This document shows positions 1 through 64,000 of a stretch of DNA of 64,000 nucleotides, piece by piece; positions within the stretch are counted from its first letter, which is position 1, and each line of letters starts with the position of its first letter. Made by a program: the position numbers and the translations under genes. This stretch comes from Arthrobacter celericrescens (lineage in GTDB: Bacteria > Actinomycetota > Actinomycetes > Actinomycetales > Micrococcaceae), in the NCBI RefSeq assembly GCF_003614925.1, contig NZ_QYLP01000023.1:1-64000 (forward strand), read 5' to 3'. A model generated the notes under the pieces. It was not told the origin of the DNA. It saw only the letters and a program-made list of their open reading frames with translations, and did no database searches.

Positions 1-32
1 CGGCCGCAGCATCACGCTGCGGCCGGCCTTTT
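1..32 (+). terminator. Rho-independent terminator of an upstream plus-strand gene
   Basis: A perfect 10-bp stem, CGGCCGCAGC (1-10) with GCTGCGGCCG (16-25), closes a 5-base loop and is followed by TTTT at 29-32. The T tail is on the plus strand, so it most likely ends a gene lying to the left of the window. It could also stop readthrough from the small HTH gene, but that direction has no U tract. Confidence 0.7.
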
Positions 33-59
33 CGTGTGCCGGGACTTACTTTGCCGGGA

Positions 60-260
60 CTACTGCTTGCCGTACTTCTTGTGCACGGCCTGCTTGCTGA
101 CGCCGAGGCACAAGGCAATCGCCTCCCACGACAGCCCGGCCTGCCGGGCAGCCCGCACCAGCCCGGCCTCGGCCCTGCCGACTTCCTTCTGCAGTTCAGC
201 CACGGCGTAGAGCGCCTCCGCCGGGCCCATCCCGTCCATCGATCCCACCAGGGTCTTCAT
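60..260 (-). CDS. Small helix-turn-helix DNA-binding protein
   Basis: A 66-residue protein that is little more than one helix-turn-helix. Residues 36-62 (AARQAGLSWEAIALCLGVSK and following) resemble small actinobacterial HTH proteins of the sigma-region-4/HTH_29 type. Residues 12-34 form a charged helix that may dimerise. In-frame ATGs exist at 275 and 287, but the ATG at 260 is chosen because GGAGG lies 8 bases before it and a -10 hexamer at 283-288 predicts a transcript start near 276, which excludes the earlier ATGs. Two palindromes upstream overlap its promoter, so autoregulation is likely. A membrane-protein gene diverges from it. The target genes are unknown. Confidence 0.8.
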   Translation of the reverse strand: MKTLVGSMDGMGPAEALYAVAELQKEVGRAEAGLVRAARQAGLSWEAIALCLGVSKQAVHKKYGKQ

Positions 261-278
261 GCGGTCCACCTCCATGGC

Positions 279-322
279 GTCAACCATAGTTGACGAGCAC
301 GACGGCGTCAACGAAAGTTGAC
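279..322. promoter_or_regulatory. Double palindromic operator over the HTH gene promoter
   Basis: Two copies of the same inverted repeat occur here: GTCAACCATAGTTGAC at 279-294 and GTCAACGAAAGTTGAC at 307-322. Both have the form GTCAAC-N4-GTTGAC and their centres are 28 bp apart. On the minus strand a promoter is built into them. The -35 TTGACG (306-311) lies in the distal copy, the spacer is exactly 17 bp, and the -10 TATGGT (283-288) lies in the proximal copy. A dimer on either site would block RNA polymerase. The HTH protein encoded just downstream is the obvious candidate ligand (inference). Confidence 0.75.
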
Positions 323-398
323 GGTGCCTTTCGTTTTGTTCCGGTTCCCGGTTGAATGGGGCACAGGGATGTCGACTGAACGACAATTGGGGGACGCA

Positions 399-725
399 AT
401 GAAAAAGAAGTGGACCATCCTGCTGGTGTTGTCGGGACTCGCGTTCGCCGCCTGCGTCCTGATCCTGCCGCGGCCGCTCGCGGCCGTTACGGGCGGAGAG
501 GCCGACGCCGGAACATCCGTGTTGTTCGTCCTCGGGCTGGTCCTGCTGGCAGACTCCCTCGGGCTGCTCGCCGTCGGACTCCGCCTGCGCTCCCGCGACC
601 TCAACACGCCGCGCAGCTACGGCAACCGCGAGCCGCTCGGCGCGGACGGGGACCGGAAGCCCAACCCGTACGAGCCGCCCACCGCGCTGAACCAGACGCA
701 GATGGGCCACCACACCGGGCAGTAG
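399..725 (+). CDS. Hypothetical two-segment membrane protein
   Basis: A 108-residue protein that I cannot place in a family. It begins with MKKK, a hydrophobic segment follows at about residues 7-29, and a second at about 40-61. The polar C-terminal tail (about 64-108) is rich in Arg, Asn and Pro and is probably cytoplasmic. The ATG at 399 is chosen because GGGGGA precedes it by about five bases. The frame stays open upstream to 318, but that stretch overlaps the operator and has no ribosome binding site. It diverges from the small HTH gene and probably shares its control region. Confidence 0.65.
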   Translation: MKKKWTILLVLSGLAFAACVLILPRPLAAVTGGEADAGTSVLFVLGLVLLADSLGLLAVGLRLRSRDLNTPRSYGNREPLGADGDRKPNPYEPPTALNQTQMGHHTGQ

Positions 726-816
726 GCACCCACGCCACAACGCAACGTTGCACGGCCGGCCAGGCCGAACGGTCACAATCTCCCGGCCCAGGCTTCCGTC
801 CTGTTACGGTGGCGGC

Positions 817-1302
817 ATGGCCGAACTCAGTCCCGAAAGCCGCGAATACTTCCGCACCCTCCCCCGCCGGCGCGTTGCCGCTGGCCTCGTCATCCGCGAC
901 GGGCAGGACAGGGTCCTTGCCGTGAAGCCGAACTACAAGGACGGTTGGCTTCTACCCGGCGGCACGGTTGATGCCGGGGAGGCGCCCCGCGCCGCCGCAC
1001 GCCGCGAGGGCCGCGAAGAACTGGGCCTGGACATCGTCCCCGGAGCCTTGCTCATCATCGGGCACTCGGCGTTTCCCTCCCCCATCGGCGACGGCCTGAA
1101 CTTCCTCTACGACGGCGGGGTCCTGTCCGCCGACACCCGGATCGTCCTGCAGGAAGAGGAACTCACCGAATGGCGGTTCGTCGCCGAGGCGGACTTCCCG
1201 GACTACTTCGGGATCCACGGCGCGTTCCATGTCGCCTCGGCCCTCACGGGTCTGCGCGAAGGCCGGGTCCTCGAACTCCAGGACCGCGAAGAGGTCGTCT
1301 AG
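817..1302 (+). CDS. Nudix hydrolase
   Basis: A 161-residue protein that probably hydrolyses a nucleoside diphosphate linked to another group; the substrate cannot be read from sequence. The Nudix box is at residues 49-71: Gly49, Glu55, Arg63-Glu64, Glu67-Glu68 and Gly70 are all present, so the metal-binding glutamates are intact. Gly65 occupies a position that is usually aliphatic, a mild deviation. The preceding GWLLPGG is typical. The ATG at 817 has no Shine-Dalgarno sequence. Instead TACGGT (805-810) sits exactly six bases before it, which suggests a leaderless transcript. The gene stands alone and converges on glnE. Confidence 0.85.
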   Translation: MAELSPESREYFRTLPRRRVAAGLVIRDGQDRVLAVKPNYKDGWLLPGGTVDAGEAPRAAARREGREELGLDIVPGALLIIGHSAFPSPIGDGLNFLYDGGVLSADTRIVLQEEELTEWRFVAEADFPDYFGIHGAFHVASALTGLREGRVLELQDREEVV

Positions 1303-1345
1303 CAGCTGTGGAACGGCGGGCTTCGAAACTTCCAAGCGGCGGGCG

Positions 1346-4300
1346 CTACTGGCCGTAGAACTGCCGTTCGAAAACGGCCCGGGTGCGCCGGCTCATCCGC
1401 AGATAGTCTTCCTCGAAGACCGCCGCCTGGCCCGGCGCGTAGCCGCACCAGCGGGCCACCGCCTCCAGATCCCGGCGCGACGCCGGCAGCAGGTCGGAGG
1501 CACGGCCCGTGCAGATCACGTTGGCCGAACGGATCCGGCTTGCCATGCGCCAGGTGTCGCGCAGCAGTTGGCCGTCCTTCTTACTGATCAGCTCCAGCTC
1601 GGCGATGGCGTCGAGCGCCTGCATGGTGGAGGTGGTCCGCAGGGCGGGGTGCTTACCTGCGTGCTGCAGCTGCAGGAGCTGGACGAGCCACTCGACGTCG
1701 CTCAGGCCGCCGCGGCCGAGCTTCACATGGCGGGCGGGATCGGCCCCGCGGGGCAGCCGCTCCGATTCCACACGGGCCTTGATCCGGCGGATCTCCCGCA
1801 GCTCCGTGTCCTCAAGCACCTCCGGGTACCGGATCGGATCGACAAGGTCGACGAAGTCGGCGGCGAGGCCGTCGTCGCCCGCCATCGGCTGGGCCCGCAG
1901 AAGGGCCTGGGCCTCCCAGACCAGGGACCAGCGCCGGTAGTACTCGGCGTAGGAATCCAGGGAGCGCACCATCGCCCCGTTCTTGCCCTCGGGCCGCAGA
2001 TCGGCGTCGACCGTGAGGACCCGTTCGGCCTTGATCGCCGGTTTCAACGGCTGGGTCAGCAGGCTGGACACCTGGGCGACAATCGCCAGCGCCTGCTTCT
2101 GGGCTTCTTCGTCGCCCGCGCCGGGCTGTGCGCGGTGGACGTACATGACGTCGGCGTCGGAACCGTAGCCGATTTCCCGGCCGCCCTGGCGTCCCATGGC
2201 CACCACCAGCACGTGGGTCTTGAGCGGGCCGCCGTCGGAGACAATGTTCTCGGCGACATGCAGGGCACCGAGGACCGCGGCGCGGTCCGTGTCGGCCAGG
2301 GCCGAGCCCACTTCGTCCTGGTCGAGCAGCCCGGAGCTGTCCGCGATGGCGATCCGGAGGATTTCGCGGCGCCGGATGAGCCGGATGAGGCGCATGGCGC
2401 TTTCCGGGTCGGCGTGCCGGGACATCTTCGACTGGATTTCCTGCCACTGCCCCTCGAAGGACACCGGCTTGAGCTCCTTGTCGTTGCCCAGCCAGGCTAC
2501 CGATTCCGGGGAAACTTCCAGCAGGTCGGCAATCAGCCGGGAGTTGGACAGCACGTGGCACAGCCGTTCGGCCGCCGCCTGCGAATCGCGCAGCATTCCC
2601 AGGTACCAGTGCGTGGTGCCGAGGGCCTCGCTGACCCGGCGGAAGGCGAGCAGGCCGGCGTCGGGATCCACACCCTCGGCGAGCCAGCCGAGCAGGATCG
2701 GCAGCAGCTGGCGCTGCAAGGCCGCCCGGCGGCTGACGCCGGCAGTGAGTGCCTCGATGTGCCGCATGGCGCCCCGCGGATCGCGGTAGCCGAGCGCCGC
2801 CAGGCGCCCCTGCGCCGCTTCCGGGCTGAGCCGGGCATCCTCGCTGCTGAGGCTTGCCGCGGTGTTGAGCAGCGGGCGGTAGAAAATCCGTTCGTGCAGC
2901 TCACGGACGGAGCGTTTGGTCTTCTGCCAGGTGCCGATCAGGGCATCCGGGTGCGGGCGTTCCGAGGAGAACGGCCCGAGCACTGCCTTGGCCAGGAAGC
3001 GCTGGGCGTCCTCGCTGGTGGGCATCAGGTGGGTGCGGCGCAGCTGGAAGAGCTGGATCCGGTGTTCCAGGAGCCGCAGGTACCGGTAGGCGCTGTCGAA
3101 GGCCGCGGCGTCGGCGCGGCCGATGTAGCCGCCGGCGGAAAGCGCGGCGATGGCCGACGTCGTGTCCTTGCTGCGCAGCGTCTCGTCCGACTTCCCGTGG
3201 ACGAGCTGGAGCAGCTGGACGGTGAACTCGACGTCGCGCAGGCCGCCCGGGCCGAGCTTGATCTGGCGCTGTTCCTCGGCGGGCGCGATGTTGTCGGTGA
3301 CCCGGCGGCGCATCGCCTGGACGGATTCGACGAAGCCTTCACGGCCCGACGACGCCCAGACCAGCGGCTGCACGGCCTCCTCGTAGCGGGCGCCGAGTTC
3401 CCTGTCGCCGGCGATGGTGCGGGCCTTCAGGAGCGCCTGGAACTCCCAGCTGTCCGCCCAGCGGGCGTAGTAGCTCAGGTGCGAGGGCAGGGTCCGCACC
3501 AGCGGCCCGGACTTGCCTTCGGGGCGCAGGTTCGCGTCGACTTCCCAGAGGCCGGGTTCGGGCGCGGTGGAGGAAATCGCCCGCGAAATGCCGCTCGCCA
3601 GGGCCGTGCCGATGGTGGCGGCGTGGGCGTCTTCCAGCCCTTGCGCCTCGATCACATAGATGACGTCGACGTCGGAAATGTAGTTCAGCTCGCGGGCGCC
3701 GCATTTGCCCATGCCGATCACGGCCAGCCTGACGGCCGCGACGTCTGCCGGGTCGAAGGCGGCGGCCACCTCGGCCCGGGACACGGCGAGGGCGGCCTCG
3801 ATCGCGGCTCCCGCGAGGTCGGCAAGCTCGGCCCCGACGATCGGCATGGCGTCCTGCGGGCTGGCCGCGCACAGGTCCCTGATGGCCAGTTCAGTCAGGC
3901 CCCGCCGGTACGCGGTACGCAGGGCAGCGTAGGCCGCGGGGCCCGTGAGACCAGCCACCGGCCGCGGGGAGGCGGCGTCGGCGCGGACCGAGGCGAGCAG
4001 GCGTGCCCGGAGCACGGCCGGATCCTGTGCCTGCGGTTCCGGGCTGACCCGCTCGTCGAACACGTCGAGGTGCTCGGGGTGCCGGATCAGGAACTCGCCC
4101 AGGGCCTCGGAAGCGCCGAGGAGCCGGTACAGCGGTTCGCTGCGGTCCGGATCCGCGGCCGCGAGCTCCCGCAGGGCCGGGTGCTTCTCGATCAGCCGTA
4201 CCAGGGTCTGCAGTGCCGTATCGGGGCTGGCGCTCAAGTGCAGGCCCGTGAACAGGGTCTCCTGGTCGATGCCGTCGAGTTCGCGGGCGCCGAGGAAGCG

Positions 4301-4357
4301 CTCCCCTTTGTCAAGATCGCTGAAACCGGCTGAAATGAGCCGGCGTGCCAGGCTCAT
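1346..4357 (-). CDS. glnE: Bifunctional glutamine synthetase adenylyltransferase / adenylyl-removing enzyme
   Basis: A 1003-residue protein, full length for the family. It attaches AMP to a tyrosine of glutamine synthetase and removes it by phosphorolysis, according to nitrogen status. Two nucleotidyltransferase halves are visible: GMGKCGARELNYISDVDVIY at about residue 215 and AMGRQGGREIGYGSDADVMY at about 715. Each carries the G-x-x-D-x-D metal-binding pattern, and each half has a following helical domain. Its start lies 9 bases after the stop of the glutamine synthetase gene, so the two are cotranscribed. The same pairing occurs in other Actinobacteria. The gene converges on the Nudix hydrolase. 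Confidence 0.96.
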   Translation of the reverse strand: MSLARRLISAGFSDLDKGERFLGARELDGIDQETLFTGLHLSASPDTALQTLVRLIEKHPALRELAAADPDRSEPLYRLLGASEALGEFLIRHPEHLDVFDERVSPEPQAQDPAVLRARLLASVRADAASPRPVAGLTGPAAYAALRTAYRRGLTELAIRDLCAASPQDAMPIVGAELADLAGAAIEAALAVSRAEVAAAFDPADVAAVRLAVIGMGKCGARELNYISDVDVIYVIEAQGLEDAHAATIGTALASGISRAISSTAPEPGLWEVDANLRPEGKSGPLVRTLPSHLSYYARWADSWEFQALLKARTIAGDRELGARYEEAVQPLVWASSGREGFVESVQAMRRRVTDNIAPAEEQRQIKLGPGGLRDVEFTVQLLQLVHGKSDETLRSKDTTSAIAALSAGGYIGRADAAAFDSAYRYLRLLEHRIQLFQLRRTHLMPTSEDAQRFLAKAVLGPFSSERPHPDALIGTWQKTKRSVRELHERIFYRPLLNTAASLSSEDARLSPEAAQGRLAALGYRDPRGAMRHIEALTAGVSRRAALQRQLLPILLGWLAEGVDPDAGLLAFRRVSEALGTTHWYLGMLRDSQAAAERLCHVLSNSRLIADLLEVSPESVAWLGNDKELKPVSFEGQWQEIQSKMSRHADPESAMRLIRLIRRREILRIAIADSSGLLDQDEVGSALADTDRAAVLGALHVAENIVSDGGPLKTHVLVVAMGRQGGREIGYGSDADVMYVHRAQPGAGDEEAQKQALAIVAQVSSLLTQPLKPAIKAERVLTVDADLRPEGKNGAMVRSLDSYAEYYRRWSLVWEAQALLRAQPMAGDDGLAADFVDLVDPIRYPEVLEDTELREIRRIKARVESERLPRGADPARHVKLGRGGLSDVEWLVQLLQLQHAGKHPALRTTSTMQALDAIAELELISKKDGQLLRDTWRMASRIRSANVICTGRASDLLPASRRDLEAVARWCGYAPGQAAVFEEDYLRMSRRTRAVFERQFYGQ

Positions 4358-4366
4358 GCCGCCCGC

Positions 4367-5707
4367 CTAGAGGATGCCGAGATTGCGCTGAAGCTCGTAC
4401 GGGGTGACCTGGAGCCGGTAGTCCTGCCACTCCGCCCGCTTGTTGCGCAGGAAGTGTTCGAACACCTGCTCGCCGAGTATCTGGGCGACGAGCTCGGAGT
4501 CCTCCATGGCACGGATGGCGTCGTGCAGGCTGGACGGCAGCGGGGCGTGGCCCATTGCCTTGCGCTCCGCGGACGTCAGCGACCAGACGTCGTCCTCGGC
4601 CGCGGGCGGCAGCTCGTAGCCTTCCTCGATGCCCTTCAGGCCGGCACCCAGCAGCACCGCGTAAGACAGGTAAGGATTGGTGGCGGAGTCGATGCCGCGG
4701 TACTCAATCCTGGCGGACTGGCCCTTGCCGGGCTTGTACAACGGGACGCGGACCAACGCGGAGCGGTTGTTGTGGCCCCAGCTCAGGTAGCTCGGGGCTT
4801 CGCCGCCGCCCCAGAGCCGCTTGTAGGAGTTGACGAACTGGTTCGTCACGGCCGTGAATTCCGGGGCGTGCTTCAGGATGCCCGCGATGAACTGGCGTGC
4901 GGTCTTGGACAGCTGGAACTCCGAACCGGCCTCGAAGAAAGCGTTCGTGTCGCCCTCGAAGAGCGAGAAGTGGGTATGCATGCCGGAGCCGGGGTGGTCC
5001 GTGAACGGCTTGGGCATGAAAGTGGCGTAGGTGCCCTGCTGCAGCGCCACTTCCTTGATGACCGTTCGGAACGTCATGAGGTTGTCCGCCGTCTGCAGCG
5101 CATCGGCGTAGCGGAGGTCGATTTCGTTCTGCCCGGGACCGGCCTCGTGGTGGCTGAACTCGACGGAGATGCCCACGGACTCGAGCATGGTGACGGCGGT
5201 GCGGCGGAAGTCCTGGGCCACGCCTCCGGGCACGTGATCGAAGTACCCGCCCTCATCCACCGGGACCGGGGCGCCGTTGGGCCCGAGTTCGCTGGACTTG
5301 AGGAGGTAGAACTCGATTTCGGGGTGCGTGTAGCAGGTGAAGCCCATGTCCGCGGCCTTGGCCAAGGTGCGCTTAAGGACGTTGCGGGGATCGGCGGCGG
5401 ACGGCTCGCCGTCCGGGGTGAGGATGTCGCAGAACATCCTGGAGGTCTGTTCGGTATCGCCGCGCCAGGGCAGGATCTGGAAGGTGGCCGGATCCGGCTG
5501 GAGGAGCATGTCGGATTCGAAAACGCGGGCAAGTCCTTCGATGGACGAGCCGTCGAAGCCGAGGCCTTCTTCGAAGGCGCCTTCCACCTCGGCCGGCGCA
5601 AGTGCCACCGACTTGAGCGATCCGACGACGTCGGTAAACCACAAGCGCACGAAGCGCACGTCGCGCTCTTCGATGGTCCGCAGTACGAACTCTTGCTGGC
5701 GGTCCAT
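4367..5707 (-). CDS. glnA: Type I glutamine synthetase (GlnA2-like)
   Basis: A 446-residue protein that makes glutamine from glutamate, ammonia and ATP. It carries the type I hallmarks: GFDGSSIEG near residue 50, NEIDLRYADALQTADN, the KPFTDHPGSGMHTHFSL ATP/metal region, and NPYLSYAVLL. Length and C-terminal sequence match the actinobacterial GlnA2 class. The segment equivalent to the adenylylation loop reads EEGYELPP and keeps a tyrosine, but it differs from the NLYDLPP loop of regulated GlnA1, so whether GlnE modifies this enzyme is uncertain. The ATG at 5707 is preceded by AAAAGGGG. An alternative start lies 57 bases upstream. Confidence 0.95.
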   Translation of the reverse strand: MDRQQEFVLRTIEERDVRFVRLWFTDVVGSLKSVALAPAEVEGAFEEGLGFDGSSIEGLARVFESDMLLQPDPATFQILPWRGDTEQTSRMFCDILTPDGEPSAADPRNVLKRTLAKAADMGFTCYTHPEIEFYLLKSSELGPNGAPVPVDEGGYFDHVPGGVAQDFRRTAVTMLESVGISVEFSHHEAGPGQNEIDLRYADALQTADNLMTFRTVIKEVALQQGTYATFMPKPFTDHPGSGMHTHFSLFEGDTNAFFEAGSEFQLSKTARQFIAGILKHAPEFTAVTNQFVNSYKRLWGGGEAPSYLSWGHNNRSALVRVPLYKPGKGQSARIEYRGIDSATNPYLSYAVLLGAGLKGIEEGYELPPAAEDDVWSLTSAERKAMGHAPLPSSLHDAIRAMEDSELVAQILGEQVFEHFLRNKRAEWQDYRLQVTPYELQRNLGIL

Positions 5708-5899
5708 GGGGCCCCTTTTCAGATTCAATGTCCACACCGCGGGCAGGGTTTTCTCCGGGCCCACGGCAGCTCAGCCTTCACTCTACTAAGCATTGCCCGG
5801 GAATGCCGGTGCAAGGCCTCCCCGTAACACAGCGTTTACAAACCGGGAGTGCTGTCTCGCCCGGTGGCTAGCCGGCCGGGGACCGCATACGCTCTTGTC
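5708..5899. promoter_or_regulatory. Divergent control region between glnA and panB
   Basis: This 192-bp region drives two genes outward. On the panB side, TACGCT (5888-5893) lies six bases before the ATG and looks like the -10 of a leaderless transcript. Toward glnA there is an imperfect inverted repeat, GTAACACAGCGTTTAC (5824-5839), with GTAA/TTAC arms. It only loosely recalls a GlnR half-site pair, so I do not assign a regulator. Confidence 0.4.
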
Positions 5900-6841
5900 A
5901 TGGCCCCGAGCAACAATCCTGATTCGCGCACTCCCGAACCCGGCAGCAACCCCGAGACCGGCAACAGTCCCGAAACCTCGGCACCGTACGGCTCCGGCCC
6001 GTCGCCGGCCGCCGCGCCGTCCGGCGGAGTTCCCGGTGCCGTCCCGTCCGGCCGCGTGCGCCTCCACCACCTGCAGCAAGCCAAGGCCAACGGCGCCCGC
6101 TTCGCCATGCTCACGGCCTACGAACAGTACAGCGCCGAGATCTTCGACCAGGCCGGCATCGAGGTCCTGCTGATCGGCGACTCGGCGTCCAACAACGTCT
6201 TCGGCAACGAAAGCAGCCTACCGGTCACGGTGGACGAACTTCTCCCGCTCTGCCGCGCCGTCGCCCGGTCGACCAAGCGGGCCCTCGTCGTCGCGGACCT
6301 GCCGTTCGGCAGCTACGAAGTGTCCGCCGAACAGGCGGTGGCCACCGGCGTGCGCTTCCTCAAGGAGGGCCTTGCCCAGGCGGTGAAGATCGAGGGCGGC
6401 GCCTACTACGCGCCGACCGTCCGCGCCATGGTGCAGGCCGGCATTCCGGTCATGGCCCACATCGGCTTCACGCCCCAGAGCGAGCACGCGCTGGGCGGTT
6501 ACCGGGTGCAGGGCCGCGGTGACGACGCCCAGCGGTTGATCGACGACGCCGTTGCGCTCGTCGACGCCGGCGCCTTCAGCGTGCTGATGGAAATGGTCCC
6601 CGCGGAGACGGCCGCCGCCGTCGACGCCGCGATCAAGGTGCCCACGATCGGCATCGGGGCGGGCAACCAGACCACCGGCCAGGTGTTGGTCTGGCAGGAC
6701 ATGGCCGGCCTCCGTGGCGGCAAGATGGCCAAGTTCGTCAAACAGTACGCCGATCTGCGGGGCATCCTGGGCGACGCCGCCCGGACGTACGCCGATGAGG
6801 TCCGCTCGGGCAGCTTCCCCGGCCCGGAGCACTCCTTTTAG
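5900..6841 (+). CDS. panB: 3-methyl-2-oxobutanoate hydroxymethyltransferase
   Basis: A 313-residue protein that adds a hydroxymethyl group from methylenetetrahydrofolate to alpha-ketoisovalerate, giving ketopantoate, the first step toward pantothenate and coenzyme A. The TIM-barrel core begins near residue 52. The metal-binding residues are in LLIGDSASN (Asp94) and [10 protein letters not shown] (Asp133), the substrate lysine is in AVKIEGG, and the catalytic glutamate is in LMEMVPAE. The first 50 residues are low-complexity Pro/Ser/Gly/Asn and probably disordered, which is longer than in most PanB. The ATG at 5900 follows TACGCT by six bases and has no Shine-Dalgarno, so the mRNA may be leaderless. 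No panC is nearby. Confidence 0.95.
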
Positions 6842-6895
6842 CCGGACGGACAAGTCCCGGCCGGACGGACGGGCCCGCCAGAGGACACAGGCAGC

Positions 6896-7060
6896 CTAAT
6901 CGTCGTCGTCCTTTTCCCAGGCCTCGTTGCGGGCCCGGACCTTCTCGAGGGCGTGCTCGGCTTCCTCCCGGGTCTTGTACGGCCCGATCAGCTGGGTCCA
7001 GTCGGACATCGCGTCCTCCTCGATCTCGTGGGTCTGTACGTTGTACCAGTACTCCGTCAC
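6896..7060 (-). CDS. Small acidic SPOR-like protein
   Basis: A 54-residue protein starting at the GTG at 7060, with AAGGAG at a good distance before it. Coding is supported by the ribosome binding site, GC-rich third positions and a coherent composition. VTEYWYNVQTHEIEE is followed by DWTQLIGPYKTREEAEHAL, a pattern like a single SPOR-type fold in which a beta strand leads into a helix starting after GPY.T.EEA. The tail is an acidic EKDDDD. It diverges from map and converges with panB. Function is unknown; similar short proteins occur in Micrococcaceae (general knowledge, not checked). Confidence 0.7.
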   Translation of the reverse strand: MTEYWYNVQTHEIEEDAMSDWTQLIGPYKTREEAEHALEKVRARNEAWEKDDDD

Positions 7061-7080
7061 GTTGGCTCCTTCCCGATCGG

Positions 7081-7110
7081 CGGCCGCCGCGTAACTTTTC
7101 GCGGCGGCCG
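7081..7110. other. GC-rich hairpin between the SPOR-like gene and map
   Basis: A perfect 11-bp inverted repeat, CGGCCGCCGCG (7081-7091) with CGCGGCGGCCG (7100-7110), encloses an 8-base AT-rich loop. It lies in the divergent promoter region and has no T tract on either side, so it is not a standard terminator. It could be an operator or an incidental GC-rich structure. Confidence 0.35.
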
Positions 7111-7154
7111 TACGCGGCCGGCCGCATTGTTAGCTGCGTCTCCTTGCTCCCTTA

Positions 7155-7166
7155 TATGATCAATCT
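7155..7166 (+). promoter_or_regulatory. -10 element of a leaderless map promoter
   Basis: TATGAT (7155-7160) is a near-consensus -10 hexamer. It ends six bases before the ATG at 7167, which puts the expected transcription start on the A of the start codon. No Shine-Dalgarno sequence is present between them. No -35 with good spacing is evident. Confidence 0.6.
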
Positions 7167-8045
7167 ATGCCTTCCCCCGCTTTGACTGCACCCATCGGCA
7201 CGCTCACCCAAGGAACCGTCAGCCCCGAGCTGCCGGTTCCGGCGTCGATCGCACGCCCCGAGTATGTCGGCAAGCCGGCCCCGGCCAAGTTCACCGGCTC
7301 GGAAGTGAAGTCGGCGGAGACCATCGAAAAGATCCGCATCGCTGGCCGGATCGCCGCACAGGCGATCGTGGAGGTCGGAAAGCACATCCAGCCGGGCGTC
7401 ACCACGGACCAGCTGGACCGGATCGGGCACGAGTTCCTCATGGACCACAACGCGTACCCGTCCACCCTTGGCTACCGTGGCTTCCCCAAGTCGCTGTGTT
7501 CCTCGCTCAACGAGGTCATCTGCCACGGCATCCCGGACACCACCGTGGTCCGGGACGGCGACATCCTGAACATCGACATCACCGCGTTCATCAATGGCGT
7601 GCACGGTGATACCAACTACACCTTCCTGGTGGGCGACGTGGACGAAGAGTCCCGTCTCCTGGTGGAGCGGACGCAGGAGTCCCTCAACCGGGCCATCAAG
7701 GCAGTGGCACCCGGCCGCGAGATCAACGTGATCGGCAGGGCCATCGAATCCTACGCAAAGCGTTTCGGTTACGGAGTGGTCCGTGATTTCACGGGCCACG
7801 GAGTGGGCGAGGCCTTCCACACGGGCCTGATCATTCCGCACTACGACGCCGCACCGGCCTACAACACGGTCATCCAGTCCGGCATGGTGTTCACCATCGA
7901 ACCCATGCTCACCCTCGGCACCGTCGAATGGGACATGTGGCCGGACAACTGGACCGTGGTGACCCGGGACCGCAAACGCACCGCGCAGTTCGAACACACC
8001 CTGCTGGTGACCGACACCGGCGCGGAAATCCTCACCCTGCCCTGA
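7167..8045 (+). CDS. map: Methionine aminopeptidase, type I
   Basis: A 292-residue cytosolic metalloprotease that removes the N-terminal methionine from new proteins. The pita-bread fold starts near residue 45. The five metal ligands are visible in NIDITAF (Asp), HGDTNYTF (Asp), [11 protein letters not shown] (His), TIEPML (Glu) and QFEHTLLV (Glu). A 40-residue N-terminal extension ([15 protein letters not shown] and following) resembles the longer actinobacterial MetAP isoform, which carries an SH3-binding-like Pro-rich stretch. The ATG at 7167 is probably read from a leaderless mRNA. ppgK follows after 86 bases. Confidence 0.95.
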
Positions 8046-8131
8046 CCTGGGCCGCCGGACCTCCGGCTGCCCAGTGCCTCATCTGCCTAGTGCCCTATCT
8101 TCCGCCAACCCCTGCCAAGAACGGATATGCA

Positions 8132-8932
8132 TTGACGAAGGATTCGAAGAACCACAAGAACGCCCCGCTGATCGGGATCGACATCGGCGGTACCGGCATC
8201 AAGGGCGGGATCGTGGACCTGAAGAAGGGCAAGCTCGTCGGTGAGCGCTTCCGGATCCCCACCCCGCAGCCGGCCACCCCGGAGGCCGTTGCCGACGTCG
8301 TGGCCGAGATCGTCAAGGAACTCTCCGGCCGTCCCGACGCACCGGCGGAAGGCTCGCCGGTCGGCGTCACCTTCCCCGGCATCATCCAGCACGGCGTGGT
8401 CCGCTCGGCAGCGAACGTGGACAAGTCCTGGCTGGAGACCGACGTCGACAAGCTGTTCAGCGACCGCCTGGGCCGCCCGGTCGAGGTCATCAACGACGCC
8501 GACGCCGCCGGCCTCGCCGAGGCCCGCTACGGTGCCGGTGAAGGCGTGGACGGGACCGTGCTGGTGATCACCCTCGGCACCGGGATCGGTTCCGCCTTCA
8601 TTTTCAACGGCCAGCTGGTCCCCAACGCCGAACTCGGCCACCTCGAGGTCGACGGCCACGACGCCGAAACCAAGGCCTCAGCCGTCGCCCGCGAGCGGGA
8701 CGGCCTGAGCTGGGACGAGTACGGGGTCAAGCTCAACCGCTACATGCAGCACGTCGAGTTCCTCTTCTCCCCCGAACTCTTCATCATCGGCGGCGGGATT
8801 TCGAAGCGCTCGGACGAATACTTCCCGCACCTGCAGCTGCGGACCAAGATCGTCACGGCCGAACTGAAGAACGACGCCGGAATCGTCGGCGCCGCCCTCG
8901 AAGTCGCCGTCCACCACAAGCTCGTCAAGTAG
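8132..8932 (+). CDS. ppgK: Polyphosphate glucokinase (ROK family)
   Basis: A 266-residue protein that phosphorylates glucose using inorganic polyphosphate or ATP, as known for actinobacterial PpgK. The phosphate-1 motif [15 protein letters not shown] starts near residue 14. The family-specific segment [18 protein letters not shown] and the sugar-binding [14 protein letters not shown] follow, then LGTGIGSA and IIGGGISK. It lacks the CxCGxxGC zinc motif of typical ROK repressors and glucokinases, as expected for PpgK. The start is taken as the TTG at 8132 because it gives the usual family N terminus, and the open frame upstream is not conserved-looking. The ribosome binding site is weak (AAGAACGGA). 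Confidence 0.9.
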
Positions 8933-8992
8933 CCGCCCGGTCCGCGGCTTGCGCTGGAATCGTCACAGGCGCAAGCTGCGGCCGACATGGTG

Positions 8993-9032
8993 CCGGTGGT
9001 GGCAGGGGCTTCCCCTCCGCCGCCACCACCGG
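8993..9032. terminator. Convergent hairpin terminator between ppgK and nrdR
   Basis: An 11-bp stem, CCGGTGGTGGC (8993-9003) with GCCACCACCGG (9022-9032), carries an inner GGGG/CCCC pairing. It sits between two converging genes. The T tract is poor on both strands (plus: AGTCTTTC), so termination strength is uncertain. Confidence 0.55.
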
Positions 9033-9046
9033 AGTCTTTCAGAGAG

Positions 9047-9556
9047 CTACTGGGAGCCCTTGGCGCCGGCTTTGCTCCGGCCGGCCTTCCCCGCGGTATC
9101 CTGCCCAAGCTGGGCCTCTTCACGGAGCAGGGCGATGGCGGATTCGAAGTCTTCGAGGGATTCGAAGGCCTGGTAGACGCTTGCGAAGCGGAGGTAGGCG
9201 ACCTGGTCGAGCTTCTGCAGCGGACCGAGGATGGCGAGGCCCACCTGGTGGGCGTCGATCTCTGCGGCGCCGGAGGCCCGGATGTTCTCCTCGACCTCCT
9301 GGGCGAGCATGGCGAGGTCGTCCTCGGTGACGGGACGGCCCTGGCAGGCTTTGCGGACGCCGTTGATGATCTTGCTCCGACTGAACGGTTCGCCGACACC
9401 TGAACGCTTCACGACGGACAGGCTGGTGGTCTCCACCGTGGTGAACCGGCGGCCGCATTCGGGGCACTGCCGGCGGCGCCGGATCGAGGAGCCGTCTTCG
9501 GCCATGCGGCTGTCCACCACCCGGGAGTCGGGGTTACGGCAAAACGGGCAATACAC
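9047..9556 (-). CDS. nrdR: Transcriptional repressor NrdR
   Basis: A 169-residue regulator of ribonucleotide reductase genes. The N-terminal zinc ribbon has Cys3, Cys6, Cys31 and Cys34 (CPFC and CPEC). The [13 protein letters not shown] stretch is the DNA-binding region. An ATP-cone follows at about residues 48-138 ([20 protein letters not shown] and onward) and senses ATP/dATP. The C-terminal tail is Lys/Gly/Ala-rich and variable. The ATG at 9556 is preceded by a purine-rich GGAGAGGGAGG. Two NrdR-like palindromes lie about 135-170 bp upstream, suggesting autoregulation. hisD lies upstream on the same strand. Confidence 0.95.
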
Positions 9557-9690
9557 GCCGGCCTCCCTCTCCTGGTGCTGATCCTGCCTGGCGCCCGGCC
9601 AGGTACAGCCGGAAACGCGAATGGTGGCGGAAGCAATGCTTCCGCCATCATTTTACGTTCGGACACGGGCTAATGACAAGCATGTAATTA

Positions 9691-9723
9691 CTACATGTAG
9701 TGCCGCCCACCGTATATGTAGTG
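9691..9723 (-). promoter_or_regulatory. Paired NrdR-like boxes upstream of nrdR
   Basis: CACTACATGTAGT on the minus strand (near 9691-9702) is a palindrome containing ATGTAGTG (9695-9702 on plus). The same octamer recurs at 9716-9723 within TATATGTAGTG. The repeat interval is 21 bp, two helical turns, which is the usual arrangement of NrdR box pairs. A weaker third half-site, ATGTAATT, starts at 9682. The boxes lie immediately after the hisD stop and ahead of nrdR. Assignment to NrdR is by motif resemblance and position. Confidence 0.6.
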
Positions 9724-9725
9724 CT

Positions 9726-11099
9726 TTATGCCCCGGCGAAGCGGATTGTCACGGCGTCGCCGTGGCCGGGAAGATCCTCGGCTCCCGCCAGGCTCACGAT
9801 GTGCCGGCTGACCTCTTCCAGCGCCTGCCGGTTGTAGTTGATGAGCTGCACGGCGCGTAGGAAGGTGGTGACGTTGAGGCCCGAGGAGAACGCCGCCGTG
9901 CCGCTCGTGGGCAGCACGTGGTTGGAGCCGGCGCAGTAGTCGCCGAGGCTGACGGGGCTGTAGTCGCCGACGAAGATGGCGCCGGCGTTGCGGATCCGCG
10001 CGGCGACCGCCGGCGCGTCCGCCGTCATGATTTCCAGGTGTTCGGCCGCGTAGGCGTCGCACACCGCGATCCCCTGCTCCAGGTTGTCTACCAGCACGAC
10101 GCCGGACTGCGGCCCCGAAAGGGCGGTCACTACGCGTTCGCCGTGCTTGGTCCGGGCCGCCTGGCGCTTGAGCTCGGCGTCCACGGCCGCCGCCAACTCC
10201 GGCGAGTCCGTGACGAGCACGGATGCGGCTTTCGGGTCGTGCTCGGCCTGGCTGATGAGGTCGGCGGCGACCAGTTCGGGGCGGGCCGTGCCGTCGGCCA
10301 GGATGGCGATTTCGGTGGTGCCGGCCTCGGAGTCGATGCCCACCACGCCCTTGACGAGGCGCTTGGCCGTCGCCACGAAGATGTTGCCGGGACCGGTGAC
10401 GACGTCCACCGGCTCCAGCGCTTCCTCGCCGTCGGCGCCCGGAACACCGTAGGCAAAGGCGGCCACAGCCTGGGCGCCGCCGATGGCGTAGACCTCGTCG
10501 ATGCCGAGCAACGCCGCGGCAGCCAGGATGGTGGGGTGCGGCAGGCCGCCGAACTCTTTCTGCGGCGGCGAGGCGAGGGCCACCGAGGGGACACCGGCCG
10601 CCTGGGCGGGAACCACGTTCATGATCACGGACGACGGGTAGACCGCCAGGCCGCCGGGCACGTACAGCCCGACCCGGCCCACCGGCACCCAGTTCTGGCT
10701 GACGACGGCACCGTCGCCGAGTTCGACGTCGACGTCCGCCGGGCGCTGGGCGACGGCGAACTGCCGGGCACGGCTGATGGACTCCTCCAGTGCCGAACGG
10801 ACGGCGGGCTCGAGGTTCTCCAGGGCGTCGGCGAGTGCCGCTGCCGGGACCCGGGGGTGGGACTGCTCGACGCCGTCGAACGCCAGGGCGAATTCGCCCA
10901 GCGCCGCGAAACCACGGGAGCGGACGGCCGCGATGATGTCCAGGACCTTTTGTTCGGCGTCGGCCACCGTCTGATGCTGCGCCCGCGGCACGGCGGCACG
11001 CAGTTCCGCGAGGGAAAGGGCGCGGCCCCGCAGGTCGATGCTGCGGAAGACGAGGGAGTCGGTAACAGTGGCGGCTGGGTTCTCCGGAGAAATGGTCAC
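9726..11099 (-). CDS. hisD: Histidinol dehydrogenase
   Basis: A 457-residue zinc enzyme that oxidises L-histidinol to L-histidine in two NAD-dependent steps. Family motifs include [10 protein letters not shown], the NAD region [28 protein letters not shown], the zinc and catalytic segments QAEHDP and AEHLEIMT, and [11 protein letters not shown] near the C terminus. The start is a GTG at 11099. TAAAAT (11106-11111) lies six bases before it, so the mRNA is probably leaderless. That -10 contains the TAA stop of the upstream membrane-protein gene. hisD is usually first in a his operon, but no other his gene follows here, and nrdR comes next. Confidence 0.95.
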
Positions 11100-11108
11100 C
11101 CGGCCATT

Positions 11109-11669
11109 TTAGTGTGCCTGGTCGCCGGTCCGTGTTCCGCGGCCCAGCAGGCTGAACAGGTTGTAAAGGAACGCCAGCAGCGCGACCGTGAAGGGCCAGA
11201 CGATCAGGACGACGGCGGAACGGAGGGTGAAGCCGTCCTCGCCCGCGGGAACAGCCCCGGTGGGTCCCCACCATCCTGCGGCCAGCAGCCCCACCTGCCA
11301 GGCCGCGGCCGATCCGGCCAGTCCCCCGGCGGCAGCCAGGAAGGTGCGCAGCGCGCGGCCTTGCTCCGGCCGGCTCGAATCGAGCAACACGGCCGTGAAA
11401 CAGCCCGCCAGCAGCAGCAAGGCGGCGAGCACGAGGTCCCGGGGAAGCCGCGTCAGCGGTGTCGAGGGATCCCCGAGGGCCGGGTCCCGGGTGAGCAGGT
11501 TGGCTCCGCCCGGGGCGAGCAGCCACCAGGCGATGCCGAGCAGGATCCCGGCGGCCGCGGGAACCACAAGCCATGCCCAGGTGCGGCTGCGGCGTACGGC
11601 TTCCCCGCCGACGTCGGCAGGGATCCCGTTCCAGGCCGCTCCGGTGCTCTCATACGCAGGCAGGGTCAT
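11109..11669 (-). CDS. Hypothetical four-segment membrane protein
   Basis: A 186-residue protein with four hydrophobic segments, at roughly residues 30-52, 83-103, 114-137 and 151-172 from the chosen start. The first loop is Pro/Leu-rich (GGANLLTRDPALGDPSTPL) and probably outside. I do not recognise the family. The ATG at 11669 is preferred because TAATGT sits seven bases upstream, another leaderless-type arrangement. The ATG at 11690 (MNVNVASM) is also possible. Its stop codon lies within the predicted hisD promoter, so the two genes may be partly coupled. It diverges from the flavin reductase gene. Confidence 0.7.
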   Translation of the reverse strand: MTLPAYESTGAAWNGIPADVGGEAVRRSRTWAWLVVPAAAGILLGIAWWLLAPGGANLLTRDPALGDPSTPLTRLPRDLVLAALLLLAGCFTAVLLDSSRPEQGRALRTFLAAAGGLAGSAAAWQVGLLAAGWWGPTGAVPAGEDGFTLRSAVVLIVWPFTVALLAFLYNLFSLLGRGTRTGDQAH

Positions 11670-11800
11670 GGATGCCACATTAACATTCATTGCGTCTGCC
11701 GCCGCAACGCGGCCCCGCAGGCATACCCGGAATACCTCCTTGAGGGTCCGTGGGAATACGCTGATTCCACGAGCACATCGACTTTGAGCAGGAGCTGGCC

Positions 11801-12304
11801 ATGGCTGCGGACACCCCGTCCTTCGTGGGAACCTTCAGGGAAATGTTCCGCCGGCACGCCGCGGGCGTCGCGATCATCACCGCGAACCTGAACGGCAGGC
11901 CCTTCGGTTTCACCGCGACCTCGGTGGCATCGCTGTCCGCCGAGCCGCCCCGCTTCACCTTCAACATGTCGCGCAGCTCCAGTTCCTGGCCGGCCGTGGC
12001 GAACTCGACCTACATCGGCCTGCACATGCTCGGCCACGAAAACGAAGCCCTCGCGGACCGCTTCGCCCGCGGCGGCGGGGAGCGGTTCGAGGGCGACCAT
12101 TGGGAGCCGGGCCCCTTCGAGGTACCGCTGCTGAAGAACGTCACCGGGTGGCTCATCGGGAAGATCCAAATGCGGCTTTCCTTCGAGAACAACGCGGTGG
12201 TCGTCGTCGAGGTGGTGGACGGGCAGGTGGGCGAGGACGGCAGCCCGCTGCTGTACCACTCGGGCACCTACGGACAGCCGGTCCCGCTCGACTACGAAAT
12301 CTGA
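11801..12304 (+). CDS. Flavin reductase domain protein
   Basis: A 167-residue protein of the FMN-binding split-barrel, flavin reductase-like family. RRHAAGVAIITANLNGRPFG leads into FTATSVASLSAEPPRFTFNM, the flavin-contacting segment, and the protein ends in SPLLYHSGTYG. Such proteins commonly reduce FMN or FAD with NAD(P)H for a partner monooxygenase, but no monooxygenase gene is nearby, so its partner and physiological role are unknown. CAGGAGC precedes the ATG at 11801. The gene stands alone and converges on dnaE. Confidence 0.85.
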   Translation: MAADTPSFVGTFREMFRRHAAGVAIITANLNGRPFGFTATSVASLSAEPPRFTFNMSRSSSSWPAVANSTYIGLHMLGHENEALADRFARGGGERFEGDHWEPGPFEVPLLKNVTGWLIGKIQMRLSFENNAVVVVEVVDGQVGEDGSPLLYHSGTYGQPVPLDYEI

Positions 12305-12329
12305 GCCCGGCCGCCCGCCAAACGGTCCG

Positions 12330-12352
12330 TCCCGCCTAGCTGTCCATCCCGC

Positions 12353-12363
<11 letters not shown>
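12330..12363. repeat. 17-bp tandem duplication across the dnaE stop codon
   Basis: TCCCGCCTAGCTGTCCA occurs at 12330-12346 and again, identically, at 12347-12363. The right-hand copy contains the dnaE stop (12353-12355) and last codons. The left-hand copy repeats them just beyond the end of the gene, which is consistent with a short slippage duplication. Confidence 0.85.
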
Positions 12364-15913
<3,550 letters not shown>

Positions 15914-15919
15914 GACAGT

Positions 15920-16543
15920 CTACCTTCGAGGCGCCGGGCCGTCCCCGCCGTCGTCGGGTGCCCGGCGGAGCAGCACAGCGGCGGCCGCACCTTCGGCGAG
16001 GTAGAACACGAAGGGCGGGATGTCCTTGGTGGCCGCGAGCACTGCGGCGGACGCGGCGGATGATCCGCCCAGCACGAGGGCAGTGCGCGTCGGGCGCGGG
16101 GCAGGCAGCGCGGCGAAGGCGCCGGCCAGCGCCGCAAGTGCGGCGACGTGCGACCAGGCGTAAGCGGTGAATGGCAGCCAGGAGCCCCTGCGGTAGGCGA
16201 AACGTTCGACGTCGCTCCCCCGGTCCGCCAGGCACCAGACGAACATCGGGGCACCTGCGAGCAGTGCGGCGGCCGCCGTTCCGGCGAGGGCCCGTGCCCG
16301 CCCGCGGGGAAATTCCCTTGCCAGGGCCGCGAAGGCCACCGGCACGGCCGCCGTCCCCATCGCGGCCACGTGCTGCCCGGCCACCCACCTTCCGCCTGAG
16401 CGTTGGAGGATCTCGAGGCGCCGTGCCGGGTCCGCGGTGGTGTAGACGCGCTGGGCCGGCGTGATGCCGGCAAACCAGATGACCGTACCGGCGATCACCG
16501 CCGCCGCCGGCCGGGAAAGGGTTCCACGATGGTTTGTATGCAT
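15920..16543 (-). CDS. Hypothetical membrane protein upstream of dnaE
   Basis: A 207-residue protein with about five hydrophobic segments (roughly residues 14-30, 61-78, 87-106, 128-150 and 157-190). I do not recognise a family; QRVYTTADPARRLEIL is a loop between the first two segments. The ATG at 16543 is chosen because AGGAGG stands seven to eight bases before it. The frame is open 75 bases further upstream but without a ribosome binding site. It ends six bases before dnaE, so the two are likely cotranscribed. Confidence 0.7.
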   Translation of the reverse strand: MHTNHRGTLSRPAAAVIAGTVIWFAGITPAQRVYTTADPARRLEILQRSGGRWVAGQHVAAMGTAAVPVAFAALAREFPRGRARALAGTAAAALLAGAPMFVWCLADRGSDVERFAYRRGSWLPFTAYAWSHVAALAALAGAFAALPAPRPTRTALVLGGSSAASAAVLAATKDIPPFVFYLAEGAAAAVLLRRAPDDGGDGPAPRR

Positions 16544-16657
16544 ATCGTGCCTCCTGCCCTGCAGGCTGGATGGGCCAATGAATGCACTCACGCTAACCCC
16601 GCGCGGGGGCGGGGTCAACGGACCATGGGCCGGGTCCGGAAGTCGGGCCGCGGCGCC

Positions 16658-17584
16658 TCAGGCGTCACCGCTGGCCAGCAGGTCCAGGGCGAATTGCAGG
16701 TCCGAGGGGTACTGGCTGGTGACTTCCACCCAGTCACCGCTGCGGGGGTGGTTGAAGCCCAGCCTGCGGGCGTGCAGCCACTGCCGGGTGAGGCCAAGCG
16801 TGGCCGCCAGGCGCGGGTCGGCCCCGTAGGTGAGGTCCCCCGCGCAGGGGTGCCGCAGGGCCGCGAAGTGGACCCTGATCTGGTGGGTACGGCCGGTCTC
16901 CAGGTGCACCTCCACGAGGCTGGCCTTGCCGAAGGCTTCCAGGACCTCGTAGTGGGTCACCGAGGGACGCCCGTCCTCGATCACGGCGAAGCGCCAGTCG
17001 TGGCCCGGGTGGCGGCCGATCGGGGCGTCGATGGTGCCCTCGAGGGGTTCCGGCAGGCCCTGGACCACGGCGTGGTAGACCTTGTCCACGGTCCGTTCCT
17101 TGAAGGCGCGCTTGAGCACCGTGTAGGCGTGCTCGGTCTTGGCGACCACCATCACCCCGGAGGTTCCGACGTCGAGCCGGTGCACAATGCCGGCACGCTC
17201 GGCCGCGCCCGAGGTGGAGATCCGGTACCCAGCGCCGGCCAGGCCGCCGACGACGGTGGGGCCCACCCAGCCGGGCGAGGGATGAGCCGCAACTCCCACG
17301 GGTTTGTCGATGACGACAAAGTCCTCATCGTCCAGCAGGATGTTCAGGCCTTCCACTACTTCCTCCACGACTTCCAAGGGGTCCCGGCGCTCGGGAACGG
17401 TCACTGACAGAACGGAACCGGCGGTGAGCTTGGCGGATTTCGCCAGGACCGCCTTGCCCGCACGGACGTTGCCTTCGGCCAGCAGCAGTGCGGCGGCGGA
17501 GCGGGTGATGTCCATGAGCTTTGCCAGACCGGCGTCGGCGCGGGTGCCGGCCAGTTCTTCGGGTACTTCGAAGGTCTCAGGCAT
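16658..17584 (-). CDS. rluD: RluD-family 23S rRNA pseudouridine synthase
   Basis: A 308-residue protein that isomerises uridines in 23S rRNA. An N-terminal S4 RNA-binding domain spans about residues 12-75 ([20 protein letters not shown]). The catalytic core follows: [14 protein letters not shown], then [16 protein letters not shown] with the catalytic aspartate, then [19 protein letters not shown] near the end. The ATG at 17584 overlaps the lspA stop by eight bases (ATGCCTGA), which indicates translational coupling to lspA, the usual pairing. The exact target uridines cannot be told from sequence, so the RluD name is by family. Confidence 0.9.
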
Positions 17585-18218
17585 CGCCGGACGCTTCCCT
17601 GTCAGTGTCGGCACGGCCAGTGTCGGCACGGCCGGTGTCGGCTTCGTCTTGTCCGGCCGCGGGCTGCTTTGCCGCAGCCTGCTGCTTCGAACCGTCCAGC
17701 CCGATGCCACGCAGGGTCAGCAGGCAGATCACCACGACCGCGCTGACGACGGCGGAATCGGCGATGTTGAAGATCGCGAAGTTGGGCAGCTGGATGAAAT
17801 CGACCACGTGCCCCATGCCGAACGAGGGCTCCCGGAAGAGCCGGTCGGTCAGGTTGCCGAGGGCGCCGCCGAGCAGCAGCCCGAGGGCCAGGGACCACCA
17901 GATTGAGCCGAGCTTGCGCAGCTGGAAGAAGATGGCCACGGACACTCCGGCCATGACGAGCGTGAAGACCCAGGTGACGTTCTCGCCGATCGAGAAGGCC
18001 GCCCCGGAATTGCGGATGTAGTACCAATGCAGCAAGGGAGGCAGGACCGGAATGCGTTCGCCCTCCACCATGGTGCTGGTGACCCAGAGCTTGGTCAGCT
18101 GGTCAAAGGCGTAGGCGAAGGCCGCGAAGCCTGCGAAGAGCCAGAGCAGGCCCGGTCGCGGGGTCCGGCGAAGGGTGCGGTCCGGTTCCGTGGTACCGCT
18201 GGTGTGTTCGTCGCTCAT
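17577..18218 (-). CDS. lspA: Lipoprotein signal peptidase
   Basis: A 213-residue membrane aspartyl protease that cleaves signal peptides of diacylglyceryl-modified prolipoproteins. Four membrane segments are visible. Catalytic motifs are present: [21 protein letters not shown] (first aspartate) and [11 protein letters not shown] (second aspartate). The cytoplasmic tail of about 45 residues is hydrophilic and contains a repeated ADTGR unit encoded by 15-bp tandem repeats at 17605-17640. That tail is longer than in most LspA. rluD overlaps its end. A minus-strand terminator at 18264-18297 separates it from wag31. Confidence 0.95.
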
Positions 18219-18263
18219 AGTGCTTTCATCCGGGGGCCGTGGGGTGCGCTGCTCTTAACAGCG

Positions 18264-18297
18264 AAAAACCGGTGGCCGAGGAGTCCTCAGCCACCGG
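18264..18297 (-). terminator. Terminator after wag31
   Basis: An 8-bp stem, CCGGTGGC (18269-18276) with GCCACCGG (18290-18297), has an inner GAGG/CCTC pairing and a run of five T on the minus strand (18264-18268). It closes the long dcw transcription unit before lspA. Confidence 0.85.
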
Positions 18298-18312
18298 CTT
18301 TCAGAATACTTG

Positions 18313-19029
18313 CTAGACCTCTGCGGCAGCTTCGCCGACCTCAGGGGCGGCCACGGAACCACGGGCGTCAAGGTCACGCAGCTGGCCTTCGATGTAGGCC
18401 TTCAGGCGGGAGCGGTAGTCGCGCTCGAAGCCGCGGAGCTGCTCGACCTTGCGCTCAAGGACGGAACGCTGCTGCTCGAGGGCACCCAGGATCTTGCGGG
18501 ACTTGTCCTGCGCGTCGTTGACGAGGGTGGAAGCTTCGATCTGCGCCTCGGCGATGATCTTTTCCTTCTGCTGCTCGCCATCGGCAACGTGCTTGTCGTG
18601 CATCTGCTGGGCCATTGCCAGCAGCCCGGCCGCGGACTCGGCGGAGGGGGAAGGCGAGGATGCTGCAGGGGTGGCAGCGGGAGCGGCAGGTGCGGCAGCC
18701 TGGGCCTTCTTCTTGGCTTCGGCTTCGGCGGCCTTGGCCTCGGCTTCAGCCTTTGCTTCGGCTTCTGCCTTGGCCTTGGCCTCTGCTTCCTTGTCGGCCT
18801 TGACCGGGGCGGGGACCTTCTCAACGACCGGTGCCGGGGTGGCGTTGGCGGCGACGGCGGTTCCGGCCTCGGCAAGCTTCTTGCGGAGCTCGTCATTCTC
18901 CTGGTTCAGGCGGCGCAGTTCGACGACGATCTCATCGAGGAAGTCATCGACCTCGTCCTGGTCGTAGCCTTCACGGAACTTAGTCGGCTGAAAGCGCTTG
19001 TTGACAACGTCTTCTGGCGTCAAAGCCAT
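18313..19029 (-). CDS. wag31: Cell-pole/septum scaffold DivIVA (Wag31)
   Basis: A 238-residue coiled-coil protein that marks curved membrane at poles and septa and directs wall synthesis. The conserved membrane-binding head is MALTPEDVVNKRFQPTKFRE and following (residues 1-40), leading into a first coil. Residues about 75-115 are an Ala/Glu/Lys repeat (EAKAKAEAEAK pattern), then an Ala/Pro-rich hinge to about residue 135. A second long coil spans about 137-220. GAGGTG precedes the ATG. Upstream lies an AT-rich 158-bp gap suited to its own promoter, and a terminator follows the gene. Confidence 0.96.
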   Translation of the reverse strand: MALTPEDVVNKRFQPTKFREGYDQDEVDDFLDEIVVELRRLNQENDELRKKLAEAGTAVAANATPAPVVEKVPAPVKADKEAEAKAKAEAEAKAEAEAKAAEAEAKKKAQAAAPAAPAATPAASSPSPSAESAAGLLAMAQQMHDKHVADGEQQKEKIIAEAQIEASTLVNDAQDKSRKILGALEQQRSVLERKVEQLRGFERDYRSRLKAYIEGQLRDLDARGSVAAPEVGEAAAEV

Positions 19030-19187
19030 CTGGTCACCTCGTTGGTCTAGTCAGGAGGCCTTCCGGCCGTTCAAAAACTACGGTACCTAAATATCATCTG
19101 ATTCCCCCAATTCAACACCCTTTGTCTTTAATCACGGGAACCGTGGCCTGGCGCGCCGGGTTTGCCGGGGTCCTGCCTACAAAGAAG

Positions 19188-19475
19188 CTACACCAGTGAC
19201 CAGGTGAATCCCATCGCAATGATCACCACGATGAAGACAATCAGGAATGCCAGGTCGAGGGAAACCGAGCCCAGCTGCAGGGGCGGAACCAGTCGGCGGA
19301 TCCGCTTGATGGGCGGGTCCGTCACGGAATAGACCACATGCGCCGTCACGAGCGCAGCGCCGCGCGGACGCCATTGCCGGGCAAACATCTGCACCAGGTC
19401 AAAGACAATCCTGACGATGAGGAAAATCTGGAACAGCAGCAATGCAATGTAAATAAGGCCAAAAACAATGCCCAC
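19188..19475 (-). CDS. yggT: YggT family membrane protein
   Basis: A 95-residue protein with two membrane segments (about 5-27 and 70-92) and a cytoplasmic loop containing the family signature VYSVTDPPIKRIRRLVPP. YggT proteins sit next to sepF and divIVA in many Gram-positive bacteria (Rv2146c in M. tuberculosis). A role in division or osmotic tolerance is suggested for the family, but the molecular function is unknown. The start is a GTG, with GAGGAG about 14 bases upstream, so the spacing is long. Confidence 0.9.
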   Translation of the reverse strand: MGIVFGLIYIALLLFQIFLIVRIVFDLVQMFARQWRPRGAALVTAHVVYSVTDPPIKRIRRLVPPLQLGSVSLDLAFLIVFIVVIIAMGFTWSLV

Positions 19476-19528
19476 GGCTTAGCTCAGTTCTCCTCGATCG
19501 CAAACGGCTGATGTTCTCTATTCCAACA

Positions 19529-19560
19529 CAGATGCCAGGCGGTTGCCCGCCTGGCATCTG
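19529..19560 (-). terminator. Perfect 14-bp hairpin between sepF and yggT
   Basis: CAGATGCCAGGCGG (19529-19542) pairs perfectly with CCGCCTGGCATCTG (19547-19560) around a 4-base loop. No T tract follows on either strand, so it may act as a transcript-stabilising or partial terminator structure rather than a full stop inside the cluster. Confidence 0.5.
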
Positions 19561-19579
19561 AAACGGCTGTGGCGGACCG

Positions 19580-20113
19580 TCAGCTTTGGTTGAAGAACGA
19601 GGCCTGTCCCTCGCTGGCCTTCTTGTCATCGCCGAGGACCTCGACGTACGACGGCGACAGCAGGAACACCTTGTTGGTGACCCGTTCGATGCTGCCGTGC
19701 AGGCCGAAGACGAGCCCGGCGGAGAAGTCCACGAGGCGCTTGGCGTCCGCCTCGCCCATGTCGGTGACGTTCATGATCACGGGGATCCCGTCCCGGAAGC
19801 TCTCGCCGATGATCTTGGCGTCATTGTAGGAGCGGGGGTGGACCGTGGTGATCTGGCGGAGTCCGGAGCTGTCTTCGCGGCTCGATGCCGCACGCTTGAT
19901 GGGTGTCACGGGGGCGCGGTATTCCTCTTCGGCGGCGGCTTGGGGTACTTCACGGACGGCTTCCCGGACAGGTGCGGGGGCGCGATACTCTTCCTGCTCG
20001 GCAGCGGCGGCGTGCTCCTCATCCCTCCGGGGCAGGTGGTGCTCAGACTCGTAGTGCTCATCGCCGTCGGCGAGCCCAAGATAAACCATTGTCTTGCGCA
20101 GTGCGCCAGCCAT
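19580..20113 (-). CDS. sepF: Cell division protein SepF
   Basis: A 177-residue protein that anchors FtsZ to the membrane, a role taken by FtsA in bacteria that have it. The N-terminal amphipathic membrane-targeting helix is [20 protein letters not shown] disordered acidic/Pro-rich linker with two EEYRAP repeats spans about residues 25-75. The SepF core runs from about 85 to 165 ([20 protein letters not shown] through [11 protein letters not shown]). The ATG at 20113 is chosen over one at 20125 because it gives the conserved membrane helix at the very N terminus. Confidence 0.95.
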
Positions 20114-20212
20114 GCTGGACTCCAATCGTGTCTGCAGTTGGCGGGCCGCCCGTGGCTTGACATGGATGCCTTGACATGGATGCGCAGGCCCGTCGCTTCC
20201 AATACTTTGACG

Positions 20213-20968
20213 CTACCCCACGGGTGGACGGGAACCGAGAATATCGGACCCGATCCTCAGGTGTGTCGCCCCGAAGCGCACGGCCGCTTCCAGGTCCTGG
20301 CTCATGCCTGCCGAGATCGCCGCGGCTCCGGGATGGGCTTCGCGCAGCGCCGCGGAAATGCCCGCGAGCTTCTCGAACGCGTCCTCCGGGCGGGCGCCGA
20401 GCGGCGCCACTGCCATCACCCCGGCAAGCCGCAGCCCGGGGGCGGAGGCGATGCTGTCCGCGAGCTGCCCGACGTCGGCCGGCGCGGCCCCGCCGCGGTG
20501 CTCGCCGGCGTCGTCGTCGAGGCTGACCTGGATGAAGCATTCCAGCGCGTCCCGGCGGTCCTCCTCCTGGGCGCGGAGCATGGCTTTGGCGAGGGCTTCG
20601 ACGAGCTGGGGGCGGTCGACGGACTGGACCGAGTGCGCGTACTTCACGACGGACTTGGCTTTCTTGCTCTGCAGCTGTCCGATGAAATGCCAGCGCAGCC
20701 CGAGGTCCGTGAGCCCGGCGGCCTTGGCCGAGGCTTCCTGGTCGCGGTTCTCCCCCACGTCCCGGACGCCGAGGGCGGCCAGGCGTGCGACGTCGGCGGC
20801 GGGGTGGAACTTGGTGACCACAATGAGCCCGGGTTCCTCGGCGCGGCCCGCGGCCAGGGTCGCCGCGGTGATCCTGGCAAGCACGGCGCCGAGGCGTTCC
20901 TGCAGCTGAAGTGCCCGTTCGTCCATGCCGCCCTCCAGTTCTGTCCCTGTCAGACCGGGCTCAGCCAT
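20213..20968 (-). CDS. yggS: YggS family pyridoxal phosphate homeostasis protein
   Basis: A 251-residue TIM-barrel protein that binds pyridoxal 5'-phosphate and helps keep PLP and amino acid pools balanced; no catalytic reaction is established for the family. The PLP lysine is in LIVVTKFHP. Other family motifs are DVGENRDQEASAK, LRWHFIGQLQSKK, AGVMAVAPLG and SAGMSQDLEAAVRFGATHLR. The ATG at 20968 overlaps the pgeF stop by eight bases (ATGGCTGA). An internal ATG at 20926 is an alternative start. Confidence 0.92.
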   Translation of the reverse strand: MAEPGLTGTELEGGMDERALQLQERLGAVLARITAATLAAGRAEEPGLIVVTKFHPAADVARLAALGVRDVGENRDQEASAKAAGLTDLGLRWHFIGQLQSKKAKSVVKYAHSVQSVDRPQLVEALAKAMLRAQEEDRRDALECFIQVSLDDDAGEHRGGAAPADVGQLADSIASAPGLRLAGVMAVAPLGARPEDAFEKLAGISAALREAHPGAAAISAGMSQDLEAAVRFGATHLRIGSDILGSRPPVG

Positions 20969-21650
20969 GGGTCCACACCAGTCCTGCGAAGCGGCCGGTC
21001 TGCTGCTGGCGGCGGTAGGAAAACAGGCCCGGGCTGTCCTTGGTGCATTCGCCGGTGTATTCGACCGGCACGCCGAGCCCCCCGAGCTGTGCGCGCACGC
21101 CTGCCTGGAGGTCCAGGGCCGGCGTGCCCCAGGACGTGACGGACCAGGTATCCGGCACGGCCGCGGCGACCTCGGCCCGGAGCTCCTCGGGGACTTCGTA
21201 GCATTTCCCGCAGATCGACGGGCCGATCCAGGCCGTAATTCCTTCGGCTCCCCGTTGCCGCATTTCGCCGACGGTCGCAGCGACCACTCCGGACGCCACG
21301 CCGGGCCTGCCGGCGTGGGCAACACCGAGCACTGGGCCGTGCGCGCTTTCGCCCGCGAGGACCACCGGAACGCAGTCGGCAACCATCACGGCAAGGGGCT
21401 GCCCGGTAGAGACCATCGCATCCGCGGTGGGAGGTTCGGCCAGGTCGCCGACGAAGGTCACGGTGTTGCCGTGCACCTGGGACATGTACTGGAACGTACG
21501 GTCGCCGAGCCCGGCTGCTGATTCCAGCCGGGCCCGGCGTACCAGGACGTCGTCAGGGTCGTCGCCGACGTGCAAGGCAAGATTGCCGGCGTCGGCATCG
21601 GTGAAGGCGACCCACAGTCCGGGCCGCACTTCCTTACGCCACCAAAACAC
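20961..21650 (-). CDS. pgeF: Purine nucleoside phosphorylase / polyphenol oxidase family protein (PgeF/YfiH)
   Basis: A 229-residue member of the YfiH/DUF152 family. The metal-binding His-Cys-His set is visible in SQVHGNTV, VADCVPVVL and GVAHAGRPGV. Family members have been described as laccase-like, as purine nucleoside phosphorylases, and as editors of peptidoglycan precursors (PgeF in E. coli, which removes wrong UDP-MurNAc-dipeptides). The position between ftsZ and yggS in a dcw cluster favours a wall-related role, but this is inference. The start is a GTG at 21650, 19 bases after the ftsZ stop. Confidence 0.85.
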   Translation of the reverse strand: MFWWRKEVRPGLWVAFTDADAGNLALHVGDDPDDVLVRRARLESAAGLGDRTFQYMSQVHGNTVTFVGDLAEPPTADAMVSTGQPLAVMVADCVPVVLAGESAHGPVLGVAHAGRPGVASGVVAATVGEMRQRGAEGITAWIGPSICGKCYEVPEELRAEVAAAVPDTWSVTSWGTPALDLQAGVRAQLGGLGVPVEYTGECTKDSPGLFSYRRQQQTGRFAGLVWTHG

Positions 21651-21669
21651 TGCTGACTGACTCCCCGGC

Positions 21670-22908
21670 TTACTTCAGGAAGTCGGGGACGTCGAGGTCG
21701 TCGCTGCGGCCACCGGACAGGTCCGGTTCAACCACGGCAGGGAGGTCGACGTCGAAGCCGGAGTCGGCGGGCAGGGCGGAGGGACGCTGCTGGCTCCAGT
21801 TGCTCAGGCCCGAGCTGGCGACGCCGGCAGGCACGTGCTGCGGCACCGGCTGGTAGGCCGGGGCTGCCTGGGTTGCGGGACGCTGCTCCGGGGCGGCCGG
21901 AACCTGCTGCTGCGCTGCTGGCTGGGCGGCGGGCTGCTGGTTCATGGACGGCGAGGTGGCCTTGACGTCGTCGAAGCCTGCCGCGATGACGGTGACCCGC
22001 GCTTCGTCGCCCAGGGCGTCGTCGATGACGGCGCCGAAGATGATGTTGGCTTCGGGGTGGGCCACTTCCTGGACCAGGCGGGCGGCTTCGTTGATCTCGA
22101 AGAGGCCGAGGTCCGAGCCGCCCTGGATGGACAGCAGGACACCGTGGGCGCCATCGATCGACGCTTCGAGCAGCGGAGAGGCGATGGCGAGCTCGGCGGC
22201 CTTGACCGCACGGTCTTCGCCCCGGGCCGAACCGATGCCCATGAGCGCGGAGCCCGCGCCCTGCATGACGGACTTCACGTCGGCGAAGTCGAGGTTGATG
22301 AGGCCGGGCGTGGTGATGAGGTCGGTGATGCCCTGGACACCGGAGAGCAGCACCTGGTCGGCGGAGCGGAAAGCGTCAAGGACGGAGACGTTCCGGTCGC
22401 TGATGGAAAGCAGGCGGTCGTTGGGGATGACGATGAGGGTGTCGACTTCGTCGCGCAGGGCGTCGATGCCGTTCTCGGCGGAGTTTGCGCGGCGGCGGCC
22501 CTCGAAGGTGAAGGGGCGGGTCACGACGCCGATGGTCAGCGCACCGAGCGAGCGGGCAATGCGGGCTACCACGGGGGCGCCGCCCGTTCCGGTGCCGCCG
22601 CCTTCGCCGGCGGTCACGAAGACCATGTCCGCGCCGCGCAGGACCTCTTCGATCTCGTCGGCGTGGTCTTCGGCGGCCTGGCGTCCGACGTCGGGGTTGG
22701 CACCCGCGCCGAGGCCGCGGGTGAGTTCACGTCCGACGTCGAGCTTGACGTCGGCGTCGCTCATGAGAAGCGCCTGCGCGTCGGTGTTGATGGCGATGAA
22801 CTCGACCCCGCGGAGGCCGACTTCGATCATTCGGTTGACTGCGTTCACGCCACCGCCGCCGATGCCGACGACCTTGATGACGGCCAAGTAATTCTGCGGT
22901 GCTGCCAC
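21670..22908 (-). CDS. ftsZ: Cell division GTPase FtsZ
   Basis: A 412-residue tubulin homologue that forms the division ring. GTP-binding elements are present: [13 protein letters not shown], the signature [13 protein letters not shown] (residues 101-113) and [12 protein letters not shown] variable Gln/Pro/Ala linker follows residue 320. The extreme C terminus [10 protein letters not shown] is the conserved peptide that binds SepF and other partners. The start is the GTG at 22908, preceded by AAGGGGC. The frame is open 48 bases upstream without a ribosome binding site. A 223-bp gap upstream holds its own promoter. Confidence 0.98.
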
Positions 22909-22977
22909 GTTTCGTGCCCCTTGCTTGTGTCCTATAGCGAAACTGATCGAGTCCAACTTGAATCCTTGGACCTTAAC

Positions 22978-23006
22978 CCTCTAGTTGAAGGTTATTGTTA
23001 TGTCAA
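22978..23006 (-). promoter_or_regulatory. Candidate ftsZ promoter
   Basis: In the 223-bp gap between ftsQ and ftsZ, the minus strand carries a perfect -35 TTGACA (23001-23006), a 17-bp AT-rich spacer and TAGAGG (22978-22983) as a poor -10. This is the most AT-rich stretch of the dcw cluster, which suits an independent ftsZ promoter as known in other Actinobacteria. The rest of the gap shows nothing else clear. Confidence 0.5.
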
Positions 23007-23131
23007 GTAACTCCTATGCGACGGTATGGGCTGGGAATCCGACATTCAATGACCCGCTCCGCGTGTCGTGTGAATGTCCCGAAATTCGCACCCGCCGCTT
23101 GTTTGTTACCCGCTCCTGCCGCCCGCGAATG

Positions 23132-24043
23132 CTACTTCGTCAGCGGGTGCCGGGGCGCCGAAACGTCGTAGACGTTGACCGGAACCCTGGGATCGGCCGG
23201 CGCCTTGAGCAGCACCTCCAGCACCTTGGCCTTGAGCTCCTTCTCCTCCGCGTTTCCCCAGACCACCGTCTTGCCGTCGATGAGCCTGAGCTCCACGGCG
23301 TCCGGGGACTTGGCGGATGCGCTGGCCATCTTCGCCAGGACATCCGCGGGAAGGGTTGCCAGCACGGCGGTGATGGCGGTGAACAGCTCCGCCCGGGCCG
23401 CGTTTCCCTCGATGAGGGGCAGCGGCACGGACGACGGGTCCTTCGTGGAGCCGAGCCGCACGCCGTCCACGTCCACCAGCAGGTAGTCGCTGTCCTTCTT
23501 CAGGAGGGCCACCGGCACCCGCTCCACCACGTGGACCACAAGGGTCGACGGCGGACGGGCCTCCGTACTGACGGACCGGACTTGGACCAGCGGCTCGAGC
23601 AGCCGGGTGATGTGGGCGTCGTCGATCTGTGGAAGGGGCGTCCCCTCCACCGGGACCAGAGCCTTGCGGACGGCGTCCGCCTTCAGCAGCTTGGTGCCGT
23701 CCACGCTGATGGTACGCACCGCGAGCATGGGCGAGTAAACCGCGGCCGCGAGGAACGCAGCCACCAGGGCGATGACCACGGCCGCCGTGGTGAGGGCAAT
23801 CCGTTTCCGCCTGCGCCCTTTGGGCTCGGGAAACGCCAGGACCTTCGCGGTAGCTTCCTTGGCGGCTTTTTCCTTCGCGGCGGTCTGCTTGGCGCCGCCT
23901 TTCCTGGCGGCCGGCTCCGTGGTGGCGGGCCCGGATTCCTGGGCTTCAAGCGTCCGCTCGGCGCTGATCACACCGGGGCCGGCGTCGGCCTTCGGCGTGG
24001 AGGCGGTAGCCGGCTTGAAGGTGGGTTTCCGGGTGCTAGCCAC
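23132..24043 (-). CDS. ftsQ: Cell division protein FtsQ/DivIB
   Basis: A 303-residue bitopic membrane protein of the divisome. A cytoplasmic tail of about 80 residues, rich in Ala, Lys and Thr (KEKAAKEATAK), ends in GRRRKR. One membrane segment follows at about 81-103. The POTRA domain begins at VRTISVDGTKLL, and a beta domain runs to the end. FtsQ links FtsL/FtsB and FtsW/FtsI. The start is a GTG that overlaps the murC stop by eight bases, so translation is coupled. Confidence 0.93.
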   Translation of the reverse strand: MASTRKPTFKPATASTPKADAGPGVISAERTLEAQESGPATTEPAARKGGAKQTAAKEKAAKEATAKVLAFPEPKGRRRKRIALTTAAVVIALVAAFLAAAVYSPMLAVRTISVDGTKLLKADAVRKALVPVEGTPLPQIDDAHITRLLEPLVQVRSVSTEARPPSTLVVHVVERVPVALLKKDSDYLLVDVDGVRLGSTKDPSSVPLPLIEGNAARAELFTAITAVLATLPADVLAKMASASAKSPDAVELRLIDGKTVVWGNAEEKELKAKVLEVLLKAPADPRVPVNVYDVSAPRHPLTK

Positions 24044-25406
24044 GCAACTGCTCCACGATCAACGGCCCGTACGCCGTGACGTCGCCGGCGCCGACGGTGA
24101 GGATGATGTCGCCCTCCCCCGCTCCGGCTACGATCTGCCCGACGGCGTCCTCCGCACCGACGAGCCGGCCGGCCCGCAGGTGCTCGGTGATCAGTGCGCT
24201 GGTGACGCCGGGGATGGGGTCCTCACGGGCGGGGTAGATGTCCAGGACGAGGGCGGTGTCCGCCATGTTCAGTGCATCGGCGAACTCCCGGGAGAACTCG
24301 CGGGTCCGGGAGAACAGGTGGGGCTGGAAGAGGACGTGGACGTTCTTCCCCGCTGCCACGGTGCGTGCAGCGGAGAGCGCCGCACGGACCTCGGTGGGGT
24401 GGTGGGCGTAGTCGTCGTAGACCCGCACTCCCCTGCCTTCGCCCTTGAATTCAAACCTGCGGGACGCGCCGCTGAAATGCGCCAGGGCCGCGGCGGCGGC
24501 TGCGGGTTCCACGCCGAGTTCGACGGCGGCGGCGAAGGCAGCTGCCGCGTTAAGCGCGTTGTGGCGGCCCGGGACCTGAAGTTCCAGGCGCTGCTTCTCG
24601 CCGGCCAGGCTGACCCAGCTGCCGTCGGCGCCTTCGTCCTCCAAGCGGACGTCGGCGTCGTCAGCGGTCCCGTACGTCATGACCCGGGTGGTCCCGGCGG
24701 CCCGGACCCGGGCAGTGAGGGCGCGGGCGCCGTCGTCGTCCGCGCAGGCGAGCAGCAGGCCGTGCTCCGGCAGCAGCGCCGCGAAGGCGTCGAAGGAGGC
24801 GAAGACGGCCTCGGGCGTGCCGTAGTGGTCCAGGTGGTCGGCCTCGACGTTGGTGACGATGGAGATCAGCGGGCGGTAGTTCAGGAAGGAGGCGTCGGAT
24901 TCGTCGGCCTCGGCCACGAAGATGTCCGAGCTGCCGCTGGCGGCGTTGACGCCGAGCGCCGGCACGTTGGCGCCGATCGCGAAAGAGGGATCCAGGCCCG
25001 CCTGCTGCAGCAGCACGGTCACCATTGAGGTGGTGGTGGACTTGCCATGGGTGCCGGCCACGGCAACCACGCGGTCCGTGCCCATGGTTGCGGCAAGCCC
25101 CTCCGAGCGGTGCAGCACCGGCAGGCCGGCGGCCCGGGCGGCCAGGAGTTCGGGGTTGTCCTGCCGGATCGCGGAGCCTGCCACGACGGTCTGGGCGTCG
25201 CCCAGGTTCTCCGCGGCGTAGCCGACGGCGATCCGGGCCCCCGCCGCCGCGAGCTCGCGCATGACGGGCAGGTCCTTGGCGTCGGAGCCGCTGACGGCGA
25301 CCCCGCGGGCGACCATGATCCGGGCGACGGCGGACATGCCGACGCCGCCGATCCCGATGAAATGCACCCGGCCGAGGGAGGTGGGGTCTGCGATGGGCTG
25401 GGTCAT
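24036..25406 (-). CDS. murC: UDP-N-acetylmuramate--L-alanine ligase
   Basis: A 456-residue Mur ligase that adds L-alanine to UDP-MurNAc using ATP. The N-terminal UDP-binding domain starts [16 protein letters not shown]. The P-loop is [13 protein letters not shown] at about residue 118. The central domain has [19 protein letters not shown] and [10 protein letters not shown]; the C-terminal domain has [11 protein letters not shown] and [11 protein letters not shown]. Its ATG overlaps the murG stop as ATGA, and ftsQ overlaps its own end. Confidence 0.97.
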
Positions 25407-26539
25407 TCGGATACCGCTTCCAGGACAAGATCAGCCATCCGCTGATCGGCGTTTCTGATGCCAAGGCTTTCGGCCTTGGCGGCCATGTTTTCGAGGCGCT
25501 GCCGGTCGCCGAGCAGCGGGATCAGTTCGCGTTCGAGCCACTCTGCGGTGAGTGCCTTGTCGTCGACGAGGAGGGCGGCGCCGCCGTTCACCAGCGCGCG
25601 GGCATTCAGGGCCTGTTCGCCGTTGCCCACAGGCAGCGGGACGAAGACGGCGGGAACGCCGACGGCGGCCACCTCGCACACAGTCGCCGCGCCGGCGCGG
25701 GCCAGCAGGACGTCCGCGGCGGCGTAGACGTTTTCCATGCCGTCCACGTACTCGACCTGCCTGTAGCCGGCGGCACTCAGCAGCGCGCCGCCGTCGTCCT
25801 TGACTTCCTTGCCCCGCCCGGTGATATGCAAAGTCTGGACCCCTGCCGTCGCGAGCGCGTCCAGCGCTCCGGAGATGGTCCGGTTGATGCTTTGGGCGCC
25901 GGAGGAACCGCCCGTGACGATGAGGGCCGGCCGGTCCTCTGCCAGGCCGAGGGCGCGGCGGGCGGCCGCCCGTGCGGAGGTCCTGTCGAGGCCGGAGATC
26001 GCCTTGCGCATCGGCATGCCTACGTGGCGGGCGTTCCGCAGCCGGGTTTCCGGGAACGCCACGGCGATGTGGCGGCTGAACAGGGCACCCACCCGGTTGG
26101 CCAGGCCGGGGCGGCTGTTGGCTTCGTGGATGACAATCGGGATGTTGCGTTTCCGGGCGGCCAGGTACATCGGGGTGCAGACGTAGCCGCCGACGCCGAC
26201 CAGCACGTCCGCTGCGGCCTCGTCCAGGATGAGGCCGGCCTGTTTCACGGCGCCGGCAAAGCGGGCCGGGAACTTCAGCATGGCCAGGGAAGGCCGGCGC
26301 GGGAACGGGACCCGGCCGATGGTGGCCAGTTCGTAGCCGGCGGCCGGGACCAGGCGGCTTTCCATGCCTTCGGCGGTGCCGACCGCGAGGAAGGATGCGT
26401 CGGGGCGGGCGGCCTTGAGGGCATCGGCGATGGCGAGCATCGGGCTGATGTGGCCGGCGGTTCCGCCTCCGGCGAGCACCACCGACAATGGCGTGGACTG
26501 GGTTTCCCTCGTTCGGGTTTCCTCGGGCTGGGAATTCAT
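25403..26539 (-). CDS. murG: UDP-GlcNAc--lipid I N-acetylglucosaminyltransferase
   Basis: A 378-residue GT28 glycosyltransferase that converts lipid I to lipid II on the inner face of the membrane. The N-terminal glycine-rich loop is [16 protein letters not shown]. Later motifs are [32 protein letters not shown] and [20 protein letters not shown], the UDP-GlcNAc site. It starts seven bases after the ftsW stop codon and overlaps murC by four bases. Confidence 0.97.
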
Positions 26540-26545
26540 GAAGTG

Positions 26546-27814
26546 CTATTTACGCTTTCGTGCAGTTTTCGCGGATCTGCGCCACAGGCGGGGGCCTTTG
26601 CCGGGTGCGATCTGGGCGCGGGCCAAGGACAACACTACGCCCACGCCGCACAGGGACATCAACAGGGCCGAGCCGCCGTAGGAAATGAACGGCAGGGGCA
26701 CGCCGATCACCGGCAGGAGCTGGGTGACCACGGCCATGTTCATGCTCGCCTGGCCCAGCAGCCAGACCATGATCGAGCCGGCCAGGGTGCGCTGGAAGGG
26801 GTCGGTCTGCCGGATGACCACGCGGAAGATCGCGATGCCCAGGATGGCGAAGAGCAGCAGGACCACGATGGTGCCCAACAGGCCGAGCTCCTCGCCGATG
26901 ATCGCGAAAATGAAGTCGTTGTGCGCTTCCGGGAGCCAGTTGTACTTCTGCCGGCTCTGGCCCAGGCCCAGGCCGGTCCAGCCGCCCTGGGCGAGGCCGT
27001 ACATGCCGTTGGTGGACTGGAAGTCGAAGTCGAACTGGGCCTTGCAGGTTTCGGAGGCGTTGCCGAGCCAGGAGGTGATGCGGCAGATCCGGTTGGCGCT
27101 GCTGACGGTCAGCACGGTGGCCGCGACTGCACCGGCCGCGCCGGCGATGGCAAGCATCTTCCCGGGAACGCCCGCGAAGAACAGGCCGGCGGCGATGATG
27201 GCCATGACCACGATGGCGGTGCCGAGGTCGTTGCCCATCAGGACCAGGCCAAGGATGAGGCCGGCGCCCGGGACCACCGGGATGATCACGTGCATCCAAC
27301 GGTGGAGCAGTTTTTCCTTGCGGGCCAACACCGTGGCGATCCAGACGCACAGGATGAGTTTCGAGAACTCGGACGGCTGGATGGCGATGCCGCCGACGTC
27401 GATCCAGTTCTGGTTGCCGTTGGCGCTGCGGCCAATCACCTGGACCAAGGCCAAAAGCACGATGACCACGGCCATGGCCAGCCAGGAAAGCCGCTTCATC
27501 CACGTCACGTTGGTCCGCGAAATCACGTACATCGCAATCACGCCGATCCCCGCGAAGCCTGCCTGCTTGATGGCGTCCGCGTACGGTGACCTGCCCACCG
27601 AAATGGCTTCCACGCTGGAGGCGGAGAGCACCATCATGATGCCGATCGCGGTGAGGGCGAGCGTGCAGCCGAGGATCAGGTAGTAGGTGGAGCTGTTGGC
27701 TGCCGCGCCCTTGCCTTCGATGCCGTCCCAGATCCTGCGGAGCCGGTCCCGAAGCCCTGTGTTCTGCCCGGCGGCCTTCTTGGCTGCCGCCTGGCGGGTG
27801 GGCGTGGTGACCAT
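26546..27814 (-). CDS. ftsW: Septal peptidoglycan polymerase FtsW
   Basis: A 422-residue SEDS-family protein with about ten membrane segments. It polymerises lipid II glycan together with the transpeptidase FtsI. Family motifs include GVIAMYVISRT, GGIAIQPSEFSKL, LIGNDLGTA-type sequence (VLMGNDLGTAIVV) with the catalytic aspartate region nearby, and NDFIFAIIGEELGLLG followed by the C-terminal FISYGGSALLMSL. The N-terminal 30 residues are basic and cytoplasmic. Its ATG is two bases after the murD stop. A short basic tail ends the protein. Confidence 0.95.
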   Translation of the reverse strand: MVTTPTRQAAAKKAAGQNTGLRDRLRRIWDGIEGKGAAANSSTYYLILGCTLALTAIGIMMVLSASSVEAISVGRSPYADAIKQAGFAGIGVIAMYVISRTNVTWMKRLSWLAMAVVIVLLALVQVIGRSANGNQNWIDVGGIAIQPSEFSKLILCVWIATVLARKEKLLHRWMHVIIPVVPGAGLILGLVLMGNDLGTAIVVMAIIAAGLFFAGVPGKMLAIAGAAGAVAATVLTVSSANRICRITSWLGNASETCKAQFDFDFQSTNGMYGLAQGGWTGLGLGQSRQKYNWLPEAHNDFIFAIIGEELGLLGTIVVLLLFAILGIAIFRVVIRQTDPFQRTLAGSIMVWLLGQASMNMAVVTQLLPVIGVPLPFISYGGSALLMSLCGVGVVLSLARAQIAPGKGPRLWRRSAKTARKRK

Positions 27815-27816
27815 TG

Positions 27817-29379
27817 CTACTCCTCGGTGGTCGGTGCCTGGCCTTCCACGAGCTCGCGAACTGCCTGGATGAAAGCGTCGCCCCGGTGGGCGTAGGAAGA
27901 GAACTGGTCCATGGAGGCGGCCGCCGGAGCCAGCAGCACGGTATCGCCCGGGACGGCGATCCGGGCGGCTGCGGCAACGGCCTGCGCCATCACGGTGTCC
28001 CCGAAGATCGGCGAAAGTTCCCTACCGGAGGTCTGCGCTTCTTCAGTTTCGCCCTTGGGCTGCCCGATCACGGGGACATCCGCTGCGTGTCGCTGAAGGG
28101 AGGCCTCCAGGGCTTCGGTGTCCGTGCCGATGAGGACGACGGCCTTGAGCCGGTGCGCCTGGTCCTTGACAAGGTCGTCGTAGTTGACGCCCTTGGACAG
28201 GCCGCCGGCAATCCAGACGACGTTCTCGAAAGCGGCCAGCGCGGCGGCGGCAGCGTGCGGGTTGGTGGCCTTGGAGTCGTTGATCCACAGGACATCGCCG
28301 TGCTTGCTGACGGGCTGGATGCGGTGCTTGCCAGGCAGGTAGTGCTTGAGCCCTTCCCGCACCGCGGCGGGCTCCACGCCGTAGGCCCGGACCAGTGCTG
28401 CGGCTGCCAGCGCGTTGGCCACGAGATGGCGGGGAGCCACCGGGCCGAGGTCGGACAGGGCAGCGAGCTCGGCGGCGGAGTCCTTGCGCTCGGCGATGAA
28501 GGCCCGGTCCACGAGCAGCCCTTCGACGACGCCGAGCATGCTGATGGCCGGCGTCACCGTGGTGAAGCCGACGGCGCGGCAGCCCTCCACGACGTCGGCG
28601 TTCTCCACCATGCGTTCGGTTTCGATCTGCTCCGCGTTGTAGATGCAGGCGATCCGGGTGTTTTCGAAGACCTTGGCCTTGTCCGCCAGGTACGCCTCGT
28701 AGGAGCCGTGCCAGTCCACGTGGTCCTCTGCGACGTTGAGGCACACGCTTGCGGCCGGGGACAGCGTTTCGCTCCAATGCAGCTGGAAACTGGAGAGCTC
28801 GACGGCGAAGACGTCGTAGTCCACCGGGTCGCGGAGGGCGTCGAGGATGGGCGTGCCGACGTTGCCGACGGCGATCGCCTTCAGCCCCGCTGCCTGCAGC
28901 ATGGATTCGGTCATGCCCACCGTGGTGGTCTTGCCGTTCGTGCCGGTGATGGTGAGCCAGTCGGGCGTCTTGCGGCCCGCGCGTTCCCGTAGCCGCCAGG
29001 CGAGTTCGACGTCGCCCCACACCGGAATGTGCGCGCGCTTCGCTGCGGCGAGCAGGGCCTGGTCCGGCCGCCACCCCGGGGAGGTCACCACGAGTTCGGG
29101 CTTCTCGCCGTCGATCTCGGGGATGGTGAGCACGGCGTCCGGTCCGAGGAGGACGTCCACCGCGCCGACAATCTTCAGGGTGTCCGCCTGTGCCTCGGCC
29201 TTCGGGGTGGTGGCGGCATCGACCACCACCACGCGGGCTCCGAGTTCGATCAGGGTGTCCGCGGCGGAGAAACCGGAAACGCCGATGCCGGTGACCACCA
29301 CCCGCAGGCCGCGCCAGTCCGCGTCCCAGCTGGTGAGGTCCTTGAGCCGCTCGTTTCCGTGCCGGTCGTTCGTGTTCAC
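27817..29379 (-). CDS. murD: UDP-MurNAc-L-alanine--D-glutamate ligase
   Basis: A 520-residue Mur ligase that adds D-glutamate to the growing stem peptide. The UDP domain has [17 protein letters not shown]. The P-loop is [48 protein letters not shown] and [18 protein letters not shown] are standard. The GTG at 29379 overlaps the mraY stop (GTGA), which argues for coupling. An in-frame ATG at 29394 is an alternative. At over 500 residues it is longer than the E. coli enzyme, as usual in Actinobacteria. Confidence 0.95.
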
Positions 29380-30485
29380 AGCAGCACCACCCATTCAGCG
29401 TAGAAAATACCGAGCCCCGCGGCCACGAAGAGACCGCAGAGGATCCAGAAGCGCACCACCACGGTGATCTCGGCCCAGCCCTTGAGTTCGAAGTGGTGTT
29501 GCAGCGGGGCCATCTTGAAGAAGCGTTTGCCCTTGGTGACCTTGAAGTAGCCCACCTGGATGATCACCGAGAGGGTGATCAGTACGAACAGGCCGCCGAT
29601 GATGCCCAGCAGCAGTTCGGTGCGGGACAGGATCGCAAAGCCGGCCACGGCGCCGCCGATGGCCAGGGACCCGGTGTCGCCCATGAAGATCTTCGCCGGC
29701 GAGGTGTTCCACCAGAGGAAGCCCACCAGCGCAGCGCTCATGATGGCCGCGAGCAGGGCGAGATCGAGGGGGTCACGGACCAGGTAGCAGCCGCTGCCGG
29801 TTTCCCGGGGCGAACCGCAAGCCTGGTTGTTCTGCCAGATCCCCATGAGGGTGTAGGCGCCGAACACCATGATCGAGGCGCCGGCGGCGAGCCCGTCGAG
29901 GCCATCGGTGAGGTTGACGCCGTTGGTGGCAGCCGTGACGATCAGGTTCGACCAGACCACAAAGAGGATGGCGCCGAGCACCGTGCCGCCGAATGCGAGG
30001 TTCAACCACGGAATGTCGCGGACCAGGGAGATTTGGAAGGACGCCGGGGTGATCTTGTCTGCGTTGGGGAACTGCAGGGCCAGGACCGCGAACGCGATGC
30101 CCACCACGGCCTGCAGGATGAGCTTGGCCTTGGCGTTCAGGCCGAGGCTGCGCTGCTTGGAAATCTTGATGAAGTCATCGAGGAAGCCCACGAAGCCCAT
30201 GCCCACCATCAGGAACAGCAGGAGCAGGCCCGAAGCGGAGGGTCCCGGGGAGCGCGGGTTCATCATCCACATGATGAGGTGGGTCAGCCCATAGCTGATG
30301 AGCACCGCCGCGACCACCACGGTGCCGCCCATCGTGGGGGTGCCGCGCTTGGTGTGGTGCGAGGTGGGTCCGTCGTCGCGGATGAACTGCCCGTACCCCT
30401 TGGAGACCAGGAAACGGATGAACAGGGGTGTGCCGATCAAGGCCACAAGGAGGGCGACGCCTGCGCCGATCAACAGTGCAATCAC
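29376..30485 (-). CDS. mraY: Phospho-N-acetylmuramoyl-pentapeptide transferase
   Basis: A 369-residue polytopic membrane enzyme that transfers phospho-MurNAc-pentapeptide to undecaprenyl phosphate, forming lipid I. About ten membrane segments are visible. Key motifs are [25 protein letters not shown] (catalytic Asp pair), [25 protein letters not shown] and [14 protein letters not shown]. The start is a GTG that overlaps the murF stop as GTGA, and its own TGA overlaps the murD start. Confidence 0.97.
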
Positions 30486-31972
30486 AGCAGTTCGTTCCCT
30501 TCATTGGCGGCAGCTACAGCCGCAGTGTCCACGATCGTCCCCGCCTGTGGGGCCAATGCTATCCGATCGCCCAAGTGCCGCAGGCCAACGCCGTTCGAGG
30601 ATTTGAACAGCACCAAGTCCCCCGGTTCGAGCTGCTTCTGGAGGAGGTCGAAGGCCTCGTCAGCGGTCTCGGTGAAGACGCATTCGTCGCCCCAGGAGCC
30701 TTCCTGGATCGCCGAAATGTACAGCGCCCGGGCCTCCCGTCCCACCACGAGGAGCCGGGAAATGTTCAGCCGGACCACCTGGGTTCCGATCGCCGTGTGT
30801 TCGCGGATCGAGTCCTCGCCGAGTTCGAGCATGGCGCCCAGCACGGCCCAGGTGCGGCGGCCCTGGCCGATGTCGGCCAGGGTGCGCAGGGCGGCCCGCA
30901 TGGATTCGGGGTTGGCGTTGTAGGCGTCGTTGATGACGGTGACCCCGTCGGCACGTTCGGTGCGTTCCATGCGCCAGCGGCTCGCGGCGCTCTGCTCGGA
31001 GAGGGAGGCGGCGATGTCGTCGCCGGGAATGCCCGCCGCGTGGGCGGCGGCCGCGGCGGCCAGCAGGTTCCCGAGGTGGTGGACACCGATCAGTTTGCTG
31101 CGCACCGGTCGCGGCCCGGCGCCGTCGGGCAGCACGAGGTCGAAGGCGGGGTGGCCGAGGGCGTCGATGTCCGCGTTGCGGGCCTCGACGGCGGCACCAG
31201 CCGCACCGGCGGAACTCGTGCCCAGGATCGGGGCCACCGTGCGCGGGGCCATGGCGGCGACCCGCGGGTCGTCGAGGTTGATGACGGCCGCGCCGTCCGT
31301 GCCAAGGGCTTCGAGGAGTTCGCCCTTGGTCCTGGCGATGTTCTCCACTCCCCCGAACTCGCCGGCGTGGGCGGTGCCCACGACCAGAACGACGCCGATG
31401 TCCGGCTTGACCATGTCCGCGAGGTATTGGATGTGCCCGATTCCGGTGGCCCCCATTTCGATTACGAGGTACCGGGTGCCGGCGTCGGCCGTGAAGACGG
31501 TCAGCGGGACGCCGACCTCGCCGTTGTAGGAGCCCTTGGGCGCCACGGTCTTGCCGGCCTTGGACAGGATGCCGGCCAGGAGGTCCTTGGTTGTGGTCTT
31601 GCCGGCCGAGCCCGTGATGCCGACGACGGTGAACTGTTCGCCGGCTGCGGCGCGTTCGGCGCGGATCCGGCGGACCATTTCGGCGGCGAGGGCGCCCATG
31701 GCGAGGACTGCGTCCTCGACGATGACCGCCGGGTATGGCCGGCCCTCCGCATCGGTGACTTCGCGTTCGCACAGGGCCAGCACGGCACCGCGTTCGAAGG
31801 CCGCTCCGACGAAGCTGTGGCCGTCCGCGTGTTCTCCCGGCTTGGCCACGTAAAGCGAGCCCGGGCCTGCCTCGCGGGAGTCCGTCACGACGGTGGAGGG
31901 GACGATCCCGGGATCGGCTGCGAGTGTTCCATTGGTGATGTGGGCGATTTCCGCCGCTGTCAGTGCAATCAT
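30482..31972 (-). CDS. murF: UDP-MurNAc-tripeptide--D-alanyl-D-alanine ligase
   Basis: A 496-residue Mur ligase that adds D-Ala-D-Ala to complete the pentapeptide. The P-loop is [17 protein letters not shown] at about residue 110. Other motifs are [60 protein letters not shown] and [16 protein letters not shown]. It starts seven bases after the murE stop codon and overlaps mraY by four bases. Confidence 0.97.
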
Positions 31973-31978
31973 CTCGGT

Positions 31979-33643
31979 CTAGGACTCTATCCGCTCGTCT
32001 GCTGGAACCCGGAATCCCCTGGCTGTCAAGGCGGCCTTCAGTTCTTCCCTGTCGTCGAGGGCAAGGTTGACGCCCTTGACCTCCTGCCAGACCTCGTGCC
32101 CGCGCCCGGCCACCAGGATGGTGTCCTTCTCCGTGGCGAGTTCGACGGCCTTGCGGATGGCGGCGTCGCGCGGGAAGGATTCGATGATTTCGCAGGCCAG
32201 CTGCTCGCTCTCGCGAGCGGCGACGGCGCCGGCGAGCACCTCGGCGCGGATCGCGGCGGCGTCCTCGTCGTGCGGGTCGTCGTCGCTGATGATCACGACG
32301 TCGGCCAGGCGGGCAGCGATCGCACCCATGGTCGGGCGCTTGCCTTGGTCGCGCTGGCCGGTGGCGCCGAAGACGACGATCACCCGGGAGTCCTCCTCGC
32401 GGGAGCGCACTGCTTCGAGGGCGCGGGCGAGGGCGTCCGGGTTGTGGGCGAAGTCGACCACCGATGCCGGTGCTTCGGAGACGAGCTGCATGCGGCCGGG
32501 CACGGCAACCGCGAAGGGGTCCTGGCCTTCAAGGGCTGCCTGGAGCGTCTCACGGCTGATTCCGGAGGCCAGCACCATAATGGCGGCCAAGGCCGCGTTG
32601 GCGATGTTGAAGTCACCGGGAAGGGCCGTGCGGGCGCGCAGTTCGCCGCCGTCGCGGTGCCGGAGCACGAAGCCGTTGCCGAGGCCGCGGGGCGTGCTGG
32701 AGGCCAGGGTCCAGTCGGCGTCGTGCGCCTGCGCTCCCTTCCGGAGGGACAGCGTGGTGACCGGCACGGCGGCTTCCGCGGCGAGGGTCCGGCCCCATTC
32801 GTCGTCCACGATCACCACCGCGCGGCGGCAGCGGCCCGGCGTGAACAGTTCCGCCTTGGTGCGGAAGTACTCCTCCATGCTGCCGTGCAGGTCCAGGTGG
32901 TCCTGGGTGAGATTGGTGAAACCGGCAACGTCGAACATCACGCCGTCCACGCGGCGGTAGGAGACGGCGTGGGAGGAGACCTCCATGGACGCGGCGTCGA
33001 GCCCCCGCTCGCGCATCAGCGCCAGCAGCGCGTGGACGTCCGGGGATTCGGGAGTAGTCAGCAGGCTCGGAATCGCCTCGGCGCCGGCCAGGATTTCGAT
33101 GGTCCCGATCAAGCCCGGCGTCTTGCCCAGGGCCCGCAGCAGCGAGTTGATGAAGTAGGTGGTGGTGGTCTTGCCGTTGGTGCCGGTCACGCCGAAGAGC
33201 GTGGGCGAGGCCTCCCCGGCCGGCTGGCTGCGGTAGACGAGCGCGGAGACCGGCCCGACGGCGGTGCGCGGCTCGCGGACGGACAGCACCGGAAGGCCGG
33301 GGCCGCCGTCGGCCAGAAGCCGCTGCGCGCCGTCGTCGTCGCTCAGGATGGCGACCGCCCCGGCGGCTGCCGCCTGTCCGGCGAACTCCGCGCCGTGCCG
33401 GCTGGCGCCGGGCAGGGCGAGGTACAGGTCGCCCGGCTCCACGGTCCGGGAGTTGAGGGAGACGCCTGTCACGGTGACGCCGGCGCTTCCTTCGGGAGCC
33501 TGGATTCCCAGCGATGCGGCGATTTCCTGCAGCGGCACAGGAGACACCCGGGCCGGGCGGAAACCGCGGTTTCCGGCGGCCGCGCTTACCGCCGTCGCGT
33601 GGTTCCCGGGAGGGCTCTGAACGGCGTCATTCTGCTCTGGCAA
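31979..33643 (-). CDS. murE: UDP-MurNAc-L-alanyl-D-glutamate ligase, third amino acid (probably L-lysine)
   Basis: A 554-residue Mur ligase that adds the third residue of the stem peptide. The P-loop is [45 protein letters not shown] and DFAHNPDALARAL are typical. At the amino-acid specificity site the protein reads DDPHDED, not the DNPR of diaminopimelate-adding enzymes. This fits an L-lysine-adding MurE, as expected for Arthrobacter wall type A3alpha. The start is taken as TTG at 33643, with GGAG seven bases before it. The frame is open to a GTG at 33775, but that extension is low-complexity with lower GC at third positions. Confidence 0.9.
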   Translation of the reverse strand: MPEQNDAVQSPPGNHATAVSAAAGNRGFRPARVSPVPLQEIAASLGIQAPEGSAGVTVTGVSLNSRTVEPGDLYLALPGASRHGAEFAGQAAAAGAVAILSDDDGAQRLLADGGPGLPVLSVREPRTAVGPVSALVYRSQPAGEASPTLFGVTGTNGKTTTTYFINSLLRALGKTPGLIGTIEILAGAEAIPSLLTTPESPDVHALLALMRERGLDAASMEVSSHAVSYRRVDGVMFDVAGFTNLTQDHLDLHGSMEEYFRTKAELFTPGRCRRAVVIVDDEWGRTLAAEAAVPVTTLSLRKGAQAHDADWTLASSTPRGLGNGFVLRHRDGGELRARTALPGDFNIANAALAAIMVLASGISRETLQAALEGQDPFAVAVPGRMQLVSEAPASVVDFAHNPDALARALEAVRSREEDSRVIVVFGATGQRDQGKRPTMGAIAARLADVVIISDDDPHDEDAAAIRAEVLAGAVAARESEQLACEIIESFPRDAAIRKAVELATEKDTILVAGRGHEVWQEVKGVNLALDDREELKAALTARGFRVPADERIES

Positions 33644-33800
33644 GGTGGGTCTCCGATGGTGCTCGTGGAACTGGCTGGCCGCTGCCGGGCCCCGACGGAT
33701 CGGAGCGAACGGTTCCGGACGCGGCGTGGATGGATCGGTGTTTGTGGACTCAGGGTGTGGCCGGGCAACTGCCACACAAGCTTACTCGGCGGCCGCGCGG

Positions 33801-35597
33801 CTACTTGGCGAACTGGGGGAACCGGGCCGGGGAGCCGGTGGACGGCGGAACGTTGTAGGTGCGCAGCGACTGGCCCAGGACCGAGCGCAGCACCGGCCCG
33901 TTGGTGATGCCGTAGATGTTGCCCTTGGGACGTTGCACCACCACTTCGACGATGAAGCGCGGGTTGTCCATCGGGGCCATGGCAACCATGGAGGCCGTGT
34001 AGCCGTCGAAGCCGGGAAGCCCGTCCTCGCGCGGGGCCTGGGAGGTGCCCGTCTTGGCGCCCACCCGGTAGCCGTCGACGGCGGCCTCCTTGATCTGGCC
34101 CTCGGTCACGTTGCTCTCCAGGATGTCCCGGACCTTCTTCGCCGTTTCCTTGCTGACGATCCGGCGGGATTCCTTGGCGGGGACCTTCTCTTCTTCCCCA
34201 TCCGCTGTGATGTAGCTGTCGATCAGGCGGGGCTGGAGCATGACGCCATCGTTGGCGACGCTCTGGTAGGCGCGGACCGTCTGCAGCGTGGACTGCGAAA
34301 CACCCTGGCCGAACAGCACCGTGTACTGCTGGCGGTTGTCCCACTGCTCGGGCTTGGCAAGGATGCCCTTGGCCTCGGAGGGCAACCCGATGTCCGGGGC
34401 CTCCCCGATGCCGAACTTCTTCAGCCAGTCGTAACGCTGCTGCTTGCTCAGGCGGCTGCCGACCATCACGGTGCCCGTGTTCATCGACCAGCCGAGGATG
34501 CCGGCGAGGGTCCTCTTCTCGGTGCCGTGGTCGAACGCATCGGTGAAGGTCTCGCCGTCGATCGTGTACGCCGGGGGGATGGTGAAGGTGTCCAGCGGAC
34601 TGCTCTTGCCTTCCTCGATCGCCGCGGCAGCGGTGATCATCTTCTCCACCGAGCCGGGCTCGTAGGCCGCGGTCACGGAGCGGACGCCTCGATCCTCGGC
34701 GGCGACACCGCCCGGGTTGTTCGGGTCCGGGGCGTTCGTGTCGGCCATGACAATGATGTTGCCGGTCTTGGCGTCCATCACCACGATCGATCCCCATTGC
34801 GCGTTAAGGTTGTTGACCTGGGTCTGGATGGCCTGCTGCGCGAAATACTGCAGGTCCGTGTTGAGCGTCAGCTTCACGTCCTTGCCGTCTACGGCGGGAG
34901 TCAGTTCGTCCGTGGCGACCGGAATACGCAGGCCGTCGGCACCGATCTCGAACACCCGCTTGCCGGGGGTGCCGCGCAGTGCCTCGTCCTGGGTCTGCTC
35001 GATGCCGGCCTGGCCCGTGGAGCCGTCCTGCAGGAAGCCGACAATGCCGCCGGCCACGCTGCCGTTCGGGTAGACGCGCTTGCTGATGGCCTTGGACACG
35101 ACCCCCGGAATGGACAGCTTGGAGATGGCGTCCTCGAGGTCCGGCTTCACTTCCCGGGCGAGGACGACATACGGCTTGTCCCCGGTCAGCGCCGTGGTCA
35201 GGGCCGCGGTGTCGGTTCCGAGGGCGGAAGCGAGGTCCTTGATACCCTGCTCCCGGCTGATGGTGTCCGCTTGCTCGGTGGCGCTGTTGTAGCGCCCGAA
35301 TTCGGGAGTGTTCGTATTGACCCTTTGGTCCGCCACGATGTCATAGCGGATCACAGAGCTGGCCAGCACTGTGCCGTTGGAATCGATGATCTTGCCGCGC
35401 TCGGCGGGGAGCTCCACAGGAGTCAGGCGCTTGTTGATGCCGGCCTCGGCCATGCCGCCCACATCCAGGCCCTGGACGAGGAAGAGCTTGCCACCGACCA
35501 CCAACAGCAAGGTCAGCATCAAGGCAAGACCTACGCGGAGCCGCAGCTTGGCCGTTGACGCCTTCTTCGTTTTCGATTTCCCGGAGTTCTGCGCCAC
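33801..35597 (-). CDS. ftsI: Septal penicillin-binding protein FtsI (class B transpeptidase)
   Basis: A 598-residue class B PBP that cross-links septal peptidoglycan. A basic cytoplasmic tail and one membrane segment (about 19-41) are followed by the pedestal domain with AERGKIIDSNGTVLASS. The transpeptidase triad is intact: SVEK (in YEPGSVEKM, SxxK), SMN (in GWSMNTG, SxN) and KTG (in GAKTGTSQ). There is no PASTA domain. The gene lies between ftsL and murE in the usual order. Confidence 0.95.
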   Translation of the reverse strand: MAQNSGKSKTKKASTAKLRLRVGLALMLTLLLVVGGKLFLVQGLDVGGMAEAGINKRLTPVELPAERGKIIDSNGTVLASSVIRYDIVADQRVNTNTPEFGRYNSATEQADTISREQGIKDLASALGTDTAALTTALTGDKPYVVLAREVKPDLEDAISKLSIPGVVSKAISKRVYPNGSVAGGIVGFLQDGSTGQAGIEQTQDEALRGTPGKRVFEIGADGLRIPVATDELTPAVDGKDVKLTLNTDLQYFAQQAIQTQVNNLNAQWGSIVVMDAKTGNIIVMADTNAPDPNNPGGVAAEDRGVRSVTAAYEPGSVEKMITAAAAIEEGKSSPLDTFTIPPAYTIDGETFTDAFDHGTEKRTLAGILGWSMNTGTVMVGSRLSKQQRYDWLKKFGIGEAPDIGLPSEAKGILAKPEQWDNRQQYTVLFGQGVSQSTLQTVRAYQSVANDGVMLQPRLIDSYITADGEEEKVPAKESRRIVSKETAKKVRDILESNVTEGQIKEAAVDGYRVGAKTGTSQAPREDGLPGFDGYTASMVAMAPMDNPRFIVEVVVQRPKGNIYGITNGPVLRSVLGQSLRTYNVPPSTGSPARFPQFAK

Positions 35598-35641
35598 GTC
35601 GTTTCCTTGCTGCTGGCCTTGCTGTCAGTTCGGCTGGAGGC

Positions 35642-36319
35642 TTATTGCCCGGGCACCTTCTGCTGGGGAGCCGGCACCGAACCTCCGTTGAGGTTCACCG
35701 CCGGCGCCTTCGGCTCCGCGGGCTTGGTTGCCTGCTTCTCCTTGTCCTTGTCCTTTGCCTTGTCCGCGTCCTTCCCGTCCTCATCCTTGGACGGGGCGTG
35801 GCTTGCCAGCGGTTCCTTGATGCTGGCCGGCGGCACCGCGTCGAGCTGGCCGGTGATCGCCGGAGGCGCAATGACGGCACCCGGGTTTGCACCCTTGGGG
35901 GCCGGCGTCGCGGTGCCGGTGATCGCCAGCGTCTCAAGGTTGATCTGGCCCTTGGCGGTGGAAGCAACCATTCCCAATTGTGCGGCCTTGGCGGCCAGAT
36001 TCTGGGGAGCTTCGAACGCCTGTCGCTGCTGTGTCAGTTCCTCGTTCTGCTTCGTCAACGTGGCGTCCTGTGCCTTCAACCGGACCAGGTTGTACTGGGC
36101 GGTGGAGACGGAGATGTTGAGCACGAGGACGGTCAGCAGCGCCGCCGCGAGCACGCCGAAGCAGAAGACGAAGAACGGCACCCGGCGCTTCCCGGGGGTG
36201 CTCCGCACCACGGAGAGCGGCGTGCGGACCTTGCGGCCGGCGTCGGGCGAACGCAGCGGCAGGGCGCGCGCCGTGTTGCCCACGGTGGACTGCGATGCCT
36301 TGGCAGCAGCGGTGCTCAT
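35642..36319 (-). CDS. ftsL: FtsL-like division protein with a long charged tail
   Basis: A 225-residue bitopic protein. A basic cytoplasmic region (1-47) is followed by one membrane segment (about 48-69) and a coiled coil (about 72-103, [20 protein letters not shown]), which is the FtsL/DivIC pattern. The outer tail is unusual: about 90 residues rich in Pro, Ala, Lys and Asp ([14 protein letters not shown]), probably disordered. Sequence identity of FtsL proteins is low, so the name rests on topology and position between rsmH and ftsI. The start overlaps the rsmH stop as ATGA. Confidence 0.85.
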
Positions 36320-37314
36320 GCGTTTCTCCTTGCTTTGATTCGTTCAACGGCCCGCAGCCGGGCGGAGGCCGCCCGGGGGTTCTCGGCGATTTCTTCGGCG
36401 GTGGGCACCTCGGTGCCCTTGGTCAGTGTTTTCAGTTCGGGTTTGTGTTCTTCGAGTTCCACGGGGAATCCCAGCGGGGCCGAGGACTTGGAACGCTTCT
36501 GGAAGACGGACTTGACGATCTTGTCCTCGAGCGAGTGGTAGGACATCACCACCACGCGCCCGCCGAGGGCAATGGAGTCGACGGCGGCGGGAACGGCCCG
36601 CTCCAAGACGTCGAGTTCCTCGTTGACCTCGATCCGCAGCGCCTGGAAGGTGCGCTTCGCCGGGTGTCCGCCGGACTTGGCGGCCGCGGCCGGCACCACG
36701 CTGCGGATCTGTTCGACGAGTTCCCCCGTGGTGGTGAAGGGCTTCTCCGCGCGGGCTGCGACGATGCGGTTGGCGATCCGGCCGGCGAACTTCTCCTCGC
36801 CCCACTTCCGGATGATCCGGACGAGGTCCTCTTCGGAGTAGGTGTTCACAACGTCGGCAGCGGTCTGGCCGCGGCTGGTGTCCATCCGCATGTCCAAAGG
36901 AGCGTCGTAGGAGTACGCGAAGCCGCGCTCCCTTTCGTCCAGTTGGAGGGAGGAGACGCCCAAGTCCATGAGGATGCCGTGCACTTCCGAAAGTCCCAGG
37001 TCCTCGAGGACGTCTTCGATTTCGTCGTAGACGGCGTGGACCAGGTCGGTCCGCTTTTCGAAAGGCTTGAGCCGCTCCCCCGCGAGGGCGAGGGCCTCCT
37101 CGTCGCGGTCGATACCCACCAGGTGCAGGTCGGGAAAGCGCTCGAGCATGGCTTCGGAGTGGCCGCCCATGCCGAGGGTGGCGTCGATGACCACCGGGGT
37201 TTCGCCGCGGCCGCGGGCGGCGTCGAAGCCGGGTGCCAGCAAATTGATGCACCGGTCTTTCAGGACCGGCACGTGGCGCTCAGAGGTCGGCTTCGGCGTG
37301 TCCTGCCCGTCCAT
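36316..37314 (-). CDS. rsmH: 16S rRNA (cytosine-1402-N4)-methyltransferase
   Basis: A 332-residue SAM-dependent enzyme (MraW) that methylates C1402 in the ribosomal P site. [17 protein letters not shown] opens the domain. The SAM loop is [16 protein letters not shown], then GIDRDEEAL, and the catalytic region [44 protein letters not shown] closes the protein. The ATG at 37314 is chosen because GAGGAGG lies six bases before it. A 174-bp gap separates it from mraZ, and nothing clear is seen there. Confidence 0.96.
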
Positions 37315-37488
37315 GCGGCCTCCTCGGGTTTCGTTCACTGGCTCTTAAATGCTTCTTGGGCCGGATCCCCATCCGCGCCTATTGCTGCGTCCGCCTGGCT
37401 CCGGGGAAGGTGAGCCAGGTTGGCGGGCAATGGGCGGCTGGAGATCCCGTCCAAGAAGCGGGTCCTGCCCGGTATCCGGATGGATCAC

Positions 37489-37920
37489 CTAGATGAATCC
37501 GGGAAGGTTGTCGTCGTCGGTTTCCGAGAAGGCGGCTTCCTTCTCGGTGAGGTACTCGTCCCAGGCCCGGGCATCCCAGATCTCGGCCCGGGTGCCGGCT
37601 CCGATGACCGCCAGTTCCCGGCCGAGTCCTGCATAGGCCCGGAGCGCCGGCGGAATCGTCACGCGCCCCTGCTTGTCAGGTACCTCGTCAGAGGCTCCGG
37701 ACAGGAAAACCCGGATGTAGTCACGTGCCTGCTTGGAGGAGATGGGGGCCTCCCGCATGGACTCGTGGATACGTTCGAATTCCCGCTGGCTGAAGACGTA
37801 GATGCAACGCTCCTGCCCCCTGGTGAGGACCAGACCGTCTGCGAGTTCCTCGCGGAACTTGGCGGGGAGGATGATCCGTCCCTTCTCGTCAAGACGCGGC
37901 GAATGCGTGCCCAGAAACAC
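37489..37920 (-). CDS. mraZ: Transcriptional regulator MraZ
   Basis: A 143-residue protein with two AbrB-like MraZ repeats: [20 protein letters not shown] at residues 4-23 and [18 protein letters not shown] at about 78-95. MraZ binds short direct repeats upstream of its own gene and controls the dcw operon. The GTG at 37920 gives the canonical family length and N terminus. An in-frame start at 37971 would add 17 atypical residues. Ten-bp-phased GTGGRG repeats lie 66-91 bp upstream of the start. A rsmH-led cluster follows. Confidence 0.95.
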
Positions 37921-37965
37921 TGGCCCACCGCCTGTCCGTGAAAAGGTGCCGTACCTGCCCCACTC

Positions 37966-38011
37966 CGCCACTACCCTCTTACGTCCTCCACTTTACTCCA
38001 CAAGTCCCCAC
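37966..38011 (-). promoter_or_regulatory. Phased GTGG repeats (candidate MraZ-binding boxes)
   Basis: On the minus strand three hexamers follow each other at exactly 10-bp intervals: GTGGGG (38006-38011), GTGGAG (37996-38001) and GTGGAG (37986-37991). A fourth, GTGGCG, is in phase two turns further (37966-37971). MraZ proteins bind direct repeats with one-turn periodicity (TGGGN in E. coli, AAAGTGKNN in Mollicutes), and AAAGTGGAG occurs here. Position just upstream of mraZ supports the assignment. Confidence 0.65.
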
Positions 38012-38084
38012 AGTCAACGAACACGCGGGCGTTTCGGCTCCACCCGGCGTGGATCCTGCCGCAGAAAGCCGGGGATTCACGGGC

Positions 38085-38100
38085 GTGGTGGGAAGTGGAG
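38085..38100 (+). promoter_or_regulatory. GTGG repeat pair, plus orientation, copy A
   Basis: GTGGTG (38085-38090) and GTGGAG (38095-38100) are spaced exactly 10 bp, like the boxes before mraZ but in the opposite orientation. The surrounding 16-mer TGGTGGGAAGTGGAGG (38086-38101) is repeated with one mismatch at 38209-38224. Confidence 0.45.
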
Positions 38101-38162
38101 GGAAAACTGCGCCCGGCGGCGGACGGCCGCCACGGGCGGCGAAGGAAGGGGCGCTTAAATGG

Positions 38163-38190
38163 AAAAAGACCCGCCAAGCGGGTCTTTTTT
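38163..38190. terminator. Strong bidirectional terminator
   Basis: A 7-bp core stem, GACCCGC (38168-38174) with GCGGGTC (38178-38184), is flanked by AAAAA (38163-38167) and TTTTTT (38185-38190). It has T tracts in both directions. On the minus strand it ends the DUF3040 gene. On the plus strand it would end any transcript arising between mraZ and this point. Confidence 0.9.
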
Positions 38191-38207
38191 CTTTAGATGC
38201 ATGGTCT

Positions 38208-38223
38208 GTGGTGCGAAGTGGAG
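38208..38223 (+). promoter_or_regulatory. GTGG repeat pair, plus orientation, copy B
   Basis: GTGGTG (38208-38213) and GTGGAG (38218-38223) are again exactly 10 bp apart, 123 bp from copy A, on the other side of the terminator. The match to copy A covers 15 of 16 bases. Confidence 0.45.
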
Positions 38224-38253
38224 GACTGCGGGGAGCCCTCCACCCAAGCTCAA

Positions 38254-38616
38254 CTAGTCGTCGCCGCGGCGCCGTTCATCCCAGCGTTCTTCGAGGTTGT
38301 TCATGAACGAACTCTTCGGCTTGCCGGGCTTGCCCGACTTGAGCTTGCGTCCGGAGACCCTGCGGAGGGTGGCGAAGTACACGCCGGCGCCCATGACGAC
38401 GAACCCGAGCACGCCCAGGAAGATGTTCTGGAGGGAGACACCAACCAACAAGAGCAGAACACCGGCGATGGTGCCAAGGACTCCCACGATGATGTGCCGC
38501 GTGGACCAGGCACGGATGGGATCCGACCCCATTGAATTGGCAAACTTCGGATCGTCCTCATGCAGCTGCTTCTCAAGTTGCTCGAGAAGCCTCTGTTCGT
38601 GCTCCGAGAGGGGCAT
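38254..38616 (-). CDS. DUF3040 family membrane protein
   Basis: A 120-residue protein typical of the actinobacterial DUF3040 family. The signature MPLSEHEQRLLEQLEKQLHE opens the protein, and two membrane segments follow (about 42-61 and 64-83). A basic tail contains RRVSGRKLKSGKPGKPK and ends in an acidic/Arg cluster. Members are regularly found next to mraZ (Rv2169c region in M. tuberculosis), so a link to division or envelope is plausible, but function is unknown. AAGGAGG precedes the ATG. The strong hairpin at 38163-38190 terminates it. Confidence 0.88.
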   Translation of the reverse strand: MPLSEHEQRLLEQLEKQLHEDDPKFANSMGSDPIRAWSTRHIIVGVLGTIAGVLLLLVGVSLQNIFLGVLGFVVMGAGVYFATLRRVSGRKLKSGKPGKPKSSFMNNLEERWDERRRGDD

Positions 38617-38848
38617 CGCGACCTCCTTGTAGTCGGCCAGGCTCGTAACCGGCCACGGTCCAGATAAGCGGCACCCACCGCCTCTGTATCCCTAAACGGA
38701 CCGGCCTGAAAAAGGGTTCCCAGTCCTTGTCCATGGAACCAGACGCGATGAGGCACATTGTCCAGACGATCTAATTCTGTGTATTTCTAGGATAGTTTGT
38801 TGCGCACAGTTCTGAAAGACGCTCCAAGTGTGCAGAACGGGCTTTCCG
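38617..38848. other. Intergenic region between dinB and the DUF3040 gene
   Basis: This 232-bp stretch must hold the DUF3040 promoter. An AT-rich patch around 38771-38800 (TGTGTATTTCTAGGATAG) is the only likely promoter-like segment. The short open frames across it lack ribosome binding sites and coding composition. I see no repeat or RNA structure of note. Confidence 0.4.
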
Positions 38849-40108
38849 TCACTCCCGCGGCCCGTCCGGCCCTTTTTCAGCGCCCGGTTCAAGGAGCCGG
38901 GCCGGAAGAACGGTTTTCCCGCCGAATTTCCGGCTCACCTGGTCGAGTGCCTGCTCCGCCGAACGCCAGTTGTCGTCACGCCTGTCCAGGCTCAGCTGCA
39001 ACGCGGCACCGCCGGCAGGTTCAAGCTGCTCCAACCGTACGCCGATGAGGCGGACACTCATGGGCCGGGTGCCGAGCGAGGCGAGCAGTTGGGAGGCCAC
39101 CTGGTACACGATCTGGGCGCTGTCCACCGGCGCGTGGACCGTCTTGCTCCGGGTGACCGTGGAGAAGTCCGCATAGCGGAGCTTGAGGGCGACCGTCCGG
39201 GCCAGCATTCCGCTGGCCCGCAGCCTCGTGGCCGTGCGGTGCGAGAGCCTCAGGAGTTCCCGGTGGAGAAGGTCGTCGTCGAAAGTGTCGACGGCGAACG
39301 TCTCCTCCGCCCCGATGCTCTTCTCCAGCCGGACCGGTGTGACAGGGCGCGGATCGAGGCCCATGGACAGCCGGTGGACATGCTCCCCCGACGCCCCCAG
39401 GATCTTCCGCAGGGCCGCCGGCGGAGTGGCGGCGACGTCCGCAACGGTACGGATGCCGAGCCTGGCCAGCACTTCCGCGGTCTTGGCGCCCACGCCCCAC
39501 AGCGCCTTCACGGGCAGGCTGTGCAGATACTCCACCGTGCGGTCCGCCTCGATCAGCAGCAGCCCGTCCGGTTTGCAGCGCGTCGAGGCGATCTTGGCCA
39601 CGAACTTGTTCGCAGCGATCCCCACGGAAGCGGTGATGCCGAGTTCGTCGGACACCCTGCGCCTGATCAGCTTGGCGATCCCGACGGGCGGGCCGAGCCG
39701 CCGGATGGCCCCGCCGACGTCGAGGAACGCCTCGTCGACGCTGAGCGGCTCCACCAGGTCGGTGATCGATTCGAAGATCCGCATGAGTTCCGCGGACACC
39801 TCGTAGTAGAGGTGGTGGCGGGGCTCGAGGATGACGGCGGTGGGGCACAGTCGCATGGCAACGGCCATGGGCATGGCGGACTTCACGCCGACGCCGCGCG
39901 CCTCGTACGACGCGGACAGGACCACCGAGCGGTCCGAGGGGAAGCCGACGATGACCGGCTTGCCCCGCAGCTCCGGACGGGAGCGCAACTCGACAGAGAC
40001 AAAGAACGCATCCATGTCCACGTGCAGGATGCTGGTACGCCGGAGCTCCTTCAGCGTTGCCGGGTCGATGGGCCCGGTGGCGCCGCCTGCGTCTCCGTCT
40101 GTGCTCAC
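38849..40108 (-). CDS. dinB: DNA polymerase IV (Y-family translesion polymerase)
   Basis: A 419-residue Y-family polymerase that copies past damaged bases. The catalytic acidic residues are in HVDMDAFFVSVE and SVDEAFLDVGG. SASYEARGVGVKSAMPM and TASVGIAANKFVAKIAS are family motifs. Helix-hairpin-helix (ALWGVGAKTAEVLARLGI) and little-finger domains follow. LQLSLD near residue 380 resembles a beta-clamp-binding peptide. The start is a GTG at 40108, and TAGGAT (40115-40120) lies six bases before it, so the mRNA is probably leaderless. I see no LexA box. Confidence 0.94.
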   Translation of the reverse strand: MSTDGDAGGATGPIDPATLKELRRTSILHVDMDAFFVSVELRSRPELRGKPVIVGFPSDRSVVLSASYEARGVGVKSAMPMAVAMRLCPTAVILEPRHHLYYEVSAELMRIFESITDLVEPLSVDEAFLDVGGAIRRLGPPVGIAKLIRRRVSDELGITASVGIAANKFVAKIASTRCKPDGLLLIEADRTVEYLHSLPVKALWGVGAKTAEVLARLGIRTVADVAATPPAALRKILGASGEHVHRLSMGLDPRPVTPVRLEKSIGAEETFAVDTFDDDLLHRELLRLSHRTATRLRASGMLARTVALKLRYADFSTVTRSKTVHAPVDSAQIVYQVASQLLASLGTRPMSVRLIGVRLEQLEPAGGAALQLSLDRRDDNWRSAEQALDQVSRKFGGKTVLPARLLEPGAEKGPDGPRE

Positions 40109-40230
40109 AGGAAAATCCTATGCCCGGCGGCCGCGCGGGTCCGAGGCGCGGAACTCTCCCGCGAAATTCGGCAAGTGCCCCGAGGCTAAACTGTAGGAGC
40201 ATCCGGCACCGTCCCCAGGAGGAATACCCT

Positions 40231-40761
40231 GTGAAGTTCTACCGAAAGCACCAACGCATAGCGATGGCTGCTTGCGCTGCCGGCGTTGCCCTGGCCGCTG
40301 CCGCGTGCGGGGGCCCTTCGACTTCAGCTTCCCTTTCGTCGGCCCCGGTGGGCCAGCCGCAGGTGGTACCGGCGTCGGCCCCTGCGCTGGAGTCCTCGCC
40401 GTCTCCGGCTGCTGGAGCAGCGGCGGCGGTCGCATCGCTCGCGCCGGGATTCCCGCAGAAGCTGGTCCCGCTCATGCCCAAAGCGAGCCTCAAGTCCAGC
40501 AGCCTGGACAAGAGCTCCTCCCCCGCCTCGGCTGGCCTGGTTGGCACCATCGCGGCGCCGGCGTCGGCTGTTCTTGCCTTTTATACCCCGGTGCTGACAG
40601 CCCAGGGATTCAAGCCGGTTCCCGGGGACAAGGTGGGGAGCACGAAGGTCAAGGACTTCGTGCGGAGCAACGGTGAGACGGTGATGATCTCGGTTGTCGA
40701 AGAGGCCGGGGTTTCCACCTTCACGATCGGTGCCAACGTTGCTGCAGGATCCCTGAAGTGA
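40231..40761 (+). CDS. Putative secreted lipoprotein, function unknown
   Basis: A 176-residue protein with a signal peptide (KFYRKHQRIAMAACAAGVAL) and a lipobox-like ALAAAAC, predicting lipidation at Cys26. The lipobox is imperfect, so simple secretion is an alternative. A Ser/Ala/Pro-rich linker (about 30-85) leads to a small alpha/beta-looking domain ending VMISVVEEAGVSTFTIGANV. I do not recognise the family. AGGAGG precedes the GTG at 40231, and TAAACT (40188-40193) is a candidate -10. Its TGA overlaps the GTG of the prenyltransferase gene by four bases, so the two are coupled. Confidence 0.75.
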   Translation: MKFYRKHQRIAMAACAAGVALAAAACGGPSTSASLSSAPVGQPQVVPASAPALESSPSPAAGAAAAVASLAPGFPQKLVPLMPKASLKSSSLDKSSSPASAGLVGTIAAPASAVLAFYTPVLTAQGFKPVPGDKVGSTKVKDFVRSNGETVMISVVEEAGVSTFTIGANVAAGSLK

Positions 40762-41849
40762 CCGCATCGCAGCTCGCGGCGGAACAGGGCCGCTTCATCA
40801 CGGATGTCGCAGCGGGACTCAACAGCTTCCTGGCCGGGCAGGAAACCGTCATGGCGGGCATTTCCCCCGACGTCGCTCCGCTCATGGATTCAATCTCGAA
40901 ACTGGTGACCGGTGGCAAACGCCTTCGCGCCCTCATGGCCTACTGGGGCTGGCGGGGAGCCGGCGGCGACGCGGCGCACCCGGACATCGTCAACGCCGGC
41001 TGCGCCCTGGAACTGTTCCAGGCCGCGGCACTGATCCACGACGACATCATCGACCGCTCGGACACGCGCCGTGGCGGCCCCAGCGTGCACCGGCGCTTCA
41101 GCCAGCTCCACCAGGCCGAAGGCTGGGCCCTCGACGAGGAACGTTTTGGCCACGCCGCGGCGATCCTCACCGGCGACCTGTGCCTGTCCTTCAGCGAAGA
41201 GGCCTTCGCCGGCATCGGTCCGCGGGCGGCGTCGGGAACTGCGGCGCGGCGCATCTTCAACCTGATGCGCGCCGAGGTCATGGCCGGGCAGTACCTGGAC
41301 ATCCTGGAAGAAGTGGCCGGACCCGTGCGGGACCGCGCGGGTGCCGTGGAGCGGGCCACGTCCATCATCCGGTTCAAGTCGGCGAAGTACTCCACCGAGC
41401 ACCCCTTGGGCCTTGGCGGCGCGCTGGCCGGCGCGGACGATGCCCTCCTGGCAGGCTATTCGGCGTTCGCCCTTCCGCTGGGTGAGGCCTTCCAGTTGCG
41501 GGACGACGTCCTGGGCGTCTTCGGCGATCCCGGGACCACCGGCAAGCCTGCCGGGGACGACCTGCGCGAGGGCAAGCGCACGGTTCTGGTCGGCTTCGCG
41601 ATCAACCAAAGCGAACCGGCCGTCTCCGCCTACCTCGATGCCACGCTCGGCCGGCAGGACCTTGACGAAAACGAGGTCGGGAAGATCCGGCAGATCATGG
41701 TGGATTGCGGCGCCCTCGCCGCCACCGAGGCCATGATCGACGAACTCAGCGGCAGGGCCTTCGAAGCCCTTGAGCGGCTCCCCGTGGCGGACCTTCCGAT
41801 GTCCGCGCTCCGCGGTCTCGCCGAGGCGGCCGTGAGCCGAGCCGCCTAA
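40758..41849 (+). CDS. Polyprenyl (probably all-trans) diphosphate synthase
   Basis: A 363-residue isoprenyl chain-elongating enzyme. The first Asp-rich motif is LIHDDIIDRSDTRRGGP, the second is LRDDVLGVFGDP, and GGKRLRALM, the FKSAKY segment and GDDLREGKRT are standard. The bulk of residues before the first Asp motif sets product length, and AALELFQAAALIHDD-type context suggests a medium-length product such as geranylgeranyl or longer; the exact chain length is not readable. M. tuberculosis has idsA2 at the equivalent place. The GTG overlaps the lipoprotein stop. Confidence 0.9.
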   Translation: MTASQLAAEQGRFITDVAAGLNSFLAGQETVMAGISPDVAPLMDSISKLVTGGKRLRALMAYWGWRGAGGDAAHPDIVNAGCALELFQAAALIHDDIIDRSDTRRGGPSVHRRFSQLHQAEGWALDEERFGHAAAILTGDLCLSFSEEAFAGIGPRAASGTAARRIFNLMRAEVMAGQYLDILEEVAGPVRDRAGAVERATSIIRFKSAKYSTEHPLGLGGALAGADDALLAGYSAFALPLGEAFQLRDDVLGVFGDPGTTGKPAGDDLREGKRTVLVGFAINQSEPAVSAYLDATLGRQDLDENEVGKIRQIMVDCGALAATEAMIDELSGRAFEALERLPVADLPMSALRGLAEAAVSRAA

Positions 41850-41883
41850 GCCGGTAAACAGCTCAGGCGCACAGCAGTTAAGG

Positions 41884-41929
41884 CAGAGGACGACGGCGGC
41901 AGGTTACCTGCCGCCGTCGTCCTCTGTTT
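41884..41929. terminator. Long 20-bp hairpin terminator
   Basis: A perfect 20-bp inverted repeat, at 41884-41903 and 41907-41926, has a 3-base loop and is followed by TTT on the plus strand. It lies between the convergent prenyl synthase and Rv2175c-type genes and probably serves both. Confidence 0.85.
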
Positions 41930-41968
41930 AGGTCGTTCTTCGTTGGCCCGCCCCCTATTAAGGGGCGG

Positions 41969-42322
41969 CTACCAGGCCAGTGACTGCGCCCGGCGCCGGA
42001 TCTCGGTCTTGCGGCCTTCGCGCAGGGCGTCGACGGGTCGGCCGCGCAGGGACTCGTCCGGGGTGAAGAGCCAGACGATGAGCTCCTCATCCGTGTAGCC
42101 GGCATCGCCCAGCACTGCAACAGTGCCCTTCAGGCTGTCCAGCACATGGCCGTCCTGGATGAAAAGGGCCGGGATGCTTCGGATTTTCCGCTCGCCTACG
42201 CGCAACGCCACCAGTGCGCGCTCATCGAGGAGTCCGTGGACCTTGGTAATGGGAACGTCCAGGATTTCGGCGACATCGGGCAGCGGCAGCCATTCGGAAA
42301 CGAGGCTTTCTACAGTACTCAC
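41969..42322 (-). CDS. Rv2175c-type DNA-binding protein
   Basis: A 117-residue protein with a winged-helix-like N-terminal part (LPLPDVAEILDVPITKVHGLLDE) and a conserved C-terminal domain (GDAGYTDEELIVWLFTPDES). M. tuberculosis Rv2175c is a DNA-binding substrate of the kinase PknL encoded next to it. Here too a Ser/Thr kinase gene lies 1.6 kb away, across the LysM gene. The GTG at 42322 gives the family N terminus STVESLVSEWLPL. The frame runs 114 bases further upstream without support. Confidence 0.88.
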   Translation of the reverse strand: MSTVESLVSEWLPLPDVAEILDVPITKVHGLLDERALVALRVGERKIRSIPALFIQDGHVLDSLKGTVAVLGDAGYTDEELIVWLFTPDESLRGRPVDALREGRKTEIRRRAQSLAW

Positions 42323-42546
42323 GGAACAAGGTTGCCACGCGCGAGCCGCTTCGCCTAGCCGGGGCCGCACCGCTTCCCAATGCCGGTTTGTGCGGGAATG
42401 TGCCAATGAGCAGCAGTTTTCTTGTGCCAATGCCAAATTTGTGAGAGATTCACTTTGATCACAATTGCAACATTTTGCACATTAGTAACATTGGTATCAC
42501 TGGCAGCAGCGTTCCGCGAAGGCCGCAGCTGAGATGAGGATTTCCT
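42323..42546. promoter_or_regulatory. Divergent control region upstream of the LysM gene
   Basis: This 224-bp gap contains an AT-rich block at 42436-42500, unlike its neighbours, with GTGAGAGATTCAC (42441-42453), an inverted repeat with GTGA/TCAC arms around five bases. The segment CAACATTTTGCACATTAGTAACATT suggests promoter elements; split, it reads TTGCAC (a -35-like element near 42475) and TAACAT downstream. It probably drives the LysM gene. Confidence 0.4.
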
Positions 42547-43866
42547 ATGACGACCACACGCGCGTCCAAGAAGACAACAAGCATGCCCGTGCTTGCGGCC
42601 ACTACTGCAGCGTTGCCCGCCGTCGTGCTCTCATCGCTCGCCCTGGCGCAACCAGCGGCTGCCGCCGCACCTGCTTCCCAGCCGCAACGCATCCCTGCCA
42701 CGCTCGCCGCCGCCATCAAGGCACAGGCGGCGCAGGCGTCCGGCACCGTCATCCCGGCGTCGTCGGTTGCCGCCGCCCTTCCCTCGGTCTTGCGGTCGCA
42801 CGTAGGCATGGCGGTCCCCGCCAGCTACACGGTGAAGCCGGGCGACACCATCAGCGGCATCGCCGCGCGCCACGGGCTGACCACCAACTCCGTGCTGAAG
42901 CTCAACCGGCTTTCCCCGACGTCGATCATCTACCCCGGCCAGCGGGTCAAGCTCAGCGCTTCCTCGGCGGCACCGGCATCGCGGCCCGCTGCACCGGCCG
43001 CAGCCCCCACCGGCACGTACACCGTCAAGCCGGGCGACACCCTGAGCGGCATCGCCGAGCGCCACGGCGTCGGCCTGTCCAAGGTGTTTGCCTGGAACGG
43101 ACTGAACGGCGGTTCCATCATCTACCCGGGCCAGAAGATCAAGATCAGCACCGCCTCGGCGCCGGCCAGCCCCCGTCCGGCGGCACCGGCGGCGGCCACG
43201 TCGCCGGGTTCGTACACGATCAAGGCCGGCGACACCCTCGGCGGCATCGCGTACCGGCACAAGGTGTCCTTGTCCGATCTGCTTTCGGCCAACCGGCTCA
43301 AGGCCAGCACCATCATCTACCCCGGCCAGAAGCTGGCGATCCCGGGCGGTTCCGCGCTCCAGCCGGCGTCAAGCACCAAGCCGTTGGTGCCCAGTTCCTT
43401 CCTCGGCTACACCTACCCGGCCGCCGTCGTCAGCTCCGCGAACAAGAACAAGGCGATCCTGGAGGCGTCGCCGGTTCCCACCCGCGAGCAGATGAAGAGC
43501 ATCGTTGCAGACACCGCTCGGCGGATGGGCGTCAACCCTTCGCTGGCCTTGGCCTTCGCGTACCAGGAGTCCGGCTTCAGCCAGCGTGCTGTCTCCCCCG
43601 CCAACGCCATCGGCACCATGCAGGTCATTCCGTCCTCGGGTGAATGGGCGTCCGACCTGGTGGGCCGCAAGCTCAACCTGCTCGACCCCTACGACAACGC
43701 AACCGCAGGCGTGGCGATCATCCGCGCTCTGGTCAGCACCAGCAAGACCCTCGACCTGGCGATCGCCGGCTACTACCAGGGCCAGTACTCCGTCAGTAAA
43801 CACGGAATGTACGCGGACACCAAGCGGTATGTGGCTTCGGTGAAGGCCCTGATGAAGCAGTTCTAA
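42547..43866 (+). CDS. Secreted LysM-repeat lytic transglycosylase
   Basis: A 439-residue wall-active enzyme. A signal peptide (about 1-41, ending AQPAAAAA) is followed by three LysM domains, each starting SYTVKPGDT or a close variant (about residues 93, 157 and 219) and ending IIYPGQ. Ala/Pro-rich linkers separate them. The C-terminal 130 residues are a soluble lytic transglycosylase (SLT/GEWL) fold with the catalytic Glu in FAYQESGFSQRAVSP and GTMQVIPSSGEW. LysM repeats bind GlcNAc glycan and the SLT domain cuts it. AGGA precedes the ATG. The neighbouring PASTA kinase also senses wall fragments. Confidence 0.93.
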   Translation: MTTTRASKKTTSMPVLAATTAALPAVVLSSLALAQPAAAAAPASQPQRIPATLAAAIKAQAAQASGTVIPASSVAAALPSVLRSHVGMAVPASYTVKPGDTISGIAARHGLTTNSVLKLNRLSPTSIIYPGQRVKLSASSAAPASRPAAPAAAPTGTYTVKPGDTLSGIAERHGVGLSKVFAWNGLNGGSIIYPGQKIKISTASAPASPRPAAPAAATSPGSYTIKAGDTLGGIAYRHKVSLSDLLSANRLKASTIIYPGQKLAIPGGSALQPASSTKPLVPSSFLGYTYPAAVVSSANKNKAILEASPVPTREQMKSIVADTARRMGVNPSLALAFAYQESGFSQRAVSPANAIGTMQVIPSSGEWASDLVGRKLNLLDPYDNATAGVAIIRALVSTSKTLDLAIAGYYQGQYSVSKHGMYADTKRYVASVKALMKQF

Positions 43867-43884
43867 AAGCCTCGACAAGCCACG

Positions 43885-43927
43885 CAACGGGCCCGGATCG
43901 CACGGACGATTCGGGCCCGTTGTCTTT
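43885..43927 (+). terminator. Terminator between the LysM gene and the kinase gene
   Basis: An 11-bp stem, CAACGGGCCCG (43885-43895) with CGGGCCCGTTG (43912-43922), is extended by ATCG/CGAT inside and followed by TCTTT on the plus strand. It separates the LysM gene from the kinase promoter. Confidence 0.8.
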
Positions 43928-43946
43928 GCTCATTTAGGATCGTAGG

Positions 43947-46049
43947 GTGCAGGAACAAGTCTCGGACCACCTTCTCGGCTCCCTCGTGGACAGCCGCTAC
44001 CTTGTGCGTGCCCGGCTCGCCGGCGGCGGAATGTCCACCGTTTACCTGGCCACCGACCAGCGGCTGGAGCGCGATGTCGCCCTGAAAGTCCTCCACCCGC
44101 ACCTGGCGAACGACGCCAGTTTCCTGGAGCGCCTGCGCCGCGAGGCACGTGCTGCTGCCAGCCTTTCCCACCCCCATGTGGTGGGGGTGCTCGACCAGGG
44201 CGAGGACGGCCACACGGCATACCTCGTCATGGAGTACATCAAGGGCCACACCCTCCGCGACGTCCTCCGGGAAAAGGGCGCCCTGTCCCCGCGCCTGGCA
44301 CTGGCCCTGATCGACCCGGTCATCGAAGGCCTCGCGGCCGCCCACGCCGCCGGGCTCATCCACCGCGACGTGAAGCCGGAGAACGTGCTGATCGCCGACG
44401 ACGGCCGGATCAAGGTGGGAGACTTCGGCCTGGCCCGCGCCGTCACCGCCACCACCAGCACCGGATCCCTGATCGGGACCGTCGCCTACCTCGCGCCGGA
44501 ACTCGTGCTGGGCCAGGCCGCCGATGCCCGCAGCGATATCTACTCGGCCGGCGTCATGCTCTATGAAATGCTGACCGGCGCCCAACCGTACACCGGCGAA
44601 GTGCCCATCCAGGTGGCCTACCAGCACGTCAATACCGAACTGCCGGCGCCCTCGGCCGCCGCGCCGGGCCTGGCCTCCGACCTCGACGAACTCGTGCAGT
44701 GGTGCACCGCGAAGGACCCCGAGGAGCGTCCCGTCGACGGCGGCGCCCTACTTTCCGAGCTGCGGCACATCCGGACCACGCTGGACAATGACCAATTGGA
44801 CTTCGCTCCCCCGGCGGCCATTCCGGTCGCGCCGCTGCCCGACGGCTCGCACACCGAAGTCCTGGAGCGAACCGGCGGCCAGGAGGACGGCGCGGGCCGC
44901 ACGGAAATCATTTCGTCCGGCCACCAGCCCACATCGGTCCTGTCCCGGACCGGGCAGGACGCTTCGGCACAGGGTTTCCCGGCGCAGGGTTTCTCGGCGC
45001 AGTCCTTCCCGACATCGGTGCTGCCGCCGGTTGGGCCCGGCGGCGAACAGGACGACGCCCCCGCGGAGCTCTCGCCACGTGAAGAGAAGCGGGCGGCACG
45101 CCAGGCCGAGAAGGACCGCGCCCGGGCAGCCGCCACCCCGTCGCGCACCCTGCGCGAGGGCAATCCCCGCCGCCGCGCCGTCATCTGGGCTTTGGTGATA
45201 TTGCTCCTGGCCGTCCTGGCCGGGACCGCCGGCTGGTTCTTCGGCATGGGCCCGGGATCGCCGGGCACCATCCCGCCGCTCAAGAACAAACCGGCCCAGG
45301 AAGCCCAGCAGCTCCTGCGCACGGCAGGCTTCCAGTCCAACGCCCAGGAGGTCTTCGACGACGAAGTGAAGTCCGGGTACACCGTTGGCACCGACCCCGC
45401 GGCGGGAACGGAAATCCGCAAGTTCCAGCCGGTCGTCCTGTTCGTGTCGAAGGGCCCGCAGATGTTTCCGCTGGTGGGCCTGGCCGGGCTGAACCTGGAC
45501 CAGGCCAAGGACACACTGGCCGGTGCGGAGATGGCACTGGGCCGGGTCTCTGAGAAGTACGACGAGCAGGCACCGGCCGGGACAGTCCTGTCGCAGGCCC
45601 CGGCCAAGGACACACCCGTGCGCCACGGGACGGCCGTTGCCCTGGTGATTTCCAAGGGCCCCCAGCCGATCCCGGTTCCGGATGTCCGCGGCATGGACCA
45701 GGACTCGGCAACGAAGGCGCTCACAGAGGCCGGCCTGAAGGCGAAGGTCGCCTCGGAGTCGGTCTTCGACAGGAAGGCGCCCGCCGGCACGGTGCTCCGC
45801 CAGTCGCCGTCGGACGGCACACTGAACCGCGGCGGCACGGTGACACTCACCCTGTCCAAGGGGCCCCGCATGATCCAGGTTCCGAACTTCGTCGGCAAGC
45901 CGGCTAAGCAGGCCGAAAAGGAATTGAAGAAGCTCGGCTTCGAGGTGGAGGTCGACGTATTCGGCGGCATCCTGGGCCTGGTCCAGAGCCAGGACCCCGT
46001 GGACACCATGGCCCCGGAAGGTTCCACCGTTACCATCCGCGTGGTCTGA
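43947..46049 (+). CDS. pknL: Membrane Ser/Thr protein kinase with four PASTA domains
   Basis: A 700-residue kinase. The cytoplasmic kinase domain (about 17-275) has the glycine loop LAGGGMSTVY, Lys47 in VALKVL, HRDVKPENV with catalytic Asp141, and DFG at 159-161. A 130-residue juxtamembrane linker with TSVL and AQGF repeats carries many Ser/Thr sites. One membrane segment (about 410-433) leads to four outer PASTA repeats, which bind muropeptides or lipid II. The name follows gene position beside an Rv2175c homologue and aroG; orthology to PknB cannot be excluded. The GTG at 43947 follows TAGGAT (43935-43940) by six bases, so the mRNA is probably leaderless. Confidence 0.93.
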   Translation: MQEQVSDHLLGSLVDSRYLVRARLAGGGMSTVYLATDQRLERDVALKVLHPHLANDASFLERLRREARAAASLSHPHVVGVLDQGEDGHTAYLVMEYIKGHTLRDVLREKGALSPRLALALIDPVIEGLAAAHAAGLIHRDVKPENVLIADDGRIKVGDFGLARAVTATTSTGSLIGTVAYLAPELVLGQAADARSDIYSAGVMLYEMLTGAQPYTGEVPIQVAYQHVNTELPAPSAAAPGLASDLDELVQWCTAKDPEERPVDGGALLSELRHIRTTLDNDQLDFAPPAAIPVAPLPDGSHTEVLERTGGQEDGAGRTEIISSGHQPTSVLSRTGQDASAQGFPAQGFSAQSFPTSVLPPVGPGGEQDDAPAELSPREEKRAARQAEKDRARAAATPSRTLREGNPRRRAVIWALVILLLAVLAGTAGWFFGMGPGSPGTIPPLKNKPAQEAQQLLRTAGFQSNAQEVFDDEVKSGYTVGTDPAAGTEIRKFQPVVLFVSKGPQMFPLVGLAGLNLDQAKDTLAGAEMALGRVSEKYDEQAPAGTVLSQAPAKDTPVRHGTAVALVISKGPQPIPVPDVRGMDQDSATKALTEAGLKAKVASESVFDRKAPAGTVLRQSPSDGTLNRGGTVTLTLSKGPRMIQVPNFVGKPAKQAEKELKKLGFEVEVDVFGGILGLVQSQDPVDTMAPEGSTVTIRVV

Positions 46050-46067
46050 TCGGCTGCGAAGCGCCAC

Positions 46068-46115
46068 AACGCCGAAGGGGCGGCCCGGAATGAACCGGAC
46101 CGCCCCTTCGGCGTT
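46068..46115. terminator. Bidirectional terminator between the kinase gene and aroG
   Basis: A perfect 16-bp stem, AACGCCGAAGGGGCGG (46068-46083) with its complement at 46100-46115, has CGG/CCG pairing inside the loop. It lies between two convergent genes. T tracts are short on both sides. Confidence 0.8.
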
Positions 46116-46123
46116 GTCAGCTG

Positions 46124-47521
46124 CTAGTGCTTTGCCAGCGCCCCGGCCACCAGGAAGGCCATTTCGAGGGACTGCATGTGGTTCAGGCGCGGGTCGCAGA
46201 CGGACTCGTAGCGGTCGGCGAAGGCTGCTTCGTCGATCGGGTCGGATCCGCCCAGGCACTCGGCCACGTCGTCGCCGGTCATCTCCATGTGCAGGCCGCC
46301 CGGTACGGTGCCCAGCGCCTGGTGGACCTCGAAGAAGCCACGGACCTCATCGATGACGTCGTCGAAGCGGCGGGTCTTGTACCCGTTCTGCGAGGTGACG
46401 GTGTTGCCGTGCATCGGGTCGGTGACCCACAGCACCTGCGCGCCGGACGCGGTGACGCGTTCGACGACGGCGGGCAGCTTCTCGCGGATGTTCTTCGCAC
46501 CCATGCGGGTGATGAAGGTGAGGCGGCCGGGTTCGCGGTTCGGGTCCAGCTTGTCGATCAGGCGCAGCGCGTCGTCGCCGGTGGTGCCCGGGCCGAGCTT
46601 CACGCCGATCGGGTTACGCACGCGGGAAAGGAAGTCCACGTGGGCGTGGTCGAGCTCGCGGGTACGCTCGCCGATCCACAGGAAGTGGCCGGAGGTGTCG
46701 TACGGCAGGCCGGTGCGGGAGTCGATGCGGGTCAGCGCGCGCTCGTAGTCGAGCAGCAGGGCTTCGTGGCTGGCGAAGAATTCGACGCGCTTGAGGGCCT
46801 CGAAGTCCGCGCCGCAGGAGTCCATGAAGCGGATGGCACGGTCGATGTCCCGGGCCAGGGATTCGTAGCGGGCGTGGGCCGGGTTCGAGGTGAAGCCCTT
46901 GTTCCACTGGTGGACCAGGCGCAGGTCGGCGAAGCCGCCCTGCGTGAAGGCGCGGATCAGGTTCAGGGTGGACGCGGACGTGTGGTACGCCTTCAGCATG
47001 CGGCCGGCGTCGTGGGCCCGGGATTCCGGGGTGAAATCGTAGCCGTTGACGATGTCGCCGCGGTACGCCGGGAGGGTGACGCCGTCGCGGGTTTCGTCGT
47101 TGGAGGAGCGCGGCTTGGCGAATTGGCCGGCCATGCGGCCCATCTTGATGACGGGCATCGCGGCACCGTAGGTCAGCACCACGGCCATCTGCAGGATGGT
47201 CCGGACGCGGGCACTGATCTTGTCCGCGGTGGCACCCTCGAAGGTCTCGGCGCAGTCGCCGCCCTGGAGCAGGAAGGCACGGCCCTGGGCGGCCGCGGCG
47301 AGGCGCTCGCGCAGGACGTCCACCTCGCCGGCGAACACCAGCGGAGGCAGCACCGAGAGTTCCTTGACGGAGGCGTCGAAGACGTCCCTGTCCGACCAGG
47401 TGGGCTGCTGCGAGATGGGCAGCTGACGCCAGTCGTCCAGGCCCGGATAGTCAGCGGCGCCGCTTTGCGCCGTACTGGTCATGGGGCCTGTCATGGAGGG
47501 TGCGGGAATTAGCTCAGTCAC
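46124..47521 (-). CDS. aroG: 3-deoxy-7-phosphoheptulonate synthase, class II
   Basis: A 465-residue class II DAHP synthase that condenses phosphoenolpyruvate with erythrose 4-phosphate at the entry to the shikimate pathway. Motifs are LLQGGDCAETFEGATADKI, KMGRMAGQFAKPRSS, GDIVNGYDF, GVKLGPGTTGDDAL, WVTDPMHGNT and SVCDPRLNHMQSLEMAF. The N terminus is close to that of M. tuberculosis AroG. The GTG at 47521 is exactly six bases after TAGTCT (47528-47533), a leaderless arrangement without a Shine-Dalgarno. It stands alone between convergent and codirectional neighbours. Confidence 0.96.
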   Translation of the reverse strand: MTELIPAPSMTGPMTSTAQSGAADYPGLDDWRQLPISQQPTWSDRDVFDASVKELSVLPPLVFAGEVDVLRERLAAAAQGRAFLLQGGDCAETFEGATADKISARVRTILQMAVVLTYGAAMPVIKMGRMAGQFAKPRSSNDETRDGVTLPAYRGDIVNGYDFTPESRAHDAGRMLKAYHTSASTLNLIRAFTQGGFADLRLVHQWNKGFTSNPAHARYESLARDIDRAIRFMDSCGADFEALKRVEFFASHEALLLDYERALTRIDSRTGLPYDTSGHFLWIGERTRELDHAHVDFLSRVRNPIGVKLGPGTTGDDALRLIDKLDPNREPGRLTFITRMGAKNIREKLPAVVERVTASGAQVLWVTDPMHGNTVTSQNGYKTRRFDDVIDEVRGFFEVHQALGTVPGGLHMEMTGDDVAECLGGSDPIDEAAFADRYESVCDPRLNHMQSLEMAFLVAGALAKH

Positions 47522-47589
47522 CCTACAAGACTAGTGGGCGGCCGCCCTGTTTGGGGACACGGCTGCCGTAACCCAATCGAGCGGTGCCG

Positions 47590-48303
47590 TCACACTTTTC
47601 CGACGGTTCCGCCGCCGTCGTCATGGCCGGCAAGGCGGGCTTTCACGTCCGCCGCGTATTCGTCCACGTACTCCTGCCCGGAGAGCCGCATGATCTCGTA
47701 CATGATCCGGTCCGTGACCGTGCGCTGCACGGTGCGGTCCTCCTCGCTGCCGTAGTGCTCGCTGAAGTCCAACGGCTGCCCGATGATCATGCCGATGCGC
47801 CGGATGTTCGGTATCCGTTTGCCGATGGGCTGCACCTTCTCGGTGCCGATCATGGCCACGGGGATCACGGGAACGCGGGTCTGCAGCGCCAGTTTGGCCA
47901 CGCCGGCCTTGCCCCGGTACAGGCGGGCGTCGGGGCTGCGGGTGCCTTCCGGGTAGATGCCGAGCAGTCCCCCGCCCAACAGCACCCCCTTGCCTGCCTG
48001 CAGCGACACCTCGGAGGCCGCGCCGCCCGAGCGGTCCATGGGCAGCTGCTTGGTGAGCCGGAAGAACAATGCGGTGAGACTGCCCTTGAGCCCGGTGCCG
48101 GTGAAGTACTCGGCCTTGGCCAGGAAGATCACAGGACGGCGCACCATCAGCGGCAGGAAGATCGAGTCGGAGAAGGACAAATGGTTGGACGCGAGGATGG
48201 CTGCGCCTTCGGCGGGAATGTTGTCCAGGCCTTTGACCCATGGACGGAACAGCAGTTTGAGGATGGGACCGATAAAGATCCGCTTCATAACCCAATAGAA
48301 CAC
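47590..48303 (-). CDS. 1-acyl-sn-glycerol-3-phosphate acyltransferase family protein
   Basis: A 237-residue PlsC-type acyltransferase acting at the membrane, probably forming phosphatidic acid from lysophosphatidic acid. The catalytic H-x4-D motif is NHLSFSD (His41, Asp46). The glycerophosphate-binding site is YPEGTRSPD at about residue 116, and VPVIPVAMIGTEKV is also typical. The N-terminal segment YWVMKRIFIGPILKLLF is an amphipathic membrane contact. M. tuberculosis Rv2182c sits in the same neighbourhood. It diverges from the alpha/beta hydrolase pair. The ATG at 48303 has no strong ribosome binding site. Confidence 0.9.
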   Translation of the reverse strand: MFYWVMKRIFIGPILKLLFRPWVKGLDNIPAEGAAILASNHLSFSDSIFLPLMVRRPVIFLAKAEYFTGTGLKGSLTALFFRLTKQLPMDRSGGAASEVSLQAGKGVLLGGGLLGIYPEGTRSPDARLYRGKAGVAKLALQTRVPVIPVAMIGTEKVQPIGKRIPNIRRIGMIIGQPLDFSEHYGSEEDRTVQRTVTDRIMYEIMRLSGQEYVDEYAADVKARLAGHDDGGGTVGKV

Positions 48304-48412
48304 CGTGGTTCCTCCCCGGGCGGCATATGAATATGGCCGGACGCGTCGCCCCGGCGCTCAATTGCCACCCTACTCCTGTGTGAATTATGCGGAACAGTGA
48401 CACGATGGACAC

Positions 48413-49201
48413 ATGACGGAAAGCAGCGTCCCGGACAGTCCCCGGCCGTTCCGGTACGCCGGCCACGGGGACAACGCGCGCACCGGAATCGCCCTCTGCC
48501 ATGGATTCACCGGCAGCCCCCTCAGCGTCCTGCCGTGGGCCGAACACCTCGCCGCCCTGGGATTCGCCGTCACGGTCCCGCTCCTTCCGGGGCACGGAAC
48601 GGATTGGCGGGACCTGGCGCGGACGTCCTGGAAGGACTGGTACGGGACGTTCGAGGAAAGCTACCTGGAGCTGGCCGGACGGACCTCCCGCTGCTTCGTG
48701 GCGGGCCTGTCGATGGGCGGAGCCGTGGCGCTGCGGACCGCGGCCCGGCACCCGGTGGCGGGGGTCGCCGTCGTGAATCCCGGCCTCAGCTTCTACGACC
48801 GGCGGGTCCGGTACATCGGCGCCCTCAAGCACGTCATGCGGACCACCGTACCGATTGAGGAAGACAACCCGACGGCGGCCCCCACCGAGGACGGCGACTA
48901 CTCCCGCACGCCGCTGGCGGCGGTGCACGAACTCAAGAAACTGTTCCGCTCCACCGCCCGTTCCCTTCCGGCGATCACTGCACCGGCACTGGTGTTCAAA
49001 TCGGCGCAGGACGCCGTGGTGCCCCCGAGTTCCCTCGCGATGATCAGCAAACGCATCGGGAGCAAGGACCTGCACGTCGTACCTTTGCCGCACAGCGGGC
49101 ACGTGGCGACGCTGGACCTCGACGCACCGCTGATCCTCGAAGAATCCGCCGCCTTTTTCCTGCGGCACGCCGCCCACAGAGTAGCCTCGGAGTCATCATG
49201 A
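48413..49201 (+). CDS. Alpha/beta hydrolase, first of a tandem pair
   Basis: A 262-residue serine hydrolase resembling monoacylglycerol lipases and Est30-type carboxylesterases. The oxyanion segment is ALCHGFTGSP, then PLLPGHGTDW. The nucleophile elbow is GLSMGG with Ser100, the acid is in SAQDAVVPPSS, and the histidine is in HSGHVATLD. The physiological ester is unknown. CACGAT (48401-48406) lies six bases before the ATG, a weaker leaderless-type signal. Its TGA overlaps the next ATG (ATGA), so the two hydrolases are translated together. Confidence 0.88.
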   Translation: MTESSVPDSPRPFRYAGHGDNARTGIALCHGFTGSPLSVLPWAEHLAALGFAVTVPLLPGHGTDWRDLARTSWKDWYGTFEESYLELAGRTSRCFVAGLSMGGAVALRTAARHPVAGVAVVNPGLSFYDRRVRYIGALKHVMRTTVPIEEDNPTAAPTEDGDYSRTPLAAVHELKKLFRSTARSLPAITAPALVFKSAQDAVVPPSSLAMISKRIGSKDLHVVPLPHSGHVATLDLDAPLILEESAAFFLRHAAHRVASESS

Positions 49202-50040
49202 ACACTCTCCCCGATTTCTCGCCGTTCACGAGCACCTTCACCGGCTCCGGCCCCAGCGTCGGGGTGGTGATGAGCCATGGATTCACGGGCAGCCCGCAAG
49301 CCATGCGGCCTTGGGCACGGTACCTCGCCGAGGAAGGCTTCGCCGTCCGGCTGCCGTTGCTTCCGGGCCACGGCACCACCTGGCAGGACATGGCCACGCG
49401 GCGCTGGCAGGAGTGGCACAACGCCGTGGACTCCGCCTACCTGGAGCTGCAGGCCGAATGCGACTATGTGTTCGCCGCGGGGCTGTCCATGGGCGGAACC
49501 TTGGCGCTGCGGATCGGGGCCACCCGGCCGGTCGCCGGAACGATCGTGATCAACCCGGGCCTGGTGATCGACGACCCGCGCGCGGCCGTGGTGGGCATCC
49601 TCAAGCATGTCCTCAAGACCACCCCGCCCATCGCCAACGACATCCGCAAACCCGGCATGGACGAAGGGGCCTACCCCCGCACCCCCGTGGCCGCGGGCCA
49701 CGAGCTGAAGAAGCTGTACAAGGACACCCTGGGGCTGCTTCCCCGGATTTCCGCGCCGGTGCGGGTGTTCCGGTCCTCCGTTGACCATGTGATGTCCGAC
49801 GCCAGCATCCGGCAGCTGCGGCGCCTCGTGACGGCCCCCGTGGAACTGACCATCCTGGAGAACAGCTACCACGTGGCCACCCTGGACAACGACGCGCCGG
49901 GAATCTTCCAGGCCTCCGCGGAGTTCATCCGGAAGACCGTTGCCGGACTGACTGCGGAGGACACCGGCGCCGCGCTGGAGGACCCTGCTCCTGTCGAACC
50001 TGCTTTTGAACAACTCGGACCTGAAGGACGCCACCCATGA
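49198..50040 (+). CDS. Alpha/beta hydrolase, second of a tandem pair
   Basis: A 280-residue paralogue of the gene before it, sharing SHGFTGSP, LPLLPGHGT, GLSMGG (Ser97), NPGL, LKHVLKTT and YPRTPVA. Its acid residue is probably in SSVDHVMSD and its histidine in NSYHVATLDNDAP, so the triad looks complete. The C-terminal 25 residues (TAEDTGAALEDPAPVEPAFE) are acidic and extra compared with the first copy. Both joints are ATGA overlaps, to the hydrolase before and to the membrane protein after. The tandem pair probably arose by duplication. Confidence 0.88.
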   Translation: MNTLPDFSPFTSTFTGSGPSVGVVMSHGFTGSPQAMRPWARYLAEEGFAVRLPLLPGHGTTWQDMATRRWQEWHNAVDSAYLELQAECDYVFAAGLSMGGTLALRIGATRPVAGTIVINPGLVIDDPRAAVVGILKHVLKTTPPIANDIRKPGMDEGAYPRTPVAAGHELKKLYKDTLGLLPRISAPVRVFRSSVDHVMSDASIRQLRRLVTAPVELTILENSYHVATLDNDAPGIFQASAEFIRKTVAGLTAEDTGAALEDPAPVEPAFEQLGPEGRHP

Positions 50041-50570
50041 ACAGGCCTGGACCCGATTCCGCGGACCAGAGCGCAAACAAGGACGACGACGCCGTCTGGC
50101 TCGACCTCGTGGCCCGGCTCGAAGCCATGCCGGACGAAATCCCGGATCCCACCGAGGACCTTCCCGGCGGCCTTCCTGACACCCGCCCCGATGCTGACGG
50201 GACCGGTCTGCGTCCCAGCAGGTTCAGCGACTACGACCCGCTGGGGCTCTCCCGTGCCCTCCCGGACGCAGCGGACTCCGGCGACGCCCTGCCCGGCAGC
50301 GGGCCGCGCGACTACGAGGCGGCAGAGGACGACGGGACCTTCGTCCCGGAGGACCCGCCCAGCCTGGCCGGGACCGAACCCCTGACAATGCTGGCCTGGG
50401 TGGGCGCCGTGGGCGGCCCGCTGGCGTTGCTGTTCACGGCAATGTTCTGGCGTTCGGCGCCCCTGCCCGCCGTCCTCGGGATGGTCGCCGCGTTCCTCGC
50501 CGCGGTGGTCTACCTCATCATGCGGCTCCCCCGCGAGAAGGACGACTACGACGACGGCGCCCGGGTCTGA
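50037..50570 (+). CDS. Acidic protein with two C-terminal membrane segments
   Basis: A 177-residue protein of unknown family. The first 110 residues are acidic, Pro/Asp-rich and probably disordered (DEIPDPTEDLPGGLPDTRPD, EAAEDDGTFVPEDPP). Two membrane segments follow (about 116-138 and 142-163), and an acidic tail REKDDYDDG ends it. Similar proteins are common in Micrococcaceae next to such hydrolases (general impression, unchecked). Translation is coupled to the second hydrolase through ATGA. A regulatory or tethering role for the hydrolases is only a guess. Confidence 0.75.
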   Translation: MNRPGPDSADQSANKDDDAVWLDLVARLEAMPDEIPDPTEDLPGGLPDTRPDADGTGLRPSRFSDYDPLGLSRALPDAADSGDALPGSGPRDYEAAEDDGTFVPEDPPSLAGTEPLTMLAWVGAVGGPLALLFTAMFWRSAPLPAVLGMVAAFLAAVVYLIMRLPREKDDYDDGARV

Positions 50571-50593
50571 GCTCGGTTTCCTCGCCTGCGTAG

Positions 50594-51592
50594 CTAGCCC
50601 TGCAGCCTTCCGCTGACCCGGGAGAGATCGGCCGCGCCGATCATCCCCGCCCGCGGGCCGAGTTCGGCAAGCCTGATCGCCGCCGGGGGGCGGAATCCGC
50701 GGCCGGTGAGGTTCCGCGTGAACGCCTGCCGCGCCGGCCCCACCAGCAGCTCGCCGGCGTCGCACAGGCCGCCGCCGATCACGAACGTCCCCGGATCGAG
50801 CGCGGCAGCAAGGTTGGCCAGGCCCAGGCCCAGCCATTGCCCGACCTCCTCCAGCAGCTCCTTCGACGCCGGATCGCCCGACTTCGCCAGCTGGGAAACC
50901 GTCAGGCCGGTGATGTCGTCCACCACCCCGCCGCTTGCCTTGAGCAGTTCGTAGGCCAGCGGAGACTTCCGGCGCGCGAGTTCCCGGGCTTCCCGGCCCA
51001 GCGCGTTGCCCGACGCGTATTGTTCCCAGCAGCCCCGGTTGCCGCATTCGCAGCGGTGCCCGCCGGGCACGGCCACCTGGTGGCCGAACTCCCCCGCAAC
51101 CCCGAAGCGCCCGCGTTCCAGCCGGCCGTCCATCACCATGGCGCCGCCGATGCCGGTGCCGAGCGTGATGCACACCAAGCGGCTCTCGCCGCGCCCGGCG
51201 CCGAAGCGCCATTCCGCCCAGGCAGCGGCGTCGGCGTCGTTGGTCAGCAGGACGGGCCTGCGCAGGAGCTTTTGCAGGTTGTCCCGCAACGGCTCATTGC
51301 GCCAGGCGAGGTGCGGGCTGAACAGCACCGTTCCGCCGTCGAGATCCATCCACCCGGCCGCCCCGATGCCGAGCGAGGCAATCCGGTGATGTTCGCCGAG
51401 TTCCTGCACCAGTTCGACGATGACGCGCTCCACTGCGCGGGGATCGCTGCCCGGCGTCGCGCGGCGCCGCTCCTCGAGGACCCGGCCCTCGGCGTCGACG
51501 ACGCCGGCGGCCACCTTGGTGCCGCCGATGTCGATCCCGATCGCCAGGCCCCGGCGCCCCAGCCGGGAGTGCCCGGCGGACGCGGCCACCAT
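50594..51592 (-). CDS. glk: ROK-family glucokinase
   Basis: A 332-residue ATP-dependent hexokinase of the ROK family, most likely glucokinase. The phosphate-binding GIDIGGTKVAAGVVD starts near residue 18. NDADAAAWAEWRFGAGRG, LGTGIGGAMVMDG, GEFGHQVAVPGGH and the zinc motif CECGNRGCWEQYASG are all present. There is no DNA-binding domain, which argues against a ROK repressor. The ATG at 51592 is chosen, and a GTG three bases later has better spacing from CGGAG. The frame is open to 51718, but that part is Arg/Pro-rich and unlike family members. Confidence 0.9.
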   Translation of the reverse strand: MVAASAGHSRLGRRGLAIGIDIGGTKVAAGVVDAEGRVLEERRRATPGSDPRAVERVIVELVQELGEHHRIASLGIGAAGWMDLDGGTVLFSPHLAWRNEPLRDNLQKLLRRPVLLTNDADAAAWAEWRFGAGRGESRLVCITLGTGIGGAMVMDGRLERGRFGVAGEFGHQVAVPGGHRCECGNRGCWEQYASGNALGREARELARRKSPLAYELLKASGGVVDDITGLTVSQLAKSGDPASKELLEEVGQWLGLGLANLAAALDPGTFVIGGGLCDAGELLVGPARQAFTRNLTGRGFRPPAAIRLAELGPRAGMIGAADLSRVSGRLQG

Positions 51593-51920
51593 CTTCTCCG
51601 CACCGGGGCCCCAAGGAGCACTCTCCCGCCGTACGGGACCACGACGGCGGACGGCGGCGGAGGCGGGCCAGGGCGCCTTCCGCGCCCTGGTGCCGGCTGG
51701 TGGTGACGTTCTCAGCATCCCGCCATCCTATTCCCGGGCCGGGACATCCGCCGGGACCGGCGGGCGGCGAAGCAACACTTCGAAACGGCCGCGCGTTGGC
51801 GGATTTCCGGGCTTCACCGTAAAGTTACTCGCCAGTAGGTGAACTCGGACACACCCGGACTCCGGGCGTATTAGAGTTAGAGCAGCCCTGTTTTGGTCTG
51901 TTGATATCAAAGGAGCTATC
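51593..51920. other. 328-bp region between glk and the acyl-CoA ligase gene
   Basis: The left third (to 51718) is open in the glk frame but is probably not translated. The right part holds promoters for both genes. Near the ligase gene the AT-rich segment includes TAGAGT (51872-51877) as a possible -10 and AAAGGAG just before the GTG at 51921. I see no palindrome or terminator. Confidence 0.5.
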
Positions 51921-53732
51921 GTGCGTGAAGTCAGTGTTCCGCCCCTCGTAAATGTTTCCCCTGAAACCAACATCACGGACCTCGTGATTCGGCAGGCAAA
52001 CAAGCCCTCCAACCCCGCCCTCTTCGGCAAGCTGGACGGCTCCGGCCAGTGGCAGGGCATCCACGCCCGCGAGTTCCTCGCCGATGTGTCGGCACTGGCG
52101 AAGGGCCTGATCGCCAACGGCGTGCAGGCCGGTGACCGGGTGGGCATCATGTCCCGCACCCGCTACGAATGGACCTTGGTGGACTTCGCCATCTGGTTCG
52201 CCGGCGGCATCTCGGTTCCGATCTACGAAACCTCCTCCCCCTCGCAGGTCGCCTGGAACCTCGGCGACTCGGGCGCCGTGGCGGCCTTCGCCGAGGCTGC
52301 GCACCACGAGGACATCATCCGGCAGGCCGTGGCCGGCCAGGACCTGGGCACCGTGGCCAACGTCTGGCAGCTCGAAGGCGGCGGGCTCGACCTGCTGCGC
52401 AGCGCCGGTACCGGAATCAGCGACGAGGAACTCGAATCCCGCCGCAGCAACGCGGTCCTCGCGGACACCGCCACCATCATCTACACCTCCGGCACCACCG
52501 GCCGGCCCAAGGGCTGCGAACTGACGCACGGCAACTTCGTGGAGCTGTCCGAAAACGCCCTGGCCTCCCTGGGCGACGTAGTCAACGAGCACGCCCGGAC
52601 CATCATGTTCCTGCCGCTCGCCCACGTGTTCGCCCGCTTCATTTCGGTCCTGGCCGTCGCGGCCGGCGCGCAGGTGGCCCACACCCCGGACATCAAGAAC
52701 CTGCTCTCGGACCTCCAGAGCTTCAAGCCGTCCTTCATCCTGGCCGTGCCGCGGGTTTTCGAGAAGGTCTACAACTCAGCGCTGAGCAAGGCCGAGGACG
52801 GCGGCAAGGGCGGCATCTTCCACAAGGCGGCGGACACCGCGATCGCCTACTCCAAGGCACGCCAAAGCGGCTCGGTCGGCCTGGGCCTGCGGCTCCAGCA
52901 TGCACTGTTCGACCGCCTCGTCTACGGCAAGCTCCGGGCGGCCATGGGCGGAGAAGTCTCCCACGCGGTGTCCGGCGGCGGTCCGCTGGGCGAACGCCTG
53001 GGCCACTTCTTCCAGGGCATCGGCCTGCAGATCCTCGAGGGTTACGGCCTGACGGAAACCACGGCACCGGTCTCCGTGAACACCCCCTCGCTGATCAAGA
53101 TCGGCACCGTAGGGCGGCCGCTTCCCGGCAACGCTGTGAAGATCGCGGACGACGGCGAGATCCTCACCAAGGGAGTCTGCGTCATGAATGGCTACTACAA
53201 GCGCGACGACCTTCTCGCCGAGACCTTCGTGGACGGCTGGTTCCGCACCGGAGACATCGGCGAACTGGACGAGCAGGGCTTCCTGAAGATCACCGGCCGC
53301 AAGAAGGAAATCATCGTCACTGCCGGCGGCAAGAACGTGGTCCCCGCCCTGCTTGAGGACCAGATCCGTGCCGACGCATTGGTGTCGCAGGTCGTGGTGC
53401 TCGGCGACAACCGGCCGTTCATCGGCGCCCTGGTGACCCTTGACGAGGAGGCCCTCCCGGGCTGGCTGGAACGGCACGGACTGCCGGCGGGCACCAGCGT
53501 CCACGAAGCCGCCGGCAACCCGGTGGTGCGGGCCGCGGTGCAGGAACTGATCAGCAAGGCCAACCAGTCTGTGTCCCAGGCCGAGGCCATCAAGTCCTTC
53601 CGGATCGTCGACTCGGACTTCACGGAGGCGTCCGGCCACCTGACCCCGTCCATGAAGGTCAAGCGCGCCCAGGTGATGAAGGACTTCGAGACCGTCATCG
53701 AGGAGATGTACGCGGCTCCGAAGAACTCCTAA
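51921..53732 (+). CDS. Long-chain fatty acid--CoA ligase (FadD15-like)
   Basis: A 603-residue AMP-forming ligase that activates fatty acids to acyl-CoA. The AMP signature is TIIYTSGTTGRPKGCELTH at about residue 188. The A5-type motif is LEGYGLTETTAPV, and DGWFRTGDIGELDEQGFLKI and GRKKEIIVTAGGKNVVP follow. Length and sequence fit the long-chain/FadD15 branch, and M. tuberculosis fadD15 (Rv2187) lies in the matching neighbourhood. The GTG at 51921 has AAAGGAG at good spacing. A hairpin terminator follows. Confidence 0.92.
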   Translation: MREVSVPPLVNVSPETNITDLVIRQANKPSNPALFGKLDGSGQWQGIHAREFLADVSALAKGLIANGVQAGDRVGIMSRTRYEWTLVDFAIWFAGGISVPIYETSSPSQVAWNLGDSGAVAAFAEAAHHEDIIRQAVAGQDLGTVANVWQLEGGGLDLLRSAGTGISDEELESRRSNAVLADTATIIYTSGTTGRPKGCELTHGNFVELSENALASLGDVVNEHARTIMFLPLAHVFARFISVLAVAAGAQVAHTPDIKNLLSDLQSFKPSFILAVPRVFEKVYNSALSKAEDGGKGGIFHKAADTAIAYSKARQSGSVGLGLRLQHALFDRLVYGKLRAAMGGEVSHAVSGGGPLGERLGHFFQGIGLQILEGYGLTETTAPVSVNTPSLIKIGTVGRPLPGNAVKIADDGEILTKGVCVMNGYYKRDDLLAETFVDGWFRTGDIGELDEQGFLKITGRKKEIIVTAGGKNVVPALLEDQIRADALVSQVVVLGDNRPFIGALVTLDEEALPGWLERHGLPAGTSVHEAAGNPVVRAAVQELISKANQSVSQAEAIKSFRIVDSDFTEASGHLTPSMKVKRAQVMKDFETVIEEMYAAPKNS

Positions 53733-53740
53733 GGCCCACA

Positions 53741-53795
53741 AAAACGAACGAGGCCCGGGCTGCTTGAACTGCTCCCCGGGCCTCCTTCGTTTTGT
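53741..53795. terminator. Bidirectional terminator between the ligase gene and pyc
   Basis: GAGGCCCGGG (53751-53760) pairs with CCCGGGCCTC downstream, extended by an AACGAA/TTCGTT arm. TTTT (53791-53794) follows on the plus strand, and AAAAA (53741-53745) gives a T tract on the minus strand. It serves both convergent genes. Confidence 0.85.
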
Positions 53796-53833
53796 CCGCT
53801 ACTGGACTTACTCGACCGTCTTACTACACTGCC

Positions 53834-56800
53834 TTACTCGACGACGATCAGCAGGTCCCCGCCCTGGACCTGTTCGACGGCGTTGATGGCCAGGCGCGAA
53901 ACCTTGCCGGCCACTGGCGTCGTGATGGATGCTTCCATCTTCATCGCTTCGATCGTGGCAACGGTGTCGCCGACGTTGACGCTGTCGCCCACCTTGACCG
54001 TCACGGTCACGGCACCGGCGAACGGCGCGGCCACCTGGCCCGGCTGGGAAGGATCGGCCTTCTCCGCGGTCTTGACGTTGCTGACCACCGACTTGTCGCG
54101 CACCACCACCGGGCGGGACTGCCCGTTGAGCTTGCACATCACGGTGCGCATGCCCTTCTCGTCGGCCTCGGAGACCGCTTCGAGGGAGGCGATCAGGCGG
54201 ACGCCCTTCTCCAGCTCGATCACGTGTTCGGCGCCGCGCTGCAGTCCGTACAGGTAGTCGCGGGTGTCCAGCACGGAGAGGTTGCCGTAGCTTTCGACGC
54301 TCTTGAGGTAGTCCTTGGTGGGACCGGCGAAGAGCAACCGGTTCAGGGTGCGGCGGCGGGTGGCGGAATCGGACTTGAGCGCGGCGCTGTCCTCGGAGCT
54401 CAGTTCCACGTCCCGCACCTTGATGGTGCGGCCCTGCAGGGCCTTGGTGCGGAACGGCTCCGGCCAGCCTCCGGGAGGATCGCCCAGTTCGCCGGACAGG
54501 AAGCCGATGACGGAGTCCGGGATGTCGTAGTTCTGCGGGTTCTCGTTGAAGTCCGAAGGATCGGCGTTGAGGCCCACCAGGTGCAGGGCAAGGTCGCCCA
54601 CCACCTTGGAGGACGGCGTGACCTTCACCAGGCGGCCGAGGATGCGGTCCGCGGCCGTGTACATGTCCTCGATGGCTTCGAACTGCTCGCCGAGGCCCAG
54701 GGCGATAGCCTGCTGGCGCAGGTTGGACAGCTGTCCACCCGGGATCTCGTGCTGGTAGACGCGGCCGGTGGGGCCCGGAAGGCCGGACTCGAAGGGTGCG
54801 TAGACGCGGCGCACTGCCTCCCAGTAGGGTTCCATCGCGCTGACCGAGGCCAGGTCCAGGCCGGTGTCCCGCGGCGTGTGGGCCAGGGAGGCCACGAGCG
54901 CGGAGGCGGAGGGCTGGCTGGTGGTTCCGGCGAGCGATGCGGAGGCGGCGTCGACGGCGTCGACCCCTGCGTCCACGGCGGCCAGCAGGGTGGCCAGCTG
55001 GCCGCCCGCGGTGTCGTGGGTGTGCAGGTGCACCGGCAGGTCGAAGCGCTCTCGCAGGGCCGAGACCAGCTTGGCTGCCGCGGCGGGGCGCAGCAGGCCG
55101 GCCATGTCCTTGATGGCGAGGATGTGCGCGCCGGCGTCAACGATGCGCTGTGCCAGCTCGAGGTAGTAGTCGAGCGTGTAGAGCTTCTCTTCCGGATCCA
55201 GCATGTCGGAGGTGTAGCAGAGGGCGACCTCGGCGACGGCGGTGCCGGTGGCCCGGACGGCGCGGATGGCCGGCGCCATCTGGTTCACGTCGTTCAGGGC
55301 GTCGAAGATGCGGAAGATGTCGATGCCGGTGGCTGCGGCCTCGTTGACGAAGGCCTCGGTGACTTCCTCCGGGTACGGGGTGTAGCCCACCGTGTTGCGG
55401 CCACGCAGCAGCATCTGGAGGCAGACGTTGGGCAGGGCCTTGCGCAGGGCGGCAAGGCGGTCCCAGGGGTCTTCGCCGAGGAAGCGGAGCGAGACGTCGT
55501 AGGTGGCGCCGCCCCAGGCTTCGACCGAGAGCAGCTGCGGGGTCAGCGCAGCCACAGCAGGGGCTGCTGCGACGAGGTCGCGGGTGCGGACCCGGGTGGC
55601 CAGCAGCGACTGGTGCGCGTCACGGAACGTGGTGTCCGTGACGGCGACAGCGGCCTGCTCGCGCAGCGCCTTGGCGAAGCCTTCGGGACCGAGTTCCAGC
55701 AGCTTCTGCCGGGACCCGGCCGGGTACTCCTTGCCGTCCACGGCGGGCAGCTTGGCGGCCGGGTCCGAATGGACCTTCAGGTCGCCGTTGGGCTTGTTGA
55801 CGGTGACGTCGGCCAGCCAGGTCAGCAGCTTGGTGCCGCGGTCGGCGGAGACCCGGGACTTAAGCAGTTCGGGGCGTTCGTCGATGAAGGAGGTGGCGAC
55901 GTTGCCGGCCACGAAGTCCTCATCGTCCAGCACGGCCTGCAGGAACGGGATATTGGTCGATACACCGCGGATGCGGAACTCGGCCAAGGCGCGGCGGGCG
56001 CGCTTGACGGCGGCCGGGTAGTCGCGGCCGCGGCAGGTGAGCTTGACCAGCATGGAGTCGAAGTGCGGGCTGATCTCTGCACCGGAGTAGACGGTGCCGC
56101 CGTCGAGCCGTACGCCGGCGCCGCCGGCGGAACGGTAACCGGTGATCTTTCCGACGTCGGGGCGGAAGCCGTTGGCCGGGTCCTCGGTGGTGATGCGGCA
56201 CTGCAGGGCGGCACCCTTGATGAAGACAGTGTCCTGGCTCAGGCCGAGGTCGGCGAGGGTTTCCCCGGCGGCGATGCGCATCTGTGCCTGCACAAGGTCA
56301 ACGTCGGTGATTTCCTCGGTGACCGTGTGCTCCACCTGGATGCGCGGGTTCATCTCGATGAAGACGTGCTGGCCGGCACGCTCGCCGGCAGTGTCCACGA
56401 GGAACTCCACGGTGCCCGCGTTGACGTAGTTGAGGGCCTTGGCGAAGGCGACGGCGTCGCGGTACAGGGCCTGGCGGATGGACTCATCCAGCTGCGGGGC
56501 CGGTGCGATCTCGATGACCTTCTGGTGGCGGCGCTGCAGCGAACAGTCACGCTCGAACAGGTGCATGACGTTGCCCTCGGCGTCGGCGAGGATCTGCACC
56601 TCGATGTGGCGCGGGCGCAGCACGGCCTGCTCCAGGAACATCGTGGGGTCACCGAACGCGGCGTCTGCTTCGCGCATGGCGGACTGCAGGGCCTCAGGAA
56701 GGGCCTCGCGGGTCTCGACGCGGCGCATGCCGCGCCCGCCGCCGCCCGCAACGGCCTTGGCGAAGATCGGGAAGCCGATTTCGTCCGCGGCGGCGATCAG

Positions 56801-57229
56801 CTCGTCGATGTCGCGCGAGGGGGCGCTGGACTTGAGGACCGGAACACCGGCCTTGCGGGCGGCCTCGAGGGCGGCAACCTTGTTGCCGGCAAGCTCGAGG
56901 ACCTCAGCGGGCGGGCCCACGAAGGTGATGCCTTCGGCCTTGGCGGCGCGGGCGAGGTCCGGGTTCTCGGACAGGAAGCCGTAGCCCGGGTAGATGGCGT
57001 CCGCCCCGGCCTCCTTGGCGACCCTGACAACCTCCGCAACGTCCAGGTAAGCACGGACCGGGTGGCCCTCTTCACCAATAAGGTAGGCCTCGTCAGCTTT
57101 CTGCCTGTGGATCGAGTTTCTATCCTCATGGGGGAAAACCGCTACAGTCTTGGCGCCCAGCTCATAGCCGGCGCGAAAGGCACGGATCGCGATTTCGCCG
57201 CGATTGGCCACCAGAATTTTGGAAAACAT
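53834..57229 (-). CDS. pyc: Pyruvate carboxylase
   Basis: A 1131-residue biotin enzyme that carboxylates pyruvate to oxaloacetate, the main anaplerotic step in these bacteria. The biotin carboxylase domain (about 1-450) has KAVAGGGGRGMRRV, VLRPRHIEVQ and FIEMNPRIQVEHTVTEE. The carboxyltransferase domain (about 530-800) has TDTTFRDAHQSLLATRVRT and LPVHLHTHDTAG metal ligands. The allosteric linker region is followed by a C-terminal biotinyl domain with EAMKMEA, whose Lys carries biotin. It is a single-chain enzyme. AGGAGAAGT precedes the ATG. A 16-bp palindrome lies 67-82 bp upstream. Confidence 0.97.
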   Translation of the reverse strand: MFSKILVANRGEIAIRAFRAGYELGAKTVAVFPHEDRNSIHRQKADEAYLIGEEGHPVRAYLDVAEVVRVAKEAGADAIYPGYGFLSENPDLARAAKAEGITFVGPPAEVLELAGNKVAALEAARKAGVPVLKSSAPSRDIDELIAAADEIGFPIFAKAVAGGGGRGMRRVETREALPEALQSAMREADAAFGDPTMFLEQAVLRPRHIEVQILADAEGNVMHLFERDCSLQRRHQKVIEIAPAPQLDESIRQALYRDAVAFAKALNYVNAGTVEFLVDTAGERAGQHVFIEMNPRIQVEHTVTEEITDVDLVQAQMRIAAGETLADLGLSQDTVFIKGAALQCRITTEDPANGFRPDVGKITGYRSAGGAGVRLDGGTVYSGAEISPHFDSMLVKLTCRGRDYPAAVKRARRALAEFRIRGVSTNIPFLQAVLDDEDFVAGNVATSFIDERPELLKSRVSADRGTKLLTWLADVTVNKPNGDLKVHSDPAAKLPAVDGKEYPAGSRQKLLELGPEGFAKALREQAAVAVTDTTFRDAHQSLLATRVRTRDLVAAAPAVAALTPQLLSVEAWGGATYDVSLRFLGEDPWDRLAALRKALPNVCLQMLLRGRNTVGYTPYPEEVTEAFVNEAAATGIDIFRIFDALNDVNQMAPAIRAVRATGTAVAEVALCYTSDMLDPEEKLYTLDYYLELAQRIVDAGAHILAIKDMAGLLRPAAAAKLVSALRERFDLPVHLHTHDTAGGQLATLLAAVDAGVDAVDAASASLAGTTSQPSASALVASLAHTPRDTGLDLASVSAMEPYWEAVRRVYAPFESGLPGPTGRVYQHEIPGGQLSNLRQQAIALGLGEQFEAIEDMYTAADRILGRLVKVTPSSKVVGDLALHLVGLNADPSDFNENPQNYDIPDSVIGFLSGELGDPPGGWPEPFRTKALQGRTIKVRDVELSSEDSAALKSDSATRRRTLNRLLFAGPTKDYLKSVESYGNLSVLDTRDYLYGLQRGAEHVIELEKGVRLIASLEAVSEADEKGMRTVMCKLNGQSRPVVVRDKSVVSNVKTAEKADPSQPGQVAAPFAGAVTVTVKVGDSVNVGDTVATIEAMKMEASITTPVAGKVSRLAINAVEQVQGGDLLIVVE

Positions 57230-57533
57230 ACTTCTCCTGCATCATTGCGGGTGTAACCGGTCGGTGGTCACAGTGTGTAAGAACGGCCGGGACAAACACA
57301 AATCTTTGTGTCGACCGTCACAATGACTGTCGTCACGTGAAGTCCACCTTCGCCCGCAACCCGCTCCAGCGTGCTATTGGACGGGCCGCGGCAGGCCTCC
57401 GGAACGGTGAAGCCGTGAATCCCCGGCCGGTCCACATAGAATGTTGTGGGGCGTCAGCCAGGCCCCCGTTCCGGCGGGGCCGGGACACTCACCACAGCTA
57501 CACGGCAACCGGCGTTAGGTTTTGGGTTTTCAA
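57230..57533. other. 304-bp divergent region between pyc and the ParA-like gene
   Basis: It holds the pyc leader and a palindrome (57296-57311). A GC-rich middle follows, with several open but unsupported frames. An AT-rich run (TTAGGTTTTGGGTTTTCAAG) sits directly before the ParA-like gene, with no clear Shine-Dalgarno. I see no RNA gene or terminator. Confidence 0.5.
57296..57311. promoter_or_regulatory. 16-bp palindrome upstream of pyc
   Basis: ACACAAATCTTTGTGT has 7-bp perfect arms (ACACAAA/TTTGTGT) around a 2-base centre. It lies 67 bp upstream of the pyc ATG, in the position expected for an operator. The nearby GTCACAATGACTGTCGTCAC on the other side adds a looser GTCA/TGAC pattern. No known regulator motif is recognised. 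Confidence 0.5.
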
Positions 57534-58385
57534 GTGCAAGTAGTCAGCATCAGCAGCCTCAAGGGCGGCGTGGGCAAGACCTCCGTGACGACGGGACTGG
57601 CATCGGCGGCTCTGGCTGCCGGCATTCCCACCCTGGTTGTGGACCTTGATCCCCACGCGGACGCAACCACCGCACTGGGCGTCCAGCCCGCCGGGCAGCT
57701 CGACATCGGGCGGATGCTCAAGAACCCCCGCAAGGCCCGCCTGAACGAGAACGTGGCGGCAAGCGGCTGGGTCGGCCAGATCCCGGCCGGAACCGGCTCC
57801 CCCGCCCTCGCCAACGGCCACGCCGTCCTGGATGTCGCCGTCGGCTCCGCGTACACGGGCATCTACGACCGGCCCGACCTCGGGCGCCGCGACCTCCGCC
57901 GCCTTTCGGCAGTACTGGCCGGCGCCGGTTCCTACCAGCTCGTCCTGGTGGACTGCCCGCCGTCGCTGAACGGACTCACCCGCATGGCCTGGAACGCGAG
58001 CAACCGCGTGGTCCTGGTGGCCGAACCAGGACTCTTCTCCGTCGCCGGCACGGAACGCACCATGCGTGCCATCCAGCTCTTCCGCCAGGAGTTCGCCCCG
58101 CAGCTGTCCCCGGCGGGCATCGTGGCGAACCGGGTGCGCAGCGGATCCTCCGAGCACGGCTTCCGCCTCGCCGAGATGGAATCGATGTTCGGCGAACTCC
58201 TGCTGACCCCGCACATCCCCGAGCAGGCAAACTGGCAGCAGATCCAGGGCGCCGCGCACGCCGTGCACCACTGGCCGGGCGATTCCGCCAAGGGCACCGC
58301 GAAGCTGTTCGACACGCTCCTGGAGAACCTGCTCGCCTCGAACGGCCATGCCCCTTCGAACGGCCAGCGCGAACGCCGCCGCTGA
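57534..58385 (+). CDS. ParA/MinD-like P-loop ATPase
   Basis: A 283-residue deviant-Walker ATPase. KGGVGKTS (residues 10-17) carries the signature lysine. VVDLDPHADATTALG is the switch/A' region, and LVLVDCPPSLNGLTR holds Walker B. The fold is complete to about residue 255, and the tail is polar. Related orphan ParA proteins take part in positioning polar or septal cargo, but no ParB gene or parS site is nearby, so cargo is unknown. The GTG at 57534 gives the standard N terminus; a TTG at 57522 is in frame upstream. A terminator follows. Confidence 0.88.
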   Translation: MQVVSISSLKGGVGKTSVTTGLASAALAAGIPTLVVDLDPHADATTALGVQPAGQLDIGRMLKNPRKARLNENVAASGWVGQIPAGTGSPALANGHAVLDVAVGSAYTGIYDRPDLGRRDLRRLSAVLAGAGSYQLVLVDCPPSLNGLTRMAWNASNRVVLVAEPGLFSVAGTERTMRAIQLFRQEFAPQLSPAGIVANRVRSGSSEHGFRLAEMESMFGELLLTPHIPEQANWQQIQGAAHAVHHWPGDSAKGTAKLFDTLLENLLASNGHAPSNGQRERRR

Positions 58386-58429
58386 CGCCGCGCCATTACG
58401 GCACGGACGACGCCGCCACTTTCCAAACG

Positions 58430-58464
58430 AAGAAAGCCGCCTTCCGGTGGAAGGCGGCTTTCTT
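58430..58464. terminator. Bidirectional terminator between the ParA-like and MerR genes
   Basis: A perfect 16-bp stem, AAGAAAGCCGCCTTCC (58430-58445) with GGAAGGCGGCTTTCTT (58449-58464), has a 3-base loop. The AAGAAA/TTTCTT ends provide T-rich tails in both directions. It separates two convergent genes. Confidence 0.88.
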
Positions 58465-58483
58465 GTTGTCAGTGGGGCTCCGG

Positions 58484-59077
58484 CTAGCCGGTGCGACGGG
58501 CCGAGCGGCGCTTGCTGAGTTCGTCGTCGGGGAAGGTCTGTTCGGCGGCGTGTTCGCTGGGGAGTTGGGCGAGGCTGCCTTCCACTTCGCGCCAGACGCG
58601 TCCGACGGCGATGCCGAAGACGCCCTGCCCGCCCTGGACGAGGTCGATCACCTCGTCGGCGGAGGTACATTCGTAGACGCTCGCGCCGTCGCTCATCAGG
58701 GTGATCTGCGCGAGGTCCTCGACGCCGCGCTCACGCAGGTGCTCGACGGCGGTGCGGATCTGCTGGAGGGAGACGCCGGTGTCCAGGAGGCGCTTGACCA
58801 CCTTCAGGACCAGGATGTCGCGGAAACCGTAGAGTCGCTGCGATCCGGAACCGGCGGCGCCGCGCACGGCGGGCTCGACCAGGCCGGTGCGCGCCCAGTA
58901 GTCGAGCTGGCGGTAGGTGATGCCCGCAGCCTTGCACGCGGTGGGGCCACGATAGCCTGCGTCTTCGTCGAGGACCGGCAGGTCCTCGGTGAAAAGAAGA
59001 CCCTGGGCACCGCTAGCGGGCGCAGCAACACCAATCGAGGCCTGCTTCAGCTCGCCTGCTTCGCCTTTGGGACTCAC
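58484..59077 (-). CDS. MerR-family regulator (Rv1830-like)
   Basis: A 197-residue regulator with one MerR helix-turn-helix (about residues 48-115). YRGPTACKAAGITYRQLDYW is the recognition part, and the wing region contains the SQRLYGFRDILVLKVVKRLL segment. The rest is a dimer helix and a conserved C-terminal domain without obvious cysteines for metal. It occupies the place of Rv1830 in the gcvH-garA-1828-1829-1830 block. The GTG at 59077 follows AAGGAGG at five bases. Upstream frames to 59134 lack support. Its own control region (59078-59317) has repeats that may be targets. Confidence 0.88.
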   Translation of the reverse strand: MSPKGEAGELKQASIGVAAPASGAQGLLFTEDLPVLDEDAGYRGPTACKAAGITYRQLDYWARTGLVEPAVRGAAGSGSQRLYGFRDILVLKVVKRLLDTGVSLQQIRTAVEHLRERGVEDLAQITLMSDGASVYECTSADEVIDLVQGGQGVFGIAVGRVWREVEGSLAQLPSEHAAEQTFPDDELSKRRSARRTG

Positions 59078-59317
59078 GTGACCCTCCTTGTCCGAAGTTC
59101 CCCTGGGGATGGCGCATGCACAACAGACACGCATGGAACGTCAAACGTGTAATTTCAGACGTGTCCGCACTCTCCAGTGTGAGCCACGCCCGCTGTGCAT
59201 GCAACGGGAACTTGATACCTCCGACGTTAGGCGCGCAGAGGCCCAAGGTCAAAGACGCTTGGGGCAATTTCACGTCGTGTCGAAACTTTCACCTTCGGCT
59301 TTAACGTTAGGAAGCCG
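59078..59317 (-). promoter_or_regulatory. Control region of the MerR gene with repeated elements
   Basis: This 240-bp gap is less GC-rich than its surroundings. It contains direct repeats ACGTGT at 59146-59151 and 59160-59165 (14-bp interval), an oppositely oriented GACACG at 59127-59132, and a 9-bp inverted repeat GCATGCACA (59115-59123) with TGTGCATGC (59195-59203). TTGACG (minus strand, 59139-59144 region) is a possible -35. No open frame is supported. Confidence 0.45.
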
Positions 59318-59821
59318 TCAGCCTTCGAAGTCTTCGGGTTCCACGTCGTCGAGGAACTCCCGGAAGCGGCGCATTTCGCGTTCCTCGTCCACACTCGGGC
59401 CCGGCTCGGCCTCTTCCCCTTCGTCGTGCTCGGTGATCCGGACGCCGGCTTCTTCCATCACGGCGTCGGCGCACCAGATGCGGCACTTCGCGCGCAATGC
59501 CAGGGCCAGCGCATCCGAAGCCCGCGAGCTGACCGTGGTGCCGTCGTCGAACTGGAGCTGGCCGTAGAAGATGTTGTCCTCGACGGCGACGATGTTCACG
59601 CTGACGATCGCGTGGCCGAGGGCCTCGACCACGTCCACGAGGAGGTCGTGGGTCATTGGCCGCGGCGGAACGACGCCCTGCTGGGCCAGGGCGATGGCGC
59701 TGGCCTCCGGTGTGCCGATCCAGATGGGCACGTGCCGTTCCCCCTGGATCTCCTTGAGGAGGACCAGCGGCTGGTTGGACGGGAGCTCGATCCTCACCCC
59801 GACAATCTCGACTTCGATCAT
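59318..59821 (-). CDS. Bifunctional nuclease family protein (DUF151)
   Basis: A 167-residue protein of the BFN/DUF151 family (Rv1829 in M. tuberculosis). MIEVEIVGVRIELPSNQPLV opens it, PIWIGTPEASAIALAQQG is the most conserved stretch, and FYGQLQFDDGTTVSSRASDALALALR closes the domain. An acidic tail follows (EHDEGEEAEPGPS). Plant members have nuclease activity, but bacterial function is unproven. The ATG at 59821 overlaps the ftsR stop as ATGA, so translation is coupled. Confidence 0.9.
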   Translation of the reverse strand: MIEVEIVGVRIELPSNQPLVLLKEIQGERHVPIWIGTPEASAIALAQQGVVPPRPMTHDLLVDVVEALGHAIVSVNIVAVEDNIFYGQLQFDDGTTVSSRASDALALALRAKCRIWCADAVMEEAGVRITEHDEGEEAEPGPSVDEEREMRRFREFLDDVEPEDFEG

Positions 59822-60543
59822 GACGATTCCATGCGCGAGATCCGGTCCTGCACCAGGGCCCGGTGCAGGGTGAGGCAAAGTTCGCTGATTTCCCGGGCCG
59901 CTTCCGCGGCACGCGACTGCGAGGCCGCGTCCTTGCGGGACATCAGCGGCGCCACCGCGCGTTCCACCAGCCCGAACTCGCGGTCCGCGGCCGCCTGGAA
60001 GGGGCGCAGGTGCCGCGGCTCCAGGCCGTGGCTTTCAAGCTGCACGCAGGCGCGCGCCACCTGCAGGGAGTGCTCGTCGAACTTGCCGTTGACGTGGCTG
60101 ATCAGACCGAAGTCCAGCAGGGACTGCAGGAGCGGAACGCTGGCGCCGGACTCGGTGCGGAGCTGTTCCTCGCTGAGGGCCCGTGCCCTGCCGTGAATTT
60201 CGGCCGCGAGTTCATCGGAGACGATCCGCGGGGAAACGGTCACGCCCGGCGGTAGGTTCTCCGGGCGTTCGCCGCGGTCGATCGCGTCGAGGTAGTCCTT
60301 GATGACCTTCAGCGGCAGGTACTGGTCGCGCTGCAGCGCCAGGACGAAGCGCAGGCGTTCCACGTCGCTTTCCGCGTACTGGCGGTACCCGGCGGGGGTC
60401 CGCTTGGGGTTGATCAGTCCCTTTTCTTCAAGGAAGCGGATCTTCGACGCCGTCATCGCGGGAAAGTCGTCGCTCAGCTGGGCGAGGACCTCGCCGATAT
60501 TCAGGACCTGGGGTCCACGCCGTTCCGGCTGGGCAATTGCCAC
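59818..60543 (-). CDS. ftsR: MerR-family cell-division regulator FtsR
   Basis: A 241-residue regulator with an N-terminal MerR-type helix-turn-helix (about 15-85: LNIGEVLAQLSDDFPAMTAS, then FLEEKGLINPKRTPAGYRQY). The C-terminal half is helical and lacks metal-binding cysteines. FtsR of Corynebacterium activates ftsZ, and Rv1828 is the M. tuberculosis counterpart. Position beside garA supports the assignment. The start is a GTG at 60543 with GGAG about nine bases upstream. It ends in an overlap with the DUF151 gene. Confidence 0.92.
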   Translation of the reverse strand: MAIAQPERRGPQVLNIGEVLAQLSDDFPAMTASKIRFLEEKGLINPKRTPAGYRQYAESDVERLRFVLALQRDQYLPLKVIKDYLDAIDRGERPENLPPGVTVSPRIVSDELAAEIHGRARALSEEQLRTESGASVPLLQSLLDFGLISHVNGKFDEHSLQVARACVQLESHGLEPRHLRPFQAAADREFGLVERAVAPLMSRKDAASQSRAAEAAREISELCLTLHRALVQDRISRMESS

Positions 60544-60560
60544 AGGCAGGTACTCCGGAT

Positions 60561-61037
60561 TCAGGCCTGCCCTGCAGCGCGCGCAGGGCTCAGGTAGAAG
60601 GTGAGTCGGAACTTACCGATCTGGACTTCGCTGCCGTTCTTCAGCTGCACGCTGTCCACGCGGTCGTGGTTGACGTAGGTGCCGTTGAGGCTGCCGGTGT
60701 CCACCACTTCGAAGCCGCCGGCGGTGCGGTGGAATTCGACGTGCTTGCGCGAGACGGTGACGTCGTCGAGGAAGATGTCGGCATCCGGGTGGCGGCCCGC
60801 CGTCGTGCTGTCCGAGTCCAGCAGGAAACGGGCGCCGGCGTTCGGACCGCTGTGGGCGATCAGGAGCGCTGATCCCGGGGGCAGGGCGTCCACGGCCGCG
60901 CGCTCTTCGGCGAGCAGCCGCGGGGTGACACCGGGTTCGCTGCTGATGGGGGTGAGCTGGATCGAGGTGGTCTCCGACGTCGGCTGATCCAGTCCTTCGG
61001 ACCGGCCCGGGACCGGGTTCTGTTCGCCGCCAACCAT
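60561..61037 (-). CDS. garA: FHA-domain metabolic switch protein GarA/OdhI
   Basis: A 158-residue forkhead-associated protein. The N-terminal tail has the phosphorylation motif ETTS at residues 22-25. The FHA domain spans about 75-145, with AGRHPDADIFLDDVTVSRKH and DTGSLNGTYVN holding the phosphothreonine-binding residues. In mycobacteria and corynebacteria the unphosphorylated form inhibits 2-oxoglutarate dehydrogenase and adjusts glutamate metabolism, and Ser/Thr kinases switch it off through the ETT site. GAGGAGG precedes the ATG at 61037. It is followed by ftsR and preceded by gcvH, the conserved order. Confidence 0.94.
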   Translation of the reverse strand: MVGGEQNPVPGRSEGLDQPTSETTSIQLTPISSEPGVTPRLLAEERAAVDALPPGSALLIAHSGPNAGARFLLDSDSTTAGRHPDADIFLDDVTVSRKHVEFHRTAGGFEVVDTGSLNGTYVNHDRVDSVQLKNGSEVQIGKFRLTFYLSPARAAGQA

Positions 61038-61118
61038 GGAAATCCTCCTCATCCGCCGGCGCCTCCCACAGACGCCGGTTCGCTTCTGCCCGGTTCCGCC
61101 GGGCCAAACGGGTTGCTG

Positions 61119-61161
61119 GTCCGGCCGGTTCTCCGTTGCGGGAGAACCGGCGTGTCGGACC
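61119..61161 (-). other. Hairpin between gcvH and garA
   Basis: GCCGGTTCTCC (61124-61134) pairs with GGAGAACCGGC (61141-61151). An outer GGTCCG (61119-61124) with CGGACC (61156-61161) competes with it. No T tract follows on the minus strand, so it is more likely an mRNA-processing or attenuating structure than a terminator. Confidence 0.45.
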
Positions 61162-61169
61162 AGATGTTT

Positions 61170-61556
61170 TTAGCCTACCTGCTGTTCGTACTCGGATGCA
61201 CTGAGCAGCGACTCGACGGCGTCAGCTTCCGCGAGCTTGATCTCCAGGAGCCAGCCGTCACCGTAGGGATCGGAGTTGATCAGGGCCGGATCGCTGTCCA
61301 GCGCGTCGTTACGGGCGATGACTTCGCCGCTCACCGGGGCGTAAATGTCGCTGACGCTCTTGGTGGACTCAACCTCGCCCACCACCTCGTTGCCAGTGAT
61401 GGTGGTGCCGGGTTCGGGCATCTGGACGTAGACAACGTCACCCAGGGCGTCCTGCGCGAAGTCGGTGATGCCGATGCGGACGACGCCATCGGAGTTGGGG
61501 GCAGCCACCCATTCGTGCTCGGCGGTGTAGGAGAGATCGGCAGGAATGTTGCTCAT
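61170..61556 (-). CDS. gcvH: Glycine cleavage system H protein
   Basis: A 128-residue lipoyl carrier protein that shuttles the methylamine group of glycine between the P, T and L proteins. The lipoyl lysine is Lys66 in GEVESTKSVSDIYAPVSG. SYTAEHEWV at the start and DGWLLEIKLAEADAVESLLS near the end are typical. No gcvT or gcvP is nearby; in Actinobacteria gcvH often sits alone with garA, as here. The ATG at 61556 has AAAGG before it, and TATACT (61622-61627) is a good -10 about 60 bases further up. Confidence 0.96.
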   Translation of the reverse strand: MSNIPADLSYTAEHEWVAAPNSDGVVRIGITDFAQDALGDVVYVQMPEPGTTITGNEVVGEVESTKSVSDIYAPVSGEVIARNDALDSDPALINSDPYGDGWLLEIKLAEADAVESLLSASEYEQQVG

Positions 61557-61621
61557 CGGTCGCCTTTCATCTGGACGTTGAGGACCACGACGGCGAAGCA
61601 GGCTTCCGCGCCGCCGCTGAA

Positions 61622-61661
61622 AGTATAGGCACATTCCTCCCGCCTCCCCAGAGGTCTCTGG
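61622..61661 (-). promoter_or_regulatory. gcvH promoter with overlapping palindrome
   Basis: On the minus strand TATACT (61622-61627) is a strong -10 for gcvH. The -35 position falls within the palindrome CCAGAGGTCTCTGG (61648-61661), which has 6-bp perfect arms around GT and could be a repressor site. The divergent fpg-like gene starts 57 bp beyond it and may share control. Confidence 0.5.
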
Positions 61662-61718
61662 AATGATGGGCGCAAGAGGGTCCGCCCTGCCAGAAGGTTC
61701 CCTTGGAGGAGCATCGCC

Positions 61719-62660
61719 ATGCCTGAACTTCCAGAACTCACGGCCCTGGCCGCCTACCTCGATGCGCGCCTGGCGGGCGCCACGGTGGTGAGCCTGCAGT
61801 TCCCCACCCGCTTTGCGCTGAAGAGCAAGGGCTTCGATCCGGAAAGCCTTGCCGGCAGGACTGTCAGACGTGTGCATCGGCGTGGCAAGTTCCTGGTGTT
61901 CCAGACGTCAGCGGCCACCGATTCGGCCGAATACGCGGACGAAGGCGGCGCGTTGAGCATCGTGGTCAGTTTCGCCAAGGCCGGTTGGCTGCTTTTGTCC
62001 GGGAAGCTTTCCGGGCTCAAGGATGCTCCGGAGCCGGAGTCCGGGAGCATGGCCGCCGCGGGATACGTCTCCGCCCGTTTCCGCTTCAGCAACCACGGCA
62101 CGGACTTCGGGGTGGACCTCACGGACGAGGGCAGGTGGAAGGGCCTGGCCGTCTTCATCGTGCATGACCCGGAAGAGGTTTCGGGTATCGCCGAGCTCGG
62201 ACCCGAAGCCCTCGACCCGGAGTTCACGCTCGAGGAGTTCACGCACCTGTTCACGTCCCGTCAGCGGACCAAGGACATCATCAGGGACCAGAAGCGGATT
62301 GCCGGCATCGGCAACGGCTACAGCGACGAGATCCTGCACGCGGCCAAGTTGTCTCCGCTCGCCCCGGGCGCGTCCCTGGACGCCGAGGCCGTTGGCCGGC
62401 TCTACGCGACCATGCGCGGGCTCCTGGGAGATGCCACCGAAGCGCTGGACGGTCTGGCGCCGGATAAACTCAAGGCCGCCAAGAAGGAGTCCATGGCGGT
62501 CCACGGCCGCACCGGTGAAAGCTGCCCCGTCTGCGGCACCACCATCCAGGAACTGGCGTACGTGGGAACATCCTTCCAATACTGCCCCGGCTGCCAGAGC
62601 GGCGGGGAGATCCTCAAACGGCCCGCGGGACGCGGCACGGGAGAGGAGCCGGCAGACTGA
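61719..62660 (+). CDS. Fpg/Nei family DNA glycosylase
   Basis: A 313-residue base-excision repair enzyme with AP-lyase activity. The N terminus MPELPEL supplies the catalytic Pro2 and Glu3, and RRGKFLVFQ has the essential lysine. The helix-two-turns-helix region is IRDQKRIAGIGNGYSDEILH. The zinc finger is CPVC with YCPGC, 21 residues apart. PELPEL with IGNGYSDEIL points to an Fpg-like rather than MutM-proper member, so oxidised-base preference is open. GGAGGAG precedes the ATG. It diverges from gcvH. Confidence 0.92.
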   Translation: MPELPELTALAAYLDARLAGATVVSLQFPTRFALKSKGFDPESLAGRTVRRVHRRGKFLVFQTSAATDSAEYADEGGALSIVVSFAKAGWLLLSGKLSGLKDAPEPESGSMAAAGYVSARFRFSNHGTDFGVDLTDEGRWKGLAVFIVHDPEEVSGIAELGPEALDPEFTLEEFTHLFTSRQRTKDIIRDQKRIAGIGNGYSDEILHAAKLSPLAPGASLDAEAVGRLYATMRGLLGDATEALDGLAPDKLKAAKKESMAVHGRTGESCPVCGTTIQELAYVGTSFQYCPGCQSGGEILKRPAGRGTGEEPAD

Positions 62661-62683
62661 GTGCCTCTGCCATGATGGGTGCC

Positions 62684-63280
62684 ATGACAGAACAAGCGCC
62701 AGTACCCCCTAAGAAAAAAGGCAACTGGGGCGCCAAGATCATCCTGATCCTTGTCGCGTTGGTCTTCGCCGTCATCTCCTACTTCGCCCTCGCCGCCTTC
62801 CTCCCCCGCTGGTGGTCGCAGACCATTGGGCAGCAGGTCAACGGCAGCATTTCCGCCGGGATCCTGGCCGGCATGTTCTACGGCTTCGTCTTCACCTTCG
62901 CCGCGGCCCTCGTGGCGCTGATCGGGCTGAACAGGAAGGTGGGCTGGCCCTTCAAGATCGCGCTCGTGGTGCTCGGCGTCGCGATCTCGACCCCGAACCT
63001 GCTGACCCTCTCCATCGCGCTCGGCACCAGCAACGCTGCGCACGCCGGCGAGCGGGTCCTCGACGTCGACGCGCCCGGATTCCGCACGGCCTCACTCGTG
63101 GCGGCAATTGCCGGGTTCGTGGCGGCAGTGGTGTTGGTGGTCCTGGTCCAGATGTGGCGCAGCCGCGGAAAGAAGATGAAGACGCTACAGCAGGCCGAGA
63201 GGGACCGGCTCAAGGCGGAAAAGGAAGCGGGACAGGCGGGAGCCGGCCAAACCGACGTCGACGACGCGGAGCAGCAGTAA
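62684..63280 (+). CDS. Hypothetical membrane protein with a charged tail
   Basis: A 198-residue protein with four hydrophobic segments (about 20-44, 60-85, 90-110 and 137-160) and a long basic-acidic helix at the end (KKMKTLQQAERDRLKAEKEA). The amphipathic SLALGTSNAAHAGERVLDVD-like loop is outside. I do not recognise the family. The ATG at 62684 is 23 bases after the glycosylase stop and is chosen over one at 62672. CATGAT lies seven bases before it, another possible leaderless signal. A MarR gene follows after 108 bases. Confidence 0.75.
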   Translation: MTEQAPVPPKKKGNWGAKIILILVALVFAVISYFALAAFLPRWWSQTIGQQVNGSISAGILAGMFYGFVFTFAAALVALIGLNRKVGWPFKIALVVLGVAISTPNLLTLSIALGTSNAAHAGERVLDVDAPGFRTASLVAAIAGFVAAVVLVVLVQMWRSRGKKMKTLQQAERDRLKAEKEAGQAGAGQTDVDDAEQQ

Positions 63281-63324
63281 GGCGGCAGAACCTGCCCGGG
63301 CTGGATGTACGGCGCGCGTCGCCG

Positions 63325-63350
63325 TAGAATATTAGTTGCATGCGCTGCAT
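63325..63350 (+). promoter_or_regulatory. Promoter and possible operator of the MarR gene
   Basis: TAGAAT (63325-63330) is a near-consensus -10. Over the expected transcription start lies TTGCATGCGCTGCAT (63336-63350), with TGCA/TGCA arms, in a stretch that is AT-rich for this genome. MarR repressors often bind palindromes there, but the arms are short. Confidence 0.4.
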
Positions 63351-63388
63351 ATATGGTTGCGCGCACTATCGGCAGGAGTTACGGGAAC

Positions 63389-63835
63389 ATGGGCATCAAG
63401 GACGACGCCGTCGAAGTCCGGGCGCAGGGCTGGCGGACGCTTGCCGCACTGCACGGGACCATCGAGGCGGCGCTGGAGAAGGCACTGCAGTCGGCCGCCG
63501 GCCTCTCGGTGGTGGAGTACACCGTGCTCGACGCGCTCAGCCGCCAGGACGGTTGGCACATGCGCATGCAGCAGCTGGCCCGCGCCACCGCCCTGTCCAG
63601 CAGCGCCACCACGCGCCTGGTCAACCGCCTCGAAGACCGCGCGCTGCTCACCCGGATCCTCTGCGCGGACGACCGCCGCGGGATCTACACCGAACTGACC
63701 GACGCCGGGCAGAAGCTGCTGCTGGCCGCCCGGCCGGTGCATGACGAGGCGTTGGAGATGGCATTGGAAGAGGCCGGGGCGGTACCGGAACTGGAGCCGC
63801 TGGTGCGGGCGCTGGGCGCCCTGCAGGCGGTCTAG
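63389..63835 (+). CDS. MarR-family transcriptional regulator
   Basis: A 148-residue winged-helix regulator. The recognition region is MQQLARATALSSSATTRLVN and the wing DRRGIYTELTDAGQKLL. Dimerisation helices flank it at both ends. The ligand and targets are unknown; MarR proteins often control an adjacent efflux or resistance gene, but only a PhnA-like gene converges on it here. The ATG at 63389 has GGAG upstream at a long spacing. Earlier in-frame starts lie within the promoter. Confidence 0.88.
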   Translation: MGIKDDAVEVRAQGWRTLAALHGTIEAALEKALQSAAGLSVVEYTVLDALSRQDGWHMRMQQLARATALSSSATTRLVNRLEDRALLTRILCADDRRGIYTELTDAGQKLLLAARPVHDEALEMALEEAGAVPELEPLVRALGALQAV

Positions 63836-63841
63836 GCCTTA

Positions 63842-64000
63842 CTAGGCCTTTTTCACGACGCTTGACTTGAGCTGCATCGGGCCGAAGCCGTCCACCTTGC
63901 AGTCGATGTCGTGGTCGCCGAAGCCGTCCACGAGGCGGATGTTGCGGACCTTGGTACCCACCTTGATGGGCGTCGAGCTGCCCTTGACCTTCAGGTCCTT
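63842..64000 (-). CDS. PhnA/YjdM-like zinc-ribbon protein, 3' end
   Basis: Only the last 52 codons are inside the window; the gene continues past the right edge. [20 protein letters not shown] and the ending [17 protein letters not shown] match the C-terminal domain of PhnA/YjdM proteins, where a KD(L/A)KVKGSS and LKSEFVKK pattern is characteristic. The N-terminal zinc ribbon would be beyond the edge. Despite the PhnA name, the family is not a phosphonoacetate hydrolase by itself, and its function is unclear. It converges on the MarR gene with 6 bases between stops. Confidence 0.85.

Follow-up and report, generated by a model that had tools for sequence, protein, structure and literature searches.

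Twin GTCAAC-N4-GTTGAC operators mark a stand-alone ClpC2-type HTH gene of Arthrobacter celericrescens as a probable autorepressor

Mycobacterial ClpC2 represses its own gene at CGTCAAC-n5-GTTGACG, a site that is present twice in many organisms and lies over the -35 and -10 elements of a gene whose start is probably leaderless (PMC10030653). Cyclomarin targets ClpC1, and ClpC2 protects mycobacteria by sensing the drug and derepressing itself; binding of cyclomarin A to the Clp_N domain of ClpC2 lifts the repression (PMC10030653). The crystal structures of ClpC2 cover residues 4-72 and 94-252, and the authors assigned DNA binding to the Clp_N domain. This assignment was backed by the R185A/R189A exchange in Clp_N, which lowers DNA binding and whose counterpart in M. 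smegmatis results in 2.0-fold expression of clpC2 (PMC10030653). Loss of R57 breaks dimerisation and derepresses clpC2, with 4.6-fold expression in R57A vs 2.0-fold in the Clp_N mutant (PMC10030653). Within the HTH region, ClpC2 is resembled by the antitoxin RelI, according to PMC13284704.

The window analyzed here is a stretch of 64,000 nucleotides from A. celericrescens, and its base 1 is the end of the contig (C101). Two exact copies of GTCAAC-N4-GTTGAC are located at 279-294 (GTCAACCATAGTTGAC) and 307-322 (GTCAACGAAAGTTGAC), with centers 28 bp apart. An earlier note on this DNA had described them as two identical palindromes, which holds for the 6-bp arms; the 4-bp spacers differ, being CATA in the proximal copy (279-294) and GAAA in the distal one (307-322). 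In the 4,457,007-base assembly, the exact pattern occurs at these two places only, and the reversed-pattern control at none. The sole promoter-like site within positions 1-1000 (mean of 0.0 in shuffled sequences) is sigma-70-like, lies on the minus strand and overlaps both operator copies: the -35 hexamer TTGACG (311-306) belongs to the distal copy and, after a 17-bp spacer, the -10 hexamer TATGGT (288-283) to the proximal copy, exactly as the earlier note had placed them. On the plus strand, no promoter was found within the same 1000 positions. The promoter faces a small HTH gene at 60-275 on the minus strand. Divergent from this gene, a small membrane protein is encoded at 399-725 on the plus strand, 77-105 bp away from the operator sites; it was not found beside the operator in relatives. 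The minus-strand gene at 1346-4357, which we take to be glnE, is a recurrent upstream neighbor of HTH genes that stand alone. A GC-rich hairpin at 1-25, at the contig end, has a T-rich plus-strand tail that fits the terminator of a convergent gene. Such a gene would be, for example, glnA1, which occupies this position in convergent orientation in L005, L008 and other relatives.

Protein matches at E up to 1e-3 were found in 64 of the 149 genomes of the host's family. The twin pattern GTCAAS-N4-STTGAC is present at 14 places in 14 of these genomes (control: 0), and all 14 are directly upstream of an HTH-protein match. Absence of the palindromes upstream of orthologues had been set beforehand as the refuting outcome; they are there. 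Searched singly, the exact palindrome has 53 occurrences in the 149 genomes. Of these, 36 precede an HTH match (down to E 9.2e-8) by no more than 200 bp; the 17 sites away from such matches are near the control count of 14. The frames flanking these 17 sites share no common gene, and two of the sites fall in one shared locus of one genus. At three of the 17, from three different genomes (L108, L110, and L116, site at 2001 in each), the single palindrome precedes a GSLFSGYGGLDL motif in a methyltransferase-like frame by 245-275 bp.

We rejected a genome-wide regulon, as places with up to two mismatches are no commoner in the window's genome than for the reversed control (68 vs 65); the genome-wide search proposed in the earlier note thus yielded neither a second exact location nor an excess of near sites. 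Overall, the data point to the HTH gene's own promoter as the operator's only target. A phage origin was also rejected, since none of 50,697 phage records matched the window protein at E 0.01, as was a plasmid origin, with matches on 14 plasmid records that are all under 60% identity.

A scan of contigs of named genomes returned at least 44 loci, and a profile search across the phylum gave matches in 104 of 396 genomes. Part of these profile and protein matches were read as loci, and 200 of the 231 loci have a family match; removing 21 duplicates and one locus without a readable helix left 178 distinct upstream regions. Sites were picked on half-site bases 1-4 only. A twin-site score of at least 13 of 16 was reached by 144 of the 178 upstream regions vs 0 of 178 after mononucleotide shuffling. 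The picking fixes the spacer at 4, and spacers were counted separately: when lengths of 2-7 were allowed, the 178 regions yielded 269 perfect GTCA..TGAC sites, of which 266 had a spacer of 4. Among the 34 regions scoring under 13, 21 score 12 and 13 score lower, including Nonomuraea loci without a site. The window protein belongs to this stand-alone N4 group, showing Q57, A/S/T58, and H60 together with a twin N4 operator over its own promoter. The comparison supports the compact autorepression circuit suggested in the earlier note, since most of the relatives examined have the twin operator together with the HTH gene.

The genes downstream of the HTH gene differ among the 178 loci. A Clp_N gene follows in 90, an ABC exporter gene in 13 and neither in 74; the remaining locus, that of the window, is truncated where the contig stops. 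Pfam verified Clp_N (PF02861) in three examples and ABC_membrane (PF00664) in one. The twin site (score of at least 13) is present at 78/90 Clp_N loci, 13/13 ABC loci, and 52/74 loci without either partner, and for 73 of these 74 there is no Clp_N match anywhere in the DNA examined around them. The 13 exporter loci, found mainly in Microbacteriaceae, possibly represent a self-regulated efflux cassette.

Several loci deviate from the common arrangement. In L196, L209, L217, L221, L224, L228 and similar ones, mostly with TRQ helices, AGCAAC replaces GTCAAC on one side; in this subgroup bases 1-2 are seemingly read by something other than residues 58 and 61. Some solo relatives (L052, L053, L054, L123, L066, L017) have the proximal palindrome alone. 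Nonomuraea and a few others (L030, L033, L034, L035, L027, L031, L044) carry the helix SKQAVHKKYG, and the GTCAAC site is missing upstream. In L198, which has one of the two N5 sites seen among stand-alone loci, a single frame seemingly spans the HTH and Clp_N parts; this may represent an intermediate or a broken fusion.

The position of the proximal operator also bears on the start of the gene. The frame contains an early ATG (275-273), 3 nt past the proximal palindrome and 7 nt past the -10 hexamer, whereas the start chosen in the earlier note is a GGAGG-led ATG at 260, giving a product of 66 aa; both frames end at the stop codon 62-60. In 132 of the 144 twin-site loci, an in-frame start codon is found 0-5 nt beyond the proximal operator. 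TA is among the first three spacer bases in 135/144 proximal vs 15/144 distal copies, so that, judging from these sequences, the proximal copy nearly always holds the -10 element and the HTH gene looks leaderless, like the published clpC2. On these grounds we favor position 275 for the window gene as well: a leaderless gene with a 71-residue product (MEVDRMKTLVG...) is more likely than a start at 260, which was probably misplaced. Four relatives (L018, L019, L055, and L062) lack the early ATG and must start at the later one, so either start is possible for the window gene.

The 66-residue frame matches two Pfam models weakly, below their cut-offs. AlphaFold gave a confident model of this version (pLDDT 86.7), for which a Foldseek search against the PDB returned nothing under E 0.001 (best E 1.7). 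The HTH gene is under purifying selection, with dN/dS of 0.02-0.19 in 15 of 16 codon-compared pairs and saturation in the sixteenth.

The operator bases vary together with residues of the HTH protein. For the covariation analysis of 66 residues against 6 bases, the proteins were grouped into 29 clusters at 70% identity, helix 3 being excluded, and 150 cluster permutations were used. Among all residue-base pairs, 58-base 5 has the top z-score (10.1) and 61-base 6 the second (7.4), followed by residue 1 with base 4 (5.8), a pair with a tiny information content of 0.021 bits. By raw mutual information, the pair 61-base 6 ranks first and 58-base 5 only ninth, i.e., the latter leads after permutation correction alone. 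None of 1000 cluster permutations equaled either 58-base 5 or 61-base 6. Counting the commonest base by locus, A58 goes with A5 in 128/130 loci and S/T58 with G5 in 13/14, while K/R61 is accompanied by C6 (102/117), Q/E61 by G6 (11/16), and other residues at 61 by T6 (9/11). The exceptions at position 61 are K/R with T (12), G (2), or A (1), Q/E with T (3) or C (2), and other residues with C (1) or G (1); some picked distal half-sites are poor and appear among these exceptions. On a tree built without helix 3, residue 58 changed four times and residue 61 nine times.

Searching 394 genomes with operator patterns alone, we found twins of the GTCAG type at 3 places, each next to a family member that has R61 and either S or T at position 58. 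GTCAAG twins occur at 7 places: one neighbors a divergent member carrying A58 and Q61, and six have no family member beside them. All 4 family members found through the operator thus carry the expected residues, which is a small number. Because six GTCAAG twins do not neighbor a family member, operator patterns alone are no proof of the HTH family. These six loci (L291-L296) have exact GTCAAG-N4-CTTGAC twins, and five of them contain weak HTH matches, presumably XRE-type, which perhaps represent a second family whose operator is similar. With the twin beside the gene in most relatives examined and two covarying residues, the comparison supports the earlier note's view of the operator as a fully specified target of the HTH protein.

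The same helix appears to be shared with ClpC2. The window-family profile matches 8ADA over residues 39-72 (E 0.0085), and the 8ADA chain ends there, immediately ahead of the recognition helix. In another genome, a fused ClpC2 reads SMGV-SKQAAQKRF, with the recognition helix from residue 73, inside the gap between the published crystals. Of 296 genomes searched for fused ClpC2, 125 had matches, although many of these matches are ClpC itself; the best 30 were read as loci and all 30 carry [ST][KR]QAAQKRF and two spacer-5 sites. ClpC2, with the equivalents of A58 and K61 and the half-site GTCAAC, agrees with the residue-base code. Its R57 aligns with R39 of the window protein (Arg in 118/144 relatives), but D46, with which R57 forms a salt bridge, corresponds to a glycine, G28, at a position that is acidic in 103/144 relatives. 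Because the HTH is homologous both to RelI (9SDC) and to the ClpC2 N-terminus (8ADA), and binding of ClpC2 to the same half-site has been published (PMC10030653), the term "uncharacterised family" used in the earlier note is too strong.

Stand-alone and fused systems can be encoded by one genome. Four genomes (G254, G308, G340, and G481) contain a stand-alone system at N4 and a fused one at N5 with half-sites that are the same or nearly so, which suggests that spacer length may insulate the two from each other. In the window's genome, no fused ClpC2 was found at E 1e-20. Clp_N matches in this genome number six, in three frames, two of which are ClpC-like and one of which has 901 residues. The second ClpC-like gene (L235, contig C70) contains, as assembled, an unread stretch (X) as well as a shift of frame in the AAA region.

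Taken together, the window gene very probably encodes a stand-alone, sensor-less ClpC2-type HTH autorepressor with operators over its own, probably leaderless, promoter. The dimer would pair by the long helix 13-40, with helices 45-52 and 56-64 forming the HTH, and one dimer would bind each GTCAAC-N4-GTTGAC; in every half-site, base 5 (A) would be read by A58 and base 6 (C) by K61. Protein bound over -35 and -10 would exclude RNA polymerase and keep its own level low. Repression might be relieved by protein turnover or by contact with the cell's ClpC. The sensor seems to be absent in the window's lineage, where the HTH protein would act alone, often encoded beside glnE or glnA1, with no other recognizable target. 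One point speaks against an autorepressor: if it has no second target, its benefit is unexplained.

The operator might instead be read by a Clp_N-type domain or another trans regulator, as proposed for ClpC2, with the small HTH protein providing dimerization only. The effects of R185A/R189A on DNA binding and, in M. smegmatis, on clpC2 expression favor such a reader (PMC10030653). However, the twin operator is retained at 52 of the 74 loci with neither a Clp_N nor an ABC gene downstream, the window's genome lacks a fused ClpC2 and has its Clp_N matches in ClpC-like or 901-residue frames, and the stronger derepression in the published work came from the HTH half, in R57A (PMC10030653). Since residues 58 and 61 of the helix covary with the bases and the operator-only searches agree, the HTH rather than Clp_N should read the operator, and we regard a Clp_N-type reader as quite improbable. 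It is highly improbable that the HTH gene is what remains of an HTH-Clp_N operon in decay. The partner is absent in the window's lineage and present in 90 of 178 relatives, as decay would predict, but operator and promoter are intact and the low dN/dS values argue against it.

Two further explanations assign a second target to the repressor. Its twin site lies close enough to the start of the membrane gene at 399 for a divergent two-gene regulon, as the earlier note had suggested. This is unlikely, as the sole promoter detected is directed toward the HTH gene and none of the other loci compared contains a match to the membrane protein. The neighboring genes raise the possibility of a nitrogen-linked regulator of glnA1 or glnE: one or both of these genes are in the examined flanks of 23 of the 74 partnerless loci, and glnE lies beside the window gene, compared with 0/90 Clp_N and 0/13 ABC loci. 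On the other hand, no site with up to two mismatches is near glnE or glnA in the window, and the assembly offers neither further exact sites nor a near-site excess, which makes this link improbable as well.

If the window protein is an autorepressor, this also has consequences for ClpC2. Neither of the two crystals on which the assignment of the DNA-binding domain of ClpC2 was based includes the HTH recognition helix, and the solo HTH proteins provide a natural experiment that parts the reader from the sensor. We consider it likely that ClpC2-type repressors, including mycobacterial ClpC2, read their operator by the N-terminal HTH, with the helix starting near residue 73 in the crystal gap, that the equivalents of residues 58 and 61 set bases 5 and 6, that N4 and N5 spacing insulates stand-alone and fused systems within one genome, and that the role of Clp_N is indirect; the window's lineage would then represent a bare reading head with a single target. 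With the residue-base code, the domain assignment in ClpC2 is testable by two point mutations, and the code points to a small repressor family with predictable operators. In the literature searched (titles and abstract openings), we found no description of the stand-alone HTH operator or of the residue-base code.

Among known systems, the mycobacteriophage immunity repressor 7R6R is a weak profile match over the HTH (E 0.02) and, at 203 residues, far larger than the window protein. The best PDB match of the family profile is the antitoxin RelI (Rv2664; 9SDC; E 1.4e-9), also a small HTH protein. RelI is encoded after the toxin RelS, which its C-terminal helices bind (PMC13284704), whereas no toxin gene precedes the window gene; directly upstream are its own promoter and the divergent membrane gene. 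The two-gene loci of Streptomyces, Actinokineospora, Pseudonocardia, and others share a similar HTH size and the N4 twin operator with the window but have a Clp_N gene downstream, which the window's lineage lacks. The HTH-ABC exporter loci likewise combine the same HTH family with a twin N4 operator (13/13) and differ by the transporter gene downstream. ClpC2 (Rv2667 and its M. smegmatis homologue) has an HTH in its N-terminal region, the GTCAAC half-site, the twin site over -35/-10 and the probably leaderless start in common with the window gene, and its autoregulation is published (PMC10030653). The window protein shares the N-terminal HTH homology, but its frame ends after the HTH without the ligand-binding Clp_N domain, and its operator has a spacer of 4 bp instead of the 5 bp found in all 30 fused loci read. 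With Clp_N absent and the spacer at 4, identity with ClpC2 itself is not supported, whereas the comparison of these sequences lends good support to a protein that would work like ClpC2.
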